DNA of 64,000 nt from an uncultured Kordiimonas sp. (GTDB lineage: Bacteria; Pseudomonadota; Alphaproteobacteria; Sphingomonadales; Kordiimonadaceae). This document shows, one piece after another, positions 1 to 64,000 of this stretch; positions within the stretch are counted from its first letter, which is position 1; each line of letters begins with the position of its first letter. The notes below the pieces were generated by a model that made no database searches, was not told the DNA's origin, and was given only the letters and a program-made list of their open reading frames with translations. The position numbers and the translations under genes were made by a program. The stretch is from the NCBI GenBank assembly GCA_947500295.1, contig CANMRM010000001.1:1240001-1304000 (forward strand), in the 5' to 3' direction.

Positions 1-1044
1 CAGCAGAACAACAATGAAGGTTTGAGCGACGTTTGAAAGGGCGTCGTTGATGGCCCGTGACACATCTTCCGGCTGGAAGGTGGCAAACTCGAACTCATAG
101 CCGATTGGCTGGGCCTGTTCGAACGAACGGACCATAGTCATGACATCCTGGCCGACATCCTGCACATCAAAACTGGGCTGCATCTGAACGCTCAGTACAA
201 GCGCAGGGCGTCCGTTATAGAAAGCAGGTTGCTCCAACGGCGAGACGATCCCGCGCCGGACGGTTACAATATCGTTCAATCGAACAAAATCACCGCTTTC
301 CGACACTTGCGTCAGCATGTTTTCGATTTCTGCCACGCTTTTGAAGTCGCCGCTGGCTTCAAGCAGAATGGAGCTGCCGTCAGCGTTCAGCCGACCGGCT
401 GGCAGGATGATGTTTTGCGTTTGCAAATCGTTGACGAGTGTATTGACCTGCGCGCCAATGGTGCCAAAGCGCCGGGTGTCGAGCTCCAGCCAGATGCGTT
501 CTTCCTGAACGCCTGAAATCTCTACTTTCGACACGCCGTCAACCGTGTAGAGCCGCCGCTGCAGGTCCTTGGCGGTTACCTCCATTTCGCGGTACGTGAA
601 ACCCTCCGCAGTCATGGCGATGGTTGCAATGGCGACCTCTCCGAAGTCTGTGTTGACAAATGGTCCTTGTGTTCCCTCCGGTAATTCACGTTCAACATCG
701 CCCATTTTGTCACGCAGTTCCTGCCAGATGGGATCGAGGTCGGTAATTTCATCCTTGAGGTTGACGTAGGTGCGCATGCTGCCGGTTTTGAGCACGGTGT
801 TGATTTCGTCAACTTCCTTGATTTCCCGGATTTTGCGTTCGATTTTTTCGGCGATCAGGTTTTCCACCCGTTCTGGTGTCATGCCAGGGTAGCGGGCATC
901 AACAATCGCTGTGCGAATGATGATTTCTGGGTCTTCCCGTTTGGGAAAGTCTACATAAAGGAGCATGCCCGAGATGACGAGGGAAACCATCAACAGGACA
1001 GTGAAGCGGGCCTTGCCCAGGCCAAGCTCTGTAAGGGATGTCAT
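1..1044 (-). CDS. RND efflux transporter inner-membrane subunit (5' part, runs off left edge)
   Basis: This is the first 348 codons of an AcrB/MMPL-type RND pump; the rest lies left of the window. Translation gives a short cytoplasmic start (MTSLTELGLGKARF), a first membrane helix (VLLMVSLVISGMLLYVDFP), then the conserved KREDPEIIIRTAIVDARYPGMTP-like stretch that opens the periplasmic porter domain, and a second helix beginning at the window edge (NVAQTFIVVLL). An AGGGGA ribosome site precedes the ATG. It starts 11 bases after the adaptor gene stops, so the two form an operon. It would drive proton-coupled export across both membranes with the adaptor. Substrate unknown. Confidence 0.9.
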   Translation of the reverse strand, partial: MTSLTELGLGKARFTVLLMVSLVISGMLLYVDFPKREDPEIIIRTAIVDARYPGMTPERVENLIAEKIERKIREIKEVDEINTVLKTGSMRTYVNLKDEITDLDPIWQELRDKMGDVERELPEGTQGPFVNTDFGEVAIATIAMTAEGFTYREMEVTAKDLQRRLYTVDGVSKVEISGVQEERIWLELDTRRFGTIGAQVNTLVNDLQTQNIILPAGRLNADGSSILLEASGDFKSVAEIENMLTQVSESGDFVRLNDIVTVRRGIVSPLEQPAFYNGRPALVLSVQMQPSFDVQDVGQDVMTMVRSFEQAQPIGYEFEFATFQPEDVSRAINDALSNVAQTFIVVLL

Positions 1045-1055
1045 GCCGCTATCCC

Positions 1056-2201
1056 CTATCGTGAGGCTGGAAGGCGGCGGACTTTTTGCCCGTCCGACAG
1101 ATAAGAAACTCCGGCAGAGGCAATCAACTCTCCTGCGCGCAAGCCGCCCACGACGATGATCTGGTTCTCGCGGACACCGGCAGTATAGACTTCACGCTTG
1201 CTGACGGTGGATGTTTCGGGGTCGAATACAAACACTTCCGCTTGTCCGCCGCCATCGCGAATGGACTGGCCTTCCTGCAGTGAGGTGGAACCAGACAATG
1301 AGAAACACTGAAGGGGTACAAGAAAGCCAACATCACCTTCCAGCAACTCAACTGTAACCGCCACGTCGGCTGACATGCCTGCTTTCAGCCCGGGCAAGTC
1401 TTCTTCCAGTGCGACGACTACCGGAAAGGCAGATACCTGCCCGGCACGTGATCCGAGTTCCTTGATGCGGCCGCTTACGGTTCGACCGGAAAGGTCCGTT
1501 ATCTCCACCTGAGCCAGATCGCCAAGACTCAGGTCATTGATAACAGTTGCGGGTACGGTGAATTCCACTTCAAAAGCGTTTTCACTATAGAGCGAAACGA
1601 CCGTCTGGCCCGCTGCGACATTGGAATAGGACCTGACATCCACGCTGGAAATAACGGCGTCAAAAGGCGCTTTCAGCTCGGCTTTTTCAAGCCGTTCCGC
1701 GGCAATTGCATATTGTTGTATCGCCTGATCCTCCTGAGATTGGGCGCTCTTGAGGTTGGTTTCCGAGGTATCGTAGGCCGCTTGTGTCACGTTGCCGGAT
1801 CGCAATAGCTCTGCCTTGCGGTCAAAGTCTGTGCTGGCGTTACTGAGTGTTGCTTCTGCCTGTTCGAGTGCTGCCCGGGCCTGTTGCAGTTCCAGCCTGA
1901 GAGTGGTTTCATCGATCGAAGTCAGAGTTTCACCAGCCTGGACACGGCTGCCAACTTCCAGGTCTACTTCCGATAGTTGTCCCGAAATCTCAAACGACAT
2001 CGGCGTTTCGTCGGCGGGCTGAACAAGGCTGGGGAAGCGCCGTTCCATGTTTTGTGCCTGTGCGGAAACTTCATACACTCTCAAGCCCCTAACCGGCGGT
2101 TCTTCAGTCACCTGTTCTGCGTCGCTGCAGCCGACCGCAAGCAAAACCGCGAGACATGGGATCAGTCGGGAAGCGTTTTTGGGGAATGCATGGAAATTCA
2201 T
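1056..2201 (-). CDS. RND efflux periplasmic adaptor subunit (membrane fusion lipoprotein)
   Basis: 381 residues. A signal peptide ends in a lipobox (LAVGC, Cys25), so the protein should be a lipoprotein anchored in the inner membrane. Then follow the first half of the lipoyl/barrel-sandwich domain (about 60-95), an alpha-helical hairpin (about 95-170, LRLELQQARAALEQAEATL), the second lipoyl half, a beta-barrel domain and a membrane-proximal domain. This is the HlyD/AcrA architecture. It bridges the downstream RND pump to an outer-membrane channel; no TolC-like gene is visible here. Confidence 0.92.
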   Translation of the reverse strand: MNFHAFPKNASRLIPCLAVLLAVGCSDAEQVTEEPPVRGLRVYEVSAQAQNMERRFPSLVQPADETPMSFEISGQLSEVDLEVGSRVQAGETLTSIDETTLRLELQQARAALEQAEATLSNASTDFDRKAELLRSGNVTQAAYDTSETNLKSAQSQEDQAIQQYAIAAERLEKAELKAPFDAVISSVDVRSYSNVAAGQTVVSLYSENAFEVEFTVPATVINDLSLGDLAQVEITDLSGRTVSGRIKELGSRAGQVSAFPVVVALEEDLPGLKAGMSADVAVTVELLEGDVGFLVPLQCFSLSGSTSLQEGQSIRDGGGQAEVFVFDPETSTVSKREVYTAGVRENQIIVVGGLRAGELIASAGVSYLSDGQKVRRLPASR

Positions 2202-2336
2202 TTTGTAACCTCGAATTGATATCGGACCAGAGGTGCCGCGAGTGAACAGAATAGTCCTGGAGACTACACTGATTTGAAGTTTCAGCCCAGCATTTGCTCA
2301 CAGATTGAGGTTGTTTTTTGGCAAAGGTTTTGAAAG

Positions 2337-3632
2337 TTAGTACAAGGTTCCACAGTCGGGCTTGTTGATTGCCGCTGGGTCCCTACGGTGATCGAGCACG
2401 ATTTGACCTTCTTTGATAACGACAGTCACGTTGCTAACAAGCGCATTGATGTCAGTTAGAGGGTCGCCTGACACTGCAACAATGTCAGCCAGAAAGCCCT
2501 CCGCGAACCTGCCTAGCTCGTGTTCTTTGCCAAGGAGTTTTGCGCCGTTCACGGTCGCGGTCTGAATTGCTTCTGCTGGCGAGAGACCCGCGGCGACAAA
2601 GGCGCGCAATTCGCAGGTGTTTTGGCCAAAACCCGTCATAACCGCATCAGATCCCATTGCGATGGTGACACCGTTCGCCTGGGCGCGGCGCACGCTTTCA
2701 ATGTTGCGCCCGACAAAGACATGAAGATTGGCCTGAACATCATCGCCGTATCCATATTCTTTGCCGTGGTGAGCGTAGTAGCGATTGTGGTCGACTGTCG
2801 GGACATAGATGATGTTCTTTTCCCGCATGGCAAGAAGTTGCCGGCGGGACATGCCTACGGGGTGGTCGAGGGATGTAACGCCTGCGGCGATGGCGCCGTC
2901 TACAGCTTCCGGGCCATACGAATGGACGGTTATGCGTTTGCCGGCGGCCTGCGCCACCTCTGCTGCCGCCCGGACGGCAGCAGCAGAATAGTAAGCGCGG
3001 CTTGTTAGGTCGTCGGCGCTTCCCGTCGTACCAAAAATCTTGATCCAGTCAGCCCCTGCGTCGATCCGTTTTTGCGCTGCCTCTCTCAGGAACGAAGCGC
3101 TGGCTTCTTCGATGCCTTCTGGCAAGGGGTCATTAAAGGGATGGATGCCGGGGCCGGATGCGAAAATGCGCGGCCCGACAACATCGCCTTTGTTGATGGC
3201 GTCCCGCAGATCAAAATCCAGGTTTTGATCTGCATTCAAGTCCCGGATGCTTGTTACACCGGTCGAAAGCGTGAGCAATGCGTTGTGTTTTGACGCTTCA
3301 AACCGATCTTCCCGCGTGGCTGCGCCCAATTCCGCCCAGGCAGCTCCCTTGGGGGCTTCGGGCAAGCCGTAGGTAATGTGGGTGTGGGCGTCGATCAGGC
3401 CTGGCAGGGCGGTAAGCCCGCTGAGCAAAATCAGCTGACCGTCCAGTTTTTGATCGAGCTCAACGCCCACAGCAACTATTTTTCCATCTTCTACGGCAAT
3501 GTCCCGCTCTGGTAAAAGCGCGCCGCTGCCGTCGATAAGCTTGTCGAACCGGTAAATCGTGGTTTCGGCAATGGCTGAGTTGCCGGAAATTGTCCAAAGG
3601 CAAAACAGGAGCAGGAGTTTGGCGAGCTTCAT
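2337..3632 (-). CDS. Secreted metal-dependent amidohydrolase (imidazolonepropionase-like)
   Basis: 431 residues from the ATG at 3632, preceded by AGAGGA; a longer in-frame reading up to 3875 lacks such a site and would bury the signal peptide. Residues 1-22 are a Sec signal peptide (KLLLLFCLWTISGNSAIA). The mature protein has the HxH metal motif at 83-85 (LIDAHTHITYG), later histidines (ITVHSYG, SLDHPVG) and the catalytic Asp region (AMGSDAVMTG). This matches exported amidohydrolases of the imidazolonepropionase/prolidase-like group, which hydrolyse amide or peptide-like bonds in the periplasm. Substrate unknown. Divergent from the acyl-CoA synthetase. Confidence 0.85.
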   Translation of the reverse strand: MKLAKLLLLFCLWTISGNSAIAETTIYRFDKLIDGSGALLPERDIAVEDGKIVAVGVELDQKLDGQLILLSGLTALPGLIDAHTHITYGLPEAPKGAAWAELGAATREDRFEASKHNALLTLSTGVTSIRDLNADQNLDFDLRDAINKGDVVGPRIFASGPGIHPFNDPLPEGIEEASASFLREAAQKRIDAGADWIKIFGTTGSADDLTSRAYYSAAAVRAAAEVAQAAGKRITVHSYGPEAVDGAIAAGVTSLDHPVGMSRRQLLAMREKNIIYVPTVDHNRYYAHHGKEYGYGDDVQANLHVFVGRNIESVRRAQANGVTIAMGSDAVMTGFGQNTCELRAFVAAGLSPAEAIQTATVNGAKLLGKEHELGRFAEGFLADIVAVSGDPLTDINALVSNVTVVIKEGQIVLDHRRDPAAINKPDCGTLY

Positions 3633-3825
3633 GGAAGGTTCCTCTGTTAGTTTCAGCCTTGCGCACGGCATGTGGTGGTTATGGCCCAATCTATCCGCGC
3701 ACCCGTGATTTCGATATGCACATTGTAGTGAGACGGTCCACGACTTCGACAGATATAAATTGTCAGAGGTCCATCCCGCACTATAAAACGTAAAGATAAG
3801 GTCGTTTTCTGGGGAGGGAGCCACC

Positions 3826-5373
3826 ATGCAAACCACAACAGCACCTTTAGCGACCGATTGGGTCGCCCATTTCAACTATGTAACGCCGGACAAGTTGGCG
3901 ACCGTCGATCTAGCAAGCGGCAGGCGACAGACCTACCGACAGATGCACGAACGTGTTGGGCGCCTCGCGGCGTTTCTTCGAAGCAAAGGGGTCGGGCTTG
4001 GTGACAGGGTTGGTTTTCTGGCGCTCAACTCCACCGACGTCATCGACATTGTGTTGGCAATCTGGCGAGTTGGGGGGTCTGCTCTGGCGCTGAATTACCG
4101 GCTTACTGCGCCCGAGCTTGAATATATTATCGGTGATGCCGCACCTAAGGTGATGGTGTTTGACAGTGAATTTTCCGGTGTTGTTGAAGAGCTGAAAAAG
4201 CTGATCGATATTGACCACTATGTTGAATTTGACGGTGTTGGCGGACCGTCCGCCATGGAAACAGGCATCGCAAACCATGCCCCCCTCTATGAGCGGGTAG
4301 AGCAGCCGATCACCGACCAGGCGATGCTGATGTATTCGTCCGGTACAACGGGCAAGCCCAAGGGTGTTATCATCACGCATGAGATGCTGCGCTATTCCCA
4401 CTTCAATGGCGTCGCACCAACCGCGGCCACATCAAACGATGTCTGGCTGACATTGATGCCCCAGTTTCATATTGGCGGCCTGAATGTGACCAGCCTGCCG
4501 CCGATCTCGATCGGTGCAACGGCAGTTGTCATGCGCATGTTTGACCCGGAAGCGACGCTTGACGTGATCAATGATGCAGAACTTGGCATCAACCATACCC
4601 TTGGTGTACCGGCCATGTTCAATGCGATGCGTTTTTCGCCGAAAGCTGCAACAACAGACTATTCCCGGCTGAAGTCAACGCTTGCTGGCGGCGCGAGCGT
4701 GCCAAAAGAGCTGGTTGAATGGTGGTACGAGCGCGGTCTGCTGATTCAGGACGGGTACGGCATGACCGAGTCCGCTGCAAGCAACTGCATGACCACCCGG
4801 ACCGATGTTCCGCGCATCATCGGAACGTCTGGAAAGGCGCTTCAGTATACGGAAATGAAAATTGTCGACGCGCACGGTGAAAAGGTGCCACAAGGCGAGG
4901 TTGGGGAAATATGGATGCGGGGTCCCACCATCACGCCGGGTTACTGGAACAACGACAAAGCAAACACAGAATCGTTTGAGGGTGGCTGGTTCAAATCCGG
5001 CGACATAGCAAGACAAGACGCAGAAGGTAACTTTATCCTGCAGGACCGGGCCAAGGATATGTATATCTCCGGCGGCGAAAACGTCTATCCGGCAGAGGTG
5101 GAGGGCGTGCTTTATGAAATGGAAGAAATTCACGAAGTGGCGGTCATTGGCATTAAGGACGAAAAATGGGGTGAAACGGGCTGCGCGGTCGTGGTTTTGT
5201 GCGAAGGGCAAAGTCTTTCACTTGACGCTGTGCGCTCGCATTGCGACGCAAAACTGGCGCGCTACAAACACCCGATGCATATGGTAACCATGGATGTCTT
5301 ACCCAGAAACGCGACGGGCAAGGTCAAGAAGTTTGAACTTCGGGATATAGTGCCCGCCCTGTTGCCAAAATAA
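3826..5373 (+). CDS. AMP-forming acyl-CoA synthetase (ANL superfamily)
   Basis: 515 residues, near the family length. The AMP/phosphate-binding loop is MYSSGTTGKPKGV (about 167-180). The adenylate motif is DGYGMTE (about 308-314), the hinge/A8 region is SGDIARQDAEGNF..DRAKDMYISGGENVYP, and the C-terminal catalytic lysine lies in NATGKVKKFELRD. It activates a carboxylic acid to its CoA thioester at the expense of ATP. First gene of the catabolic cluster that continues to AtuA, so its likely substrate is a branched or terpenoid acid such as citronellic or geranic acid (inference). The start lies in an AGGGAGCC-ACC-ATG context. Confidence 0.92.
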   Translation: MQTTTAPLATDWVAHFNYVTPDKLATVDLASGRRQTYRQMHERVGRLAAFLRSKGVGLGDRVGFLALNSTDVIDIVLAIWRVGGSALALNYRLTAPELEYIIGDAAPKVMVFDSEFSGVVEELKKLIDIDHYVEFDGVGGPSAMETGIANHAPLYERVEQPITDQAMLMYSSGTTGKPKGVIITHEMLRYSHFNGVAPTAATSNDVWLTLMPQFHIGGLNVTSLPPISIGATAVVMRMFDPEATLDVINDAELGINHTLGVPAMFNAMRFSPKAATTDYSRLKSTLAGGASVPKELVEWWYERGLLIQDGYGMTESAASNCMTTRTDVPRIIGTSGKALQYTEMKIVDAHGEKVPQGEVGEIWMRGPTITPGYWNNDKANTESFEGGWFKSGDIARQDAEGNFILQDRAKDMYISGGENVYPAEVEGVLYEMEEIHEVAVIGIKDEKWGETGCAVVVLCEGQSLSLDAVRSHCDAKLARYKHPMHMVTMDVLPRNATGKVKKFELRDIVPALLPK

Positions 5374-5428
5374 AGGCAGGATCATCGCGCCGGGAACGGA
5401 AACAGGCACTCAAGATCAAGACTGGAGC

Positions 5429-6427
5429 GTGTATGCCGCTCCGGTCAATTCGCTCCTGATCGCGGCCGAACAACTGGGCGCCGAGCGTGATGACCTTTTG
5501 TCTACTGCAGGGCTGGATGCCGGGTGGCTGCAGGACCCGGAGCACAGAATTCCTGTTGCCCTCTATTTTCGATTGTTCGAGGCCGCGGAGAAAGCGACAG
5601 GCTGCGCGGATATTGGCCTTTATGCCGGGCGTATCAGCTACCTCACCGGCCTTAATCTCCAACTCTATATGTCGACCATATGCCATACGTTTCGTGACTA
5701 TCTGAACCTCATGCCCAGTGTGCTTAAAATGTGGGGCGACGTTGGGGAGGTGAAAATCAAGGCAGACGGCGCTTTCATTCGGCTTGAATGGCGCCCGTTG
5801 GAGCCTTCAACTGGGGCGCGGCGGTATTTGACCGACGTGATGCTCTCCGCAAGCGCGATGATTGTGGACAGTCTGTGTGTGATGCCAAACCCGGTGCTGC
5901 GCGCCAGCGTCACCTATGAACGGCCTGAGGATGACACGCTGCTGACAAAAATGCTTGGGTCTGAGTTGTCTTATAGCGCCTCCACCAGTTGCCTGTATTT
6001 TTCACGCGATTCCCTGAAACTGCCGATGGTGCAGCAAAATTACCGTCGGGCGCAGGGCGGTGTGATTCCGTTTGCCGACCTGTTCGACGGAAAGGACCCA
6101 AGTGACAAATTCTGGTCACGGCTTCGGCAGTCGATCGTGCGTCTGTTGCCGCTCGGTGATCTGTCGATTGACAGCGTCGCGACAGATATGAACGTATCCG
6201 CCCGAACGCTGCAGCGTCATCTTCAGCAACGGGAAACGAGCTTCCGGCACGAAGTGAGGGATATTCGTTCGCAACTTGCCGTGCGCTACCTCAACGACCC
6301 GACAGTAACGGTTACGGATACGGCTTTCATGCTCGGATACAGCGACCAGGCAGCCTTCTCCACAGCGTTTAAAAGCTGGCATGCCTGTGCCCCCAGTGAC
6401 TACCGCGAAAAAATAGGTTTGGCGTAA
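5429..6427 (+). CDS. AraC family transcriptional regulator
   Basis: 332 residues. The N-terminal two thirds match the arabinose-binding-like domain of OruR/ArgR-type AraC regulators; the C-terminal 95 residues are the double helix-turn-helix (LSIDSVATDMNVSARTLQRHLQQRETSF and VTVTDTAFMLGYSDQAAFSTAFKSW). The start is uncertain: GTG at 5429 has only a nearby GGAG, and the frame stays open upstream with no better start. It sits between the acyl-CoA synthetase and the first acyl-CoA dehydrogenase, so it probably controls this cluster in response to a pathway acid or acyl-CoA. Its stop codon overlaps one of two TGGCGTAA repeats (see 6420-6448). Confidence 0.9.
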   Translation: MYAAPVNSLLIAAEQLGAERDDLLSTAGLDAGWLQDPEHRIPVALYFRLFEAAEKATGCADIGLYAGRISYLTGLNLQLYMSTICHTFRDYLNLMPSVLKMWGDVGEVKIKADGAFIRLEWRPLEPSTGARRYLTDVMLSASAMIVDSLCVMPNPVLRASVTYERPEDDTLLTKMLGSELSYSASTSCLYFSRDSLKLPMVQQNYRRAQGGVIPFADLFDGKDPSDKFWSRLRQSIVRLLPLGDLSIDSVATDMNVSARTLQRHLQQRETSFRHEVRDIRSQLAVRYLNDPTVTVTDTAFMLGYSDQAAFSTAFKSWHACAPSDYREKIGLA

Positions 6428-6448
6428 TATAAAAATAATATGGCGTAA
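6420..6448 (+). promoter_or_regulatory. Two direct TGGCGTAA repeats, candidate AraC operator
   Basis: TGGCGTAA occurs at 6420-6427 and 6441-6448, a 21-base period (two helical turns), in AT-rich DNA just upstream of the acyl-CoA dehydrogenase. AraC-family proteins typically bind direct repeats with this spacing. The first copy includes the stop codon of the regulator gene. Assignment to that regulator is inference. Confidence 0.5.
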
Positions 6449-6515
6449 ATTTACATGAATTGAGCCATGTTTTGACCTATCTTTGTTGCTTGCCAGCAGT
6501 CGACGGGAGAGAGCC

Positions 6516-7688
6516 ATGGCCCTGGATTTTGATAGCGCAAGCCCACACAATCCCCATCTGACCGAGGATCATCGCGCCTGGCGCGACCAGTTGCGGCGTT
6601 TCATCGAAACGGAAATCATGCCTTTTGCCGATGACTGGGATGAGGACGGCCATATTCCAGATGATCTATGGCCGAAAGCGGGAGATCTCGGGCTTTTGGG
6701 GCTTGGCTATCCGGAAGAATTTGGTGGTGTATCCGAGGGCATCAGTATCTGGCACAAAAATATCGTCAATGAAGAACTGGCCCGCATTGGCGCAGGCGGC
6801 ATTCCAGCGTCCCTGATGGTACACGGTATTGGATTGCCGCCTGTCATAAATTTTGCGCAAGAGCACATTAAGGAAATGGTGGCGCCAGCGGTGCTGCGCG
6901 GTGAGAAAAACATATCCCTTGGTATTACCGAACCCGGGGCAGGGTCCGATGTTGCCCAGCTTTCAACAACAGCGGTGCGGGACGGTGACCATTATGTCGT
7001 CAATGGCTCCAAAACATACATCACAGGTGGCATGCGGGCAGACTGGGTAACAACGGCAGTGCGCACGGGCGGCGACGGTGCGGGCGGTGTTTCAACTCTG
7101 CTTATCCCAACTGATTTGGACGGATTTTCACGTACGCCCCTTGATCGCAAGCAGGGCTGGTGGGCGTCCGATACCGCAACGCTTTATTTCGACAATGTGC
7201 GAGTGCCAGCGGATCATTTGATTGGTGCGGAGAACCAGGGTTTTGCCGTAATCATGCGCAATTTCAATAGTGAGCGCATGGCGATGAGTGTTTCTATGGC
7301 GGCCTCCGCACGCGTCTGCCTTGAGGAGGCTGTTAACTGGGCGCGGGAACGCAAGACGTTCGGCAAGCGCCTCGCCGACCATCAGGTCATCCGCCACAAG
7401 ATTGCGGATATGAAGATGCGCATCAACGCAACCGAAGCCTATATTCAGCTCTTGTCCAAGCAGATTGAAGACGGCATCGAGCCTGCGGGTGACATTGCGC
7501 TCCTTAAGGTGCAGTGCAGCCAGACCATGGAATATTGCGCGCGAGAGGCCATGCAGATTTTGGGCGGTATGGGTTACATGCGCGGGAACCGGGTTGAGCG
7601 CATTTACCGCGAAGTGCGCGTCAACGCCATCGGCGGTGGTTCCGAGGAAATCATGCGTGATCTGGCATCGCGCCAGTTTGGTCTGTAG
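6516..7688 (+). CDS. Acyl-CoA dehydrogenase
   Basis: 390 residues from the ATG at 6516, preceded by GGGAGAGAGCC; an earlier in-frame start at 6483 lacks a ribosome site. FAD enzyme with the usual order of an N-terminal helical domain, a middle beta domain (ISLGITEPGAGSDVAQL, then YVVNGSKTYITGG) and a C-terminal helical domain (RKTFGKRLADHQVIRHKIADM, QILGGMGYMRGNRVERIYREVRVNAIGGGSEEIM). The Glu of GGGSEE lies where the catalytic base usually sits. It would introduce the alpha,beta double bond of the pathway acyl-CoA. One of two such genes in the cluster; the other resembles citronellyl-CoA dehydrogenase more closely. Confidence 0.93.
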   Translation: MALDFDSASPHNPHLTEDHRAWRDQLRRFIETEIMPFADDWDEDGHIPDDLWPKAGDLGLLGLGYPEEFGGVSEGISIWHKNIVNEELARIGAGGIPASLMVHGIGLPPVINFAQEHIKEMVAPAVLRGEKNISLGITEPGAGSDVAQLSTTAVRDGDHYVVNGSKTYITGGMRADWVTTAVRTGGDGAGGVSTLLIPTDLDGFSRTPLDRKQGWWASDTATLYFDNVRVPADHLIGAENQGFAVIMRNFNSERMAMSVSMAASARVCLEEAVNWARERKTFGKRLADHQVIRHKIADMKMRINATEAYIQLLSKQIEDGIEPAGDIALLKVQCSQTMEYCAREAMQILGGMGYMRGNRVERIYREVRVNAIGGGSEEIMRDLASRQFGL

Positions 7689-7699
7689 GGAGATAATTG

Positions 7700-8329
7700 G
7701 TGAAACTCTGGCATTGTCACAACGCCCGCTCACTGAGGCCGCTTTGGGCCCTCGAGGAAATGGGACTGGAGTATGAGCTTGAAATCCTGCCGTTCCCGCC
7801 ACGGGTCTTTAAAAAGGAGTTTCTGGCGGCAAATGTGCTCGGCACTGTTCCCTATTTTGAGGACGGCGATACAACGATGACCGAGTCGTCAGGTATCTGC
7901 CATTATCTTGTTGAAAAATACGACCAACGCGCATTCGGCCTGACGCCGGAAGATGCCGGTTACGGCGACTATCTCAACTGGCTCTACCACAGCGATGCCA
8001 CGCTGACGTTCCCGCAAACCATTGTGCTTCGCTACACAATGCTGGAGCAGGGCGACCGCCGCCTGCCGCAGGCTGCTGAGGACTATGCGGCTTGGTTTAT
8101 CGCGCGCCTGCGCAGACTGGATGCTCACATCGAGGGCCGGGAATTTCTGTGCGATGCTCGATTTACCATTGCTGACATCGCGGTTGGCTATGCGCTGCAT
8201 CTTGGTCAGTCGCTTGGCCTTGATGAGCGGTACACACCCCAGGTCAAAGACTATCTGGCGCGCCTGCAAGCGCGCCCGGCATTCAAGCGCGCGGCAGCGT
8301 TTGGTGCTGATACCAGCGTATTCAAGTAG
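7700..8329 (+). CDS. Glutathione S-transferase family protein
   Basis: 209 residues. The N-terminal thioredoxin-like domain (MKLWHCHNARSLRPLWALEEMGLEYE, and the Glu-Ser pair of TMTESSGICHYL that binds the glutathione gamma-glutamyl group) is followed by an all-helical C-terminal domain (FTIADIAVGYALHLGQSLGL, the conserved N-capping box). The GTG at 7700 is 7 bases after AGGGAG; TTG at 7697 is possible. It lies 11 bases after the first acyl-CoA dehydrogenase and 9 bases before the second, so it is co-transcribed. A GST is not part of the classical Atu pathway. It may handle a reactive enoyl or epoxide intermediate, or be a maleylacetoacetate isomerase-like enzyme (inference). Confidence 0.88.
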   Translation: MKLWHCHNARSLRPLWALEEMGLEYELEILPFPPRVFKKEFLAANVLGTVPYFEDGDTTMTESSGICHYLVEKYDQRAFGLTPEDAGYGDYLNWLYHSDATLTFPQTIVLRYTMLEQGDRRLPQAAEDYAAWFIARLRRLDAHIEGREFLCDARFTIADIAVGYALHLGQSLGLDERYTPQVKDYLARLQARPAFKRAAAFGADTSVFK

Positions 8330-8338
8330 GAGCTTTCC

Positions 8339-9499
8339 ATGCGGTTCACTGAAGAACATAACGCCATCCGAAACACGGTTGCCCAATTTGTGGAAAAAGA
8401 AATCAATCCGCATATCGATGAGTGGGAAGCCGATGGCATTTTCCCCGCCCACGATGTGTTTAAAAAATTGGGCGACCTTGGCATGCTTGGCATCCACAAG
8501 CCGGTTGAGTATGGCGGTCTGGGCCTCGACTATAGCTACCAAACGGTGTTTGCCGAAGAAATCGGAGCGATCCGGTGTGGCGGCGTGCCCATGGGCATTG
8601 GCGTGCAAACCGATATGGCGACACCGGCTCTGGCACGCTTCGGCAGTGATGAATTGAAACGCGAGTTCCTGACACCGTCTATCACGGGCGACGCCGTTTT
8701 CTCAATTGGTGTCAGTGAGCCTCACGCGGGCTCGGACGTGGCAGCCATCAAGACATCGGCGCGCAAGGATGGTGATGACTATGTCATCAATGGCACCAAG
8801 ATGTGGATCACCAATTCCACACAGGCAGACTATATCTGCCTGCTGGTTAACACCAGTGATGACCCCATGCACAAAAACAAATCCCTCGTTGTCGTGCCGA
8901 CCGACACGCCCGGGGTGAGTTTCTCTGACCGTCTGAACAAGCTTGGTATGCGCTCGAGTGATACCGCGCAGATTTTCTTTGACGATGTGAGAGTGCCGCA
9001 ACGCTTCCGCATTGGCGCGGAGGGTGCAGGCTTTACCTATCAGATGCAGCAGTTTCAGGAAGAACGTCTGTTTGCTGCAGCCAATACGTTGAAAGGGCTG
9101 GAAAACAGCATCAACGACACCATCGACTATACCCGCGAACGCAAAGCGTTTGGCCAGTCAATTCTCGACAATCAGGTGGTGCATTTCAGGTTGGCCGAAC
9201 TGCAAAGCGAAATCGAGATGTTGCGGGCGCTGACGTATGACGCTGTGGAAGGTTACATTCACGGCGATGATGTGACGCTGAAGGCCTCCATGGCAAAGTT
9301 GAAGGCGGGTCGCCTGAGCCGCGAAGTGAATGACGCCTGCCTCCAGTATTGGGGCGGGCAGGGTTTCATGTGGGATAGCTCGATCGCGCGCGCTTACCGC
9401 GACAGCCGCCTGGGCTCCATTGGGGGCGGAGCGGACGAAGTGATGCTGGGCATCATCTGCAAATATATGGGCACGCTGCCTGCCCGCCGCCGGGATTAG
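8339..9499 (+). CDS. atuD: Acyl-CoA dehydrogenase, citronellyl-CoA dehydrogenase-like
   Basis: 386 residues, complete acyl-CoA dehydrogenase fold. Middle domain FSIGVSEPHAGSDVAAIKTSARKDGDDYVINGTKMWITN; C-terminal domain RKAFGQSILDNQVVHFRLAELQSEIEML and the end motif YRDSRLGSIGGGADEVMLGIICKYMG. In the Pseudomonas atu pathway AtuD oxidises citronellyl-CoA to geranyl-CoA, and this gene sits immediately before the carboxylase beta gene as expected for that step. The substrate is inferred from neighbours; an isovaleryl-CoA-type enzyme is the main alternative. Confidence 0.85.
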   Translation: MRFTEEHNAIRNTVAQFVEKEINPHIDEWEADGIFPAHDVFKKLGDLGMLGIHKPVEYGGLGLDYSYQTVFAEEIGAIRCGGVPMGIGVQTDMATPALARFGSDELKREFLTPSITGDAVFSIGVSEPHAGSDVAAIKTSARKDGDDYVINGTKMWITNSTQADYICLLVNTSDDPMHKNKSLVVVPTDTPGVSFSDRLNKLGMRSSDTAQIFFDDVRVPQRFRIGAEGAGFTYQMQQFQEERLFAAANTLKGLENSINDTIDYTRERKAFGQSILDNQVVHFRLAELQSEIEMLRALTYDAVEGYIHGDDVTLKASMAKLKAGRLSREVNDACLQYWGGQGFMWDSSIARAYRDSRLGSIGGGADEVMLGIICKYMGTLPARRRD

Positions 9500-9508
9500 G
9501 GGCAGGCC

Positions 9509-11122
9509 ATGGCTGTATTGGAAACGCAGATCGACGCCGGTTCGCCGGACTATGGCTCGAACCACGAAGTCATGCTTGCGGCGGTTGAGGAATTTCGAGG
9601 CATCGAGCGGCTGGTGATTGAAAAAGCCGAGGAAAAAGCGCCCCGCTATATGAAGCGCGGCTTCCTGCCGCCACGGGAACGGCTCAACCTGCTGCTCGAT
9701 CCGGGTGCGCCGTTTCTCGAGCTTTCGACCCTGTGCGGGTATATGCAGCAGGGAGACCGGGACGGCAGTGGCGCTGGTGGCAGTTGTATCGCCGGTATCG
9801 GTTTTGTGGCAGGCGTTCGCGTGATGGTCATGGCCGATGACTATCTCACCAAAGGCGGCACGATCACGGAGCTCGCAGGCAAGAAGCGACGCCGCATGCT
9901 GGATTTGGCGCTTGAAAACAAACTGCCTTTGATCACGCTGGCGCAAAGCGGCGGCGGGGACCTCAAGTCTCTGGGTGACTTTTTTGGCCCGTCGGGCGCC
10001 GGGTTTGCCATGCAGTCGCGCCTGTCGGCGGCGGGCATTCCCCAGATTACCGTGGTGCACGGCAGTGCAACAGCCGGTGGCGCCTATCAGCCCGGACTTT
10101 CCGACTATGTTGTGATGATCCGCAAACAGTCGACCGTGTATCTGGCAGGGCCGCCTCTCTTGAAAGCAGCGACCGGCGAGATTGCAACCGATGAAGAAAT
10201 CGGCGGCGCAGAAATGCATGCTGAAGTTGCCGGGACGGCAGACTATCTGGCAGAAAATGACGCCGACGGTATTCGTATTGCTCGCGAAATTGTCTCTAAA
10301 ATCGGCTGGAACGAGGACCAACCTGCCGCGCAGGCAAAAGCCTTTAAGGAGCCGCTTCACGACAAGGAGGACTTGCTTGGGCTCGTGCCTGTGGATGCCA
10401 AAACGCCGTATGACGTGCGGGAGATCATCGCGCGCATTGCAGACGGCTCGGACTTTCTTGATTTTAAAGCCGATTTTGATGTTGGCACCGTATGCGGCCA
10501 AGTCGAAATCGAAGGTCTCGCCTGCGGTGTTATCGGCAACAATGCGCCCATTACGGCCAAGGGTGCCGCCAAAGCGGCGCAGTTCATTCAGCTTTGCGAG
10601 CAGGCCGGCTCGCCGATCCTTTTCCTGCACAACACCACCGGTTTTCTCGTGGGGACCGAGCCCGAGCAGGCAGGCATCATCAAGCATGGGGCCAAGCTTA
10701 TTCAGGCGGTCACGAACGCACGGGTGCCCAAAATCAGCGTGGTGGTTGGGGGGTCCTACGGTGCTGGAAACTACGCTATGTGCGGGCGCGGCATGGACCC
10801 GCGTTTTATGTTTGCGTGGCCTAAAAGCGTGGTTTCCGTCATGGGGCCTGCACAGGCCGGTAGCGTGATGCGGCAGGTTGGCGAGGCTAAAATGGCTCGC
10901 CATGGTGCCGTTAATCACGAACTGCTGGATGCGATGGAAAAAGACGTTGTCGACACTATGGAAGCCAAATCGCGCGCGCTGGCAAACACTGCACGACTTT
11001 GGGATGATGGCATGATTGACCCCCGCGATACACGCGCTGTTGTCGCGTTTGCCTTGTCCGTATGCCGGGAGGCCGACCGACGGCAGCTTAACGCAAACAG
11101 CTTTGGCGTCGCACGCCTATGA
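9509..11122 (+). CDS. atuC: Acyl-CoA carboxylase beta (carboxyltransferase) subunit, geranyl/methylcrotonyl-CoA type
   Basis: 537 residues, the usual size for MccB/AtuC. Two crotonase-fold carboxyltransferase halves are visible. The N half has GAGGSCIAGIGFVAGVRVMVMADDYLTKGG and ITVVHGSATAGGAYQPGLSDYVVMI; the C half has GNNAPITAKGAAKAAQFIQLC, PILFLHNTTGF and the acyl-CoA site VPKISVVVGGSYGAGNYAMCGRGM. It transfers CO2 from biotin on the alpha subunit to the gamma-methyl carbon of an alpha,beta-unsaturated acyl-CoA. Geranyl-CoA is favoured over 3-methylcrotonyl-CoA because an AtuA-family gene follows and no HMG-CoA lyase is present, but the two cannot be separated by eye. Confidence 0.88.
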   Translation: MAVLETQIDAGSPDYGSNHEVMLAAVEEFRGIERLVIEKAEEKAPRYMKRGFLPPRERLNLLLDPGAPFLELSTLCGYMQQGDRDGSGAGGSCIAGIGFVAGVRVMVMADDYLTKGGTITELAGKKRRRMLDLALENKLPLITLAQSGGGDLKSLGDFFGPSGAGFAMQSRLSAAGIPQITVVHGSATAGGAYQPGLSDYVVMIRKQSTVYLAGPPLLKAATGEIATDEEIGGAEMHAEVAGTADYLAENDADGIRIAREIVSKIGWNEDQPAAQAKAFKEPLHDKEDLLGLVPVDAKTPYDVREIIARIADGSDFLDFKADFDVGTVCGQVEIEGLACGVIGNNAPITAKGAAKAAQFIQLCEQAGSPILFLHNTTGFLVGTEPEQAGIIKHGAKLIQAVTNARVPKISVVVGGSYGAGNYAMCGRGMDPRFMFAWPKSVVSVMGPAQAGSVMRQVGEAKMARHGAVNHELLDAMEKDVVDTMEAKSRALANTARLWDDGMIDPRDTRAVVAFALSVCREADRRQLNANSFGVARL

Positions 11123-11133
11123 CCAGGGAGACC

Positions 11134-11946
11134 ATGACGATGTTGCCAGATTGTGAAACCCTGCTGCTGACCCATGAGGGCGGTGTCCTGCATGTTGTGC
11201 TCAACAGGCCGGAAAAGCGCAATGCCATGAACGACATCATGGTGCGTGAGCTTCGGGAGGTGTTTGCTGCTCTTCATGACGATCGCAGTGTGCGTGCCGT
11301 TGTGCTCAGGGGTGCGGACGGGAACTTCTGCTCCGGTGGCGATATTTCGGGCATGAACGCACGGTCTGCGCCTGAGGCAGATGCAAAGTCCGTGATGTGG
11401 GAGTTTAATCGCAGTTTCGGGCGCATGATCACGGAGGTGAATGCCGCGCCGCAGGTGGTGATTGCTTGCCTCGAAGGTGCGGTGCTTGGCGGCGGCTTTG
11501 GTCTGGCCTGTATTTCGGATGTGGCGATCGCGGATACGAAAGCCAGGTTTGGCATGCCTGAGACCGGGCTTGGTATCATACCGGCGCAAATCGCTCCCTT
11601 TGTTGTTAAACGCATTGGCCTGACACAGGCGCGCAAGCTTGTGCTTCTGGGCGATTGGATCACGGGCGACCGTGCTGAAGTTTTGGGGCTGGTTCACACG
11701 GTTACCAGCGGACAGGAAGCAATGGATGCCGCCCTTCAGAAAGTTCTGGCGAGTGTGCAGCGGGCGGCGCCCGGCGCAAATGCTCTGACGAAAAAACTGC
11801 TGCTTGCGGTCGATGAATTGGGGCACGAAGCCCTGCTGGATCAGGCTGCTGACTGGTTTGCTGAAGCGCTCGATAGTGAAGAGGGCAGGGAAGGCACGCG
11901 TGCCTTCATGGAAAAACGTAAACCCAATTGGGCGCAGGAGGACTGA
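11134..11946 (+). CDS. atuE: Enoyl-CoA hydratase/isomerase, AtuE-like
   Basis: About 270 residues of the crotonase superfamily. The oxyanion-hole segments are DGNFCSGGDISGM and CLEGAVLGGGFGLACISDVAIA, and the catalytic Glu region is FGMPETGLGIIPAQIAP. It would hydrate the carboxylated enoyl-CoA (isohexenylglutaconyl-CoA in the atu pathway, methylglutaconyl-CoA in leucine breakdown). The start is ambiguous: an ATG at 11119 overlaps the previous stop, but AGGGAG lies between it and the ATGs at 11134 and 11140, which are therefore preferred. Three bases separate it from the alpha subunit gene. Confidence 0.85.
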   Translation: MTMLPDCETLLLTHEGGVLHVVLNRPEKRNAMNDIMVRELREVFAALHDDRSVRAVVLRGADGNFCSGGDISGMNARSAPEADAKSVMWEFNRSFGRMITEVNAAPQVVIACLEGAVLGGGFGLACISDVAIADTKARFGMPETGLGIIPAQIAPFVVKRIGLTQARKLVLLGDWITGDRAEVLGLVHTVTSGQEAMDAALQKVLASVQRAAPGANALTKKLLLAVDELGHEALLDQAADWFAEALDSEEGREGTRAFMEKRKPNWAQED

Positions 11947-11949
11947 TCC

Positions 11950-13899
11950 ATGGACAAAATCCTGATTGCCAACCGAGGCGAAATTGCTGTCCGTATTATC
12001 AAAACCGCGCGCGCCCAGGGCTACAGAACCGTTGCTGTGTATAGCGAGGCAGACGAGAGCGCCTTGCATGTTCAGCTGGCGGACGAAGCCGTTTGCGTGG
12101 GCCCCGCAGCAGTTGGTGAAAGTTACTTATCGGTTGAGAAAATCATCGATGCTGCAAAGCGCACAGGAGCAGACGGTATCCACCCGGGCTATGGTTTTTT
12201 GTCTGAAAATGCCGAATTTGCGCGTGCTTGCGCCGACGCGGATATCGTCTTTATCGGACCGTCGCCTGAAGCCATTGAGCTGATGGGCAGCAAGCGTCTG
12301 TCCAAGCTTGCGATGATTGAAGCCGGGGTGCCCTGTATTCCAGGCTACAGCGGCGCCGACCAAAGTGACGATACACTTGCAGCGGAGGCTGAAAAAATCG
12401 GCTACCCGCTGATGATCAAGGCATCTGCCGGCGGCGGCGGGCGCGGCATGCGGCTCATTGAAAATGCGGAAGAGCTGTCCGCCGGTATTGAGACAGCCAG
12501 ATCTGAAGCAGAAAATGCTTTTGGTAGCGGCGAGCTTATCCTCGAAAAAGCAGTTATGGAGCCGCGCCACATCGAAGTTCAGGTGTTTGGCGACAGCCAT
12601 GGCAGCATCGTTCATCTTTTTGAGCGCGACTGCTCGATCCAGCGCCGTCATCAAAAGGTTGTGGAAGAGGCACCCAGCCCATTCATGACAGACAATTTGC
12701 GTGCGGCAATGACTGACGCCGCAATCAACGCGGCCAAAGCCTGCAGTTATGTCGGTGCAGGCACTGTAGAGTTTCTGGTTGATGCGGACCGGAACTTTTA
12801 TTTCCTTGAAATGAATACACGGCTGCAGGTTGAGCACCCGGTTACCGAATTGGTCACGGGACTTGACCTCGTTGAGTGGCAGCTCAGGGTGGCGGAAGGC
12901 GAGCCCATACCGCTGGCACAGGAAGAGATCGGACTTCGGGGCCACGCGATAGAAGTACGGCTGTATGCTGAAGACCCCGCTCAAAACTTCCTGCCACAAA
13001 CTGGTACTGTGCAGCACTGGTCAACACCGGAAAGAGACGGTGTTCGCGTTGACCATAGCGTCATGACCGGGCAGACCATCGGTGCAAACTATGATCCCAT
13101 GCTGGCGAAAATCATGGCGTACGGTGACAGTCGCGCCGTCGCTGTACGCCGGCTGAAGTCGGCGCTTGAGGATACAGTGCTTATGGGGGTCGCCCACAAT
13201 CGTGCGTTTCTCAAGGAAGTGATTTCGGTCCCTGACTTTGCCGCGGGCAATGCGACGACGGCATTTTTGTCAGAATACAGTGATTTGCTTTCAAACGGCA
13301 TACCGACGGCAAAAGACTTCGCCGAGGCAGCGCTTGTCCTGTTCTGCGGAGCAGCCGAGGCTACAGCGTCCTGGGGCAGTACCGCCGGTGCGAGCTCCCA
13401 GTTTCTGTTTGAAAACGGGGAAGGCCGCATGGCGGTTTCGATCGTGCGGCACGCTGCAACATACGAGCTTGCCGTGGGTGACGACCATATGACATTTGAA
13501 GATGTCACGATCGAGGGAAACAGTTGCGTCTTTGTCGAGAACGGCATCCGCAGGAGCGTCGCGTTCGCGCGAGACGGCGAAAGCATTTATCTGGACGGCA
13601 CGTCCGGTCACCATCATTTCCGAAACCTGACCCACGAACCGGCTACTGCTGACGCAGCTGATGGAGATGGTCAGGTAAAAGCGCCCATGGACGGGGCGGT
13701 GGTCGCCGTAAAGGTGGCGGTTGGTGACGCCGTTCAAAAAGGTGACGTACTGATTGTCATGGAAGCCATGAAGATGGAGCATGCACTCAAGGCGGGCGCC
13801 GATGGAACGCTGGAAAGCGTCACGGCGCGCAATGGTGATCAGGTGAAAAGCAAACAGGTGCTTGCCGTTGTGCGCGGCACTGTTGAGGGGGCGGCATGA
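11950..13899 (+). CDS. atuF: Acyl-CoA carboxylase alpha subunit (biotin carboxylase + biotin carrier)
   Basis: 649 residues, typical of AtuF/MccA. The N-terminal biotin carboxylase (about 1-445) has KILIANRGEIAVRI, the ATP-grasp glycine loop KASAGGGGRGMR (about 157-168), the RDCSIQRRHQKVVEEAPSP signature and the EMNTRLQVEHPVTE catalytic segment. A linker domain follows, then a C-terminal biotinyl domain with the biotin attachment site EAMKMEH (lysine about 608). It carboxylates biotin with ATP and bicarbonate and works with the beta subunit upstream. Overlaps the start of the AtuA gene by 4 bases, which suggests translational coupling. Confidence 0.93.
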   Translation: MDKILIANRGEIAVRIIKTARAQGYRTVAVYSEADESALHVQLADEAVCVGPAAVGESYLSVEKIIDAAKRTGADGIHPGYGFLSENAEFARACADADIVFIGPSPEAIELMGSKRLSKLAMIEAGVPCIPGYSGADQSDDTLAAEAEKIGYPLMIKASAGGGGRGMRLIENAEELSAGIETARSEAENAFGSGELILEKAVMEPRHIEVQVFGDSHGSIVHLFERDCSIQRRHQKVVEEAPSPFMTDNLRAAMTDAAINAAKACSYVGAGTVEFLVDADRNFYFLEMNTRLQVEHPVTELVTGLDLVEWQLRVAEGEPIPLAQEEIGLRGHAIEVRLYAEDPAQNFLPQTGTVQHWSTPERDGVRVDHSVMTGQTIGANYDPMLAKIMAYGDSRAVAVRRLKSALEDTVLMGVAHNRAFLKEVISVPDFAAGNATTAFLSEYSDLLSNGIPTAKDFAEAALVLFCGAAEATASWGSTAGASSQFLFENGEGRMAVSIVRHAATYELAVGDDHMTFEDVTIEGNSCVFVENGIRRSVAFARDGESIYLDGTSGHHHFRNLTHEPATADAADGDGQVKAPMDGAVVAVKVAVGDAVQKGDVLIVMEAMKMEHALKAGADGTLESVTARNGDQVKSKQVLAVVRGTVEGAA

Positions 13900-15680
13900 C
13901 AGGCAAAACTGTACGTATCGGCGGGGCGTCCGCCTTTTATGGCGATAGTCAGCTAGCGGCGCGTCAACTGGTTGATAAAGGAGAGGTTGACTATCTGATT
14001 TTCGACTATCTGGCGGAAGTGACGATGGCGATCCTGGCGCGGGCTCACCTGCGCGACCCCAACTTTGGCTACGCTGTGGATTTTGTCACGGTCGCCATGA
14101 AAGACGTGCTTGCGGATTGTGCCAAAAAAGGCATCAAGGTGGTTGCCAATGCTGGCGGCGTGAATGTGCCGGGGTGTATCAAGGCGCTTGAGCAGCTTTG
14201 TGAAGCGCAGGGCCTTAATCTGACAATTGCCGGCGTGTACGGTGATGACCTGTCTGACCGCGCCGCAGAGCTAGCGCAAGAAGGCATGCCCGACAATGAC
14301 ACCGGCAAACCTTTGCCAGACAAGCTCGCCAGCGCCAACGCATATCTGGGAGCGCAGCCCATTGCTGATGCGCTTGCGGCGGGTGCCAATGTGGTGGTTA
14401 CGGGCCGTGTAGTGGACAGCGCGCTGGTACTGGGGCCGCTTGTGCATGAATTTGGCTGGTCAATGACCGACTATGACAAGCTGGCGCAGGGCTCGCTGGC
14501 CGGTCACGTTCTTGAATGCGGAGCGCAGTGCGCGGGTGGCAACTTCACTGACTGGCATCTGGTGCCGGACTATTCGGATATCAGCTATCCGGTTGCCGAA
14601 ATCGACGCAAACGGCGATTTCACTGTTGGCATACCGCCGGAGACAGGCGGCCTTGTGAGCCGCGGCTCGGTCGGGGAACAGATCCTCTATGAAATTGGCG
14701 ATCCAGCAAATTACCTGCTGCCTGATGTGGCATGTGATTTCACCGGTGTATGTCTTGAAGACGTGGGGAAGGACCGTGTCCGTGTGTCTGGCGCGAAGGG
14801 TCGTGCGCCCGGGCCGGACTATAAGGTATGCGCCACCTATATTGATGGTTTCCGCCTGATGGGCTGTTATTTTTTGGCAGGCCCGCGGAGCGCTGAAAAA
14901 GCACGCACCGGTGCCGAAGCCTGGATCAGGCGTGTGCGTAAGGCCTTCAAAGAGCGTGGCATCAAGGACTTCAGGGAAGTGTCGATAGAAGTGATTGGTG
15001 CAGAGGCCGTTTATGGCCCCAATGCCAACGCGGAAGGCACGCGTGAAGTGATGTGTAAATTTGGATTGCATCACGATGATCCCAAAGCGCTTGCTTTTGC
15101 GTCCGCAGAGCTCGCTTATCTTGGTACATCCGGCACACCCGGGATGAGCGGCTTGGGCGGTGGCCGCGTCAAACCACAGCCGTTGATGCGCATTCATTCG
15201 GGGTTGATCAAGAAATCCACGGTGCCGGTGAAAGTACAGGTTGGCGATGCCGTTATTGCCGAAGAGCCCTACGATGTGGGCGAGGTGTCCAGCCTGGCAA
15301 ACGGCCCAGTGATGCCTGTCGTGCCTGCGGATATTGAGGCCGGCTGGGTAGACGTACCACTTGAGGCGCTTTGCTATGCGCGTAGCGGCGACAAGGGCAA
15401 CAAAGCGAATATCGGACTGATGGCGCGGGACGAGAAGTACCTGCCGGTCCTTGAAGCGCAGGTAACAGCCGACGTGGTTGCCAAATACTTCGACCACCTC
15501 GTTTCCGGTACTGTTTCGCGCCACGCGATGCCCGGGTTTGGCGCCTATAATTTCCTGCTGACAGAAGCTTTGGGTGGCGGTGCAACAGCGTCCATACGCA
15601 TGGACAGCCAAGGCAAGGCTTACGGCCAGATGCTGCTGTCACTACCCGTCAAAGTGCCACCCGAATGGGGGCTTGCCTAG
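13896..15680 (+). CDS. atuA: Acyclic terpene utilization AtuA family protein (DUF1446)
   Basis: 594 residues. The start TVRIGGASAFYGDSQLAARQLVDKGEVDYLIFDYLAEVTMAILARA is the hallmark of the AtuA/DUF1446 family; later landmarks are VTGRVVDSALVLGPLVHEFGW and the C-terminal domain YARSGDKGNKANIGLMARDEKYLP. AtuA is needed for citronellol and geraniol growth in Pseudomonas, but its reaction is not established. Last gene of the plus-strand cluster. Its stop shares the palindrome CTAG (15677-15680) with the stop of the convergent allantoicase gene, so no intergenic terminator separates them. Confidence 0.88.
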   Translation: MTGKTVRIGGASAFYGDSQLAARQLVDKGEVDYLIFDYLAEVTMAILARAHLRDPNFGYAVDFVTVAMKDVLADCAKKGIKVVANAGGVNVPGCIKALEQLCEAQGLNLTIAGVYGDDLSDRAAELAQEGMPDNDTGKPLPDKLASANAYLGAQPIADALAAGANVVVTGRVVDSALVLGPLVHEFGWSMTDYDKLAQGSLAGHVLECGAQCAGGNFTDWHLVPDYSDISYPVAEIDANGDFTVGIPPETGGLVSRGSVGEQILYEIGDPANYLLPDVACDFTGVCLEDVGKDRVRVSGAKGRAPGPDYKVCATYIDGFRLMGCYFLAGPRSAEKARTGAEAWIRRVRKAFKERGIKDFREVSIEVIGAEAVYGPNANAEGTREVMCKFGLHHDDPKALAFASAELAYLGTSGTPGMSGLGGGRVKPQPLMRIHSGLIKKSTVPVKVQVGDAVIAEEPYDVGEVSSLANGPVMPVVPADIEAGWVDVPLEALCYARSGDKGNKANIGLMARDEKYLPVLEAQVTADVVAKYFDHLVSGTVSRHAMPGFGAYNFLLTEALGGGATASIRMDSQGKAYGQMLLSLPVKVPPEWGLA

Positions 15681-16663
15681 TCAAACACCGGCTTGCCGAA
15701 CAGACGTAACCGACTGACGCCGCCGTCCGGGAAAATATTAATCCGGACGTGGGTAACGGTGTTTGTTTTTGACGGTGTGAAACTATGTTCCGCATCCGGC
15801 CCCAGCTCCTGTCTGTCAAGCAGCACAGGCCAGCTTTCACTGTCCTTCAGGAGAGTTTCTGTGTCCTTTTCTTCCACCGCTGCCGCTTGCAGGGAGATGG
15901 CAGCCGGGTAATTGCCTTTGAAGAAAGCCGTGTCTACATGGATGTCTTCAATCCTGCCTTTATGGCCGAGCCGGACCACCGCCCAATCATTGCCGGGTTC
16001 TCTGCGCCTTCGGGTTTCCCAGCCGTCGCCCATGTTGATGCCTTTCCCGGGCGCCATCAGGTTGGCGAGCGTGCCAAAATGCTCATCGTTGGCGAAAACC
16101 GGACGCCCGCCGTTTTGTGCGGCGAGCAGGTCAATAGTTTCACCGGCGTCTTCATGTGACCAGTTTCGGTGTAATTGGCCATAGACCCGCAGGCGGGCGA
16201 CGCCGCCGTCCGGGTACAAATTCAAACGCAAATGTGTGAAAGGCGTTTTGTCATCAATCTCTATCAGGTGCTGGCTGTCACCGTGAAGGTGGCGACGGCT
16301 GACAATCTCTGTCCACGGCGTATCCGCACCTGGGATGTCGCCCTCTGACGCGCAGGCTTCAATCGATGCCTCCGGCGGAAAGTTCCCGGTGAAATGGCGG
16401 GTATCAATATCTACAGCGTCAATAATGCCCGCCTGCCCCAGTTTCAGGATGCAATGATCATGGCCGGGTGTGCGCTTTCGGCGCGATTCCCAGCCGTCCA
16501 TCCATTTGCCATTGTCATCATACTTGCCGGGAATAAACACCGGTTCCTCAGGGGAAATCAGGCGTTCCTTGGGGGCGAAAAAGTCGTCGGTGGCATAGGT
16601 GACAACGGCACCAAGGCGGGGATCGGCGAGGTTGATGTTGGAAGTGCTAAGGTCAGACGGCAT
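15677..16663 (-). CDS. alc: Allantoicase
   Basis: 328 residues made of two allantoicase repeats. Each ends in the same kind of motif (FTHLRLNLYPDGGVARLRVYG near the middle, VTHVRINIFPDGGVSRLRLFG at the end), and each has a WESRRKR/WETRRRR..GHDH/GNDW-type segment. It hydrolyses allantoate to (S)-ureidoglycolate and urea. Last gene of a minus-strand run gntR-puuE-uraD-alc, 21 bases after uraD. The product feeds ureidoglycolate lyase (25103) and the urea feeds urease (29.8-33.9 kb). Confidence 0.95.
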   Translation of the reverse strand: MPSDLSTSNINLADPRLGAVVTYATDDFFAPKERLISPEEPVFIPGKYDDNGKWMDGWESRRKRTPGHDHCILKLGQAGIIDAVDIDTRHFTGNFPPEASIEACASEGDIPGADTPWTEIVSRRHLHGDSQHLIEIDDKTPFTHLRLNLYPDGGVARLRVYGQLHRNWSHEDAGETIDLLAAQNGGRPVFANDEHFGTLANLMAPGKGINMGDGWETRRRREPGNDWAVVRLGHKGRIEDIHVDTAFFKGNYPAAISLQAAAVEEKDTETLLKDSESWPVLLDRQELGPDAEHSFTPSKTNTVTHVRINIFPDGGVSRLRLFGKPVFD

Positions 16664-16684
16664 GCAAATACTCTATAACAGTGT

Positions 16685-17200
16685 TTAAGTTAGATCGGCG
16701 AGGCGGAAGCCTGCGATCTTGTGGATTTCATCCAGTGCGGTTCGAAACTCACGCTCCCGGTCATGATTGAGGCGGGCACGAAAAGCCGCAAGAATGCTGT
16801 GGCGGTCATGGCCCTTGACAGCGATGATGAAAGGGAAACCGAATTTGGTCTTGTATGCAGCATTGAGTGTCTGAAATTCGTCAAACTCATCGGGTGTGCA
16901 TTGATCGAGACCTGCACCTGATTGTTCAGATCGAGATTCCTTGGTCAGATTACCGGCGACGGCCGCTTTGCCTGCCAGGTCCGGGTGGGCGCAAATCAGG
17001 GTCATCTGTTGCGCTTCGGAGCCCTGTTCCACCACGTCACGCATCATGGTGCGGAGGCTTTCAAGCGTATCAATGCTTGCGCCCGTGCGTTGGTTCCAGG
17101 CGGTTTCAGCGACCCAGGGTGAATGTTCATAAACGCCGCCGTATGCAGCAGTGAAGGTTCCGCGGTCACACAAGCTTTCCTTGAGCTTCATGTCGGTCAT
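16685..17200 (-). CDS. uraD: OHCU decarboxylase
   Basis: 171 residues from the ATG at 17200, which forms an ATGA overlap with the puuE stop; a reading up to 17269 adds an implausible tail that lies inside puuE. The family motifs FTAAYGGVYEHSPWVAE, ICAHPDLAGKA and KFGFPFIIAVKGHDRHSILAAFRARL are present. It decarboxylates 2-oxo-4-hydroxy-4-carboxy-5-ureidoimidazoline to (S)-allantoin, the step after UraH. Overlap with puuE suggests coupled translation. Confidence 0.95.
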   Translation of the reverse strand: MTDMKLKESLCDRGTFTAAYGGVYEHSPWVAETAWNQRTGASIDTLESLRTMMRDVVEQGSEAQQMTLICAHPDLAGKAAVAGNLTKESRSEQSGAGLDQCTPDEFDEFQTLNAAYKTKFGFPFIIAVKGHDRHSILAAFRARLNHDREREFRTALDEIHKIAGFRLADLT

Positions 17201-18117
17201 GATGTGGGCCTTTGATAGGGGTGCTCGTTTCGCCAATGACGGGCGATATCTACACGGCGCGCAAACCAAACATCACTATGGCTTTTGGCATATTCCACAA
17301 AGCGGCGCAGTGACTGGATACGGCCCGGTCTTCCAATCAGCCTGCAATGCAGGCCGACGGACATCATTTTGGGTCTGGTCGCGCCTTCCGCATAAAGCGC
17401 GTCAAAACTGTCTTTCAAATAGGTGTAAAACTGGTCTCCGCTGTTGAAGCCTTGCGGGCTGGCAAATCTCATATCGTTGGTGTCCAGCGTGTAGGGCACG
17501 ATGAGTTGTGGCTGGCCCGCCACTTCCCGCCAGAAGGGAAGGTCATCGGAATAATCATCTGCGTCATATAGAAAGCCGCCATATTCCGCGACCAGCCTGC
17601 TGGTGTTTGGTCCCGTGCGACCTGTGTACCAGCCAAGCGGCCGCTCGCCGACCAGATCGGTCAGTATGTTCATTGCACGAGCTATATGCTGCCGTTCCAC
17701 TTCTTCGGGCACATCCTGATAATTGATCCACTTGTAACCGTGGCTACAGATTTCGTGTCCGGCTTTGAGGCAGGCTTGTGCAACGTCCGGGTGCTTTTCC
17801 AGCGCCGTGGCCACCGCAAACACCGTGACGGGTACACCGAACTCTTCGAAGAGCCGCAACAATCGCCACACGCCGGCCCGGCTGCCATATTCATAGATCG
17901 ACTCCATGCTCATATGACGTGCGGCCTTGATTTCGGGTGCGTTGATGATTTCGGACAGGAAGGTTTCCGCGCCGGCATCTCCGTTCAAAACACAGTTTTC
18001 GCCGCCTTCTTCATAGTTCATCACAAACTGGACAGCGATGCGGGCGCCATCCGGCCAATTGGCGTGAGGTGGCTCTGCGCCGTATCCGACAAGGTCTCTT
18101 GGGTGAGTGGTGCTCAT
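17197..18117 (-). CDS. puuE: Allantoinase PuuE (polysaccharide-deacetylase fold)
   Basis: 306 residues. Starts with the PuuE-type PRDLVGYGAEPPHANWPDGARIAVQFVMNYEEGGE and shows the carbohydrate-esterase-4-like fold (HEICSHGYKWINYQ with the metal histidine; DDLPFW, PYTLDTNDMRF). This is the metal-light, deacetylase-like allantoinase that opens the allantoin ring to allantoate, unrelated to the amidohydrolase AllB. It overlaps the regulator upstream and uraD downstream by 4 bases each, so the run is a tight operon. Confidence 0.94.
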   Translation of the reverse strand: MSTTHPRDLVGYGAEPPHANWPDGARIAVQFVMNYEEGGENCVLNGDAGAETFLSEIINAPEIKAARHMSMESIYEYGSRAGVWRLLRLFEEFGVPVTVFAVATALEKHPDVAQACLKAGHEICSHGYKWINYQDVPEEVERQHIARAMNILTDLVGERPLGWYTGRTGPNTSRLVAEYGGFLYDADDYSDDLPFWREVAGQPQLIVPYTLDTNDMRFASPQGFNSGDQFYTYLKDSFDALYAEGATRPKMMSVGLHCRLIGRPGRIQSLRRFVEYAKSHSDVWFARRVDIARHWRNEHPYQRPTS

Positions 18118-18806
18118 GCCGTCCTCACATTTGCAAAAGCGGCCTGCAGGTCATCAGCTGCCTGTGGGCCGCCAAACGTCAATTGACTTTCGATTTCCTG
18201 CAAATGGTGCATCAACTGACTGGTGGCGCTGTCAAGATCCTTTGACTTTAGTGCGTCTACAATATTGCGATGATCATCCCCGTTGCAGTTTGACCCACTG
18301 TTTGAAGGACCGTAAAGCGCAACAATCAGGGATGTCTGGAACACCAACTGCTCCAGAAACGCCGACATGATCTCATTGCCCGCCTGTCGAGCCAGATGCA
18401 TGTGAAACTCACCGGTAAGGCGGATCCAGCGGGCAATATTGCCCGAAGCGAGCGCGCCCTGTTCCTCTTTAAGGTGAACCTCCAACGTTTCCAGTGATAC
18501 AGCATTGATCTTGCCGATGGACTGTTCAAGCAGCGCTTTTTCAACAAGTCGTCTGCTTTCAAACACTTGCTGTGCTTCTTCGGGGCTTGGCGACGCAATC
18601 ATGGCGCCCCGGTTGCGGTGGAGTTCAACAATATTGTCTCGTTTCAGCAGTAAAAAAGCCCGACGGATGGTTGTGCGGCCCACGCCAAAGATCGCGCACA
18701 GCGACTCTTCAGTCAGCTTGGTGCCTGGCGCGAGCCGCCGTTCAAGCACGCTGTCGCGAATGTGCGCACACACATCTTCGTCCGTCATCGGGGCTGCATT
18801 TGCCAT
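18114..18806 (-). CDS. GntR family regulator (FCD/FadR subgroup)
   Basis: 230 residues. The N-terminal winged helix (DSVLERRLAPGTKLTEESLCAIFGVGRTTIRRAFLLLKRDNIVEL) is followed by an all-helical FCD ligand domain (FESRRLVEKALLEQSI, EFHMHLARQAGNEIM, EHRNIVDALKSKD-like DDHRNIVDAL). First gene of the run into puuE, uraD and alc, and divergent from uraH-xdhABC-puuD-allA. It is therefore the probable purine-catabolism regulator, binding a pathway metabolite. A TTGTCAACAA site lies in the divergent gap (18875-18886), consistent with the usual FCD operator half-site pattern. Confidence 0.92.
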   Translation of the reverse strand: MANAAPMTDEDVCAHIRDSVLERRLAPGTKLTEESLCAIFGVGRTTIRRAFLLLKRDNIVELHRNRGAMIASPSPEEAQQVFESRRLVEKALLEQSIGKINAVSLETLEVHLKEEQGALASGNIARWIRLTGEFHMHLARQAGNEIMSAFLEQLVFQTSLIVALYGPSNSGSNCNGDDHRNIVDALKSKDLDSATSQLMHHLQEIESQLTFGGPQAADDLQAAFANVRTA

Positions 18807-18874
18807 GGCTTGATCCTGCTGATCCTGTGTCGCGTGGGTAGCTGAATAGCCAAATCTTTCGTGTGTCGTGTTAG

Positions 18875-18886
18875 ATTGTCAACAAT
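18875..18886. promoter_or_regulatory. ATTGT-CA-ACAAT inverted repeat, candidate GntR operator
   Basis: Five-base arms with a two-base centre, in the 172-base gap between the divergent gntR-puuE-uraD-alc and uraH-xdh units. GntR proteins of the FCD group usually bind sites with GT and AC half-sites in this arrangement. Binding by the adjacent regulator is inference. Confidence 0.5.
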
Positions 18887-18978
18887 TTATAGCAATAAAT
18901 GTCGACGATCAGCTTTACAATTCTACTTTCCTGCTTCAGGCTTTATGCTTTCACCAAGGCAAGTCGGAGAACAAAGCG

Positions 18979-19332
18979 ATGGGTCAGCTGACCACACATG
19001 TACTGGATACAGCGAACGGCTGCCCGGGCAGCGGTATTTCTCTGCGTTTGTTTCGGCTGGAAAACGGAGGCCGTGCTCTCCTGATACAGGTGATCACCAA
19101 CTCGGATGGCCGGGCGGATGCACCTCTTCTTGAAGGCGATGCTTTTAAAACAGGCACCTATGAGCTTGAATTCGATGCTGGCGATTATTTTCGTGCAAGC
19201 GGAACCAAACTGGCCGACCCGGCCTTTCTGGACGTTGTTCCTATCCGCTTTGGCATTGCCGATGCGGACGCACACTATCATGTGCCGCTATTGATATCAC
19301 CGTATGGCTACAGTACTTACCGGGGCAGTTGA
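18979..19332 (+). CDS. uraH: 5-hydroxyisourate hydrolase
   Basis: 117 residues from the ATG at 18979 (GGAGA 8 bases upstream); a reading from 18868 gives an unrelated tail. Family signatures are complete: [15 protein letters not shown] at the start, the GRADAPLL segment, [19 protein letters not shown] at the end. The C-terminal YRGS tetrapeptide distinguishes the hydrolase from transthyretin. It hydrolyses 5-hydroxyisourate, the PuuD product, to OHCU. No signal peptide, so cytoplasmic. Eight bases before xdhA. Confidence 0.96.
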
Positions 19333-19340
19333 GGCACAGG

Positions 19341-20807
19341 ATGAGCGACACAATCCGATTTCTGTTGGACGGCGATGTGGTTGAACTGAAGGGTGTTGAC
19401 CCGACGGACACCATTCTCAATCACCTTCGATATCGTATGGCCCGAACCGGCACAAAGGAAGGCTGCGCCGAAGGCGACTGCGGCGCGTGCACTGTTGTGC
19501 TCGGTGAGTTGGATGGCGATCGGGTGCGATATAGCGCGGTAAACGCCTGTATCCTGTTTTTGCCGACGCTCGATGGCAAGGAGCTTTTGACGGTCGAGAG
19601 CTTGCGCCAAAAGGACGGCAGCCTGCATCCTGTCCAACAGGCGATGGTCGATACTCATGGGTCTCAGTGTGGCTTTTGCACGCCCGGCATCGTGATGTCT
19701 CTTTACGCCCATTGGCTGATGAGCGGCGCCAACGACAAATTCAGCATTGAAGACGCGCTTGCTGGCAACCTTTGTAGATGCACCGGCTATGGGCCTATTT
19801 TTGAGGCAGCACAGGGCGTCAGTGGCGCCCCGGCAGACCTGCGCGATGCGCAGGTGAAGGCATTGAGGGCAATCCAGCGGGAAACCACTCTGGAACTGTC
19901 CGCAAAAAGCCAGCTGACGGGCATCACAAAACACTATTACGCCCCCGTAACAATTGATGCGCTCGCTGAACTGGCGGCCGGACACCCCGACGCAACGTTT
20001 CTGGCAGGTGGCACGGACGTTGGCCTTTGGGTGACCAAACAGCACCGCGAACTCGAAGCCGTTATCTATGTCGGTGATGTGAAGGAACTTCTGGAGATCG
20101 CAGACACCGGTGGCTCGCTGGAGATCGGAGCGGGCGTAACTTATACGAATGCCATGAACACTTTGGGTGAGGTGTATCCTGATTTGGGAGAACTCATTCG
20201 GCGCATCGGCTCGGTTCAGATCAGGAACAGTGGCACCATAGGCGGCAATATCGCGAACGGATCACCCATTGGAGATAGTATGCCAGCCCTCATCGCCGCG
20301 GGTGCCATGCTTGTGCTGAGGAAAGGGGATGCTCAGCGGACCATTCCCCTTGAAGACTATTTCATTGCCTACGGAAAACAGGACCGCTCGCCCGGTGAGT
20401 TTGTCGAAAAGGTGATTTTGCCAAAGCCGGCGGCCAACCAATACTTCAAGGCTTACAAGCTTTCAAAGCGCTTTGACCAGGATATCTCAGCAGTGTGCGG
20501 GTGCTTTGGCCTGACGGTTGTTGATGGAAAAGTTTCCAGGGCGCGCATCTGTTTTGGCGGCATGGCGGCAACGCCCAAACGCGCGGCGGTGGCCGAAGCG
20601 GCGCTTGAAGGCAAGCCCTGGAACGAACAGACCGTTCGGGCCTCAATGAAAGCCATGGAAGAGGACTATAGCCCGCTTACCGACATGCGGGCATCGGCAG
20701 ACTATCGCATGGCGTCGGCCAAAAACCTGCTGCTGAAAGCCTTCTACGAAATAGAAGGCGCGGGTGCGACCCGGGTGTTGGAGCACAGGGAGACTGCCCA
20801 TGGCTGA
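19341..20807 (+). CDS. xdhA: Xanthine dehydrogenase small subunit (2Fe-2S and FAD)
   Basis: 488 residues from the ATG at 19341. Two [2Fe-2S] clusters are visible: the plant-type GCAEGDCGACTVV (Cys42, 47, 50) and the helical CGFCTPGIVMS with GNLCRCTGYGPI. The FAD-binding domain follows (TFLAGGTDVGLWVTKQ, IRNSGTIGGNIANGSPIGDSMPALIAAGA). It carries electrons from the molybdenum centre to NAD+. The 3' end overlaps xdhB by 8 bases. Confidence 0.95.
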   Translation: MSDTIRFLLDGDVVELKGVDPTDTILNHLRYRMARTGTKEGCAEGDCGACTVVLGELDGDRVRYSAVNACILFLPTLDGKELLTVESLRQKDGSLHPVQQAMVDTHGSQCGFCTPGIVMSLYAHWLMSGANDKFSIEDALAGNLCRCTGYGPIFEAAQGVSGAPADLRDAQVKALRAIQRETTLELSAKSQLTGITKHYYAPVTIDALAELAAGHPDATFLAGGTDVGLWVTKQHRELEAVIYVGDVKELLEIADTGGSLEIGAGVTYTNAMNTLGEVYPDLGELIRRIGSVQIRNSGTIGGNIANGSPIGDSMPALIAAGAMLVLRKGDAQRTIPLEDYFIAYGKQDRSPGEFVEKVILPKPAANQYFKAYKLSKRFDQDISAVCGCFGLTVVDGKVSRARICFGGMAATPKRAAVAEAALEGKPWNEQTVRASMKAMEEDYSPLTDMRASADYRMASAKNLLLKAFYEIEGAGATRVLEHRETAHG

Positions 20808-23118
20808 TATGCTCTCCGACATAAAAGGGGCTGTGCACAAAGACCTCCGGCACGATAGCGCCCACAAGCATGTCTCGGGTGACGCGGTCTATATTGACGA
20901 CCTGCCGGAACCAAAGGACCTGCTCCATATCTATGTGGCAATGAGTGACAAGGCGCACGCACGCATAAAGTCAATGGACCTGACGGCGGTCGAGGCTGCC
21001 AAGGGCGTGGCGCTGGTGCTAACCGCCGAGGATATCCCGGGCCATAACGACGTCAGTCCATTTGCAGGCGACGACCCCCTGCTCGCAGAGGGGCTGGTAG
21101 AGTATATTGGCCAGCCGGTTTTTGCGGTTGCTGCAGACAGCATAGAGGCAGCGCGCGCGGCAGCGGACCTTGCCCTCGTCGACTATGAAGAACTGCCTGC
21201 GCTGACGACCATTGATCAGGCGCTCGATGCAGACAGCGCCATTGAGCCCATGCAGACCATGGGGCAGGGCGATGCCGCAGCGGCGCTTGAATCTGCCCCG
21301 CACAGGAATGCCGGCAGCTTCAGGATCGGCGGTCAGGATCACTTTTACCTTGAAGGACAGATTGCGTTTGCCACGCCGCAGGAAGACGGTGACGTGCATG
21401 TCTTTTCTTCGACACAGCATCCAAGTGAAGTACAACATCTGGTTGCCCATGTGCTTGGGCGCCCCACCAATGCAGTGACGGTGGAAGTACGCCGCATGGG
21501 CGGTGGATTTGGTGGTAAGGAAACTCACCCCGCAATGTTTGCGGCCCTCTCGGCGCTTGTTGCGGTAAAAACCGGTAAGCCCGCCAAACTCAGGCTTGAC
21601 CGGGATGATGATATGGTCATGACCGGCAAGCGGCATGATTTTCGTTATGACTTTGATGTCGGGTATACCGACGATGGCCTGATCACCGGGCTTGGTATAG
21701 AAATGGCCTCGCGGTGTGGTCGCTCAACCGACCTGTCTCCTGCAATCAATGACCGGGCCATGTTCCATGCGGACAATTGTTATTTTCTGTCGGACGTAAC
21801 GATCAAGTCGCATCGATGCAAAACCCATACGGTTTCCAACACAGCGTTTCGCGGGTTTGGCGGCCCTCAGGGCATGCTGGGAATCGAGTATGTCATTGAC
21901 GACATCGCACGTTCGCTTGATATGGATCCGCTGGATGTGCGGCTCAGGAACCTATACGGCGGTGATGGGCGTGATGTAACGCCCTTCGGCATGACGGTGG
22001 AAGATAATATCGCTGCGGAACTTATGGAAACACTGGCGCAGCAGTCAGGTTATCGGGCCCGCCGTGAAGCCGTTCGGGACTTCAACGCATCAAGCCCGTT
22101 CCTGAAAAAAGGCATTGCGCTGACACCAGTCAGGTTTGGCATCAGTTTCACCACGACCCATCTTAATCAGGCGGGTGCCCTGGTGCATGTCTATGCGGAC
22201 GGCAGTGTACACCTCAACCATGGCGGCACGGAAATGGGCCAGGGGCTGTTCGTGAAGGTTGCTCAGGTGGTTGCGGAAGAATTCCAGATCGATATTGACC
22301 ATATCAAGATCACGGCAACTACAACGGCGAAGGTGCCCAATACGTCTGCGACCGCGGCCTCTTCGGGCTCGGACCTGAATGGAATGGCAGCGCTGGATGC
22401 CGCTCGCAAAATCAAGGCGCGGCTCGTTGATTTTGCTGCAGAAAAGTATGATTGCCCGACAGACCGCATCAGCTTCCGAAACAACAGTGTTTACATCGAA
22501 AACAGGGAGGTGGCATTTGCCGACCTTGTGCGCGAAGCCTATCTGAACCGGATTTCGCTATCGTCTACCGGGTTCTACCGAACGCCCAAAATTCATTATG
22601 ATCGTAGCAAACACAAAGGCAGGCCCTTTTTGTATTTTTGTTACGGTGCCGCAGTTTCAGAAGTGATCATTGATACCCTGACCGGTGAAAACCGGGTGCT
22701 TCGCACGGATATCCTTCATGACACCGGCCGATCGCTCAACCCCGCGATCGACAAGGGACAAATTGAGGGTGGGTTTGTTCAGGGAATGGGATGGTTGACC
22801 ACCGAAGAACTGGTGTTCAGCGAAAACGGGCGACTGATGACCCATGCGCCGAGTACCTATAAAATCCCTACCGCCAGCGACCGTCCTGACGAGATGAACA
22901 TCGAGCTTTACGCACGGGGGCGGAATGTGGAGGCGACAATCCATCGTTCCAAAGCTGTAGGTGAACCGCCCTTTATGTTGGCGAACTCTGTTTTTCTCGC
23001 TCTTCGCGATGCCGTTGCAAGTGCTGGCGATGGCAAATGCTCGCCGCAACTCAACGCGCCCGCCACCGCCGAAGAAATACTGAAGGCGGTGCAGGCCGTG
23101 CAGACAAAAACGGGGTAG
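20800..23118 (+). CDS. xdhB: Xanthine dehydrogenase molybdopterin-binding subunit
   Basis: 772 residues from the ATG at 20800, inside the last codons of xdhA. Molybdopterin-enzyme landmarks: QDHFYLEGQIAFA, VRRMGGGFGGKETHPAMFAALSALVA, NTAFRGFGGPQGMLGIEYVIDDIA, VHLNHGGTEMGQGLFVKVAQVVAEE and the C-terminal segment with the catalytic Glu (KAVGEPPFMLANSVFLALRDAV). It oxidises hypoxanthine and xanthine to urate. Cytoplasmic heterodimer with XdhA; cofactor maturation is helped by XdhC just downstream. Confidence 0.96.
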   Translation: MADMLSDIKGAVHKDLRHDSAHKHVSGDAVYIDDLPEPKDLLHIYVAMSDKAHARIKSMDLTAVEAAKGVALVLTAEDIPGHNDVSPFAGDDPLLAEGLVEYIGQPVFAVAADSIEAARAAADLALVDYEELPALTTIDQALDADSAIEPMQTMGQGDAAAALESAPHRNAGSFRIGGQDHFYLEGQIAFATPQEDGDVHVFSSTQHPSEVQHLVAHVLGRPTNAVTVEVRRMGGGFGGKETHPAMFAALSALVAVKTGKPAKLRLDRDDDMVMTGKRHDFRYDFDVGYTDDGLITGLGIEMASRCGRSTDLSPAINDRAMFHADNCYFLSDVTIKSHRCKTHTVSNTAFRGFGGPQGMLGIEYVIDDIARSLDMDPLDVRLRNLYGGDGRDVTPFGMTVEDNIAAELMETLAQQSGYRARREAVRDFNASSPFLKKGIALTPVRFGISFTTTHLNQAGALVHVYADGSVHLNHGGTEMGQGLFVKVAQVVAEEFQIDIDHIKITATTTAKVPNTSATAASSGSDLNGMAALDAARKIKARLVDFAAEKYDCPTDRISFRNNSVYIENREVAFADLVREAYLNRISLSSTGFYRTPKIHYDRSKHKGRPFLYFCYGAAVSEVIIDTLTGENRVLRTDILHDTGRSLNPAIDKGQIEGGFVQGMGWLTTEELVFSENGRLMTHAPSTYKIPTASDRPDEMNIELYARGRNVEATIHRSKAVGEPPFMLANSVFLALRDAVASAGDGKCSPQLNAPATAEEILKAVQAVQTKTG

Positions 23119-23123
23119 CATCA

Positions 23124-23900
23124 ATGTCTATTGAAGAAGGTGTGCTGGTCCGGATTGAAGAGGCCAGAGGGTCTGCTCCCCGTGAAGCGGGTACTGTAAT
23201 GTGGGTGGATGCGCGCGGTATTCAGGGAACAATCGGGGGTGGAAACCTTGAGTTTCAGGCGATTGAGCAGGCCCGCAAGCTGCTTGATGACCCGACCCGC
23301 GATGAAGCGACACAGCAGTATGCCCTCGGGCCTTTACTGGAGCAGTGCTGTGGCGGCAGTGTCGTACTCAAGCTTGAAAAACGCCCGGTGGCCGAGCGGC
23401 AGTTGCTGATGGCCGACGATCGAGACTTTGCCCCTCTCTATATGTTTGGGGCCGGGCATGTCGGCAAGGCGGTGATGACCGCGATCCAGAGGTTGCCCTT
23501 TCACGTGAATTGGGTGGACGGTCGTGCCCATGAATTTCCGAGCCTGCTTCCCAGACACACGCGAAAGCTGGTTGATGAAAATCCGGCTCTCGTCGTCGAG
23601 CAGGCGGTGCGAGGAGGCTTGTATCTGGTGTTTACCCATAGTCATCAGCTCGACTATGAAATTACAGCTGCGATATTGAGGCGTGGCGACGCGGCCTTTT
23701 GCGGTCTTATCGGGTCAGAGACAAAACGCGCGCGTTTTGTCTCCCGTTTTGAAAAAGAGGAAGGCCTCAGTGCGGATCAAATTGATGGATTGACCTGCCC
23801 GATTGGGGTCGCAGGCGTTCGCGGTAAAGAGCCGGAGGTCATAGCCGCCGCCGTTGCTGCGCAATTGCTTCAGGTGATCAGCAAAGACAAAGAAGAATAA
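23124..23900 (+). CDS. xdhC: Xanthine dehydrogenase accessory protein XdhC
   Basis: 258 residues. The N-terminal XdhC/CoxI domain (EEARGSAPREAGTVMWVDARGIQGTIGGGNLEFQAIEQAR, QCCGGSVVLKLE) precedes a Rossmann-like domain (LYMFGAGHVGKAVMTAIQRL, GLIGSETKRARF, CPIGVAGVRGKEPEVIAAAVAAQLL). XdhC binds and sulfurates the molybdenum cofactor and hands it to XdhB. It follows xdhB by 5 bases. The ribosome site before ATG 23124 is weak, so translation may depend on coupling. Confidence 0.94.
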   Translation: MSIEEGVLVRIEEARGSAPREAGTVMWVDARGIQGTIGGGNLEFQAIEQARKLLDDPTRDEATQQYALGPLLEQCCGGSVVLKLEKRPVAERQLLMADDRDFAPLYMFGAGHVGKAVMTAIQRLPFHVNWVDGRAHEFPSLLPRHTRKLVDENPALVVEQAVRGGLYLVFTHSHQLDYEITAAILRRGDAAFCGLIGSETKRARFVSRFEKEEGLSADQIDGLTCPIGVAGVRGKEPEVIAAAVAAQLLQVISKDKEE

Positions 23901-23912
23901 GGGGGGAAACCC

Positions 23913-25103
23913 ATGGAATTTGACATCACGCCCTGGATCAATATGGCGATCCGCTGGCTGCACTTTATCACCGGCATCGCCTGGATTGGCTCCAGCTTCT
24001 ATTTTGTCTGGCTCGATAATCATCTGGAACAGCCCAAAGAGCCCAAAAAGGGTATGTCTGGCGAGCTCTGGTCGGTGCATGGCGGTGGTTTTTACCACAA
24101 GCAGAAATATGCCGTTGCTCCGGAGGTCATGCCTGACACGCTGCATTGGTTCAAATGGGAAGCCTATTTCACCTGGATGAGCGGCTTTGCACTGCTGGCC
24201 GTCATCTACTATCTGGGCGCGGATCTGTTCCTGATCGACAAATCGAAAATGGACCTGAGCCAGATGCAGGCCATTGGGATCAGTCTCGCTTTCCTGGTCG
24301 GCGGGTGGATATTTTATGATGGACTGTGCCGGTCGCCTATTGGGCAAAACAATCGCCTGACAGGCGTCATCTGGTTTTTGTCACTTGTTGCAGCGGCGTA
24401 TGGCCTTAGCCAGATTTTCAGCGACCGTGCCGCCTTCATCCATGTTGGTGCGATCGTCGGCACGTCAATGGCCGCCAATGTCTTTATGGTGATCATCCCG
24501 AACCAGAAGAAAGTTGTTGCGGCCCTTACGGCAGGCGAGGAGCCAGATCCCAAACTTGGCCAGATTGGCAAGCAGCGGTCCCTGCACAACAACTATATGA
24601 CGCTTCCCGTCCTCCTGTTGATGATTTCCAATCATTATCCCATGACTTTCTCCAACCCCTACAACTGGGTGGTGATCGCCGGGCTTGGGCTTGTGGGCAT
24701 AATGGTTCGGCATTTTTTTAACCTGCGGCACAAGGGTAAAACCAGCGTGGGACTGGTGGTTGCCTCCATCCTGCTTTTCATTGCTGTGATGGTGTTTGCG
24801 GCCGAGGCCGAAAAGCAAACACGCGTTGATGTCGGGGATCAGGCGGTTACATTCGGGCAGGTTCAGCTGATTGTCGGCAAGCACTGTGTCATGTGCCACA
24901 CGGCAGCGCCAACCCACGAGTTTTTTGACGAAGCGCCCGGCGGCGTACTTCTGGACCGCGCTGACCTGATTATCCAGTATGCACCTGCCATGATGGAGCA
25001 GGTTGTGCTTTCGGACATCATGCCGCTCGGCAATGAGACCGGCATGACGGACGAGGAACGCGCGCTTCTCGGTAAGTGGATTGAAGACGGAGCCAGACAA
25101 TAA
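23913..25103 (+). CDS. puuD: Urate hydroxylase PuuD (membrane protein with C-terminal cytochrome c)
   Basis: 396 residues. The N-terminal part is a polytopic membrane domain (WINMAIRWLHFITGIAWIGSSFYFVWLDNHLEQP, then about seven more hydrophobic spans to residue 300). The C-terminal 90 residues form a cytochrome c domain with the haem site CVMCH (325-329) in LIVGKHCVMCHTAAPTHEFF. PuuD oxidises urate to 5-hydroxyisourate and feeds electrons to the respiratory chain, replacing the soluble oxygen-dependent uricase. It follows xdhC by 12 bases and its TAA overlaps the allA start by one base. Confidence 0.95.
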   Translation: MEFDITPWINMAIRWLHFITGIAWIGSSFYFVWLDNHLEQPKEPKKGMSGELWSVHGGGFYHKQKYAVAPEVMPDTLHWFKWEAYFTWMSGFALLAVIYYLGADLFLIDKSKMDLSQMQAIGISLAFLVGGWIFYDGLCRSPIGQNNRLTGVIWFLSLVAAAYGLSQIFSDRAAFIHVGAIVGTSMAANVFMVIIPNQKKVVAALTAGEEPDPKLGQIGKQRSLHNNYMTLPVLLLMISNHYPMTFSNPYNWVVIAGLGLVGIMVRHFFNLRHKGKTSVGLVVASILLFIAVMVFAAEAEKQTRVDVGDQAVTFGQVQLIVGKHCVMCHTAAPTHEFFDEAPGGVLLDRADLIIQYAPAMMEQVVLSDIMPLGNETGMTDEERALLGKWIEDGARQ

Positions 25104-25612
25104 TGCGTACGCTCATCGCAGAACCGCTGATGGCAAGGGCATTTGCGCCGTTTGGCGACGTGATTGAGGCGACGGACGATGCGGTGCAGAAGGCGATCAA
25201 CTATGGGCATACCACCCGCTTTCATGACCTAGCTGAGCTGGATTTAATGTCAAACGGGGGGCGAGCAGGTGTGAGCATTTTTCGCTCAACACCGCTGGCA
25301 CAGCCCGTCACCATCAAGATCATGGAATATCACCCGCTTTCAAGTCAGGCTTTTGTTCCGTTATCGAAACGACCATATCTGGTTGTGGTTGCGCCGAAGG
25401 GTCCGTTTGATGCGGGCGCCATGCGGGCCTTTGTGGCGGCAGGGGGCCAAGGCGTAAACTATCACCCCGGCACTTGGCATCATTTCAGCCTTGCCCTCGA
25501 GGAGGTCAGCGACTTTCTCGTGATTGACCGCATCGCTGATGAAACAGATACGGTCAATTGTGTTGAGCATGAGCTTGCGGCCGGTGAGCAGGTTTCGGTC
25601 CGCCGTGGCTGA
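25103..25612 (+). CDS. allA: Ureidoglycolate lyase
   Basis: 169 residues, the family length. Matches AllA throughout: EPLMARAFAPFGDVIEA, ISIFRSTPL-type VSIFRSTPLAQPVTIKIMEYHPLSSQAFVPLS, YLVVVAPKGPFDAGAMRAFVAAGGQGVNYHPGTWHHFSLAL, FLVIDRI. It cleaves ureidoglycolate to glyoxylate and urea, closing the ring-degradation branch begun by Alc. Last gene of the plus-strand purine run; a bidirectional terminator follows. Confidence 0.95.
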   Translation: MRTLIAEPLMARAFAPFGDVIEATDDAVQKAINYGHTTRFHDLAELDLMSNGGRAGVSIFRSTPLAQPVTIKIMEYHPLSSQAFVPLSKRPYLVVVAPKGPFDAGAMRAFVAAGGQGVNYHPGTWHHFSLALEEVSDFLVIDRIADETDTVNCVEHELAAGEQVSVRRG

Positions 25613-25642
25613 TCGTAAATTCCATCAGTCCAGCATGCATGA

Positions 25643-25690
25643 AAAACGCCCCAAGGTGTTCCCCTGAGGCGTTTGGTTTTTTTGTTTTGC
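25643..25690. terminator. Bidirectional rho-independent terminator
   Basis: An AACGCC..CCAAGG / CCTGAGGCGTT stem has a short loop, followed by TTTGGTTTTTTTG on the plus strand and by GTTTTTC on the minus strand. It lies between the convergent ends of allA (25612) and the aminopeptidase gene (25698), and so serves both. Confidence 0.8.
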
Positions 25691-25697
25691 ACCGTCT

Positions 25698-27251
25698 TTA
25701 GTCAGTTTCGTGATGCTCCTTGATGTAAGCGTTCAGCAGGCGAACGCCAAATCCGCGTGACCCGGGTGACGCCTTGGTTGGACTTGCTGTATCCGAATAG
25801 GCAATGCCAGCAATATCGAAATGTGCCCAGGGGGTTGTCTCGCGCACAAAAGTGCCAAGGAAAGCTGCGCCAGCGCTCGCGCCCGGCGCCGTTGGCCCTG
25901 AATTCATCACATCGGCCACATTGTTTTTGATCGCTGCGAAATGCTTGTCGTTTAACGGCAGCCGCCAGAGAGGGTCGCCGGTTTTTTCACCAAGCTCCTG
26001 AAGCGTATCAGCAAGGTCATCATGGCGGGAGAACAGCGCACCATAGTCGGAGCCTAGCGCGCGTCGGGCCGAACCGGTGAGGGTCGCCAGATTGATCAAT
26101 GCCGCCGGATTATAGGTCGTATCGCCGTAGTAAAGGCCATCCGCGAGCACAAGACGCCCTTCGGCATCGGTTGACCGGATTTGAATGGTTTTCCCCGACA
26201 GGGATGTAACGACATCACCGGGACGCTGTGCGTTGCCACCGGGCATGTTTTCTGCCAGTGCCGCAATGCCGACGGCATTGACTTTTGCACCCCGGCCGGC
26301 AAGGGCGTAGATGGTACCCATGGCGCTGGCGGCTCCAGACATGTCAAACTTCATGTTCCACATATTGGGTGGGTTTTTGAGGCTGATTCCACCTGTGTCA
26401 AACGTGATGCCCTTGCCTGCGATCACCACAGGCGCGTCACCGTCGCGGCCACCCATATATTCAACAATCATCATGCGTGGTGGTCGCTTGCTGCCGCGCC
26501 CGACGCCGTAAATGGCACCCATGCCTTTTTCGAGCATTTCTTCTTCATCAATGACCTTGATGGTGATGTTATCGAGGCCGTCAAAATGGCCGGTCCAGCG
26601 ATCGACAAAAGACTGTGGATAAATGACATTGGCTGGCTCGTTCGAGACGTCCCGCGTGAACCAGATCGCGTTTGCCACCGGGTCCAGTTCCTCGCGGAAC
26701 ATGGTGCGCGCTTCCCGATAGTCGGTTGACGCGATGGTGAGGGTTTCGACACTCTTTTGTCGGTCTGTGTCTGTGTAATATTTATCGAAATAATAGCTGC
26801 CGAGTTTGGCGCCAAAACCAAACTGGGCGAGCGCGGGGCCGGTGAGGTCGATGGCAAAACTAAAGTCATTGCCAAACGCCGCGATGGCCTTCTGCGCTGC
26901 GTCGCCGCCCATATTCTGGTACGTCAGGTCTTCCAGTCCGCCCGACTGTTTACCGAGACCCACTAGCAAAATCTGCCGCGCGCCGACACCTTCAGGCGCA
27001 GGGATAAGAAGCGTTTTCATCGAGCTTCCGTCAAACTCCGCGGCGCTGATGGCATGCGAAAGTGCGCCGTCTGTTTCCCGGTCCAGACGTGTGCCAAGGC
27101 TACCCAGTTCACCGCCCTCGAACACACCGAGCGCGACGCCTTTGGCATCCTGCGTCCGGTCAGTGAATGTCACTGTGGTCTGGGCAAGGGCTGAAAACGA
27201 TGTAACCCCGAAGAAAATGGTCGCCAAAATGGCTTTAAACAATGCAGTCAT
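25698..27251 (-). CDS. Leucyl aminopeptidase (M17) with signal peptide
   Basis: 517 residues. Residues 1-23 are a Sec signal peptide (FKAILATIFFGVTSFSALA), so the enzyme is probably periplasmic, unlike cytoplasmic PepA. The M17 catalytic domain is complete: VVIAGKGITFDTGGISLKNP with the metal/catalytic lysine, and the signature STDAEGRLVLADGLYY. The canonical signature begins NTDAEGRL, so Asn is replaced by Ser here; the metal-binding Asp and Glu are kept. AAGGGAG precedes the ATG. It has no obvious link to the purine genes on either side. Confidence 0.92.
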   Translation of the reverse strand: MTALFKAILATIFFGVTSFSALAQTTVTFTDRTQDAKGVALGVFEGGELGSLGTRLDRETDGALSHAISAAEFDGSSMKTLLIPAPEGVGARQILLVGLGKQSGGLEDLTYQNMGGDAAQKAIAAFGNDFSFAIDLTGPALAQFGFGAKLGSYYFDKYYTDTDRQKSVETLTIASTDYREARTMFREELDPVANAIWFTRDVSNEPANVIYPQSFVDRWTGHFDGLDNITIKVIDEEEMLEKGMGAIYGVGRGSKRPPRMMIVEYMGGRDGDAPVVIAGKGITFDTGGISLKNPPNMWNMKFDMSGAASAMGTIYALAGRGAKVNAVGIAALAENMPGGNAQRPGDVVTSLSGKTIQIRSTDAEGRLVLADGLYYGDTTYNPAALINLATLTGSARRALGSDYGALFSRHDDLADTLQELGEKTGDPLWRLPLNDKHFAAIKNNVADVMNSGPTAPGASAGAAFLGTFVRETTPWAHFDIAGIAYSDTASPTKASPGSRGFGVRLLNAYIKEHHETD

Positions 27252-27385
27252 AGAGAACTCCCTTCAGAACTTATGATTTGATACGATCTGTAGGGAAATG
27301 CGCAAGCTTTGTTGATCTTTTTGCGACGAAGAGTGCCAATCCTATGGTCGTGATAGGCGTTGCGCTAAAGCCGGCGGCAGGCGAA

Positions 27386-28690
27386 CTAGGCGTTAGCCGA
27401 ATACGCACGCGTGCCAGCAATCCAGGTTTCAGCAATCGACCGGTCGTCGCCGAGGATCGACAACACAAACAGTGTTTCCTCAATGGTTTTGCAGTGCGTC
27501 AGCCGCCGGGCGAGAAGCGGTGTCGCCGCCATGTCAAACACCAGAAAATCCGCTTCTTTGCCAACCTCAAGGCTGCCGACCTTGTCTGCCATATTCAGGG
27601 CCTTCGCCCCGCCGAGCGTGGCAAGATAAAAGGATTTAAACGGATTTAGCTTGTCGCCCCTCAGTTGACCAACCTTATAGGCTTCGTTGAGCGTCTCCAG
27701 CATCGAGAAGCTGGTGCCCGCACCAACGTCCGTGCCCATGCCCACTTTGACGCCGTATTTTTCTGCTTCGCGCAGGTTAAAAAGCCCGCTGCCTAAAAAC
27801 AGGTTCGACGTGGGGCAATGGGCTATTGCGGCATCTGCTTCACCCATGCGCTGCATTTCCTCGCCGGAAACGTGAATGCAGTGGGCAAAAACGCTGCTGT
27901 CTGTCAGGAGTCCAAAGCGGGCATAGGCGTCCAGATAGTCTTTTGCGTCCGGGTACAGCTCTTTGACCCACTGGATTTCAGCGCTGTTTTCGGACATGTG
28001 CGTATGCATCAGCAAGCCCTTGTAGTCCTTGAGCATTTGCCCCGCACGCGCCAGCTGCTCATCGGAACAGGCGGGGGCAAACCTGGGTGTGACGGCATAC
28101 CCGAGGCGGCCTTTGCCGTGCCACGTGTCAGCAAGCCAGCGGCTGTCTTTATCACCTGACTCAGCCGTGTCACGCACAGCGTCGGGCACGTTGCGGTCCA
28201 TCAGTGACTTGCCAGCCACAAGCCGCATGTTGCGCGTGTGAGCGGCTTCGAACAGCGCGTCAACGGAGGCGGCGTGCACCGAGCCATAAACCAGCGCGCT
28301 GGTTGTGCCGTTGCGCAAAAGCTCGTTCAGGAAAAACTCTGCGGCGTCTGCTGCGTGGGTTTTGTCCGCATATCGGGCTTCTGCCGGGAAGGTGTAATTC
28401 TCAAGCCAGTCCAGAAGCTGCTCGCCGTAGCTGGCGATCATATCAATCTGGGGAAAATGGATATGGGTGTCGATAAAACCGGGCGTGACCAGCGACCCGC
28501 TGCAGTCAATCACTTCTGCCCCTTCGGGCAATACGGGTTCAATGTCACTGCGCTCGCCAACAGCAGTGATCATGCCGTCCTCAATCACCAGCATGCCGCC
28601 CGGAATGTAGCGGTGTGCATCGTCTGCACCCGTCACGGCAGGGTCGTCGACCAGGGTGAACAGGTCCCCGATAATCGCTATTGCTGTCAC
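27386..28690 (-). CDS. guaD: Guanine deaminase
   Basis: 434 residues starting at GTG 28690 (GGGGAC upstream). Amidohydrolase with the guanine-deaminase signature PGFIDTHIHFPQIDMIASYGEQLLDWLENYTFPAEARY, then LMHTHMSENSAEIQWV, FAHCIHVSGEEM, HCPTSNLFLGSGLFNL and GMGTDVGAGTSFSMLETLNEAYKV. It deaminates guanine to xanthine for the XdhAB enzyme, so it supplies the entry point of the pathway. Divergent from the urease operon. Confidence 0.95.
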   Translation of the reverse strand: MTAIAIIGDLFTLVDDPAVTGADDAHRYIPGGMLVIEDGMITAVGERSDIEPVLPEGAEVIDCSGSLVTPGFIDTHIHFPQIDMIASYGEQLLDWLENYTFPAEARYADKTHAADAAEFFLNELLRNGTTSALVYGSVHAASVDALFEAAHTRNMRLVAGKSLMDRNVPDAVRDTAESGDKDSRWLADTWHGKGRLGYAVTPRFAPACSDEQLARAGQMLKDYKGLLMHTHMSENSAEIQWVKELYPDAKDYLDAYARFGLLTDSSVFAHCIHVSGEEMQRMGEADAAIAHCPTSNLFLGSGLFNLREAEKYGVKVGMGTDVGAGTSFSMLETLNEAYKVGQLRGDKLNPFKSFYLATLGGAKALNMADKVGSLEVGKEADFLVFDMAATPLLARRLTHCKTIEETLFVLSILGDDRSIAETWIAGTRAYSANA

Positions 28691-28783
28691 GTTGAAGTCC
28701 CCACGTTACCGTGATTAAACTGTGCCAGAGCACGCCGGAATGCGCCACATCTTGTTTGCGGCGCCATCAAGTTTCTTAAATCC

Positions 28784-28807
28784 TGACCAGATGGTCAATA
28801 TTATTGA
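28784..28807. promoter_or_regulatory. Two overlapping palindromes between guaD and ureD
   Basis: TGACCA-GA-TGGTCA (28784-28797) is a perfect inverted repeat. TCAATA-T-TATTGA (28795-28807) is a second one sharing its last three bases. They sit mid-gap between divergent guaD and ureD. They are candidate operators for a regulator acting on both units; which regulator is unknown. Confidence 0.5.
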
Positions 28808-28900
28808 TGGAACAATTCGAATAAACCGCCAATCAGCCATTGCCTTTTCGGCGCGCTTGCCTACTCTGGTTGGCTGTGGGTTTGGGCAACCGGAGGTAAG

Positions 28901-29761
28901 GTGGACGGCGCTGTCAGTGAATTCAGCGCGCTCGAACGCGCATCAGGAAAACTGAGTGTCGGTGTCAAACACCGGGACGGTGTCTCTGTACTCGAAAGTC
29001 TCTATCAACAGGGCTGCCTCAAAGCCCGCTTCCCAAAATGGCATGAAACCGCAAAATCCGGTTACCTGATCAATACCACGGGCGGTATTGCTGAAGGGGA
29101 TCGACTGCAAACCGAGATTGATGTTGCAGGGGGCGCGTCAGCAGTGCTGACAACACAAGCGGCCGAGCGTGTTTACCGTGCCCGCAGCCTCGAAAGTCCT
29201 GCTTTCGTTGACACGCAGGTCCGTGTCGGTCAGCAAGCAAAAATATTCTGGATTCCGCAGGAAACCATCTTGTTTGACGGAGCAGCCGTGCATCGCAACT
29301 TCGAATTCGAAGTGGAGAGCGGCGGGACACTCGTTGCTGCAGAAACCCTTGTGCTTGGCCGTAGCGCGATGGGCGAAGTGATCAAAACCGCAAACCTGTT
29401 TGATCGCTGGCGTATCCGGCGGGACGGCGAGCTTGTTTACGCGGATGGTTTTAGGCTTTCTGGTGACGTGCGTTCAAGCTTTGCAGGCCCAGCTCTGCTG
29501 CGCGAAAGCACAGCCATCTCCACCCTTTTGGTGGTTGGCTCGGACACGCTGGCTCTACAGCGGGCGCTGCGCGACCGCGCCGCGGCAGATCATGTGGTTT
29601 CGGGCAGTTCTGTCCGCAGGGGTGTTCTTGTTGTGCGGGCTGCCAGCCCCGACCCTGCGCTGTTGGCTGCGGACATCCAGTCCAAGATCCAGACGATTGA
29701 TGCCGCTTTGCATGGCGGTACTGAAATAACCACCCCAATTCTCTCCAGACGACAATTTTGA
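28901..29761 (+). CDS. ureD: Urease accessory protein UreD
   Basis: 286 residues from GTG 28901, directly after GGAGGTAAG, a strong ribosome site. UreD landmarks: [57 protein letters not shown], then [44 protein letters not shown] and the [12 protein letters not shown] segment. UreD is the scaffold that binds apo-urease and recruits UreF and UreG for nickel insertion. First gene of the urease operon, 16 bases before ureA. Confidence 0.95.
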
Positions 29762-29777
29762 AGACAAGAGGACACCG

Positions 29778-30080
29778 ATGAACCTGACCCCCAGAGAAAA
29801 GGACAAATTGCTTGTCAGTGTTGCCGCGATGGTCGCCGAACGGCGGCTTGCGCGCGGCGTTAAGCTGAATTATCCGGAAGCGATTGCACTGATCACGGAT
29901 TTTGTGATCGAGGGCGCACGCGATGGTCGATCCGTTGCGGACCTGATGGCTGAAGGCGCGACGGTGTTGACGCGTGACCAGGTGATGGACGGCATTGCTG
30001 ACATGATCCACGAAGTGCAGGTTGAGGCCACATTCCCCGATGGCACCAAACTTGTCACTGTCCACGAACCGATCCGCTGA
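29778..30080 (+). CDS. ureA: Urease subunit gamma
   Basis: 100 residues, the standard length. [99 protein letters not shown]-type sequence runs without gaps. Forms the UreABC urease with the next two genes. Urea arises here from Alc and AllA, giving the operon its place beside purine breakdown. Confidence 0.97.
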
Positions 30081-30090
30081 GGAGCCTGAT

Positions 30091-30399
30091 ATGATTCCCG
30101 GAGAATTCATCACGCCTGACGGCGATATCACCTTGAATGAGGGCCTCGCCACCCTTGAGCTGACTGTCGCTAACACAGGCGACCGTCCCGTGCAGGTGGG
30201 CAGCCATTATCACTTCTTTGAGGTGAATGAAGCATTGGCATTCGACCGCGAGGCAGCCCGCGGCTTCAGACTGGATATCCCGGCCGGCACGGCCGTACGG
30301 TTTGAGCCCGGCATGGAGCGTACAGTCACCCTCGTCCCCTACAGGGGAGTTCGCACCGTACATGGTTTTCAGGGCAAGGTGATGGGAGGACTGGACTAA
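30091..30399 (+). CDS. ureB: Urease subunit beta
   Basis: 102 residues from the ATG at 30091 (GAGGAGCCTGAT upstream). Begins [18 protein letters not shown] and holds the family core [26 protein letters not shown], then [17 protein letters not shown]. Structural subunit of urease. Its stop overlaps the ureC start by one base. Confidence 0.97.
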
Positions 30400-32111
30400 T
30401 GGCATACAGCATGAAACGCCGCGATTATGCCGCCATGTTTGGCCCAACTGTGGGCGACAAGGTGCGGCTGGCAGACACCGACCTTTTCATTGAAGTCGAA
30501 AAGGATTTCACGACGTACGGCGACGAAGTCAAGTTTGGTGGAGGCAAGGTGATCCGGGATGGCATGGGGCAGTCTCAGGTCTCCCGCGCGGACGGCGCGG
30601 TGGATACCGTGATTACCAACGCCCTGATTGTTGATCATACGGGTATCGTCAAGGCGGATGTGGGCCTGAAGGACGGGCGCATCGCCGCCATTGGCAAGGC
30701 GGGCAACCCGGACGTTCAGGACGGTGTTGACATCATCGTGGGCCCGGGGACAGAAGCGATAGCAGGTGAAGGCAAGATCCTGACTGCTGGCGGTTTTGAT
30801 GCCCATATCCACTATATTTGCCCGCAGCAGATAGAAGAGGCCTTGATGTCCGGTGTGACCACCATGCTGGGTGGCGGTACGGGCCCGGCAACAGGCACAA
30901 ATGCCACCACCTGCACACCCGGGCCATGGCATATCGGGCGCATGTTACAAGCGGCAGAGGCATTTCCCATGAACCTCGCATTTGCGGGCAAGGGCAATGC
31001 CAGTACGCCAGCTGCGCTGGTTGAGCAGGTGCACAGTGGCGCCTGCGCCCTCAAGCTGCATGAAGACTGGGGCACCACGCCCGCTGCCATCGACTGCTGC
31101 CTGTCGGTTGCTGACGAGATGGATGTGCAGGTGATGATTCACACCGACACGCTCAATGAAAGCGGTTTTGTCGAGGATACGATCAAGGCAATCGCAGGTC
31201 GCACCATTCACGCATTTCACACCGAGGGGGCGGGTGGCGGACACGCGCCCGACATCATAAAGGTGGCGGGTCTAGGTAATGTTTTGCCGTCGTCCACCAA
31301 TCCGACGAGGCCTTATACCGTCAACACTGTCGACGAGCATCTGGACATGCTGATGGTCTGCCATCACCTGGACCCCTCTATCCCGGAAGATATTGCTTTT
31401 GCGGAAAGCCGCATTCGGAAAGAAACCATAGCCGCTGAAGATATCCTGCACGACATGGGGGCCTTTTCGGTCATTGCGTCAGACAGTCAGGCGATGGGCC
31501 GGGTGGGCGAGGTTATCATTCGCACATGGCAAACCGCGGATAAGATGAAGAAGCAGCGAGGCCGCTTGTCGGGTGAGACCGGTGACAACGACAATCTGCG
31601 CGTCAGACGCTATATCGCGAAATACACAATCAACCCGGCGATTGCGCACGGCATGTCTGCGCACATCGGATCGGTTGAGGTTGGCAAGCTCGCCGATCTC
31701 GCGTTGTGGTCCCCAGCCTTTTTTGGCGTGAAACCGGACATGGTGCTCAAGATGGGGACCATTGCTGCAGCCCTGATGGGCGACCCGAATGCATCAATTC
31801 CGACGCCGCAGCCTGTGCATTACCGGCCCATGTTCGGATCATACGGCGAAAGCCTCACGCGCAGTTCGGTGAGTTTTGTTTCACAAGCTGCGCTGGACGC
31901 CGGCATTGGCGACACCCTTGGGCTCGGAAAAGACTTGCTTGCCGTTCAGGACACGCGGGGCGGCATTGGAAAGTCGGCCATGGTGCTCAATGACGCGCAG
32001 CCGGATATTTCGGTTGATCCGGAAACCTATGAAGTGCGCGCAGATGGTGAATTGCTGACATGCGAACCGGCGACCGAACTGCCGATGGCCCAACGCTATT
32101 TTATGTATTGA
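30399..32111 (+). CDS. ureC: Urease catalytic subunit alpha
   Basis: 570 residues, full length. Dinickel ligands are present: [10 protein letters not shown] (two His), the lysine to be carbamylated in [10 protein letters not shown] (Lys219), [32 protein letters not shown] and the Asp of [14 protein letters not shown]. The flap region [22 protein letters not shown] is also intact. It hydrolyses urea to ammonia and carbamate. Cytoplasmic. Confidence 0.98.
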
Positions 32112-32118
32112 GGATTGT

Positions 32119-32586
32119 ATGACAGGAATGGAATTCACGGCTTTTATGGTGCGTAAGGCGGGCACATGGCTCGGTGACCCCGTCGACCGTGTCGTGCTCA
32201 CTTACGATGACCGGTTTCGTCGGCGTGTTGCGCTTACAAGCGAACAGGGTAACCAGATCCTGCTGAGCCTTGCAGACGCAGAACGCCTGCAGGACGGCGA
32301 TGCGCTGGTGCTGGATACCGGCGACTTTGTTGAGGTGAGGGCCGCGTCAGAGACGTTGGTGGAGGTGACCTGTGCTGACGGGCAGGCGCTCCTCAAAATG
32401 GCCTGGCACCTCGGCAACCGGCACTTGCCTGCCGAGATTGGCGAAAAAACGATTCGCATCCGTTATGACAAGGTCATCAAGGATATGATCGAAGGTCTGG
32501 GGGGAACGGCAAGCGTGATTGAAGCCCCGTTTAACCCGGAAGGCGGCGCCTATGAGGGAGGGCCGCACGGCCATAGCCATGACTGA
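32119..32586 (+). CDS. ureE: Urease accessory protein UreE
   Basis: 155 residues. N-terminal peptide-binding domain (VVLTYDDRFRRRVALTSEQGNQILLSLADAERLQDGDALVLDTGDFVEVRAA) and C-terminal ferredoxin-like metal domain (LLKMAWHLGNRHLPAEIGEKTIRIRYDKVIKDMIEGLGG). The nickel-binding tail is short (GPHGHSHD) rather than the long His run of some UreE proteins. It delivers nickel to UreG. Its last 8 bases overlap ureF. Confidence 0.95.
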   Translation: MTGMEFTAFMVRKAGTWLGDPVDRVVLTYDDRFRRRVALTSEQGNQILLSLADAERLQDGDALVLDTGDFVEVRAASETLVEVTCADGQALLKMAWHLGNRHLPAEIGEKTIRIRYDKVIKDMIEGLGGTASVIEAPFNPEGGAYEGGPHGHSHD

Positions 32587-33256
32587 CAATCGCTCCCTGT
32601 ATCAACTGATGACCTGGCTTTCCCCGTCCTATCCCGTGGGTGCCTACACCTACAGCCACGGGCTCGAACAGGCTATTGAAGCGGGATGGGTAACAGATCG
32701 GGAGACAACAAAAGCCTGGGTTAAGGACATCGTCACCCACGGCGATGGTTTTGCGGATGCGGTGATGCTGTCTTCGGCGTACCGGGCGGCCAACGACCCG
32801 GTTGCGCTCGCGGACATATCCGAACTGGCTCTCGCATTTGTACCAACCGAAGAACTGGCGCTGGAAAGCGAGATGCAGGGTGGTGCTTTTTTCGAGATTA
32901 CCCAAAAAGCGTGGCCAGAGGCCCGGCTGGAGCGACTTTCAGACGTGTCCCCGCCGCCGTATGCATACGCTGTCGTTGTCGGAGTTGCCGCCGAAGGTGC
33001 AGCCATTCCGCTCGCCGCTGCCACGCATGCCTATCTGCACGCGTTTGTGGCCAATATGGTTTCGGCGGCTGTACGCCTGATCCCGCTTGGACAGACCGAT
33101 GGCCAGTTAATCACAGCAGGGTTGGCGGATGACGTTCAGGAAGCGTCGGCCCGTGCACAAATAACAGAAGCTGAAGATGTGGCGACTGCAGGCTTTCTCT
33201 CCGATATTGCCTCCATGCGTCACGAAACCCAATATACAAGGCTATTCAGATCATGA
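32579..33256 (+). CDS. ureF: Urease accessory protein UreF
   Basis: 225 residues from the ATG at 32579 inside the end of ureE. All-helical UreF family sequence: [95 protein letters not shown]. It joins UreD and UreG in the nickel-insertion complex and regulates the UreG GTPase. The ATGA overlap with ureG marks coupled translation. Confidence 0.95.
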
Positions 33257-33870
33257 CCCATACAGGACCTCTTCGTGTTGGTATTGGCGGGCCCGTTGGC
33301 TCCGGCAAGACGGCATTGACCGACGCACTTTGCAAACATATGCGCGATACCTATTCGGTCGCTGCCATCACCAACGACATATACACAAAGGAAGACGCGG
33401 AGTTTTTAACGCGCTCTGGTGCCTTGCCGGTCGAGCGCATTATGGGCGTGGAAACCGGCGGGTGCCCGCACACGGCCATTCGGGAAGATGCTTCGATCAA
33501 CATGGTTGCCGTACGGGAAATGAATTCCCGGTTTCCCGACCTTGAAATGGTGATCATCGAAAGTGGCGGGGATAACCTGGCCGCTACTTTCTCGCCCGAA
33601 CTTGCTGATATCACCATCTATGTCATCGACGTGTGCGCAGGAGACAAAATTCCGCGCAAGGGCGGGCCGGGTATCACCAAGTCTGACCTGTTGGTGATCA
33701 ACAAAATTGATCTGGCTGAATTTGTTGGCGCGGACCTTGGTGTGATGGACCGCGACAGCAAAAAAATGCGTGGCGACAAGCCGTTTATCTTCACTAATAT
33801 TCGCGCGGGCAACGGTGTTGCCGAAGTCGCTGATTTTATCGTCAAGACAGGGGGGCTGAAAGCCCGCTAG
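33253..33870 (+). CDS. ureG: Urease accessory GTPase UreG
   Basis: 205 residues. SIMIBI-class GTPase with P-loop GGPVGSGKT (12-20), the nickel-binding CPH motif in [18 protein letters not shown], the [20 protein letters not shown] switch region and the VINKIDLAE base-recognition motif. It hydrolyses GTP to drive nickel delivery to urease. Last urease gene. Its stop shares the CTAG at 33867-33870 with the convergent sortase gene, and no nickel or urea transporter gene is nearby. Confidence 0.97.
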
Positions 33871-34427
33871 CGCCCCGAGACCGATCCGGCTGTTTCCGCC
33901 AACACGATGAAACGCTTGGGGGTGTCGGGGTCGATACCGTCAAATGGCCAACAGGTGATCAGCATCATCTGGTCTGGCCCCGGCGGCAGGAGTACACCTT
34001 CTCTCAGGTCAAAAATCCGTGTGTCGGTTACCCGGTACAGGGTACTGCCTCCCCGGGTTTCGTATGCGACAGGGTCGCCTTCCCTTGTGCTTTCGAGCAC
34101 TGAAAAGTGGGTGTCCCGGTGGCCGGACAATACAAGTGGGCCATTGGCCGAATACTCTTCATGGCGCCCGGCACCAAACGCCAGCGCCTGGCTGGTGGCG
34201 CGGTCCAGTACATGGATGACGTCCTCGCCGATCGTCAGTTTGCCTAAAACACCGAAATCTGCCCAAGACCAGGGTCTGACTGCAGCTTTGGCTGCGGTTT
34301 GCTGTGCCAAAGCCCGATCCATCAGGCCGTAGGCGAGCTCGGCTTTCAAGGGTATCCACAAACCTTTTGCGAGGAAGACCGCCCCGGAAAGGGCGGTCAG
34401 GATCGCTGTCAGTCGTAACCGTGTCAT
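33867..34427 (-). CDS. Class GN sortase
   Basis: 186 residues. One N-terminal membrane span ([22 protein letters not shown]) anchors a small sortase domain with catalytic His103 (SGHRDTHF), Cys159 ([10 protein letters not shown]) and Arg172 (KRFIVLAE). This is the Gram-negative sortase type found with a single dedicated VIT/vWA target. Its start overlaps the stop of that target gene by 4 bases (ATGA), so both come from one transcript. It cleaves a sorting motif near the target C-terminus at the outer face of the inner membrane. Confidence 0.92.
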
Positions 34428-36538
34428 GCTGGCTGCCGCAACGGTCTGCGGACAAGTGTCAGCAAGGTCAGGGCAACAAGGATAAGCGCCAGCCCCGTGA
34501 GCAAATACAACATCATCGGGGAGGCTGTGCCGCGTGGCATAACATTCTGGGCGTCTGCGGTCAGTTGCGGTGATTGCACGAGGCCGCGGCTGATGGTCAT
34601 GCGTTTGCGCTCAGCCCAGTCCATACCGGCAGGCAGGTTCTGTGGCACCTCCCGCTTGAAGAGCGGATCGTTGATGGGGCGGTTTGGTTCCTGCTCGACG
34701 GCAACGAGGCTGGTGAAATCGCTTACCAGATGATAGCCAAGCGCCAGCTGCAATACTTCTGCCCGACGAGTGGCCTGTGCGTCCCTGCCATGTTGTCCGA
34801 TATAGCTTCGGTTGATGGCCTGGATTTTCCGGCGGGCCCAAAGACTTGCAACACCTGCTGCCGAACCACTTTGGGCGGCTGGCACGTCCATTTGCCAGAA
34901 CTGTCCGTTCTGGTCTCCGGTTACGCGCAGGTCCTGCAACCGCGCTGCACCTCTGACCGCCAGCACAATGGGCTCTCCGCTATAGAGGTCCGGCACTGTT
35001 GCGGGCACAAGCTCTGCTTCGGGCGGCAGGCCCGTGATCCGGATATTGGTCAGTTGCGGCTTTTCGATTTTGGCAAACAATGCCGCCATTGCCGTCATCA
35101 CATCATCCTGCATCGCAATGTTGATGAATGTACCCCGGCCAAAGTGGGCAGCCTCGGTCATGAAATAGTTGTTGGGCGCGCTCCCGATCCCGACGGTGAA
35201 AAGGCGCGCGGCTCCAAGGCCATTTTTGATCTGGGCCATCAAGGCTGCTTCGTTGCCGACAGCACCGTCGGTGACAAAGATGATCTGCCTGAGCCTGTTT
35301 TCATCACCGGCACCGGGTGTGTTGTTCAGCGCCATTCCAAGAGCGGACGCCATTTCAGTGCCGCCTCCGGCATCGATGTTGCCAACAAAATCGAGCGCCT
35401 GATCGATCGCGCTGTCGGTGACAGGCTGGCTTTCCCCGAAAAGGGCCATGGCTGTGCTGTCGAAGGCAATCAGGTTAAACCTGTCACGTTTGGTTAACCG
35501 CAACAGAGCCCGCCGTACCGCTGCTTTGGCCTGCCGGATAGCCTGCCCGCCCATCGACCCTGATTTGTCGAGCACGATAACCAGGTCTCTTGAGGGCAGT
35601 TCAGTTATGGGTTGCTCTGAACTGGGTGGCATCAGCATCAGAAGCTGATGCTTGCCCAGAGATGTTGCCTCTTCGAACACGCCCATTTGAGGGGCAGTGC
35701 TGGCCTTGGGTATCCAGCGCAGGATGAAATCCTGGTCAGCGGGCACATCTCCATCCGATAGCGTCACAACGGCGCCGCCCTGTTGCTCGACTATCGATAC
35801 ATTGTGGCTGGCCGATGAGAGCTGGTCCAGCTCAAAACCCGGTGTCAGGGTCACACGCAGAGAAACCGGGTTGTGACCTTCCTGCGCCCCGTCTACCCAG
35901 GCGGGGGTGATGCTGCCGCCATCAGGTACTTCGTCTGTGTCGAAGCCCCAGCCTGCGCGGGCTTGCCTGTCATCCAAAGGAACGCCGGGGTTGTAGCGTG
36001 GGCGCACAACCATTGGGAAGCGGAGCTCAAACACATTGTCGCGTGGGGCAATCAGGTCCTGGTATTCGATGGTAACTTTGATGGTTTCACCCGGGCCTAT
36101 GTTGGCGATACGGGTCGAGAATATGTTTGGCCTGCGCTGGACCACAAGACTTGCGCGCTTGCCATCGTCGCGCGCTTTTTCAAACGTGCGGCGGGCTTCT
36201 TCCTTTTCCTTGATTTCACCTTCAATCACCCGGTCGCCAACCTGCATATTGAGAACATCAATCGCGGAGCCTTTGGGCAGGGGGTATGTGTAGATGCCTT
36301 CAACCCAGGCGTCGCCCCTGTTCTCGAAATACTGGGTGACCCGGGTGTGCACAATCGGGCCTGAAACAGTCATATCCACATCCGCTTTTAGTGTCGGGGC
36401 TGGTACAACACGGCCGGAAATTTCTGTCGCAAAATACAGTCCTCCCGGCTCAACAGAATTGACGTCGTACGTGGGGGCTGATGCGGTGGCGGCTGGGGAG
36501 GCAAAGAGAAACAAAATCAAAAAGCGGAAGAGGGGCAT
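34424..36538 (-). CDS. Marine proteobacterial sortase target protein (VIT + vWA)
   Basis: 704 residues from the ATG at 36538; a longer reading to 36598 would put 20 residues before the signal peptide. Order: signal peptide (FRFLILFLFASPAATASA), VIT domain (about 30-165, YFENRGDAWVEGIYTYPLPKGSAIDVLNMQVG), vWA domain (about 310-480) with an intact metal-ion site (VLDKSGSMGG), a beta-rich region, and at the end a proposed sorting signal MPRGTAS, a hydrophobic span (MMLYLLTGLALILVALTLLTL) and RRPLRQ. The motif departs from LPxTG. Surface adhesion or envelope function is the family expectation; the ligand is unknown. Confidence 0.9.
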   Translation of the reverse strand: MPLFRFLILFLFASPAATASAPTYDVNSVEPGGLYFATEISGRVVPAPTLKADVDMTVSGPIVHTRVTQYFENRGDAWVEGIYTYPLPKGSAIDVLNMQVGDRVIEGEIKEKEEARRTFEKARDDGKRASLVVQRRPNIFSTRIANIGPGETIKVTIEYQDLIAPRDNVFELRFPMVVRPRYNPGVPLDDRQARAGWGFDTDEVPDGGSITPAWVDGAQEGHNPVSLRVTLTPGFELDQLSSASHNVSIVEQQGGAVVTLSDGDVPADQDFILRWIPKASTAPQMGVFEEATSLGKHQLLMLMPPSSEQPITELPSRDLVIVLDKSGSMGGQAIRQAKAAVRRALLRLTKRDRFNLIAFDSTAMALFGESQPVTDSAIDQALDFVGNIDAGGGTEMASALGMALNNTPGAGDENRLRQIIFVTDGAVGNEAALMAQIKNGLGAARLFTVGIGSAPNNYFMTEAAHFGRGTFINIAMQDDVMTAMAALFAKIEKPQLTNIRITGLPPEAELVPATVPDLYSGEPIVLAVRGAARLQDLRVTGDQNGQFWQMDVPAAQSGSAAGVASLWARRKIQAINRSYIGQHGRDAQATRRAEVLQLALGYHLVSDFTSLVAVEQEPNRPINDPLFKREVPQNLPAGMDWAERKRMTISRGLVQSPQLTADAQNVMPRGTASPMMLYLLTGLALILVALTLLTLVRRPLRQPA

Positions 36539-36672
36539 GGGGGAGTATCCTATCTCGGGTGGGGAAGTTTCTATTGTTTTAGTGCCCGAGCGTGGCACAC
36601 GAATGCCGGAACAGTGCCGAGGGCGAGACTTTCTTGAGGTAAAAATGTGGCGGGCGTCCCAATCTAGGACAG

Positions 36673-37575
36673 GTGGTTGATTTCCCTGACATCTTGTGGC
36701 CCTGTTACGCCATGGGTGAGGTTAAGAAAAAAAAGGACTGGGATCCGGCAACACTCGACGGCGAATATTCGCCGAGTTCGCTGGTTGACAGCCTCGATTT
36801 TTACCTTGAGGCCTATGCGAGCAGGAGCAGGGAAACGCGCGCCGCGCTCGCAGGTAATTCCAGCATTGCTCTCAAATATGGTCCGCACCCTCGGCACCGG
36901 CTGGATTTTTTCAGCTGTGGTATTGAAGGAGCGCCGCTTGTTGTCTTCATCCATGGCGGCTTCTGGTGTGAGCTTGACGAGAGCTCATTCTCCTTTCCGG
37001 CAAACGAAATCATCAATATCGGTGCGCATTTTGCGTCGATCACCTACCGGTTGGCTCCGGAAACGCGCTTGGGCAACATTGTCGCTGACACTGAACGCGC
37101 GCTGGGTTGGCTTGCTGATAATGCTGCCGGGATGGCGCTTGATAAAGAGCGCATCATTCTTGTGGGACATTCTGCCGGCGCACACCTCGCCGCCATGATG
37201 ATGGCATCCGGCGTGGTGCCCCCAATCGCTGCAGCCATGCTGATCAGCGGTGTTTATGATCTGGCGCCAGTGCAAAAAAGCTATGTGAATGACACTGTGC
37301 GCATATCCAATGAGGAGGTTGCGCGCTGCAGCCCGCTGAAGTTGCGTCCCGTGCAGTCCTGTCCGGTTGCCCTTGTCGTTGGCGAGATTGAAACGGATGA
37401 GTTCAAGCGCCAGTCGTCCGAACTCTTCGGGAAATGGGCACATCAGCTTCCTGGCAGTGATTTGCAGGAGCAGAAGGGGCGGAACCATTTCGACATTCTG
37501 TTTGACCTGGCGCGGCCAAAATCAGATTTGTTCATTCGCCTGAAAAATCTTTTGAAGGGAACGCCGGATGATTGA
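36673..37575 (+). CDS. Alpha/beta hydrolase, probable kynurenine formamidase
   Basis: Up to 300 residues. Alpha/beta hydrolase with oxyanion motif HGGFW (VVFIHGGFWCELDESS), nucleophile elbow GHSAG (ILVGHSAGAHLAAMM), and late Asp and His (GEIETDEFKRQS; GRNHFDIL). The start is uncertain: GTG 36673 (weak AGGA) or ATG 36712, after which the family-like sequence begins. Its end overlaps kynureninase by 8 bases, and the HGGxW type is the known alternative kynurenine formamidase. The reaction would be N-formylkynurenine to kynurenine plus formate. No tryptophan dioxygenase gene is in the window. Confidence 0.8.
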   Translation: MVDFPDILWPCYAMGEVKKKKDWDPATLDGEYSPSSLVDSLDFYLEAYASRSRETRAALAGNSSIALKYGPHPRHRLDFFSCGIEGAPLVVFIHGGFWCELDESSFSFPANEIINIGAHFASITYRLAPETRLGNIVADTERALGWLADNAAGMALDKERIILVGHSAGAHLAAMMMASGVVPPIAAAMLISGVYDLAPVQKSYVNDTVRISNEEVARCSPLKLRPVQSCPVALVVGEIETDEFKRQSSELFGKWAHQLPGSDLQEQKGRNHFDILFDLARPKSDLFIRLKNLLKGTPDD

Positions 37576-38803
37576 GCTTGAGCAAGTTCGTGCACTGGAC
37601 CGGGATGATCCGCTGGCTGAAGTGCTGAGCCTCTTTCAGATGCCGGAAAGTGTCATTTACCTTGATGGCAACTCGCTTGGCGCTCTGCCAAAAGCCGCGT
37701 CCCTGCGCATTGCGGAAATCGTTGAAAAAGAATGGGGTGATGGCCTGATCCGGAGCTGGGGCGATGCGGATTGGTACACAAAACCGCTGGAGCTAGGTGA
37801 CCGCATCGGGCAATTGACCGGGGCGGCACCGGGTCAGATTGCTGTGACAGACAGCATATCGGTCAATCTGTTTAAACTGGTATGTGCTGCGCTTGAAATG
37901 CGGCCGGGCCGGCGGCACCTCATTACCGAAGAAGGCAACTTTCCCTCAGACATATATGTTCTGCAGGGCATAGAGCGGTTCTGGCCCGGTGTCAGGGTCA
38001 GTCTAATCGGTCGTGACGGCACGCTCGAAGACTTGCTGGATGATGATGTTGCGGCTGTCCTCATCACGGGCGTGGACTTCAGGACCGGTGCCGCCCACAA
38101 CATGCAGGCCATGACTGAGCGCGTGCAGGCGGCCGGCGCCCTGATGATCTGGGATTTGGCCCATAGTGCCGGTGCTTTGCCTGTCGCGCTTGACGCTATC
38201 GGTGCGGATATGGCTGTTGGCTGCACCTACAAATACCTGAACGCAGGGCCGGGTGCTCCGGCGTTCCTTTATGTTGCCCGGCGACATCAAGCTGTAGCCC
38301 GTAACCCCATCAGTGGCTGGTTCGGGCACACGGACCCGTTTGCCTTTGCCGTCGACTATGAGCCTGCTGATGACATCCGGCAATTCATGGCGGGAACACC
38401 ACCCATTGTCAGTTTTGGCGGGCTCGAGGCATCGCTGGACATCTGGAAAAGCGTGAGCATGGATGACGTGCGCCGGAAAAGCATGGCGATGGGTGACCTG
38501 TTCATCGATTTGGTCGAGGCGCTGGACCCGGGTTTTGGTTTCAGGCTTGCCTCACCGCGGGAGGCTGACAGGCGCGGCAGCCAGGTTTCTTTCCGGCATC
38601 CGGAAGGTCTTGCCATCATGCGAGCCCTTATTGATCGCGGTGTGATCGGAGACTTTCGCGAACCCGACATCCTGCGCTTTGGCTTCACCCCCTTGACCCT
38701 GTCTTACGAAGATGTCTGGAATGCCGTCGCGGTTTTGAAGGATATCATGGAGAGGGGCACATGGCGGCAGATGCGTCAGGCGCGAGGCCAAGAGGTCACC
38801 TGA
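37568..38803 (+). CDS. kynU: Kynureninase
   Basis: 411 residues. PLP fold-type I enzyme with DGNSLGALPKAASLRIAEIVEKEWGDGLIRSW at the start, IAVTDSISVNLFKLVCAALEMRPGRR, DLAHSAGALPVALDAIGADMAVG and the PLP lysine in CTYKYLNAGPGAPAFLYV (Lys222). It splits kynurenine to anthranilate and alanine. Its start lies within the formamidase gene, so the pair is an operon for tryptophan or kynurenine breakdown. A weak terminator follows, then the glycerol transporter genes. Confidence 0.95.
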   Translation: MIELEQVRALDRDDPLAEVLSLFQMPESVIYLDGNSLGALPKAASLRIAEIVEKEWGDGLIRSWGDADWYTKPLELGDRIGQLTGAAPGQIAVTDSISVNLFKLVCAALEMRPGRRHLITEEGNFPSDIYVLQGIERFWPGVRVSLIGRDGTLEDLLDDDVAAVLITGVDFRTGAAHNMQAMTERVQAAGALMIWDLAHSAGALPVALDAIGADMAVGCTYKYLNAGPGAPAFLYVARRHQAVARNPISGWFGHTDPFAFAVDYEPADDIRQFMAGTPPIVSFGGLEASLDIWKSVSMDDVRRKSMAMGDLFIDLVEALDPGFGFRLASPREADRRGSQVSFRHPEGLAIMRALIDRGVIGDFREPDILRFGFTPLTLSYEDVWNAVAVLKDIMERGTWRQMRQARGQEVT

Positions 38804-38834
38804 AGCGCATGTGCTTGTTGATCCAGCGCTTTTT
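38803..38834 (+). terminator. Possible rho-independent terminator after kynU
   Basis: AAGCGC (beginning in the kynU stop codon) can pair with GCGCTT at 38826-38831, which runs into TTTTT. The loop is about 17 bases, so the structure is weak. Confidence 0.35.
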
Positions 38835-38870
38835 GCCCGCTAGGCTCTGCGCTCAAGTGGGGAGGAATGC

Positions 38871-39936
<1,066 letters not shown>

Positions 39937-39944
<8 letters not shown>

Positions 39945-41009
39945 AATCCGCCTGAAGAATATCGCTCACAGTTATATGCCCGCGCCCGCCGGCGAGCAGG
40001 ACTATGCCCTCAAGCCCATGGACCATATCTGGGAGGATGGCAGCGCCTATGCGCTTCTGGGGCCGTCGGGTTGTGGTAAGACCACGCTTTTGAATATTAT
40101 TTCGGGCCTGCTGCGCCCTTCTGATGGGCACATCCTGTTTGATGGCGACGATGTAACCGGTCGTGACACAGCCCACCGCAACATCGCGCAGGTTTTCCAG
40201 TTTCCTGTCATCTATGACACCATGAGCGTGCGTGCCAATCTGGCATTTCCGCTAAAAAACCGGGGTATGGACGCGGGCGCCGTCCAGGCGCGTGTTGAAG
40301 AAGTGGCTGCACTTCTTGACCTCACAGACCGGCTCGATGAGAGGGCCGCTGGCCTGACAGCGGACGCCAAGCAGATCATTTCACTTGGCCGCGGTCTTGT
40401 AAGAACAGACGTGAGCGCGATCCTTTTTGATGAACCGCTGACGGTTATTGACCCGCACCTGAAGTGGCAGATTCGTTCCAAACTCAAGGACCTGCACCGG
40501 CAGTTTGCCCATACGATGGTCTATGTCACTCATGACCAGACCGAGGCGCTGACATTTGCCGACAAGGTGGTGGTGATGAACGAGGGCAGGGTGCTGCAGG
40601 TGGGTACGCCTGATGAGTTGTTCGAGCGGCCTGCGCACACTTTTGTCGGTTATTTTATTGGCTCGCCGGGTATGAATTTCATCAATGCCACAGTCGACGG
40701 TACGATAGCTCATATCGGTGAACAGACGCTGACACTCCAGAATGTCGGAGCTTCAGGTCCGTTGCAGATCGGCATCCGCCCTGAGTTCCTGACGCTTCAG
40801 GACAGTGATGCCGATGGGATCGATTGCACCGTCCAGTCCGTCGAAGACCTGGGCCGGCACCGCATTGTGCGGGTGGAGGTCGCGGGGCAGGGTGTGACCG
40901 TGCTGATGCCCGAAGGCAAACCAATACCATCAGGCACTGCAAGGCTTGTGTTTGACCCCAAACACACGCTGTTCTATCGCGATGACTATCTTGTGGAAGG
41001 GGCTGCCTG

Positions 41010-41010
<1 letters not shown>
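39937..41010 (+). CDS. glpT: Glycerol ABC transporter ATPase 2 (GlpT-like)
   Basis: 357 residues from the ATG at 39937, overlapping glpS by 8 bases. Walker A GPSGCGKTT, Q-loop VFQF, Walker B AILFDEP and H-loop VTHDQTEA (His199) are intact. The signature LSGGQ is replaced by LTADAKQ (140-146), which lacks both glycines of the motif. A C-terminal TOBE domain follows. It should pair with GlpS, whose signature is intact. ATP hydrolysis drives solute import through GlpP/GlpQ. Confidence 0.88.
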
Positions 41011-41878
<868 letters not shown>

Positions 41879-41882
<4 letters not shown>

Positions 41883-42676
41883 AAAATATCCGCCTGACAC
41901 CGATCCTCTACATCATCTTCCTGATGGTGCCGATTTACTGGCTGCTGACCATGTCCCTTAAGACAAACGCCGAGATATTGGGCGGCTTTTCGCTGTGGCC
42001 GCAGGACCCAACGCTCGCCAACTTCCGCACCATTCTGGCGGATGCCAGTTGGTACTCGGGCTATATCAATTCCACCATCTATGTGGTTTTGAACACCATC
42101 ATCTCGATCACGGTAGCGCTGCCGGCCGCATACGCTTTCTCGCGCTACCGGTTTCTTGGTGACAAGCATCTTTTCTTCTGGTTGCTTAGCAACCGGATGG
42201 CGCCGCCCGCTGTGTTTGTACTGCCGTTCTTCCAGCTCTACAGCTCGATCGGCCTGTTCGATACCCACATTGCCGTTGCGCTGGCGCATTGCCTGTTTAA
42301 CGTGCCGCTCGCCGTCTGGATTCTCGAGGGTTTCATGTCCGGCGTGCCGAAGGAAATTGACGAAACCGCGCAAATCGACGGCTACAGTTTCCCCGCCTTT
42401 TTCACCCGCATCTTCATGCCGCTCATCGCCAGCGGGATCGGCGTTGCCGCTTTCTTCTGCTTCATGTTCAGCTGGGTGGAGCTGCTGATCGCACGCACGC
42501 TGACAAGCGTGGATGCCAAACCCATCGCCGCGGTGATGACACGCACGGTCTCCGCCTCCGGGCTGGATTGGGGCGTGCTGGCCGCCGCCGGGGTGCTCAC
42601 CATCGTGCCGGGCGCCATCGTCATCTGGTTTGTACGCAATCACATCGCCAAGGGCTTTGCCCTCGGGCGGGTATAG
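41879..42676 (+). CDS. glpQ: ABC transporter permease (GlpQ-like)
   Basis: 265 residues, MalG-type. About six spans; the first is LTPILYIIFLMVPIYWLLTMSLK. The EAA loop is PKEIDETAQIDGYSFPAFFTRIFMPLIASG. Partner of the preceding permease, with which it overlaps at ATGA. It is followed after 12 bases by the DUF2160 gene. Confidence 0.88.
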
Positions 42677-42688
42677 GGGGAGGAGACG

Positions 42689-42982
42689 ATGGAAAACGCC
42701 TTTGACCTCGCCTGGATGGGATGGACGCCTTTTACCGCGACCTTTTTTGCCGTGATCGCATCTTTATTGATCGCGATGACGGTTTGGGAAATCGCGCGAC
42801 CGGGCGGTGCGCCGCGCAAGGGTCTGCTCGGGTTTGAAACCACACGTGGCGACCGGTTGTTTGTCTCGCTGCTGGGCAGTGCCTTTATCCATCTGGGTTG
42901 GCTCTTTTTTGGCGGTACCGACCTTTATTGGGCGCTTGGCTTGTCAACGCTCTATGCCATTGCTGTATTCCGCTGGGTTTAG
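42689..42982 (+). CDS. glpU: DUF2160 small membrane protein (GlpU-like)
   Basis: 97 residues with three hydrophobic spans (FTATFFAVIASLLIAMTVWEIA; LFVSLLGSAFIHLGWLFFG; LYWALGLSTLYAIAVFRWV) and the conserved TTRGDRLFVSLLG core of DUF2160. In rhizobial glycerol operons this gene (glpU) lies between the permease genes and the binding-protein gene glpV, and its function is not established. Here the downstream neighbour is a convergent oxidoreductase and the likely glpV is 14 kb away. Confidence 0.85.
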   Translation: MENAFDLAWMGWTPFTATFFAVIASLLIAMTVWEIARPGGAPRKGLLGFETTRGDRLFVSLLGSAFIHLGWLFFGGTDLYWALGLSTLYAIAVFRWV

Positions 42983-42988
42983 TCAGCC

Positions 42989-45271
42989 TCAGACAAAAAA
43001 TCCTTCTTTTGAAAGCGGCAGGGTGCGCACCCTGTGCCCTGTGGCGGCAAAAATCGCATTGCATACGGCGGGCGCCAGCGGCGGCAGCGCGGGTTCGCCA
43101 GCGCCGGTGGGCGGGTTGTCGCTCTGGATGAAATGCACATCCACAATCGGCGCGCTTTCCATGCGCAACAACGGATAGGTGTCGAAATTGGCCTGCTCAA
43201 CGCGGCCCTGTTCCATGGTGATTTCCTGCTCGGCCATTACGCTCAGGCCGTCAACAACCGACCCCTGAACCTGGTTTTCTGCGCCGCTCAAGTTGATGAC
43301 GGGGCCAATGTCCGCCGCGACTGTCACCCGGTGCACCGTCACTTGCCGTGTCTCGTCCACGCTGACTTCGGCGACTTCTGCAAAGTGCCCGGCGTGGCTG
43401 AAATGGAAGGCGAGCCCGCGCCCGCGTCCGGCTGGCAGCACCTTGCCCCAGCCCGCTTTTTCAGCCGCCAGCCGGATGACATCAGCCGCCCGGCCTGTGT
43501 TCAGGCCGTAGGGAGTTTGGGGCGGCAGCCATCTTGGCTCGCCCATCACGTCTAGCAAAAACTCCAGATGGTCCCGCCCGGCGGCGTTAGAGAGTTCGTG
43601 CAGGAAACTCTGGATGGCCCAGGCCCGGGTGTTTGAGCCTGGCGCGCGCAACAGGCCGCAGCGTGTCCTGAGCGGCAACAAAGACTGGCTAAGGCGAAAA
43701 TCATCCACCAGATGCGCCGGAAACTCGTGTTGAGGCTGGCGCGGTACCCCGGCGATTACGGCCTTTTCGCCGTCATTGCTGAAAGTGATGACATGATCCT
43801 GCCATGCGGTGAGCTTGCCATCTGTGTCCAGCCCGCCCGTGAAAGCATGAAAGCCCGCTGTGCGGTAAAAATCATGCTGCATGTCGTCTTCGCGGGTCCA
43901 TGTCAGCTTGACCGGTGCCTTGATGGCCCTTGAGATCGCCGCGGCTTCGCAGGCGTAATCATTAACCAGCCGGCGGCCAAAACCGCCGCCCACCCGCGTT
44001 TGATGCAGGGATACAGCGTCTTCAGCGATCCCGAGCAGGCGGGCTACTGCGGTTACGCCGCGCGTCGGGGACTGGGTCGGTACCCACAGCTCAACCGTGT
44101 CGTCCTTATACCAGGCGGTGCAGTTTTGTGGTTCCAGGTTGGCGTGGGCAGCAAAATGATAGGTATAGAAGGCATCAACGGACATTGCTGCGTTTGCGTT
44201 TGCGGCGTCCGCATCCCCGGTTTCATGCAACACCCTTTCACCGGGCTTGTCCTTCAGGTCTTGAGCCGCCTGTTGAAGCGCGCTCCAGCTGTCCTTTGAG
44301 GCCTCAGTTTCATCCCACTCGACCTGTAACCGCTCTTTTGCCTGAAACGCCGCCCACGTCGACGTCGCGACAATCGCCACACCGGGCATCAGCTCCATGT
44401 CGTTGCCGTTGCCATCGAGCACAAAAGCGTGCTTAACGCCGGGCAGCGCCAGAATTTCATCCAGATTGGCGTGTCGTACCGAGCCGCCCACAGCCGGGCA
44501 TTTCTGATACACGGCGAACAGCATGCCGGGCACGGCCTGGTCGATACCAAATAGCGGCTTGCCAGTCACGACGGCCAGATTATCCACCCCGCCTTTGCGC
44601 GCACCGATGAGCGAAAAGTCCTTGCGGTCCTTCAACGTCAGGCTCCGGATTGGCGGCACGGGCAGGCTGGCTGCTTTTTCGGCGAGTGCACTGTAGGCTG
44701 TTCTGCGACCGGTGCGGGCGTGAACAACAAAGCTCTTTTCTGTCCTGCACTCTGCGGCAGGTACCCGCCACTCGCTTGCCGCTGCCTCGACCAGCATATG
44801 GCGCGCTGCCGCCCCGGCTTCGCGCATGGTGTTCCAGTTGCGGGCGATGGAGCGGGAGCCACCAGCGCCCTGCTGACCGAACAGCGATGCATCGACGGGA
44901 GACTGCTCAACCGTCACGTCAGCCCAATCGGCATCCAGTTCTTCGGCGACAATCATTGGCATGGCGGTTTTGATGCCCTGGCCGATCTCGGGGTTCTTTG
45001 AATAGATATAGATGCCACCATCCGGTGAAATCCGGATGTAGGCATTGAGCGCCGTTTCAGAACCGGACGCCGCCGCCTTGACCTTGCCGCCCGTGTTGAA
45101 GGCAAGCATGAGCCCCATGCCTGCTGCGCCCGTGACCTTCAGAAATGAGCGGCGACCTATGTGCATGGGCGCCTGCGCTTCAGCGCCCTCATCGGCGCTC
45201 GTCAAAGGCTCAATTTCATCCAAAAGCGCATCGAAGGTAGGGGCTGTATCGGCTGCCGTCTGTCTGATCAT
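42989..45271 (-). CDS. Tat-exported molybdopterin oxidoreductase, large subunit (IorB-like)
   Basis: 760 residues of the xanthine dehydrogenase superfamily, isoquinoline 1-oxidoreductase beta type. A twin-arginine signal (IGRRSFLKVTGAAG, Arg40-41) follows a 35-residue leader. Molybdopterin motifs: NPEIGQGIKTAMPMIVAEELDADW, TRVGGGFGRRLVNDYACEAAAI, RAPGSNTRAWAIQSFLHELSNAAG. It should oxidise an aldehyde or N-heterocycle in the periplasm. The usual partner with two [2Fe-2S] clusters (IorA) is not adjacent; the only small subunit in the window is xdhA at 19 kb, cytoplasmic and in its own operon. It ends 6 bases from glpU, tail to tail. Confidence 0.9.
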   Translation of the reverse strand: MIRQTAADTAPTFDALLDEIEPLTSADEGAEAQAPMHIGRRSFLKVTGAAGMGLMLAFNTGGKVKAAASGSETALNAYIRISPDGGIYIYSKNPEIGQGIKTAMPMIVAEELDADWADVTVEQSPVDASLFGQQGAGGSRSIARNWNTMREAGAAARHMLVEAAASEWRVPAAECRTEKSFVVHARTGRRTAYSALAEKAASLPVPPIRSLTLKDRKDFSLIGARKGGVDNLAVVTGKPLFGIDQAVPGMLFAVYQKCPAVGGSVRHANLDEILALPGVKHAFVLDGNGNDMELMPGVAIVATSTWAAFQAKERLQVEWDETEASKDSWSALQQAAQDLKDKPGERVLHETGDADAANANAAMSVDAFYTYHFAAHANLEPQNCTAWYKDDTVELWVPTQSPTRGVTAVARLLGIAEDAVSLHQTRVGGGFGRRLVNDYACEAAAISRAIKAPVKLTWTREDDMQHDFYRTAGFHAFTGGLDTDGKLTAWQDHVITFSNDGEKAVIAGVPRQPQHEFPAHLVDDFRLSQSLLPLRTRCGLLRAPGSNTRAWAIQSFLHELSNAAGRDHLEFLLDVMGEPRWLPPQTPYGLNTGRAADVIRLAAEKAGWGKVLPAGRGRGLAFHFSHAGHFAEVAEVSVDETRQVTVHRVTVAADIGPVINLSGAENQVQGSVVDGLSVMAEQEITMEQGRVEQANFDTYPLLRMESAPIVDVHFIQSDNPPTGAGEPALPPLAPAVCNAIFAATGHRVRTLPLSKEGFFV

Positions 45272-45483
45272 ATCTCGCTGTGTCCTTGTCGTATTTTCTT
45301 TCCTTGTACAACCAAGGCGCGCGGGCAGCTATCCCCCTGCGACGAATTGTGCGTGCTTATCCGCCGGATGAAGTTGGGTCTCGCGGAATTTGACGAAAGG
45401 CAAGGCAATTTGCTGAAAGCCCCATCATACTTTTAATGTGGGTGTCCGTGCATGCACGCTGCACATGTGGGGGAGAGATAAGG

Positions 45484-46860
45484 ATGGCTTTTTTTGAAGG
45501 TGGTGACGGCGACGACCTGATAACCGGCGGTGATGGAGCCGACACGCTTCGCGGTTACAGGGGCAGTGATACGCTGGAGGGTGGCTTTGGTGCCGACACG
45601 CTTATTGGCGGGCGCGGCGACGATTATGTCGATGGCGGCGAGGGCGACGATTACATCCGTATCGATCGCGGCAATGATACGGTTGACGGCGGGCTTGGCT
45701 TCGATACCCTCGACTATAGCTGGTGGGTCATCAGCGACCCAGATGGTTTGCTGATCAATCTGGACGCCGGTTTTGCGCTCGATTTCGAGGACGGCGAGGA
45801 TTTCATCATGGGCGTCGAACATATCATCGGCCCCGATGGTAGCGACACCATCATCGGCAGCGACGACGATGAATGGCTTGAGGGTGGTGGCGGCGACGAC
45901 ATCCTCATTGGCGGGGGTGGCACCAATACGCTCGAAGGCGGTGCGGGTGCAGATACGTTCCGTTACGATGGATTCGAAGACGATATAATCAGCGACTTCA
46001 ACCCGGATGAGGGCGATGTGATCGATCTGCGTGAAGTGGCTGAAATCGAGAGCTTTGCGGAAATTCAAGCCGCTTCAACCCAGATGGGTGACGATCTGGT
46101 GATCACGTTCGCAGAGGGTGCCACGATAACGCTGTGGGACACGACCATCGGAGACCTTGAGGCAGCCGATTTCCTGTTTGCAGGGGTCGGGGACGCCGAC
46201 ACTGTGCGCGGCAGCGACGCTGACAATTCCCACAGCGGGTCTTCGGGCGCCGAACATTTCCGTGTCGGGGCTGGCAATGACCAGGTGTTTGCGGGCGGTG
46301 GCGCTGATATCACCCACGGTGGCCGAGGCAGCGACACGATCGGCGGTGGCCCCGGCAATGACACGCTCTATGGTGGCAATGGCAATGATTTGATTTTCGG
46401 CGGCAAAGGCAGCGGCGACGATGACGATGTTTTGAACGGCGAAGGTGGCAATGACACGGTGCATGGCGGCAGCGGCAGTGACACGGTTATCGGCGACGAC
46501 GGCCGAGACGTGCTGTTTGGCGGTGCGGGCGATGATGACTTGTCTGGCGGTAGCGGCAATGACAGCCTTTATGGCGGCACGGGTGACGATGTCATGGCGG
46601 GCGGTACGGGCGACGACGTCTTTTTCTTTGGTGGCAACCACGGAGATGATGTAGTCACAGATTTTGACGCCAGCGACGATGTACTGTTCCTGAGGAACGC
46701 GGAGGCCGGTTTCGCGAACCTCGCTGCGGTGCAGGCGGCGGCAAGTGAAACGGTCATCAGCGGCGTTTCGGGCCTGCTGATCGACACGGGTGGTGGCAAC
46801 GGTATTTTCCTTGAAGGTGCCACCCTTGCAGACCTGACGGCCTCGTCAATTGCTCTTTAG
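45484..46860 (+). CDS. RTX calcium-binding repeat protein
   Basis: 458 residues from the ATG at 45484 (GGGGGAGAGATAAGG upstream). Two blocks of glycine-rich nonapeptide repeats of the GGxGxDxLx type (about 6-175 and 250-400) alternate with peptidase-serralysin-C-like segments (FRYDGFEDDIISDFNPDEGDVIDL; FFFGGNHGDDVVTDFDASDDVLFL). There is no signal peptide, as expected for type I secretion with a C-terminal signal (GIFLEGATLADLTASSIAL). Repeats bind calcium and fold outside the cell. No catalytic domain is evident and no type I secretion genes are in the window. Confidence 0.9.
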   Translation: MAFFEGGDGDDLITGGDGADTLRGYRGSDTLEGGFGADTLIGGRGDDYVDGGEGDDYIRIDRGNDTVDGGLGFDTLDYSWWVISDPDGLLINLDAGFALDFEDGEDFIMGVEHIIGPDGSDTIIGSDDDEWLEGGGGDDILIGGGGTNTLEGGAGADTFRYDGFEDDIISDFNPDEGDVIDLREVAEIESFAEIQAASTQMGDDLVITFAEGATITLWDTTIGDLEAADFLFAGVGDADTVRGSDADNSHSGSSGAEHFRVGAGNDQVFAGGGADITHGGRGSDTIGGGPGNDTLYGGNGNDLIFGGKGSGDDDDVLNGEGGNDTVHGGSGSDTVIGDDGRDVLFGGAGDDDLSGGSGNDSLYGGTGDDVMAGGTGDDVFFFGGNHGDDVVTDFDASDDVLFLRNAEAGFANLAAVQAAASETVISGVSGLLIDTGGGNGIFLEGATLADLTASSIAL

Positions 46861-46909
46861 AGTTTGATGCGCTGGCTGTGACCGGGTGCATCTCCCGGCA
46901 CCAGTCTCG

Positions 46910-48124
46910 TCAGTCCGGCTCGATACCCAGCTTTTTGGCCCGGGCCAGCCACTGCTTGCGCGCATGGATGCGCATGTCTTCCACATTGTCTATTTCGTCC
47001 ATGATTTCCATGCCCAGAAGCGCTTCGATCACATCCTCCAGCGAGACAATGCCCTTGGTGCCGCCATACTCATCCGCAACCAGTGCGATATGCTGGCGGC
47101 TGTCGAGGAAATGCTCCAACAGGTCCGGCAGCGACTGGTCTGCTGCCACCCGTTTTATGTCGCGCATAACTGCCTTAAGCCCCGACGTGCCTTCGCCGCT
47201 GGCCTCCAGCGCCAGAACTTCGTCCTTCAGCACCACGCCTATGACGTCGTCAATGCCTCGGCCATAGACTGGAAACCGGGAAAAAACCGTTTCCAAAATC
47301 GCTTTCGAGGCCTCAGTTACCGTCACGTCTGCCTGAAGGGCGGCGACAACTGTGCGCGGGGTCATGATGTCTTCGGCTTTCAGGGAACTGAAGCGGATCA
47401 GGTTCCTGACAATCCGCGCCTCGTGCGCCTTGATCTCGCCGCTGCGTTCGCCAATATTTGTCATGGCCAGAAACTCGTCGCGGCTAAACAGATGCACAGA
47501 CTTGCCGCTTGCAATCAGCTTTGTGAGCCCTTCAGAGAGCCAAATGAGCGGGTAGAGAAGCCGGATCGAGATCCGGATGAAAAACGCGGTCGGTCCGACC
47601 AGATGCGGCCAATAGACCGCGCCGATGGTTTTCGGGATAATTTCAGACAGAAACAGGATTGCCAATGTCATCGCGCCTGAAAACAGCCCGATCCAGGTGC
47701 TGCCGAACACTACTGTCGCCTGCGCCCCGGCGGCAATGGCCCCCACCGTATGCGCAATGGTATTCACGGTCAGTATCGCGGCAAGCGAGCGGTCCACATT
47801 GTCCTGCCGCAGGCGCTTCAGCATGTCGGCACGCCTGGGCGTGCTTGTCCGCAGCTTTTCAATGTAAGACGGTGTGATGCTAAGAAGTACGGCTTCGGCG
47901 ACCGAGCAGATGAAGGAAAACACCAGCGCGCCCGTGACAAAGAGGGCGAGCAGCCATATCTCGCCTGGTGTTGGCGCCACCATCGCAGCGTCCTGAACCA
48001 CGTCTTGGGCCATCAGCCTGGACGGTGTCACCACGCAAAAAATAATGGGCAACAGCCGCCGGGGCCAGACACGGCTCGCCACCGATTTGGAAGTTCGTGT
48101 CGAGTGTCGGTTCATATACTGCAT
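46910..48124 (-). CDS. CNNM-domain / CBS-pair membrane protein (hemolysin C family-like)
   Basis: 404 residues. After an N-terminal hydrophobic segment (LLPIIFCVVTPSRLMA) comes a CNNM/DUF21 transmembrane domain (LLALFVTGALVFSFICSVAEAVLLSITPSYIEKLR, then spans around IAHTVGAIAAGAQATVVFG and AMTLAILFLSEIIPKTIGAVYWP). A CBS-domain pair follows (LKAEDIMTPRTVVAALQADVTVTEASKAILETVFSRFPVYG; LVADEYGGTKGIVSLEDVIEALLG). These proteins are linked to magnesium or cobalt transport. The EIIPKT motif is typical. The exact start is unsure (ATG 48124 or 48115, neither with a clear ribosome site). It is convergent with the RTX gene. Confidence 0.87.
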   Translation of the reverse strand: MQYMNRHSTRTSKSVASRVWPRRLLPIIFCVVTPSRLMAQDVVQDAAMVAPTPGEIWLLALFVTGALVFSFICSVAEAVLLSITPSYIEKLRTSTPRRADMLKRLRQDNVDRSLAAILTVNTIAHTVGAIAAGAQATVVFGSTWIGLFSGAMTLAILFLSEIIPKTIGAVYWPHLVGPTAFFIRISIRLLYPLIWLSEGLTKLIASGKSVHLFSRDEFLAMTNIGERSGEIKAHEARIVRNLIRFSSLKAEDIMTPRTVVAALQADVTVTEASKAILETVFSRFPVYGRGIDDVIGVVLKDEVLALEASGEGTSGLKAVMRDIKRVAADQSLPDLLEHFLDSRQHIALVADEYGGTKGIVSLEDVIEALLGMEIMDEIDNVEDMRIHARKQWLARAKKLGIEPD

Positions 48125-48244
48125 TTCATGTGGTTACTGCCTGAGCCCCTTGTACATGGATTTTGCGGGAGGTAACAGCCCGGGCCTTGCAAATATGGTG
48201 GGGCAGATAGGCGGGGTTGATGGATGGGCCAACAGGCGGGGCAG

Positions 48245-48270
48245 GGTTCTCTCTAAAACTTGAGAGCCTG
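48245..48270. repeat. Direct repeat, left copy (matches 3' end of the ParB-like gene)
   Basis: An 18-base identical core (GGTTCTCTCTAAAACTTG) plus NGNGCCTG, 24 of 26 bases equal to 49817-49842. Read on the minus strand it spells Q-A-L-K-F-stop, the end of the ParB-like protein (Q-A-P-K-F-stop). Upstream of it that reading frame is closed within about 12 bases, so only the 3' tip is duplicated. Confidence 0.85.
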
Positions 48271-48284
48271 TGATGTCGGTCACA
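48269..48284. promoter_or_regulatory. Perfect CRP-type site upstream of the 484-residue protein gene
   Basis: TGTGATGTCGGTCACA fits TGTGA-N6-TCACA exactly. It lies 57 bases before the start codon at 48341. A TATCTAT at 48300-48306 could be the -10 box, which would centre the site about 35-40 bases before transcription start, a class II activator position. Which CRP/FNR-family protein would use it is unknown. Confidence 0.55.
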
Positions 48285-48340
48285 GACCTTAAGGCGGGCA
48301 GTATCTATGATCGCCGACAGGAAAACAGGGGAGATGCAGC

Positions 48341-49795
48341 ATGAATTTGGACGCGCTATTTGTTACCGCCTCATCTTACGCACCGGAGCAGATCAAATGT
48401 ATTTTCCAGAGGAAATGGATGTTCGACCAACTGGAGAATTATCTGGAAATTCTTCACGAAAGTTTTGACCCGGCGACCGGAGCTTCAGGTATATTCGGCA
48501 CCATCAATCCGGAAATCAGTGTTGGCATGAGGATATTGAAAAACAGCAATGGTCGTTTCTTTGACATTGCTGCAAGCCAAATGCTTGATCGCTTAATATT
48601 GCAGAATCTGTCCATAAGGGTTCTCATTTATGCCAGTGCAGACACCAGCGCCCACATCAACGAAGTGGATGTCGTCTTTGACGATATCGAAGTTGAGTAT
48701 GAAACCAGCAATTTTGGTGAAGAGGGAGAGCAGCTGGTGCTGCTCGTTAACGGGCCAGTTGAGCTGACAGGCACCAACCCCGGCGTGCCTGATCAGACGT
48801 TGATAGACACACATTTTGCTGGAGATGCAGCGAAGTATCAAAGATTTGAAGATACCGTCGTATTCAGCGGCAACATGGCTGAAATTGCCGTTGCAATTGT
48901 TGAATCAATCAAAAGCATCAATCTCTTTTCATCGCTGAAAAAATACAAGGTAGCGCAGCCTGCGGACATAGCGGTCAACAATGACGGTTACATATATGGT
49001 AGCGGCCTGGTACGGGAGGATACGCAGACGGTCTGCAACAAAACCGGCGGCTATACCGTCATCAGGCATGAGCGAAAACCCGCCGAAAACAACAATTATT
49101 CCGGAACACTTAGCAGCAGGTACCGGTTAAATGAAGGCTCTTTCGCCTATCAGCAACCCATCATAAACCCACTGTCGGTCGTCTATCTGCCGATCGAAAA
49201 AACGATCCAGAAGAGTGCCCGCCGGATCATCAGGAACTATCACTACAACTGGAGCGGCAGAAGAAGCGGTTTCGACATAAACGCCAATGCCGTCGCAGTT
49301 CCTGACGATCCGAACATGCCGCTGTCATACGAGGTTGGCAACGGATATGTCCGCTTTCGCGACATCAATTTCACCATCTCGGGCAAGCTCAGGGCCAGAA
49401 AGAAAATAGGATGCATCTATATCCACTACCGCAAGGACATCGAGGGTCATGTGAGGGTCAGGGAGCTCGATATGAGATTTGCGATCGTGAACGACAACGG
49501 CCGCTACAAGTTAATTGTTAAACCGCGGGTCAACATCGACACAAACGCCAATTTAACGCGCGGCGAAGGGATCGTTACTTGGATTTTGCAGGTTCTTATC
49601 TGGCAGAAACAGTGGTTTCTGGACAACAAGATCGAGAGGCAGATCAACGACCTTGAGTTTACCGTGCTCGACCTGAGCGAGCTCAATTACCAGCCGCCAA
49701 ACGGCTGGGGCTTCAGCACGGCCTTTGATCAGCAGAACATGGCAATCGGCCTAGTGGAGAGAAATCCGGAAGCGGAGATTCGCGACATAGACTGA
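48341..49795 (+). CDS. Hypothetical protein, 484 residues, no recognised domain
   Basis: I do not recognise a family. No signal peptide and no membrane span. The composition suggests mostly beta structure with alternating hydrophobic residues (LSIRVLIYASADTSAHINEVDVVFDDIEVEYE; VRFRDINFTISGKLRARKKIGCIYIHY; YKLIVKPRVNIDTNANLT), two predicted helical stretches, and a C-terminal WILQVLIWQKQWFLDNKIERQINDLEFTVLDLSELN. The gene is AT-richer than its neighbours. It sits alone between the two copies of a 26-base direct repeat and behind a CRP-type site. This suggests a transferred single-gene segment; its job is unknown. A strong ribosome site is not obvious (GGGGAGATGCAGC is the best). Confidence 0.8.
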   Translation: MNLDALFVTASSYAPEQIKCIFQRKWMFDQLENYLEILHESFDPATGASGIFGTINPEISVGMRILKNSNGRFFDIAASQMLDRLILQNLSIRVLIYASADTSAHINEVDVVFDDIEVEYETSNFGEEGEQLVLLVNGPVELTGTNPGVPDQTLIDTHFAGDAAKYQRFEDTVVFSGNMAEIAVAIVESIKSINLFSSLKKYKVAQPADIAVNNDGYIYGSGLVREDTQTVCNKTGGYTVIRHERKPAENNNYSGTLSSRYRLNEGSFAYQQPIINPLSVVYLPIEKTIQKSARRIIRNYHYNWSGRRSGFDINANAVAVPDDPNMPLSYEVGNGYVRFRDINFTISGKLRARKKIGCIYIHYRKDIEGHVRVRELDMRFAIVNDNGRYKLIVKPRVNIDTNANLTRGEGIVTWILQVLIWQKQWFLDNKIERQINDLEFTVLDLSELNYQPPNGWGFSTAFDQQNMAIGLVERNPEAEIRDID

Positions 49796-49816
49796 CCCTT
49801 TCGTCACCAACCTGCA

Positions 49817-49842
49817 GGTTCTCTCTAAAACTTGGGGGCCTG
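49817..49842. repeat. Direct repeat, right copy (contains the stop of the ParB-like gene)
   Basis: Matches 48245-48270 at 24 of 26 bases. It covers the last codons, the stop and 8 bases of 3' flank of the ParB-like gene. The two copies are 1572 bases apart and bracket the 484-residue protein gene. Confidence 0.85.
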
Positions 49843-50073
49843 CACAATATAGGCGCCGACCTCTGTCTCGCCAACGGCTTTGCTGGCTTCAAGCCGGTGA
49901 ATGCCCGCGATCAGGACAAAGCGCCCCTTGCCTTCCCGCACCCGGATGGGTTTTAGCTCATCGCCCTCGAGCATGGCCTCGATGGTGGCATCAAGCTTGT
50001 CCTGCTGCAGCTCCTTGCGCCGGGCCGTTGGCACGTAAATATCATCAATCTTTACTGTGACAACTTTCAGCAT
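49825..50073 (-). CDS. ParB/Srx-fold mini protein
   Basis: 82 residues from the ATG at 50073 (AGGAACC upstream); a longer reading to 50130 is unlikely. It is a lone ParB N-terminal domain: VKIDDIYVPTARRKELQQDKLDATIEAMLEG, then the core LKPIRVREGKGRFVLIAGIHRLEASKAVGETEVGAYIV, where GIHRLEASK matches the CTP-binding box GxxRxxA. There is no DNA-binding HTH, so it is not a partition ParB. Such mini proteins may be NTP-binding regulators or nucleases. No parA is adjacent. Its 3' end is duplicated 1.6 kb away. Confidence 0.82.
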   Translation of the reverse strand: MLKVVTVKIDDIYVPTARRKELQQDKLDATIEAMLEGDELKPIRVREGKGRFVLIAGIHRLEASKAVGETEVGAYIVQAPKF

Positions 50074-50255
50074 GGTTCCTGCGCCTCCCAGTGCGTGAGT
50101 GAAAACTGTCGCACACCCGCACTGGTGCATACAAGAGTGCTTTTAGGGACTATCGAATGGTTACCAGGCGAGCCGAATGATACAGCTGGCGTGTGCATGG
50201 CATGGAAGGGGCGCAATCCGCCCCTTCACCGTGTGTCTCACCCCGTCGCTTGCGT

Positions 50256-52703
50256 CTATTCGTGCTTGAGGGCATGGACCGGTGGGGTAGACGCCGCCCG
50301 CATCACCAGCGCGGTAACCAGTAGCAGGGTGACCAACATCACCATGCCGCCGCCCAGCACATAAATGTCCGCACCGAGGTCGATGCGCTGCGAGTATTTC
50401 TCCAGCCAGCCTTTGAGGAAATAATAGGCCACTGCCCAGGCGGGCAGGTTGGCAATCAGCACCGGCTTCATATATTGCCAGGTGAACAGCTTGAGATTGT
50501 CACCAACCGACGCGCCCAGAACCCGCCGGATGCTGATCTCCTTGGTGCGGTGGTTGATCGAGTTCAACACCAGGCCGATCAGCCCCACCAACGACAGCAA
50601 AACCGCAAGACCCGAGAATGCCATGAAGAGTGTCAGTTGCTGGTTCTCACTGGCATACAGGCCATCAAGGCGCTCCTCCATCAAGGTCTGCCGGAAGGGC
50701 ACGTCGGGATACATCTGTGCCCAGGCCTCTTGCACGGCGGCGAGCGTTGCCTGCTGGGCGGCGCCGGTTTCAGGGCGCAGCCGCACAGTCATAGCCTCAA
50801 ATGCCTCAGGCCAATGATAATAGACCTTGGCGTCGACATTGCTGCGTGCCGAGCGAAAGAGGATATCCTCAACCACCCCAACCACCGTGACGGTGACAAA
50901 CCCGCCGGTGTCCAGCGACATATATACCTGCTCCCCGAGCGCCGTTTCAGGGTTCGGGTAACCCAGCAGCCGCACGGCCTTCCGGTTCAGCACCACATTG
51001 TTGCTGCTCTCTTCCAGAGACGCATCGCCCCCCTGCAAATTGACCTGGTCGCCCGCATAGCGCTCGTCAAGAGCGCGCCCGGCCACCAGTGTCGCCTTGT
51101 AGGCATCGAAAAAGTCATAATCGGACGCAATCATCCGTATGGTGGCTTCCTGCTCTCGCGGCAGATGCCGGGAGAAAAACCCTTCAAACGAGAAGCTGTT
51201 GTCGTTCGGCACCACCCGGGACCGGGTCACAGCCTCAACGCCGCTGATGTCCTGCACACGTGCCTTGAACGCGTCCGACCGGCTGGTCTCACCGCGCTCG
51301 AGCCCGCGCACCACCAACAGGCCCGTCGGGTCATAGCCGAGGTCGAGCTGGTGGATGTATGCCATCTGGCGCGAGATGGTAACGGCACCAATCAGGAGCG
51401 CGATCGAGGCACTGAACTGGATAAACACCAGCACACCCCGCAGCCGGTTAACCCCGGCACGGCGCGAGCGCCCGCCGGAGAGGAACACAACAGGCCGGAA
51501 CTGGCTGGTAATCAGCGCGGGGCAGGCACCGGCAACTATGCCGAGCGCGAAAGTCGCGGCCGCGAAAATCAGGAAGCCTTCGGTCTCCAGCATGCCGGTG
51601 AGCGAATAGCTTTCCCCGACAAGGGTGCCCAATAGCGGCAGCATATCGTTTGCAACCAGCAGGCCGATGAGGGCGGCGATCACCGTCTGCAGCACAGACT
51701 CCGTCATCACATGACTGACGATCTGCCCGAAGTTCGCGCCTGACACCTTGCGGATGCAAAACTCCTTCTCCCGCTCAATGGCCCGTGCCAGCGCCAGGCT
51801 GACATAATTGAATGTGGAGATCGCCAAAATCAGCACCGCAACCGCCAGAAAGCCGTAAACGGTGGCATAGTTGCCGATCGGGTTACCCGCCGAGCGCCCG
51901 TTTGAGCCCAGGTGTAAATCGCCAAACGGCTGCAGGAACAGCCGGAACACCTCGCGCATGTCGTCATCGGTCGCCGGGCCAAAGAAGGGCCGGTTCTGGT
52001 CAACAAACACAGCAAGCTTTTCTGTCACGTCCGCAAGCCGCGCGCCTTCCTTCAGCCGCACATAGGTGGCGAGGCTGACATTGCTCCAGCTGTCCGCGTT
52101 CGGCACCAGCCGGTCCTGAAATGGCACAATAAATTCGAAGGTGAAATCCGTATGCTCGGGCATGTCGGCAAACACGCCGCTGACGGTATATTCCCTGTCG
52201 CCGTTTATCGTGAAGGTCTGGCCGACGGCATCGGTGGTGCCGAAATATTTCACCGCCATCGCCTCGGAGATGAGCAGGCTATTCAGCGTCGGGAAGGCGC
52301 TGTCCGCCCGCCCCCGGAGGAACGTAAGCGGGAACATGTCGAGGAAACCGGCGTCCACGCTCGAGACCATCTCATAATTGGCGAAATCACCCTGCTGCAC
52401 CGGCCACAGGCGGTCGCGCACCCGCACCACCGTCTCCGCCTCCGCGATGCCGTCGCGAATGGCAGGCGCCAGCGGGGTCATGGTGTTTTCCATATAACCG
52501 CTTGAGCGCAGGAACTGGCCCTCAACGCGGTAGAGCCGCTCCTGGTCCGTGACCCAACCGTCGTAATTCAGCTCGATATGGGCATAAAGCAGGATCAGGG
52601 TCGTCACGGCAATGCCGCCCGCCAGCCCCAGCATGTTGAGCACCGGCAACAGCGGATGTTTCCATATTTGCCGAAACCCGGACTTGATGACCTGAACTAT
52701 CAT
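50256..52703 (-). CDS. FtsX-like ABC transporter permease (MacB-type, full length duplicated)
   Basis: 815 residues. Two MacB/FtsX units, each with an N-terminal span, a periplasmic domain and a C-terminal three-span FtsX block: span MLGLAGGIAVTTLILLYAHIE, MacB periplasmic core (about 45-235), FtsX spans (AVAVLILAISTFNYVSLALARAIEREKEFCIRKVSGA), then a second periplasmic domain and a last block (LALFMAFSGLAVLLSLVGLIGLVLNSINHRTKEISIRRVLGASVGDNL-like). No ATPase or adaptor gene is beside it. AAGGAGG lies 7 bases before the ATG. A sigma-54 promoter precedes it. Probably a mechanotransmission exporter component for peptides or lipoproteins. Confidence 0.9.
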   Translation of the reverse strand: MIVQVIKSGFRQIWKHPLLPVLNMLGLAGGIAVTTLILLYAHIELNYDGWVTDQERLYRVEGQFLRSSGYMENTMTPLAPAIRDGIAEAETVVRVRDRLWPVQQGDFANYEMVSSVDAGFLDMFPLTFLRGRADSAFPTLNSLLISEAMAVKYFGTTDAVGQTFTINGDREYTVSGVFADMPEHTDFTFEFIVPFQDRLVPNADSWSNVSLATYVRLKEGARLADVTEKLAVFVDQNRPFFGPATDDDMREVFRLFLQPFGDLHLGSNGRSAGNPIGNYATVYGFLAVAVLILAISTFNYVSLALARAIEREKEFCIRKVSGANFGQIVSHVMTESVLQTVIAALIGLLVANDMLPLLGTLVGESYSLTGMLETEGFLIFAAATFALGIVAGACPALITSQFRPVVFLSGGRSRRAGVNRLRGVLVFIQFSASIALLIGAVTISRQMAYIHQLDLGYDPTGLLVVRGLERGETSRSDAFKARVQDISGVEAVTRSRVVPNDNSFSFEGFFSRHLPREQEATIRMIASDYDFFDAYKATLVAGRALDERYAGDQVNLQGGDASLEESSNNVVLNRKAVRLLGYPNPETALGEQVYMSLDTGGFVTVTVVGVVEDILFRSARSNVDAKVYYHWPEAFEAMTVRLRPETGAAQQATLAAVQEAWAQMYPDVPFRQTLMEERLDGLYASENQQLTLFMAFSGLAVLLSLVGLIGLVLNSINHRTKEISIRRVLGASVGDNLKLFTWQYMKPVLIANLPAWAVAYYFLKGWLEKYSQRIDLGADIYVLGGGMVMLVTLLLVTALVMRAASTPPVHALKHE

Positions 52704-52799
52704 GAGAGATCCTCCTTATGCTGCATCTGTCGTGGTCGTGTCTAAAAGCGTGTTTCGAACCAGCATGCCGTTTTCTGTTGCACGGATTACCGCGAAAAA

Positions 52800-52815
52800 C
52801 GCAAGTGTCATGCCA
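52800..52815 (-). promoter_or_regulatory. Sigma-54 (-24/-12) promoter of the FtsX-like permease
   Basis: Read on the minus strand, TGGCATGACACTTGCG matches TGGCAYG-N4-TTGCR, with GG and GC separated by exactly 10 bases. Transcription would start near 52789, giving a leader of about 85 bases to the ATG at 52703. No enhancer-binding activator gene is in the window. Confidence 0.75.
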
Positions 52816-52910
52816 AGGGGGACTTTTGGCTTTTTTCAGTATTTTCAATAATTTATGGCGTTCCTCTATCGGGCAAAAGCCCGCAAAAATGCCCGAAATC
52901 GAACAGTCGC

Positions 52911-52924
52911 GTCCGATATCGGAC
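52911..52924. promoter_or_regulatory. Palindrome GTCCGATATCGGAC, candidate enhancer-binding site
   Basis: A perfect 14-base palindrome about 120 bases upstream of the predicted sigma-54 start, the usual place for a bacterial enhancer-binding protein site. A small CGGGC-AAAA-GCCCG hairpin lies at 52870-52883 between them. The 52704-53038 stretch otherwise holds no gene I can support, only a short imperfect GCCAGC-CCC-type repeat near 52932-52970. Confidence 0.55.
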
Positions 52925-53038
52925 AGCAGCCTAGCCGCCAGCCCCGCCAGCAGTCCCGCCAGTAGCCCGGCCTGCATCCCGGACAGGAGCGAAGAGGACA
53001 GGCAGGGGCGAAGAGGAAAGGCGGGTCAGCCAAACGGG

Positions 53039-53091
53039 TCAGCCAGCCTTCTCATGCAGCGTGCAGGCGGGCGGAATGTCCCACGCTTCCC
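53039..53091 (-). pseudogene. 3' remnant of a SnoaL-like gene
   Basis: Minus-strand frame ends REAWDIPPACTLHEKAG-stop, matching RDAWDIPSAYTLHT near the end of the intact SnoaL-like protein at 53485-53913. The DNA match is 53055-53091 against 53513-53549, 34 of 37 bases. Nothing of the rest of the gene is recognisable upstream of it. Confidence 0.65.
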
Positions 53092-53166
53092 TTTTTTCCG
53101 GGCATGGCCTACTGTCTTTATCAGCCGGCCTGCCGTATGTATGAACCGGAAAGAGAGGACAGCCCG

Positions 53167-53406
53167 ATGAGCAAAGCCAGAGCGCGCGAGCGCAAGAAAA
53201 AGAGATTGGCCCAGTTGCGGGCCGCAAAGTCCGCCCCGGCAGCGACGCATGAAAAAGGCGAAGACCATACCCCCGCCGAGTTTGCAGAGCAAAAACACAG
53301 CCCGGGAAAATTTGACCCCAGATTAAATACCGGCGGTAAAAACCGCGGCGGCAAGAATATTCCGGGTGTGGCTGCCTCCACCCGGGGGGCTGCCCGGTCG
53401 GGCTAA
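53167..53406 (+). CDS. Small basic hypothetical protein
   Basis: 79 residues from the ATG at 53167, 8 bases after GAGAGGA. Very basic start (MSKARARERKKKRLAQLRAAK), Gly/Lys/Asn-rich end (GKFDPRLNTGGKNRGGKNIPGVAASTRGAARSG). No membrane span. It looks like a nucleic-acid-binding or ribosome-associated small protein, but I recognise no family. It lies between a 3' remnant of a SnoaL-like gene and the intact copy. Base composition does not differ from the surroundings. Confidence 0.65.
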   Translation: MSKARARERKKKRLAQLRAAKSAPAATHEKGEDHTPAEFAEQKHSPGKFDPRLNTGGKNRGGKNIPGVAASTRGAARSG

Positions 53407-53484
53407 GGAGGGCCGGGGTAAGGACGCTCGGGGTAAGAGCGCTTGCGGCCACGCAAGGAACAGCCGGACTGAATTCAGCAGGGT

Positions 53485-53913
53485 TTATGGGCCCCGTGTG
53501 TGCCCCGGTGTGTGCAGCGTGTAGGCGGACGGAATGTCCCACGCGTCCCGCACGCGGCCATTCACAATGCGCCACACAACCACCACGTCTACGGCTACCT
53601 CCTGGCCTGACAGATCGGGCTGCCCGGGCATGTCAGGCAGCGTCATGCTGTTGATCGTGTGCACGACCACCAGTTCGTCACCCACCGGCGTGGCGGACTG
53701 CGGGTTGACCCGGAAAGTGCCCTTCGTTTTTTCCATGATTGTCGTGAAGAACTGCCGCACACCGTCCAGGCCGATATAGTCCCCCTGCATGTCAGGCAGG
53801 TTGGGGTTGAAAAACCGGAAGACTACATTCTCTGCCATCACCTCCGGCCACCCGGCGGGGCTCGCAGGGTCAAACCGTTTTAAAACCGCAATGTTCGGGT
53901 GCTCGTCTGCCAT
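53485..53913 (-). CDS. SnoaL-like / NTF2-superfamily protein
   Basis: 142 residues from the ATG at 53913, which follows AGGAGG by 6 bases; the open frame up to 54111 has no such site. The alpha+beta cone fold of SnoaL/NTF2-like proteins fits: AVLKRFDPASPAGWPEVMAENVVFRFFNPNLP, YIGLDGVRQFFTTIMEKTKGTFRVNPQSATPVGDELVVVHTINSMTL, VVWRIVNGRVRDAWDIPSAY. Members are small-molecule isomerases, cyclases or hydrolases, or binding proteins. A piece of its 3' end is duplicated at 53055-53091. Confidence 0.82.
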   Translation of the reverse strand: MADEHPNIAVLKRFDPASPAGWPEVMAENVVFRFFNPNLPDMQGDYIGLDGVRQFFTTIMEKTKGTFRVNPQSATPVGDELVVVHTINSMTLPDMPGQPDLSGQEVAVDVVVVWRIVNGRVRDAWDIPSAYTLHTPGHTRGP

Positions 53914-53922
53914 ACTGGGCCT

Positions 53923-53951
53923 CCTGCCAGTGGGGGTGGTGTTGCTGGCAG
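53923..53951. repeat. CTGCCAG/CTGGCAG inverted repeat
   Basis: Seven-base perfect arms around a 15-base centre, just upstream of the SnoaL-like gene. The 53914-54136 gap holds nothing else I can support. It could be an operator or a weak hairpin. Confidence 0.35.
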
Positions 53952-54136
53952 CAACCATAGCAGGGTGGGCAATCACTCCCTTGATGGCGGTCAAGCAGAT
54001 GGGAATTTGGCGTTTTCTGCTGGCTTCGACTATCATGGCGGGACAGGTTTCCGGTATCCATGAGCTATCAGCAATAATGATACTTGCGGTCAGGCGAAGG
54101 TGTCGCCGCATACCTCAAGATAAAAGGAAACACAGC

Positions 54137-54745
54137 ATGGGTTTGCTCACTAAAAAACATCCAACAGATGCGAAACGGATTAAGGGGTGCGAGAACGGGG
54201 TAGAGTATCATCTGACAGAACCGGCTGTCATGCTGACGGTGGCCCAGTGGCTTTTCGCCCAAGGTGCTCATCATGTCAGTATTCGCCCTGATGGGATGCA
54301 CTTAAAGCAGTTCGATGTCCGCGCTTGGTTGGAAACTAAAGGGTTCGTCAAAACCGAGAATAGGGGCAAAACGAGCCAAGGCGGTCTGTACCGTCTAAAC
54401 GATTTATCGATTGAGGTTATACCAAAATCCGGGCTGGGTGACGTAACTGCCGAAGTTGACGGCAAGTCGATTGAGGTGGAAACCAAAGGCGGATGCATTA
54501 ACAGCACGCACGCGGGACAAGTATCCAAACTTAGGAAGGGGCTCGCTGAAGCGGTGGGGCAGGCCATTGGCTCACCACGACAGCCAGATCGACTTATGGC
54601 TATTGTGCCTGAACACGATGAAACCCGAAAAGTGGCAGATCGAATGATAGACAGATGCCTTAGGGCGGGGGTTGAGATTGCACTGGCGAGCGAGGATGGT
54701 TCAATAGCCTTTGTGGGGCCAATGATTTCCTCCTATCAGGATTAA
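54137..54745 (+). CDS. Putative PD-(D/E)XK nuclease-fold protein
   Basis: 202 residues from the ATG at 54137 (AAGGAAA upstream). Residues 30-85 look like a small helical/winged region (VMLTVAQWLFAQGAHHVSIRPDG.. DVRAWLETKGFVK). Residues 95-120 carry Asp102 and Glu115-x-Lys117 (GLGDVTAEVDGKSIEVETKGG), the spacing and context of PD-(D/E)XK nucleases such as restriction enzymes, followed by a helix (GQVSKLRKGLAEAVGQAIG) and a strand (RLMAIVPEH). Family-level function is unknown. AT-richer than the genes to its left; an HNH nuclease remnant follows directly. Possible defence or mobile-element origin (inference). Confidence 0.65.
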   Translation: MGLLTKKHPTDAKRIKGCENGVEYHLTEPAVMLTVAQWLFAQGAHHVSIRPDGMHLKQFDVRAWLETKGFVKTENRGKTSQGGLYRLNDLSIEVIPKSGLGDVTAEVDGKSIEVETKGGCINSTHAGQVSKLRKGLAEAVGQAIGSPRQPDRLMAIVPEHDETRKVADRMIDRCLRAGVEIALASEDGSIAFVGPMISSYQD

Positions 54746-54798
54746 TAGAGCGCCCAAAAAGCCGAAAATGCCTGCAGGTTCATATCCCATCCAGCCAA

Positions 54799-55059
54799 TT
54801 TGAACGCTCGCCCTTCGTCATCGCCTATGTTTTGGCGATTAGCAACGGCATGTGTGAGGCTTGCGATCAAGCCGCCGCTTTTAAAAAGAAAGACGGTGAG
54901 CCTTTTCTAGAAGTTCATCATGTAAAATTCTTGGTGGAGGGCGGGCCGGATACCATCGACAATGCAGTAGCTTTGTGCCCCAATTGCCGTCGCGCGTGCC
55001 ATCAAGCGGAGATTATAGCGTACTTAATCGAGAAGATCATAAGATTAAACGCTTATTGA
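54799..55059 (+). pseudogene. HNH endonuclease C-terminal fragment
   Basis: The frame reads FERSPFVIAYVLAISNGMCEACDQAAAF, then PFLEVHHVKFLVEGGPDTIDNAVALCPNCRRACH, a full HNH core (CxxC, HH, N, CPNC, H). It normally forms the C-terminal third of a larger endonuclease. Upstream the frame is open to the end of the previous gene but shows no start codon with a ribosome site and no recognisable N-terminal domain. It is therefore most likely a decayed remnant; expression from an internal ATG (54850) would cut into the motif. Confidence 0.7.
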
Positions 55060-55181
55060 TCGGCATCGCCAAGCCAGCTGAGTTTTCATAGAAATGCATT
55101 GTGAGCGGTCTTGCAAACGTCTGCAAGCAATTGTCTGAGCAAATTACGTTGGACGCGATTCTTTTGTAATGCTATATGAAA

Positions 55182-55206
55182 GCGGCGAAGTAATTAACTT
55201 CGCCGC
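55182..55206 (-). terminator. Rho-independent terminator for the 20-residue gene
   Basis: GCGGCGAAGT and ACTTCGCCGC form a perfect 10-base stem with a 5-base loop. On the minus strand it is followed by TTTCATAT, on the plus strand by AATCTC, so it is oriented to stop minus-strand transcription coming from 55366. A second, wobble-rich hairpin that favours the plus strand is at 55239-55279. Confidence 0.65.
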
Positions 55207-55238
55207 AATCTCTCGTTTTAGTGAATTGATTGCCGATT

Positions 55239-55279
55239 AAGGGTCGCTTTCTTAGCTTTGCACGCGGGAAGTGGCCCTT
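55239..55279 (+). terminator. Possible plus-strand terminator hairpin
   Basis: AAGGGTCGCTTTC can pair over 13 positions (three G-U) with GGAAGTGGCCCTT, followed by TCTATTT. It could stop transcripts leaving the HNH remnant. On the minus strand three positions become mismatches. Between 55060 and 55280 only this hairpin and the one at 55182 are seen. Confidence 0.45.
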
Positions 55280-55280
55280 T

Positions 55281-55343
55281 CTATTTATCAGAGCCCAAAC
55301 CGCCGATCAGCAAAACGGTAGGGCTTTCCACTCTTCTAGTCAT
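55281..55343 (-). CDS. Micro-gene encoding a 20-residue peptide
   Basis: The reading frame MTRRVESPTVLLIGGLGSDK is preceded by AAAGGAGG at an ideal 7-base spacing. Upstream on the same strand are TTGACC (55397-55402), an 18-base spacer and TATAAG (55373-55378). Downstream is a strong hairpin with a short T-run (55182-55206). The whole unit would be a transcript of about 190 bases. It is divergent from the 317-residue gene at 55484 and shares its -10/leader/SD motif. The peptide has a basic start and a hydrophobic middle. It might be a toxin-like or leader peptide, or the RNA may be the active product; no homolog is known to me. Confidence 0.5.
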   Translation of the reverse strand: MTRRVESPTVLLIGGLGSDK

Positions 55344-55372
55344 TTCTGACCCTCCTTTAGTTTGTTACAACC

Positions 55373-55402
55373 CTTATACCTTTCTGTAGCCCCTTAGGTC
55401 AA
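55373..55402 (-). promoter_or_regulatory. Sigma-70 promoter of the micro-gene
   Basis: Minus strand: TTGACC, 18-base spacer, TATAAG, with transcription expected near 55366. The AGGTATAAGG..AAGGAGGG block that follows is mirrored in the divergent promoter at 55431-55459. Confidence 0.6.
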
Positions 55403-55430
55403 CGAAATATTCAAAGAAAACGGCTATAAC

Positions 55431-55459
55431 TTGCGAATAAGGTTAATTTGAGGTATAAG
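55431..55459 (+). promoter_or_regulatory. Sigma-70 promoter of the winged-helix-like gene
   Basis: TTGCGA, 17-base spacer, TATAAG. Transcription would start near 55466, leaving a leader of under 20 bases that is almost filled by AAGGAGGG (55469-55476). Inverted similarity to the micro-gene promoter suggests joint control. Confidence 0.6.
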
Positions 55460-55483
55460 GCATGAGTTAAGGAGGGCTGATTC

Positions 55484-56437
55484 ATGAATAGCCAAGAAAA
55501 TAATACTGAAAAATCAAAGGTTAAGCGGTTTCGCAGTCCACCGTATCCTGCATTTGACTTAGATAAAGCGGTTCAGCTCTGTATTTTACTTCAGGGCGAG
55601 GCCCATCATCACGAAGTTGGAATTGATGTTGTCGCGGCAGCATTCAAAATGGAGTCGCTGGGTGGCAAAGTTTGGCGGCAGGTTGCGGCGCTAATACAGT
55701 ATGGTTTGTTGACTGACAGTGGCTCTGGGAAATCTCGAAAATTTAAACTTACAGATGTTGCAAAGCGGCTAGTTCATGATACGGATAATAGTTCGGAAAA
55801 ACGAAAAAAAGCGCTAGAGGTGGCGGCTCTTAACCCAATGATCCATCAAGAGCTTTATAGCCGATATGGTGCTGCCACCGGCCTTTCCAATTCTGTTATG
55901 AAAGCTCATCTAACAATAGAGCGTGAGGAGGCTGGGGAGGCCCCTTACAGCCCCTCAGCCGCGGAAGATGTCATAAGTACCTATCGATCTACTTTGGTTT
56001 ATGCTGGTATCTCTGATGCGCGCGCCTTAGACGATGGAAATGAGGATAAGGGTGGGGATACAGGTCTCGATCGTGCTGGTGAAGAAGTTACAGGAGGTCA
56101 ATCTACCCCCAAGGCAAAAATTGGTGATTATATCCAGTGGACATCGGGCGGGGCTGACCAGTTTGTTTCTCCAAAGAAAGTGGAATGGGTTTCGCCAAAC
56201 CACGATTATGTTCGTGTCTTTGGTAACCCAACAGGTATCGAAATGTCTGAAGTAACTGTGGTAGAATTGCCCGTGGTCAGTCCTCAAACCCCTACAGAAG
56301 GTAGCAATGCACCTCCATTTACGGTTTATCAAGTCGGTAATCGTTTACAGATTACAGCTGATGTCGATGCGGCTGGGCTTAAAAAACTGAAGAAGTTGTT
56401 GGAAAAGTACGAGGAAATCTTAGAGTTGTTAAATTGA
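55484..56437 (+). CDS. Hypothetical protein with winged-helix-like N-terminus and C-terminal coiled coil
   Basis: 317 residues, ATG 8 bases after AAGGAGG. Residues about 25-105 read like a winged helix (FDLDKAVQLCILLQGEAHHHEVGIDVVAAAFKM, KVWRQVAALIQYGLLTDSGSGKSRKFKLTDVAKRLV). A linker and a helical region follow (to about 185), then a low-complexity acidic stretch, a beta-rich segment (IGDYIQWTSGGADQFVSPKKVEWVS..DYVRVFG) and a C-terminal helix ITADVDAAGLKKLKKLLEKYEEILELL. I do not recognise the family. AT-rich, unlike neighbours to the right. Could regulate itself and the divergent 20-residue gene. Confidence 0.75.
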   Translation: MNSQENNTEKSKVKRFRSPPYPAFDLDKAVQLCILLQGEAHHHEVGIDVVAAAFKMESLGGKVWRQVAALIQYGLLTDSGSGKSRKFKLTDVAKRLVHDTDNSSEKRKKALEVAALNPMIHQELYSRYGAATGLSNSVMKAHLTIEREEAGEAPYSPSAAEDVISTYRSTLVYAGISDARALDDGNEDKGGDTGLDRAGEEVTGGQSTPKAKIGDYIQWTSGGADQFVSPKKVEWVSPNHDYVRVFGNPTGIEMSEVTVVELPVVSPQTPTEGSNAPPFTVYQVGNRLQITADVDAAGLKKLKKLLEKYEEILELLN

Positions 56438-56491
56438 AATAGTCGGTTGTCCCCAAGTGCCGAGCAGTTCTAGGGGAGGCGACACGAGGTT

Positions 56492-57229
56492 ATGAAACCC
56501 ATTTATGACACCATCGGCCAGGGTTATGCGGGCAAGCGCACGCCCGACCCGCGCATCGCCGCCGCTATCCACGCAGCGCTCGGCGACGCACAAACCGTGC
56601 TGAACGTGGGCGCGGGCACCGGCTCCTATGAACCCACCGACCGCACCGTGACAGCGCTGGAGCCCTCAACAGAAATGATCCAGCAGCGCCCTGAGGGCGC
56701 AGCGGAGGTGGTGCAGGGCGTGGCGGAAAAGCTGCCGTTCGCCGACGATACGTTTGATGCCGCCATGGCGGTCCTGACCGTGCATCACTGGACCGATTTC
56801 GAGGCGGGCCTGAGGGAAATGCGGCGGGTCGCGCGGCAGCGGCTTGTGGTGCTCACCTTCGATCCGGTCGGGCCATACTTTTGGCTCGCGGACTATCTGC
56901 CCGAGATCATCGAACTTGATCAGCCGATCATGCCGCCGATCAGCGCGTTTGAGCGCATCCTTGGTGAAATGCAAGTCAGCCCCGTGCCGATACCGCATGA
57001 CTGCAGCGATGGTTTCCTCGGCGCCTATTGGCGGCGGCCGGAGGCGTACTTGGACCGGCAAGTCCGCGCGGCGATCTCCACCTTCGCGAAGCTCGATAAG
57101 GCGCCCAAAGCGCTTGAGCAGCTCAAAGCCGACCTGAACTCTGGCGCGTGGGCTGCGCGCTACGGCGACCTGACGGCGCTCGATGCGCTTGATATCGGGT
57201 ACCGGCTTGTTGTCGCGGATATCGGCTGA
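56492..57229 (+). CDS. Class I SAM-dependent methyltransferase
   Basis: 245 residues. Methyltransf_11-type: SAM motif I VLNVGAGTGSYEP (about 37-49), acidic loop VTALEPSTEMIQQRP, motif II AEKLPFADDTFDAAMAVLTVHHW, motif III GLREMRRVARQRLVVLTFDPVG. The substrate is unknown. Base composition returns to that of the core genome here, so the AT-rich segment ends before it. No operon partner. Confidence 0.9.
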   Translation: MKPIYDTIGQGYAGKRTPDPRIAAAIHAALGDAQTVLNVGAGTGSYEPTDRTVTALEPSTEMIQQRPEGAAEVVQGVAEKLPFADDTFDAAMAVLTVHHWTDFEAGLREMRRVARQRLVVLTFDPVGPYFWLADYLPEIIELDQPIMPPISAFERILGEMQVSPVPIPHDCSDGFLGAYWRRPEAYLDRQVRAAISTFAKLDKAPKALEQLKADLNSGAWAARYGDLTALDALDIGYRLVVADIG

Positions 57230-57340
57230 TGTCGAAAGGGTCCGACAGGTGGCTGATGCGGCTTTGGTGAATTCAGGCTGATACTATCGCTTGCACCCTT
57301 GTGCTGGGTCTGGTTGAATTTCACCCTACGTCACGCTTTC

Positions 57341-57391
57341 AAGGCCCAATAGGCCAAAGGCCAAATACGGCAAAAGGCCCCATAGGCCAAA
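57341..57391 (+). repeat. Two 18-base direct repeats upstream of glpV
   Basis: AAGGCCCAATAGGCCAAA (57341-57358) and AAGGCCCCATAGGCCAAA (57374-57391) differ at one base and are 33 bases apart, three helical turns. Each contains GGCC-N5-GGCC. They lie just before the ribosome site of the binding-protein gene. They could be an operator pair; if translated in frame they would read GPIGQ twice. Confidence 0.6.
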
Positions 57392-57402
57392 AGGGGAGAG
57401 AA

Positions 57403-59145
57403 GTGTTGTTTAAAGTTTCCGGCAGATATGCCGTTTCCGTCACCATTGCCGCGGCGCTGATTGCAGGTGCCCCCACTGGCGCTGACGAAGACGCCGCCAC
57501 CAAATGGATTGATGCCGAGTTCAGCCAGTCCACGCTCAGTCGCGAGGAGCAGCTGGCGGAGCTGGCGTGGTTCGCGAAAGCCGCAGAACCCTTTAAGGGT
57601 ATGACGATCAATGTGGTGTCGGAGACCCTGACGACCCATGAGTATGAAGCGCGCGTGCTCACAGAAGCTTTTTATGAGATCACTGGCATCCGGGTAAACC
57701 ATGACCTGATCGGCGAAGGCGATGTGGTGGAAAAACTGCAGACGCAGATGCAGTCCGGCCGCAACATTTATGATGCCTACATCAATGACAGTGACCTTAT
57801 CGGCACGCACTACCGCTACCAGCAGGTGCGCAACCTTTCTGACTGGATGACGGGCGAGGGCGCGGACGTGACCAACCCCGGGCTCGATATCGATGACTTT
57901 ATCGGCAAGTCCTTCACCACCGGGCCGGACGGCAAGCTCTATCAGCTCCCGGACCAGCAGTTCGCCAACCTCTACTGGTTTCGCTATGACTGGTTCACCG
58001 ACCCTGAGCTGAAGGCGCAGTTCAGGGAGAAATACGGCTATGAGCTCGGCGTGCCGATAAACTGGTCTGCTTACGAAGACATCGCGGCCTTTTTCACCAA
58101 TGACGTGGGGGAGATCGACGGCGAGACGGTTTATGGCCATATGGATTATGGCAAGAAGGACCCGTCCTTGGGCTGGCGCTTTACCGATGCGTGGCTATCG
58201 ATGGCGGGGGCGGGCGATGTGGGCCTGCCTAACGGCAAGCCGGTGGATGAGTGGGGCGTGCGCGTGGATGGCTGCCGCCCGGTGGGCTCTTCCGTTACGC
58301 GCGGCGGGGCCACCAACGGCCCGGCGGCTGTGTATTCCGTCACCAAATATATCGACTGGCTCAAAAACTACGCACCGCCCACCGCGGCGGGCATGACCTT
58401 CTCGGAAGCCGGGCCGGTGCCGGCGCAGGGCGCGGTGGCGCAGCAGATTTTCTGGTACACGGCCTTCACCGCCGACATGGTCAAGCCCGGCATAGCCGTG
58501 ATGGACGGCGAGCGGCCCAAGTGGCGCATGGCGCCATCCCCGCGCGGGGCTTATTATGACGAGGGCATGAAGCTTGGCTATCAGGACACCGGCGCCTGGA
58601 CGCTGATGAAGTCCACGCCCATTGAGCGGGCCAAGGCCGCGTGGCTTTACGCGCAATTTGTCGTGTCGAAAACCGTGTCCTTGCGCAAAAGCCATGTGGG
58701 GCTGACCTTCATCCGCGAGAGCGACATCTGGCACGATAGCATGACGACACGCGCGCCGTCCCTGGGTGGGCTGGTTGAGTTTTACCGGTCCCAGGCACGG
58801 GTGTTGTGGACGCCGACGGGCACCAACATCCCCGACTATCCGCGGCTTGCGCAGTTGTGGTGGCAGGACATCGGCGACGCCATTTCGGGGGACAAGACCC
58901 CGCAGGAAGCGATGGACAGCCTGGCGGGTCAGCAGGACCGGATTTTGCGGCGGCTGGAGCGCGCCGGTGTGCAGGGTGCATGTGGGCCGAAGCTGAATGA
59001 GCCGCGCGACGCCGACTATTGGCTTGCCCAACCGGGCGCGCCCAAGGCGAAACTCGACAACGAAAAACCGCAGGGCATGACCGTGGATTATGACGAGCTT
59101 CTCAAGTCCTGGGCGGCGGTGCCGAGAGGTGGCGCTGGCGAGTGA
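57403..59145 (+). CDS. glpV: ABC transporter substrate-binding protein, probable glycerol-binding GlpV
   Basis: 580 residues from GTG 57403 after GGGGAGAG; an open frame back to 57301 would run through the direct repeats and displace the signal peptide (YAVSVTIAAALIAGAPTGA). Unusually large periplasmic binding protein of the family-1 type: EPFKGMTINVVSETLTTHEYEARVLTEAFYEITGIRVNHDLIGEGDVVEKLQTQMQSGRNIYDAYINDSDLIGTH, then DQQFANLYWFRYDWF and a C-terminal CGPKLNEPRDADYWL tail. Length and sequence style fit GlpV, the partner of GlpSTPQU at 38.9-43.0 kb, from which it is split by 14 kb. Confidence 0.8.
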   Translation: MLFKVSGRYAVSVTIAAALIAGAPTGADEDAATKWIDAEFSQSTLSREEQLAELAWFAKAAEPFKGMTINVVSETLTTHEYEARVLTEAFYEITGIRVNHDLIGEGDVVEKLQTQMQSGRNIYDAYINDSDLIGTHYRYQQVRNLSDWMTGEGADVTNPGLDIDDFIGKSFTTGPDGKLYQLPDQQFANLYWFRYDWFTDPELKAQFREKYGYELGVPINWSAYEDIAAFFTNDVGEIDGETVYGHMDYGKKDPSLGWRFTDAWLSMAGAGDVGLPNGKPVDEWGVRVDGCRPVGSSVTRGGATNGPAAVYSVTKYIDWLKNYAPPTAAGMTFSEAGPVPAQGAVAQQIFWYTAFTADMVKPGIAVMDGERPKWRMAPSPRGAYYDEGMKLGYQDTGAWTLMKSTPIERAKAAWLYAQFVVSKTVSLRKSHVGLTFIRESDIWHDSMTTRAPSLGGLVEFYRSQARVLWTPTGTNIPDYPRLAQLWWQDIGDAISGDKTPQEAMDSLAGQQDRILRRLERAGVQGACGPKLNEPRDADYWLAQPGAPKAKLDNEKPQGMTVDYDELLKSWAAVPRGGAGE

Positions 59146-59217
59146 CAGGCGGCGGACCCGTGGGTAAAACCCTGAAAAGACAACTTTAACAGAAAAGACA
59201 ACTTCCGGAGGGCGTTT

Positions 59218-61413
59218 ATGGCTGGGGCATCAGAAGCAAGCGGCGAGGAACGCTCCCTCATGCGGCGCTTTTTGCGCGGGTTTTTGTACTTTTTTGCCGC
59301 TTCATTGCTCTTTTTGGTCTTCTTTTTCTATGATCCGTTGCCGGAAAATCCGCCTGCGGCCGCTTTGTCGGCGGCGGCAGCGGACTATGATGCCGAGATC
59401 ATCCGCGACACGTGGGGTGTGCCGCATATCTTTGGTGCGCGGGACGCAGACGTCAGTTTCGGCCTCGCTTACGCCCACGCTGAGGATGACTATGGGACCA
59501 TTCAGGAGGTATTGGCGGCCACGCGCGGTGTGTTGGCGCGCTACCGCGGTGCGGACGCCGCCCCCGCCGACTATATCGTTGAATTCTTTGATGTTTGGGA
59601 CACGCTGAACCAGCGCTACGAGAGCGAGGTGCCGCCGGAAACCAAAGCCATTGCCGAGGCCTACGCCGCCGGGCTCAACCTCTATGCCGCCGAGCATCCG
59701 GACGATACCTGGGCTGGGCTCGCCCCCTTCAAAGGGCAGGATGTGATCGCCGGTTTCATGTTCAAAACGCCGTTTTTTTACGGGCTTGATAAAACCCTGC
59801 AGGAACTTTTCGCCCCCGGCAGAAACCAAGAGCTTGCCCTTGCGCCAACTGAGGGTCAGCAGGCGTTTTCGCTTGGTCCCAAAACCAGCATGGAGCTGGG
59901 CTCCAACGCCATTGCCGTGGCAGCGCGCCGCTCCACCGACAACACCACCCGGCTGCTGATAAATTCCCATCAGCCGATGACCGGACCGGTTGCCTGGTAC
60001 GAGGCGCACCTGAGTTCAGGTGAAGGGCTCAATATCACCGGTGGGCTCTTCCCCGGCACCCCTTTGATTTTGCATGGTTTTAACGACCACCTCGGATGGG
60101 CGAATACGGTCAATCACATGGACCTGTCGGACGTCTATGTGCTGACGCGCAACCCCGATAATCCGATGCAATACCGCCTTGATGGCGAGTGGGTTGACTT
60201 TGAGGTGGAAGAAATTGAACTGCCGGTCAAGATGTTCGGGCCGTTTGTTTACCCCGCCAAAAGAAAACTTTTGCGTTCGCGACACGGGCCGGTGATTGAA
60301 AACGAAGATAAAACCTATGCCCTGCGCTATGCCGGCATGGGAGAAATCCGGCAACTGGAACAATATTACCGGCTGAACAAGTCCGAAACCTTTGACCAGT
60401 TTATGAGCGCGATGGCGATGAACGCGTTGCCGAGCATCAACTATGTGTATGCCGACAAAAGTGGCAACGTTGCCTTCATTCACAATGGCCAGTACCCGAA
60501 CCGCCTAGATGGCTGGGAATGGACCAGGGACCTGCCCGGCGACCGGTCAGAGCTGATCTGGCAGGGCTATCTGCCGTTTGAAAATGTACCAAAGCTCATC
60601 AACCCCGCATCCGGCATGGTGTTCAATGCCAACAACACGCCCTACACAGCGACAGACGGGCCCGATAACCTGACGCCGTCAGCCTTTCCCCGTCACATGG
60701 GGCTTGCCACCAATCAGACGAACCGTTCGCTGCGGCTGGTGGAGCTAACGGATGGTACAACACCCGTCAGCCGCGAGCGTTTGCTGGCGATCAAGTTTGA
60801 TGACGATTATTCCAGCCAAAGCAGGATAGCACGGCTGGTGGAGAAAATGGCCGCAGCCGATTATTCCGGCAACCCTGAGGTCGCGGCTGCTGCCGGGCAA
60901 CTCCGGCGCTGGAATCTTTCGACGGACGCGGACAATCGCTTTGCGGCCTTGCCTATTATGGCGCTGAGGTTCCATGACCGGGAGAATGCGGAAGACGAGT
61001 CTGACGCCTCGCTAGCCGCTGCGCTTGAGACGGCGGTGACCTATCTGGAAACTCATCATGGCCGCATTGATCCTCTGTGGGGGGATGTGAGCCGCATGGT
61101 CCGCGGCGAAGTCGACCTGCCGGTGGACGGTGGGCCCGACACACTGCGGGCTATCTATGCGGCAGGGGAAAACGGCGGGGGAACAGCGCCGGCAACGCAC
61201 GGCGATACCTGGATCGGCTTTGTTGAATGGGCGGCGGATGGCAGGCAGCGCGCGGAGGTGGTTCATCAGTTTGGCAGCGCAACGCTGGACGAAAAGTCGC
61301 CACATTATGCTGATCAGGTTCCCTTGTTCGTGGAAAAGCGCTGGCGTCGGGCGCTAACAAGCCGTGAAGCGGTTCTCGCAAACGCCACACGGCAGTACCG
61401 GCCCGGAAAATAG
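59218..61413 (+). CDS. Penicillin acylase family Ntn-hydrolase
   Basis: 731 residues. One N-terminal span (FLRGFLYFFAASLLFLVFFFYDPLP) exports or anchors it. The alpha-chain region has the family landmark IIRDTWGVPHIFGARDADVSFGLAYAHAEDD. A linker then leads to the autocatalytic serine in ELGSNAIAV (Ser229), which becomes the beta-chain N-terminus; INSHQP follows, and FIHNGQYPNR and the late WIGFVEW lie in the beta chain. Members cleave amide bonds of acyl-homoserine lactones or beta-lactams in the periplasm. Substrate unknown; quorum quenching is one possibility. Confidence 0.93.
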   Translation: MAGASEASGEERSLMRRFLRGFLYFFAASLLFLVFFFYDPLPENPPAAALSAAAADYDAEIIRDTWGVPHIFGARDADVSFGLAYAHAEDDYGTIQEVLAATRGVLARYRGADAAPADYIVEFFDVWDTLNQRYESEVPPETKAIAEAYAAGLNLYAAEHPDDTWAGLAPFKGQDVIAGFMFKTPFFYGLDKTLQELFAPGRNQELALAPTEGQQAFSLGPKTSMELGSNAIAVAARRSTDNTTRLLINSHQPMTGPVAWYEAHLSSGEGLNITGGLFPGTPLILHGFNDHLGWANTVNHMDLSDVYVLTRNPDNPMQYRLDGEWVDFEVEEIELPVKMFGPFVYPAKRKLLRSRHGPVIENEDKTYALRYAGMGEIRQLEQYYRLNKSETFDQFMSAMAMNALPSINYVYADKSGNVAFIHNGQYPNRLDGWEWTRDLPGDRSELIWQGYLPFENVPKLINPASGMVFNANNTPYTATDGPDNLTPSAFPRHMGLATNQTNRSLRLVELTDGTTPVSRERLLAIKFDDDYSSQSRIARLVEKMAAADYSGNPEVAAAAGQLRRWNLSTDADNRFAALPIMALRFHDRENAEDESDASLAAALETAVTYLETHHGRIDPLWGDVSRMVRGEVDLPVDGGPDTLRAIYAAGENGGGTAPATHGDTWIGFVEWAADGRQRAEVVHQFGSATLDEKSPHYADQVPLFVEKRWRRALTSREAVLANATRQYRPGK

Positions 61414-61422
61414 GAGGCAACG

Positions 61423-62037
61423 ATGGCTCAAAGTGCACCAATCTCATGTTCGTGCGGCAAAGTTAAGGGCGTTGCACACAACCTGTCACCCTCAAGTTCC
61501 AATCACGTCGTATGCAGTTGCAAGGGATGCCAGTCTTACGCGCATTATCTCGGTCGTACCGATGATATGCTTGACGCGGAGGGCGGGTCCAACATTGTGC
61601 AGATCAATCCTTCCACGTTTGAGTTAACCGAGGGCCTGGAGCATGTCGCCTGCATGAGTGTCACGCCCAAGGGGCCGCTCAGGTGGTTTGCGAGCTGCTG
61701 CAACACGCCGCTCGGCAACAGTTTTCGCGAAGGCGGCATGCCCTTTCTCGGTGTGCTGCCCATATGCCTGGGCCACAAGGGCACATCTGACGATGTTGTG
61801 CGCCTGTTTGGGCCGTTGCGCGGTCATGTCAATCCGCCAACGCCCAACTCTGTGGGGGCGCGTGTGAGGAATTTTTTCATGATGCTGCGCCTGTTTGCCA
61901 AGCTGATGTGGTGGCGCATTCGGGGCGGAAAATCCTACAAACCCTTCTTTGACAAAGAAACCATGCGACCAATCGTCAAGCCGATAAAGCTGAGCGAAGA
62001 GGAGCAGGCTGCGCTTGAAGCCAAAGCCGGCTTTTAG
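61423..62037 (+). CDS. DUF6151 / GFA-like zinc-binding protein
   Basis: 204 residues. N-terminal ISCSCGKVKGVAHNL and VVCSCKGCQSYAHYLGR, with a later FASCCNTPLGNSF, supply the Cys set seen in glutathione-dependent formaldehyde-activating (GFA) folds, which bind zinc. The C-terminal helical part (RVRNFFMMLRLFAKLMWWRIRGGKSYKPFF) is basic and hydrophobic. Probably a single-domain zinc protein of DUF6151 type; its reaction is unknown. Nine bases after the acylase gene, so possibly co-transcribed. Its stop overlaps the convergent peptidase stop. Confidence 0.82.
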   Translation: MAQSAPISCSCGKVKGVAHNLSPSSSNHVVCSCKGCQSYAHYLGRTDDMLDAEGGSNIVQINPSTFELTEGLEHVACMSVTPKGPLRWFASCCNTPLGNSFREGGMPFLGVLPICLGHKGTSDDVVRLFGPLRGHVNPPTPNSVGARVRNFFMMLRLFAKLMWWRIRGGKSYKPFFDKETMRPIVKPIKLSEEEQAALEAKAGF

Positions 62038-63380
62038 TTGCGTCCTATGATGTGCAGATTTGTTTGGCGGCCATCAATGTATGTGACTGAAGACCCATCA
62101 AAGAACGCGTCTTCCTCCAGCATGATACGCACCTTCTGACCGCCCCACTCAGGAATGGGCACCATGGCCGATAACTCAATCGACCATGCCGTGTCCGGGA
62201 CAACCGGATACTCGCCGCGCCCCGGTACGCCGTCTTGGCTGTCCCACAGGCCAATGGTCGCGCCTGCACCGTGACCGTGATAACCGATCGGGTGGGTGTA
62301 GATGCTGGGCTCAATGCCCTCCGCAATTGCCTGCGTCCGGCTTGCTGCCAGCACAGCATCACCGCTGGCGCCCTCTTTATAATTTTCTGTGAGAATATCC
62401 TGCAGCCGGTTGCCGATGGCGAGGGCAGCCCTGATGCCATCTGGCGCATCTGTTTCGCCCGCCCTCAGGACATATCCGTGATGCTGCGTGTCCGTGTTAA
62501 GGCCCATATAGGTGATGCCAAAGTCAACATGGATAAGGTCCCCGCGCCGGATCACACTGTCTTTATCGGGGTCAAACAGTTCCGTCATTTTCTGGCCTTT
62601 GTCATCCAGAGTCTGGCGCTGGATGGAGACAGTGGGGTGAAACCAGGCTGTTACGCCCCTGTCGCGGATTTTGTCACGAAACCACCACATCACATCAGCT
62701 GTTGTGGTTTCCCCCGGCTTAATCACTGCGTCTGAAAAGCCTTGATGAATGATGGCATGGGCTAGCCCCACAATATGAGGATACATGGTCATCTCTTCGG
62801 GGATGCGGCGTTCCAGCCAGCCTATGGCCATGGCTGGATCGTATACCACGCGGCCTTTCAGTTCATCAGGCAGCGCATTTAACAAGCCCTGGTGCTGGCT
62901 TGCGCTCATGCCGTCGGCGAGAGCGAAAGTGCCTGATACATTGAGGGCAATTTTACCGGGGTTGCGCTCGGTAATAAGTTCCGAAACGCGTGCCCATTGG
63001 TCGGGCTGTTCTTCAGGGTTCCAGGCGGCGGGGAAAATGTCAGCCACCGCATAGCGACTGACCGCCAGCCTTTCGACCGTTTCGCCGTTATCATAAAACA
63101 TCAAAACAGTGCGTCGCCGGGCGGAAAGCCATGTCGCAGGCAGCATGGTTTTAACAACAGGGTCTTCATTATATTCCCGAGCGATCAATACCCACATGTC
63201 GATGCCGCGATCCCGCATGACGGAAGGCACAATTGTATCAAGCCGCTTTTTTAGCCACGCATCCTGGTGAGCCGCACGCTCCTGCATTGACAGCACGGCA
63301 GGATAGGTGCTGGTTTCCGATGTTATTGCTGTGGTGGAAGAGCAAAAAGCAAATGCCGCGAGCAGAATAAGATTTTTCAT
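62034..63380 (-). CDS. Secreted M24 metallopeptidase (Xaa-Pro peptidase-like)
   Basis: 448 residues. Signal peptide 1-18 (NLILLAAFAFCSSTTAI). After a creatinase-like N domain (RDRGIDMWVLIAREYNEDPV) comes the pita-bread M24 fold with all five metal ligands: VDFGITYMGLNTDTQHHGY (two Asp), HPIGYHGHGAG (His), WSIELSAMV (Glu) and KVRIMLEEDAFF (Glu). It probably removes residues before proline from peptides in the periplasm. It lies close to the Lrp/AsnC regulator gene (52 bases), on the same strand and downstream of it. Confidence 0.92.
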   Translation of the reverse strand: MKNLILLAAFAFCSSTTAITSETSTYPAVLSMQERAAHQDAWLKKRLDTIVPSVMRDRGIDMWVLIAREYNEDPVVKTMLPATWLSARRRTVLMFYDNGETVERLAVSRYAVADIFPAAWNPEEQPDQWARVSELITERNPGKIALNVSGTFALADGMSASQHQGLLNALPDELKGRVVYDPAMAIGWLERRIPEEMTMYPHIVGLAHAIIHQGFSDAVIKPGETTTADVMWWFRDKIRDRGVTAWFHPTVSIQRQTLDDKGQKMTELFDPDKDSVIRRGDLIHVDFGITYMGLNTDTQHHGYVLRAGETDAPDGIRAALAIGNRLQDILTENYKEGASGDAVLAASRTQAIAEGIEPSIYTHPIGYHGHGAGATIGLWDSQDGVPGRGEYPVVPDTAWSIELSAMVPIPEWGGQKVRIMLEEDAFFDGSSVTYIDGRQTNLHIIGRN

Positions 63381-63431
63381 GAAGTCCCCCGTTTGAGCCC
63401 GAACCCAGCCTAGGGCTTTGGCGTGCCCGGA

Positions 63432-63905
63432 TCAATCCTCGTAGCCGGTCTCCTTCACTGACTCCATGGCAACGAAGGTCGATGTGTGGGCGACGTGGGG
63501 CAATGTGGAAATCTGCTCCCCCAGCACCTGCCGGTAGCTTGCGATATTTTTAGTGCGCACCTTCAGAAGATAGTCGAACGAGCCTGCGATCAGGTGGCAT
63601 TGCTCAATTTCCGGAATGGCCAATACAGCCTTGTTGAAGGCGGTGAGCGCTGCTTCCCTGGTGTTATCGAGTTTAACCTCTGTAAAGGCAACATGTTGGC
63701 GTCCGAGCTTGGCGTTATTGAGGACCGCACGGAATCCAAGAATATATCCTTCCTGCTGCAGGCGTTTGAGGCGTACCTGGCAGGGACTTTTGGACAAGCC
63801 TACTTTTGCAGCCAGATCTGTCACCGGCATGCGTCCGTCAAAGCTCAGCCAACGAATGATATTTCGGTCGATGCGGTCAAGTTTCCCGTCATTGGACTTA
63901 TTCAT
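63432..63905 (-). CDS. Lrp/AsnC family transcriptional regulator
   Basis: 157 residues. N-terminal AsnC-type HTH (LDRIDRNIIRWLSFDGRMPVTDLAAKVGLSKSPCQVRLKRLQQEGYILGFRAVLN) and C-terminal RAM ligand domain (VAFTEVKL, VLAIPEIEQCHLIAGSFDYLLKVRTKNIASYRQVLGEQISTLPHVAHTSTFVAMESVKE). Lrp proteins of this kind sense amino acids and assemble as octamers. It could control the peptidase gene that follows it and the unseen gene divergent from it beyond the window. Confidence 0.95.
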   Translation of the reverse strand: MNKSNDGKLDRIDRNIIRWLSFDGRMPVTDLAAKVGLSKSPCQVRLKRLQQEGYILGFRAVLNNAKLGRQHVAFTEVKLDNTREAALTAFNKAVLAIPEIEQCHLIAGSFDYLLKVRTKNIASYRQVLGEQISTLPHVAHTSTFVAMESVKETGYED

Positions 63906-63943
63906 AAATATATGACCTGATTATACGTAATAATAAAGGTTAT

Positions 63944-63958
63944 ATTACCTCATGTAAT
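63944..63958. promoter_or_regulatory. ATTAC-N5-GTAAT inverted repeat upstream of the Lrp/AsnC gene
   Basis: A 15-base site with five-base arms, about 40 bases upstream of the regulator start, with a further GTAAT at 63927-63931. Lrp/AsnC regulators bind 15-base imperfect palindromes in AT-rich DNA and often control themselves. Assignment is inference. Confidence 0.4.
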
Positions 63959-64000
63959 CAATATACCGGAAAAAAGACTGACTGTATTCCCTTATCTTGG

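Follow-up and report, generated by a model that had tools for sequence, protein, structure and literature searches.

The ParB-like gene, its repeated 3' end and the gene between the copies

The window analyzed, a stretch of 64,000 nucleotides from the genome of an uncultured Kordiimonas sp., contains a ParB-like gene on the minus strand (49825-50073), the product of which matches only the ParB_N domain (Pfam, E = 1.3e-4). The protein has 82 amino acids if translation starts at position 50073, as in the orthologues; the longest open reading frame reaches 50130. Orthologues of 82 amino acids, ending in QA(P/Q/R)KF-stop, were found in nine other members of the genus and in one other genus of the family. 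Genomic context analysis revealed that this ParB_N-only gene, present in about half of the genus, has a different neighbourhood in nearly every species (window 49825-50073, loci L005-L014), and thus the gene may itself be mobile. In one species (G004) it is located near rpsP and rimM.

The last 18 nucleotides of the gene, stop codon included, together with the 8 nucleotides that follow (49817-49842, minus strand; proximal tip), are repeated in the same orientation at 48245-48270 (minus strand; distal or displaced tip). Direct comparison confirmed the 26-base repeat reported in a sequence-only reading of this DNA: the copies are identical at 24 of 26 positions, share a perfect core of 18 nucleotides (GGTTCTCTCTAAAACTTG) and are spaced by 1,572 bases. 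In the orientation of the ParB-like gene, the right copy reads CAGGCCCCCAAGTTTTAGAGAGAACC and the left one reads CAGGCTCTCAAGTTTTAGAGAGAACC, each consisting of five codons (QAPKF in the gene, QALKF in the displaced tip), a stop codon and 8 nucleotides. That reading had taken a genome-wide scattering of the repeat as evidence against an insertion; the core, with up to two mismatches permitted, was found at just these two sites across the 4.27-Mb genome. The number of 24/26 direct pairs expected by chance is approximately 0.0003 per 64-kb window for copies within 5 kb, and 0.01 for copies within 6 kb on the 1.66-Mb contig. No ParB similarity was found further upstream of the distal tip in the same frame. 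A remnant of a ParB paralogue was considered and rejected. No tRNA or Rfam feature was found near the ParB locus, and a promoter and terminator scan of the locus was uninformative.

The two tips delimit a segment of 1,546 bp (48271-49816, plus strand), whose sole open reading frame (48341-49795, plus strand) is convergent with the ParB-like gene and encodes a protein of 484 amino acids. All 18 remaining genomes of the genus lack this gene, and no relative has a second copy of its own ParB tip; the presence of both copies and the gene in relatives, arranged alike over a long evolutionary distance, would, according to the earlier reading, have spoken against an insertion, and these comparisons thus came out in favour of that reading. 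The gene had also been described as AT-rich, and its GC content is indeed lower than that of the other genes of the window (49.1% against approximately 57%), but neither its GC3 (0.61) nor its codon adaptation departs by more than one standard deviation from those genes, so that composition is weak evidence of a foreign origin. Searches of Pfam, NCBIfam, PHROGs and PADLOC assigned the protein to no family, and no transposase family was detected in the open reading frame. Likewise, no homologues were found in PDB sequences, in samples of the genus and the order, in a 398-genome sample of the phylum, or in GTDB species contigs, plasmids, phages and viral contigs; a single weak match at order level fell in a 184-amino acid acetyltransferase-like open reading frame and was set aside. 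Single-sequence structure prediction of the protein gave a mean pLDDT of 29.

When the window was searched for near-identical direct repeats no more than 5 kb apart, with a minimum of 23 matching bases in 26, one further pair emerged, located about 3 kb from the ParB pair and identical at 34 of 37 positions. The proximal tip of this pair (53513-53549, minus strand) falls within the 3' portion of a SnoaL-like gene (53485-54111, minus strand; Pfam SnoaL_2, E = 6.9e-10), whose end past the repeat is different, and the distal copy (53055-53091, minus strand) reads EAWDIPPACTLHEKAG-stop. A small gene of 79 amino acids, with a homologue in the sister species G018, is located between the two tips (53167-53406, plus strand). 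The region 54832-56437 of the window is AT-rich (44% GC) and contains an HNH-like fragment and a 317-amino acid gene with no Pfam match and a GC3 of 0.38; it is probably a recent acquisition.

Displaced gene tips on the contig and in sister species

Copies of gene tips were searched within 8 kb for gene 3' ends, 5' ends and gene middles, and in inverted orientation, using mechanically called open reading frames from 1.66 Mb of the chromosome (39% of the genome) and from parts of the relatives. Neighbouring paralogues were removed, and matches due to paralogous operons (e.g., contig 312-319 kb and 348-360 kb) were removed or discounted. Besides the ParB-like gene, six to seven further genes of the contig, including one open reading frame of doubtful reality, have their 3' tip copied downstream. 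These tip pairs belong, besides the SnoaL-like gene (34/37), to lepA (129/155 bases matching; passengers, an HTH protein and a CAAX-type protease), tlpA (88/104 and others; a kinase-like protein and others), rimO (40/41; an RTX repeat protein), a nitrilase gene (50/61; an epimerase), a TonB-dependent receptor gene (27/29; a DUF418 protein) and the doubtful open reading frame (32/40). In every case on the contig the order was intact gene, passenger and displaced tip, the passengers being mostly one or two unrelated genes, the first of which is convergent with the target in six cases. All the repeats bar that of the SnoaL-like gene end at the stop codon or only a few bases from it (+9, -1, -2, 0, +5, 0 and +8 relative to the stop; SnoaL, -28). 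No inverted pairs were found at the same threshold on the scanned contig, while the mid-gene and 5'-end matches there were weak, doubtful or derived from paralogous operons. The ParB case, the one instance noticed in the sequence-only reading, is real but not alone; the pattern is genome-wide and its second instance lies 3 kb away.

Tip pairs were also found in sister species, at surE in G014, at a gene of 450 amino acids in G011, at an 80-amino acid-type gene in G018 and at an RND pump gene in G012, with matches at 226 of 248 bases and a repeat that continues through the transcription terminator. In the latter genome, a 703-amino acid passenger is located between two copies of the intrinsic terminator (loci L168-L187 joined, ~213180-213450 and 215700-215990). 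Three species have the footprint at the lepA end, each with passengers of its own, namely the HTH protein and protease in the present genome, a LysR-type gene and an aldo-keto reductase in G018, and a 330-amino acid gene in G003; the start of the repeat differs among these species (-154, -48 and -38), and no copy of the lepA tip was found in the eight further species whose lepA end could be read. In G017, a mirror case was observed at a 5' end, where the first 71 nucleotides of a gene are repeated upstream around a gene of 246 amino acids (L048, 15421-15490 and 16689-17867), indicating that the process is not strictly confined to 3' ends. In a control of 450 kb from Escherichia coli, the only direct matches of the scan were an Rhs-associated tip (yibJ) and one REP-like short repeat downstream of fadA; this control is small (P = 0.08-0.15 at the genus rate), and a difference in rate is not proven by 450 kb.

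Relatives were also compared for empty sites. In G018, the rimO end is continuous from -38 to +36 and aligns with the distal tip of the present genome and on into its flank (+1020 to +1094, 83%). The same downstream gene follows the rimO site in both genomes and G013 agrees, giving an empty site that is nearly base-precise in two relatives. Since G018 and G013 match the present genome from the distal tip onward, the distal tip is the native end. In accordance with this, the C-terminus of RimO reads WDW in the relatives (the draft genome G014 has a shifted end) and in the distal copy, while that of the gene in the present genome reads WNW, so that the proximal tip is the new one. The proposal that a gene had been inserted at a 3' end, with this end regenerated and the old one displaced, is therefore supported at rimO almost to the base. 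The sequence-only reading had suggested looking for such an empty site at the ParB-like gene itself, where it was found at the gene level and not at the base level: in G013 a gap of 140 bp separates the ParB-like gene from the CoxL gene downstream, and the part of this gap next to CoxL matches the present genome (57/82), in which three genes intervene.

The distance between tlpA and the GST gene is 10-41 nucleotides in five species and 37 kb in the present genome, where at least five displaced tlpA tips with differing stop codons lie between the two genes (tlpA tips at contig positions 795679, 796720, 798611, 799764, 802279 and 811577). Several of these tips have intact-looking C-termini (FEALKNGEV, FEALKKGEI) and others are decayed. 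The whole 37-kb accretion that separates tlpA from GST, its ancestral neighbour (contig C1, 794209-832036; loci L093, L114 and L115) is composed of small modules, gave no integrase match and looks like an archive ordered by arrival.

Origin of the 484-residue gene

It is fairly probable that the 484-residue gene was inserted singly at the 3' end of the ParB-like gene, together with an imported tip, and entered by RecA-type or one-sided homologous recombination. The incoming DNA would have carried the passenger gene adjoining a copy of the 3' tip of the target gene, and would have undergone recombination at the resident tip. Entry would most likely have been as a circle through a single RecA-type crossover, or else through homologous recombination at the tip combined with illegitimate joining at the opposite end. 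The new tip would complete the resident gene, with nothing broken, and the old tip would end up beyond the passenger; like events would have occurred at many gene ends in the genus, and repeatedly at tlpA and lepA. We infer that the ParB case arose as at the other loci, with a tip that was imported and not copied in place and with no dedicated recombinase, the ParB pair being placed in this class by its anatomy and not by a base-level empty site of its own. At 26 bp, the ParB repeat ranks last in the set in both length and strength, and comes close to the minimum for RecA recombination. A comparable outcome was described in E. coli, where part of the lacZ end (109-950 bp where sequenced) was present in duplicate in 56 of 60 integrants obtained with homology at one end, which was explained by the linear DNA having circularised and undergone a single RecA-dependent crossover (PMC3240628).

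The distribution of the differences between proximal and distal tips bears on whether the tips were imported. In 15 tip pairs, not all of them independent, the differences at codon positions 1, 2 and 3 numbered 29, 44 and 91 (P = 5e-9 against equal shares), and those at the RND pump tip numbered 2, 2 and 14. This third-position excess and the differing stop codons of the tlpA tips support, and do not prove, that the tips came with the insert; such an excess would be expected if they derived from functional genes that had diverged. Part of the excess could come from later synonymous change in the resident gene and, given the identity of 40/41, the rimO tips may have been made by local copying. 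No donor locus or circle was seen. The wider proposal that the genus has a regular integrase-free acquisition of single genes, with 3' tips as shared attachment sites, tip-plus-gene circles passing between species and stacking in order of arrival behind favoured genes, is doubtful.

Two classes of mobile element were rejected as the source of the footprint. Integron gene cassettes share attC sites and have an adjacent IntI; each locus described here has its own gene-derived repeat, with no integrase match near the loci. Insertion sequences and transposons have a transposase, terminal inverted repeats and a short target duplication; the ParB segment contains a single open reading frame with no transposase family, between repeats that are direct and gene-derived. 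Site-specific integration, with the tips as att sites and an integrase that acted in trans or was lost (leaving CIME-like single-gene remnants or a tandem accretion), is an unlikely origin. It would account for the regenerated 3' ends, the displaced native end, the right borders at the stop codon and the repeated accretion at one gene end seen at tlpA, and the ssrA islands of Dehalococcoides, in which many modules use one gene end, are comparable (PMC3146451). However, each target sequence is different, so that many integrases would be needed, and scans covering the whole genome showed that every locus of the contig is more than 55 kb away from its sole tyrosine integrase match (PF00589) and about 50 kb or more away from its sole resolvase match (PF00239). 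In addition, no inverted core or arms above the level of shuffled sequences and no core common to the tips were detected, no mobility families were found among the scanned passenger proteins, and the lepA repeat has a variable start instead of a fixed crossover core. The statement of the sequence-only reading that no integrase is present thus holds near every locus on the contig, and its minimal cassette with a regenerated gene end was right in outline, while the site-specific integration that it envisaged at the ParB end is disfavoured by the lack of a nearby recombinase and of a shared or inverted core, and by the lepA repeat starts.

Insertion with a long target duplication and no imported tip, in which a staggered break at the gene end is filled in around the insert, is rather improbable. 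It agrees with the direct duplications of 26-250 bp that bracket the insert, with the empty site in relatives and with the near identity of the rimO tips, and the footprint is the same as that described for restriction genes of Helicobacter pylori (Nobusato et al., 2000, as cited in PMC1643837 and PMC4978471); nevertheless, the tip differences are mostly at third positions, the tlpA tips have different stop codons and intact-looking C-termini, and, selection apart, nothing in that model would place the borders at the stop codon. A tandem duplication of the gene and its neighbour, followed by a loss that left the 3' remnant of the second copy, would yield short gene-end remnants beside an intact gene and is possible for the SnoaL pair, whose 79-amino acid neighbour has a homologue in G018. 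As a general explanation it is very improbable, since 5' remnants would be expected as often as 3' remnants, and it is contradicted at rimO, where relatives lack the cargo and the distal tip is followed by the native downstream gene. The ParB pair, being the weakest, with 26 nucleotides and with copies placed before the cargo start and after the cargo stop, might also have arisen by chance or be a shared regulatory element or terminator with no connection to the other loci, but the low chance expectation in the window, the occurrence of the core only twice in the genome and an anatomy identical to that of the stronger cases make this extremely improbable.

The entry of single genes without mobility functions into genomes is rarely visible. 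Based on the footprint at many genes of this genome and of sister species and on the uninterrupted rimO site in relatives, the footprint is real and recurrent and appears to reflect the integrase-free addition of single genes behind existing genes. Each entry leaves a readable scar, with the old gene tip on one side and the new one on the other. If this reading is true, the scars order the acquisitions and mark the added genes, and ordinary gene ends can serve as landing sites with no dedicated enzyme. The tip scan is simple and can be applied to any genome.

Comparison with known systems

The modules described here resemble CIMEs and tandem accretion elements in being bounded by copies of gene 3' ends and stacked at one site, and the 3' end regenerated with the displaced end at the far side, as in CIMEs, was found in the rimO alignment and in the anatomy of the ParB locus. 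Unlike those elements, which use one integrase-specific site, the present cases involve many unrelated gene ends and no integrase; neither a recombinase nearby nor a fixed core with inverted arms was found. The insertion with long target duplication of H. pylori (Nobusato et al., 2000, as cited in PMC1643837 and PMC4978471) shares with them passengers bracketed by a duplicated target and an empty site in a related strain, and this combination was found at rimO and, at the gene level only, at ParB. The H. pylori events are reported to be often associated with restriction-modification genes, whereas the cargo is varied here, and the present cases differ from them in the bias toward 3' ends, the reuse of the same end and the signs of an imported tip.

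A duplicated gene end flanking the inserted DNA is also produced by homology-facilitated illegitimate recombination and by the single crossover with one-end homology in E. coli (109-950 bp; PMC3240628). The latter is a laboratory reaction with a selected plasmid (PMC3240628), whereas the events described here are natural and recurrent, with mostly shorter tips. The arrays of old tips at Rhs loci have been attributed to displacement by recombination through circular intermediates (2009, PMC2935791), and a related model was presented for the T6SS immunity arrays of Vibrio (Kirchberger et al., 2017, PMC5361080). The present cases are Rhs-like in that an incoming end would replace the 3' end, old tips accumulate downstream in arrays and no integrase is invoked; a series of homologous displaced 3' tips following a single intact gene, typical of Rhs, was found at tlpA. 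They differ from Rhs in that the targets are ordinary genes (rimO, lepA, tlpA and the ParB-like gene) and not polymorphic toxins, and in that the tips encode nearly the same C-terminus, the gain being a separate passenger gene.
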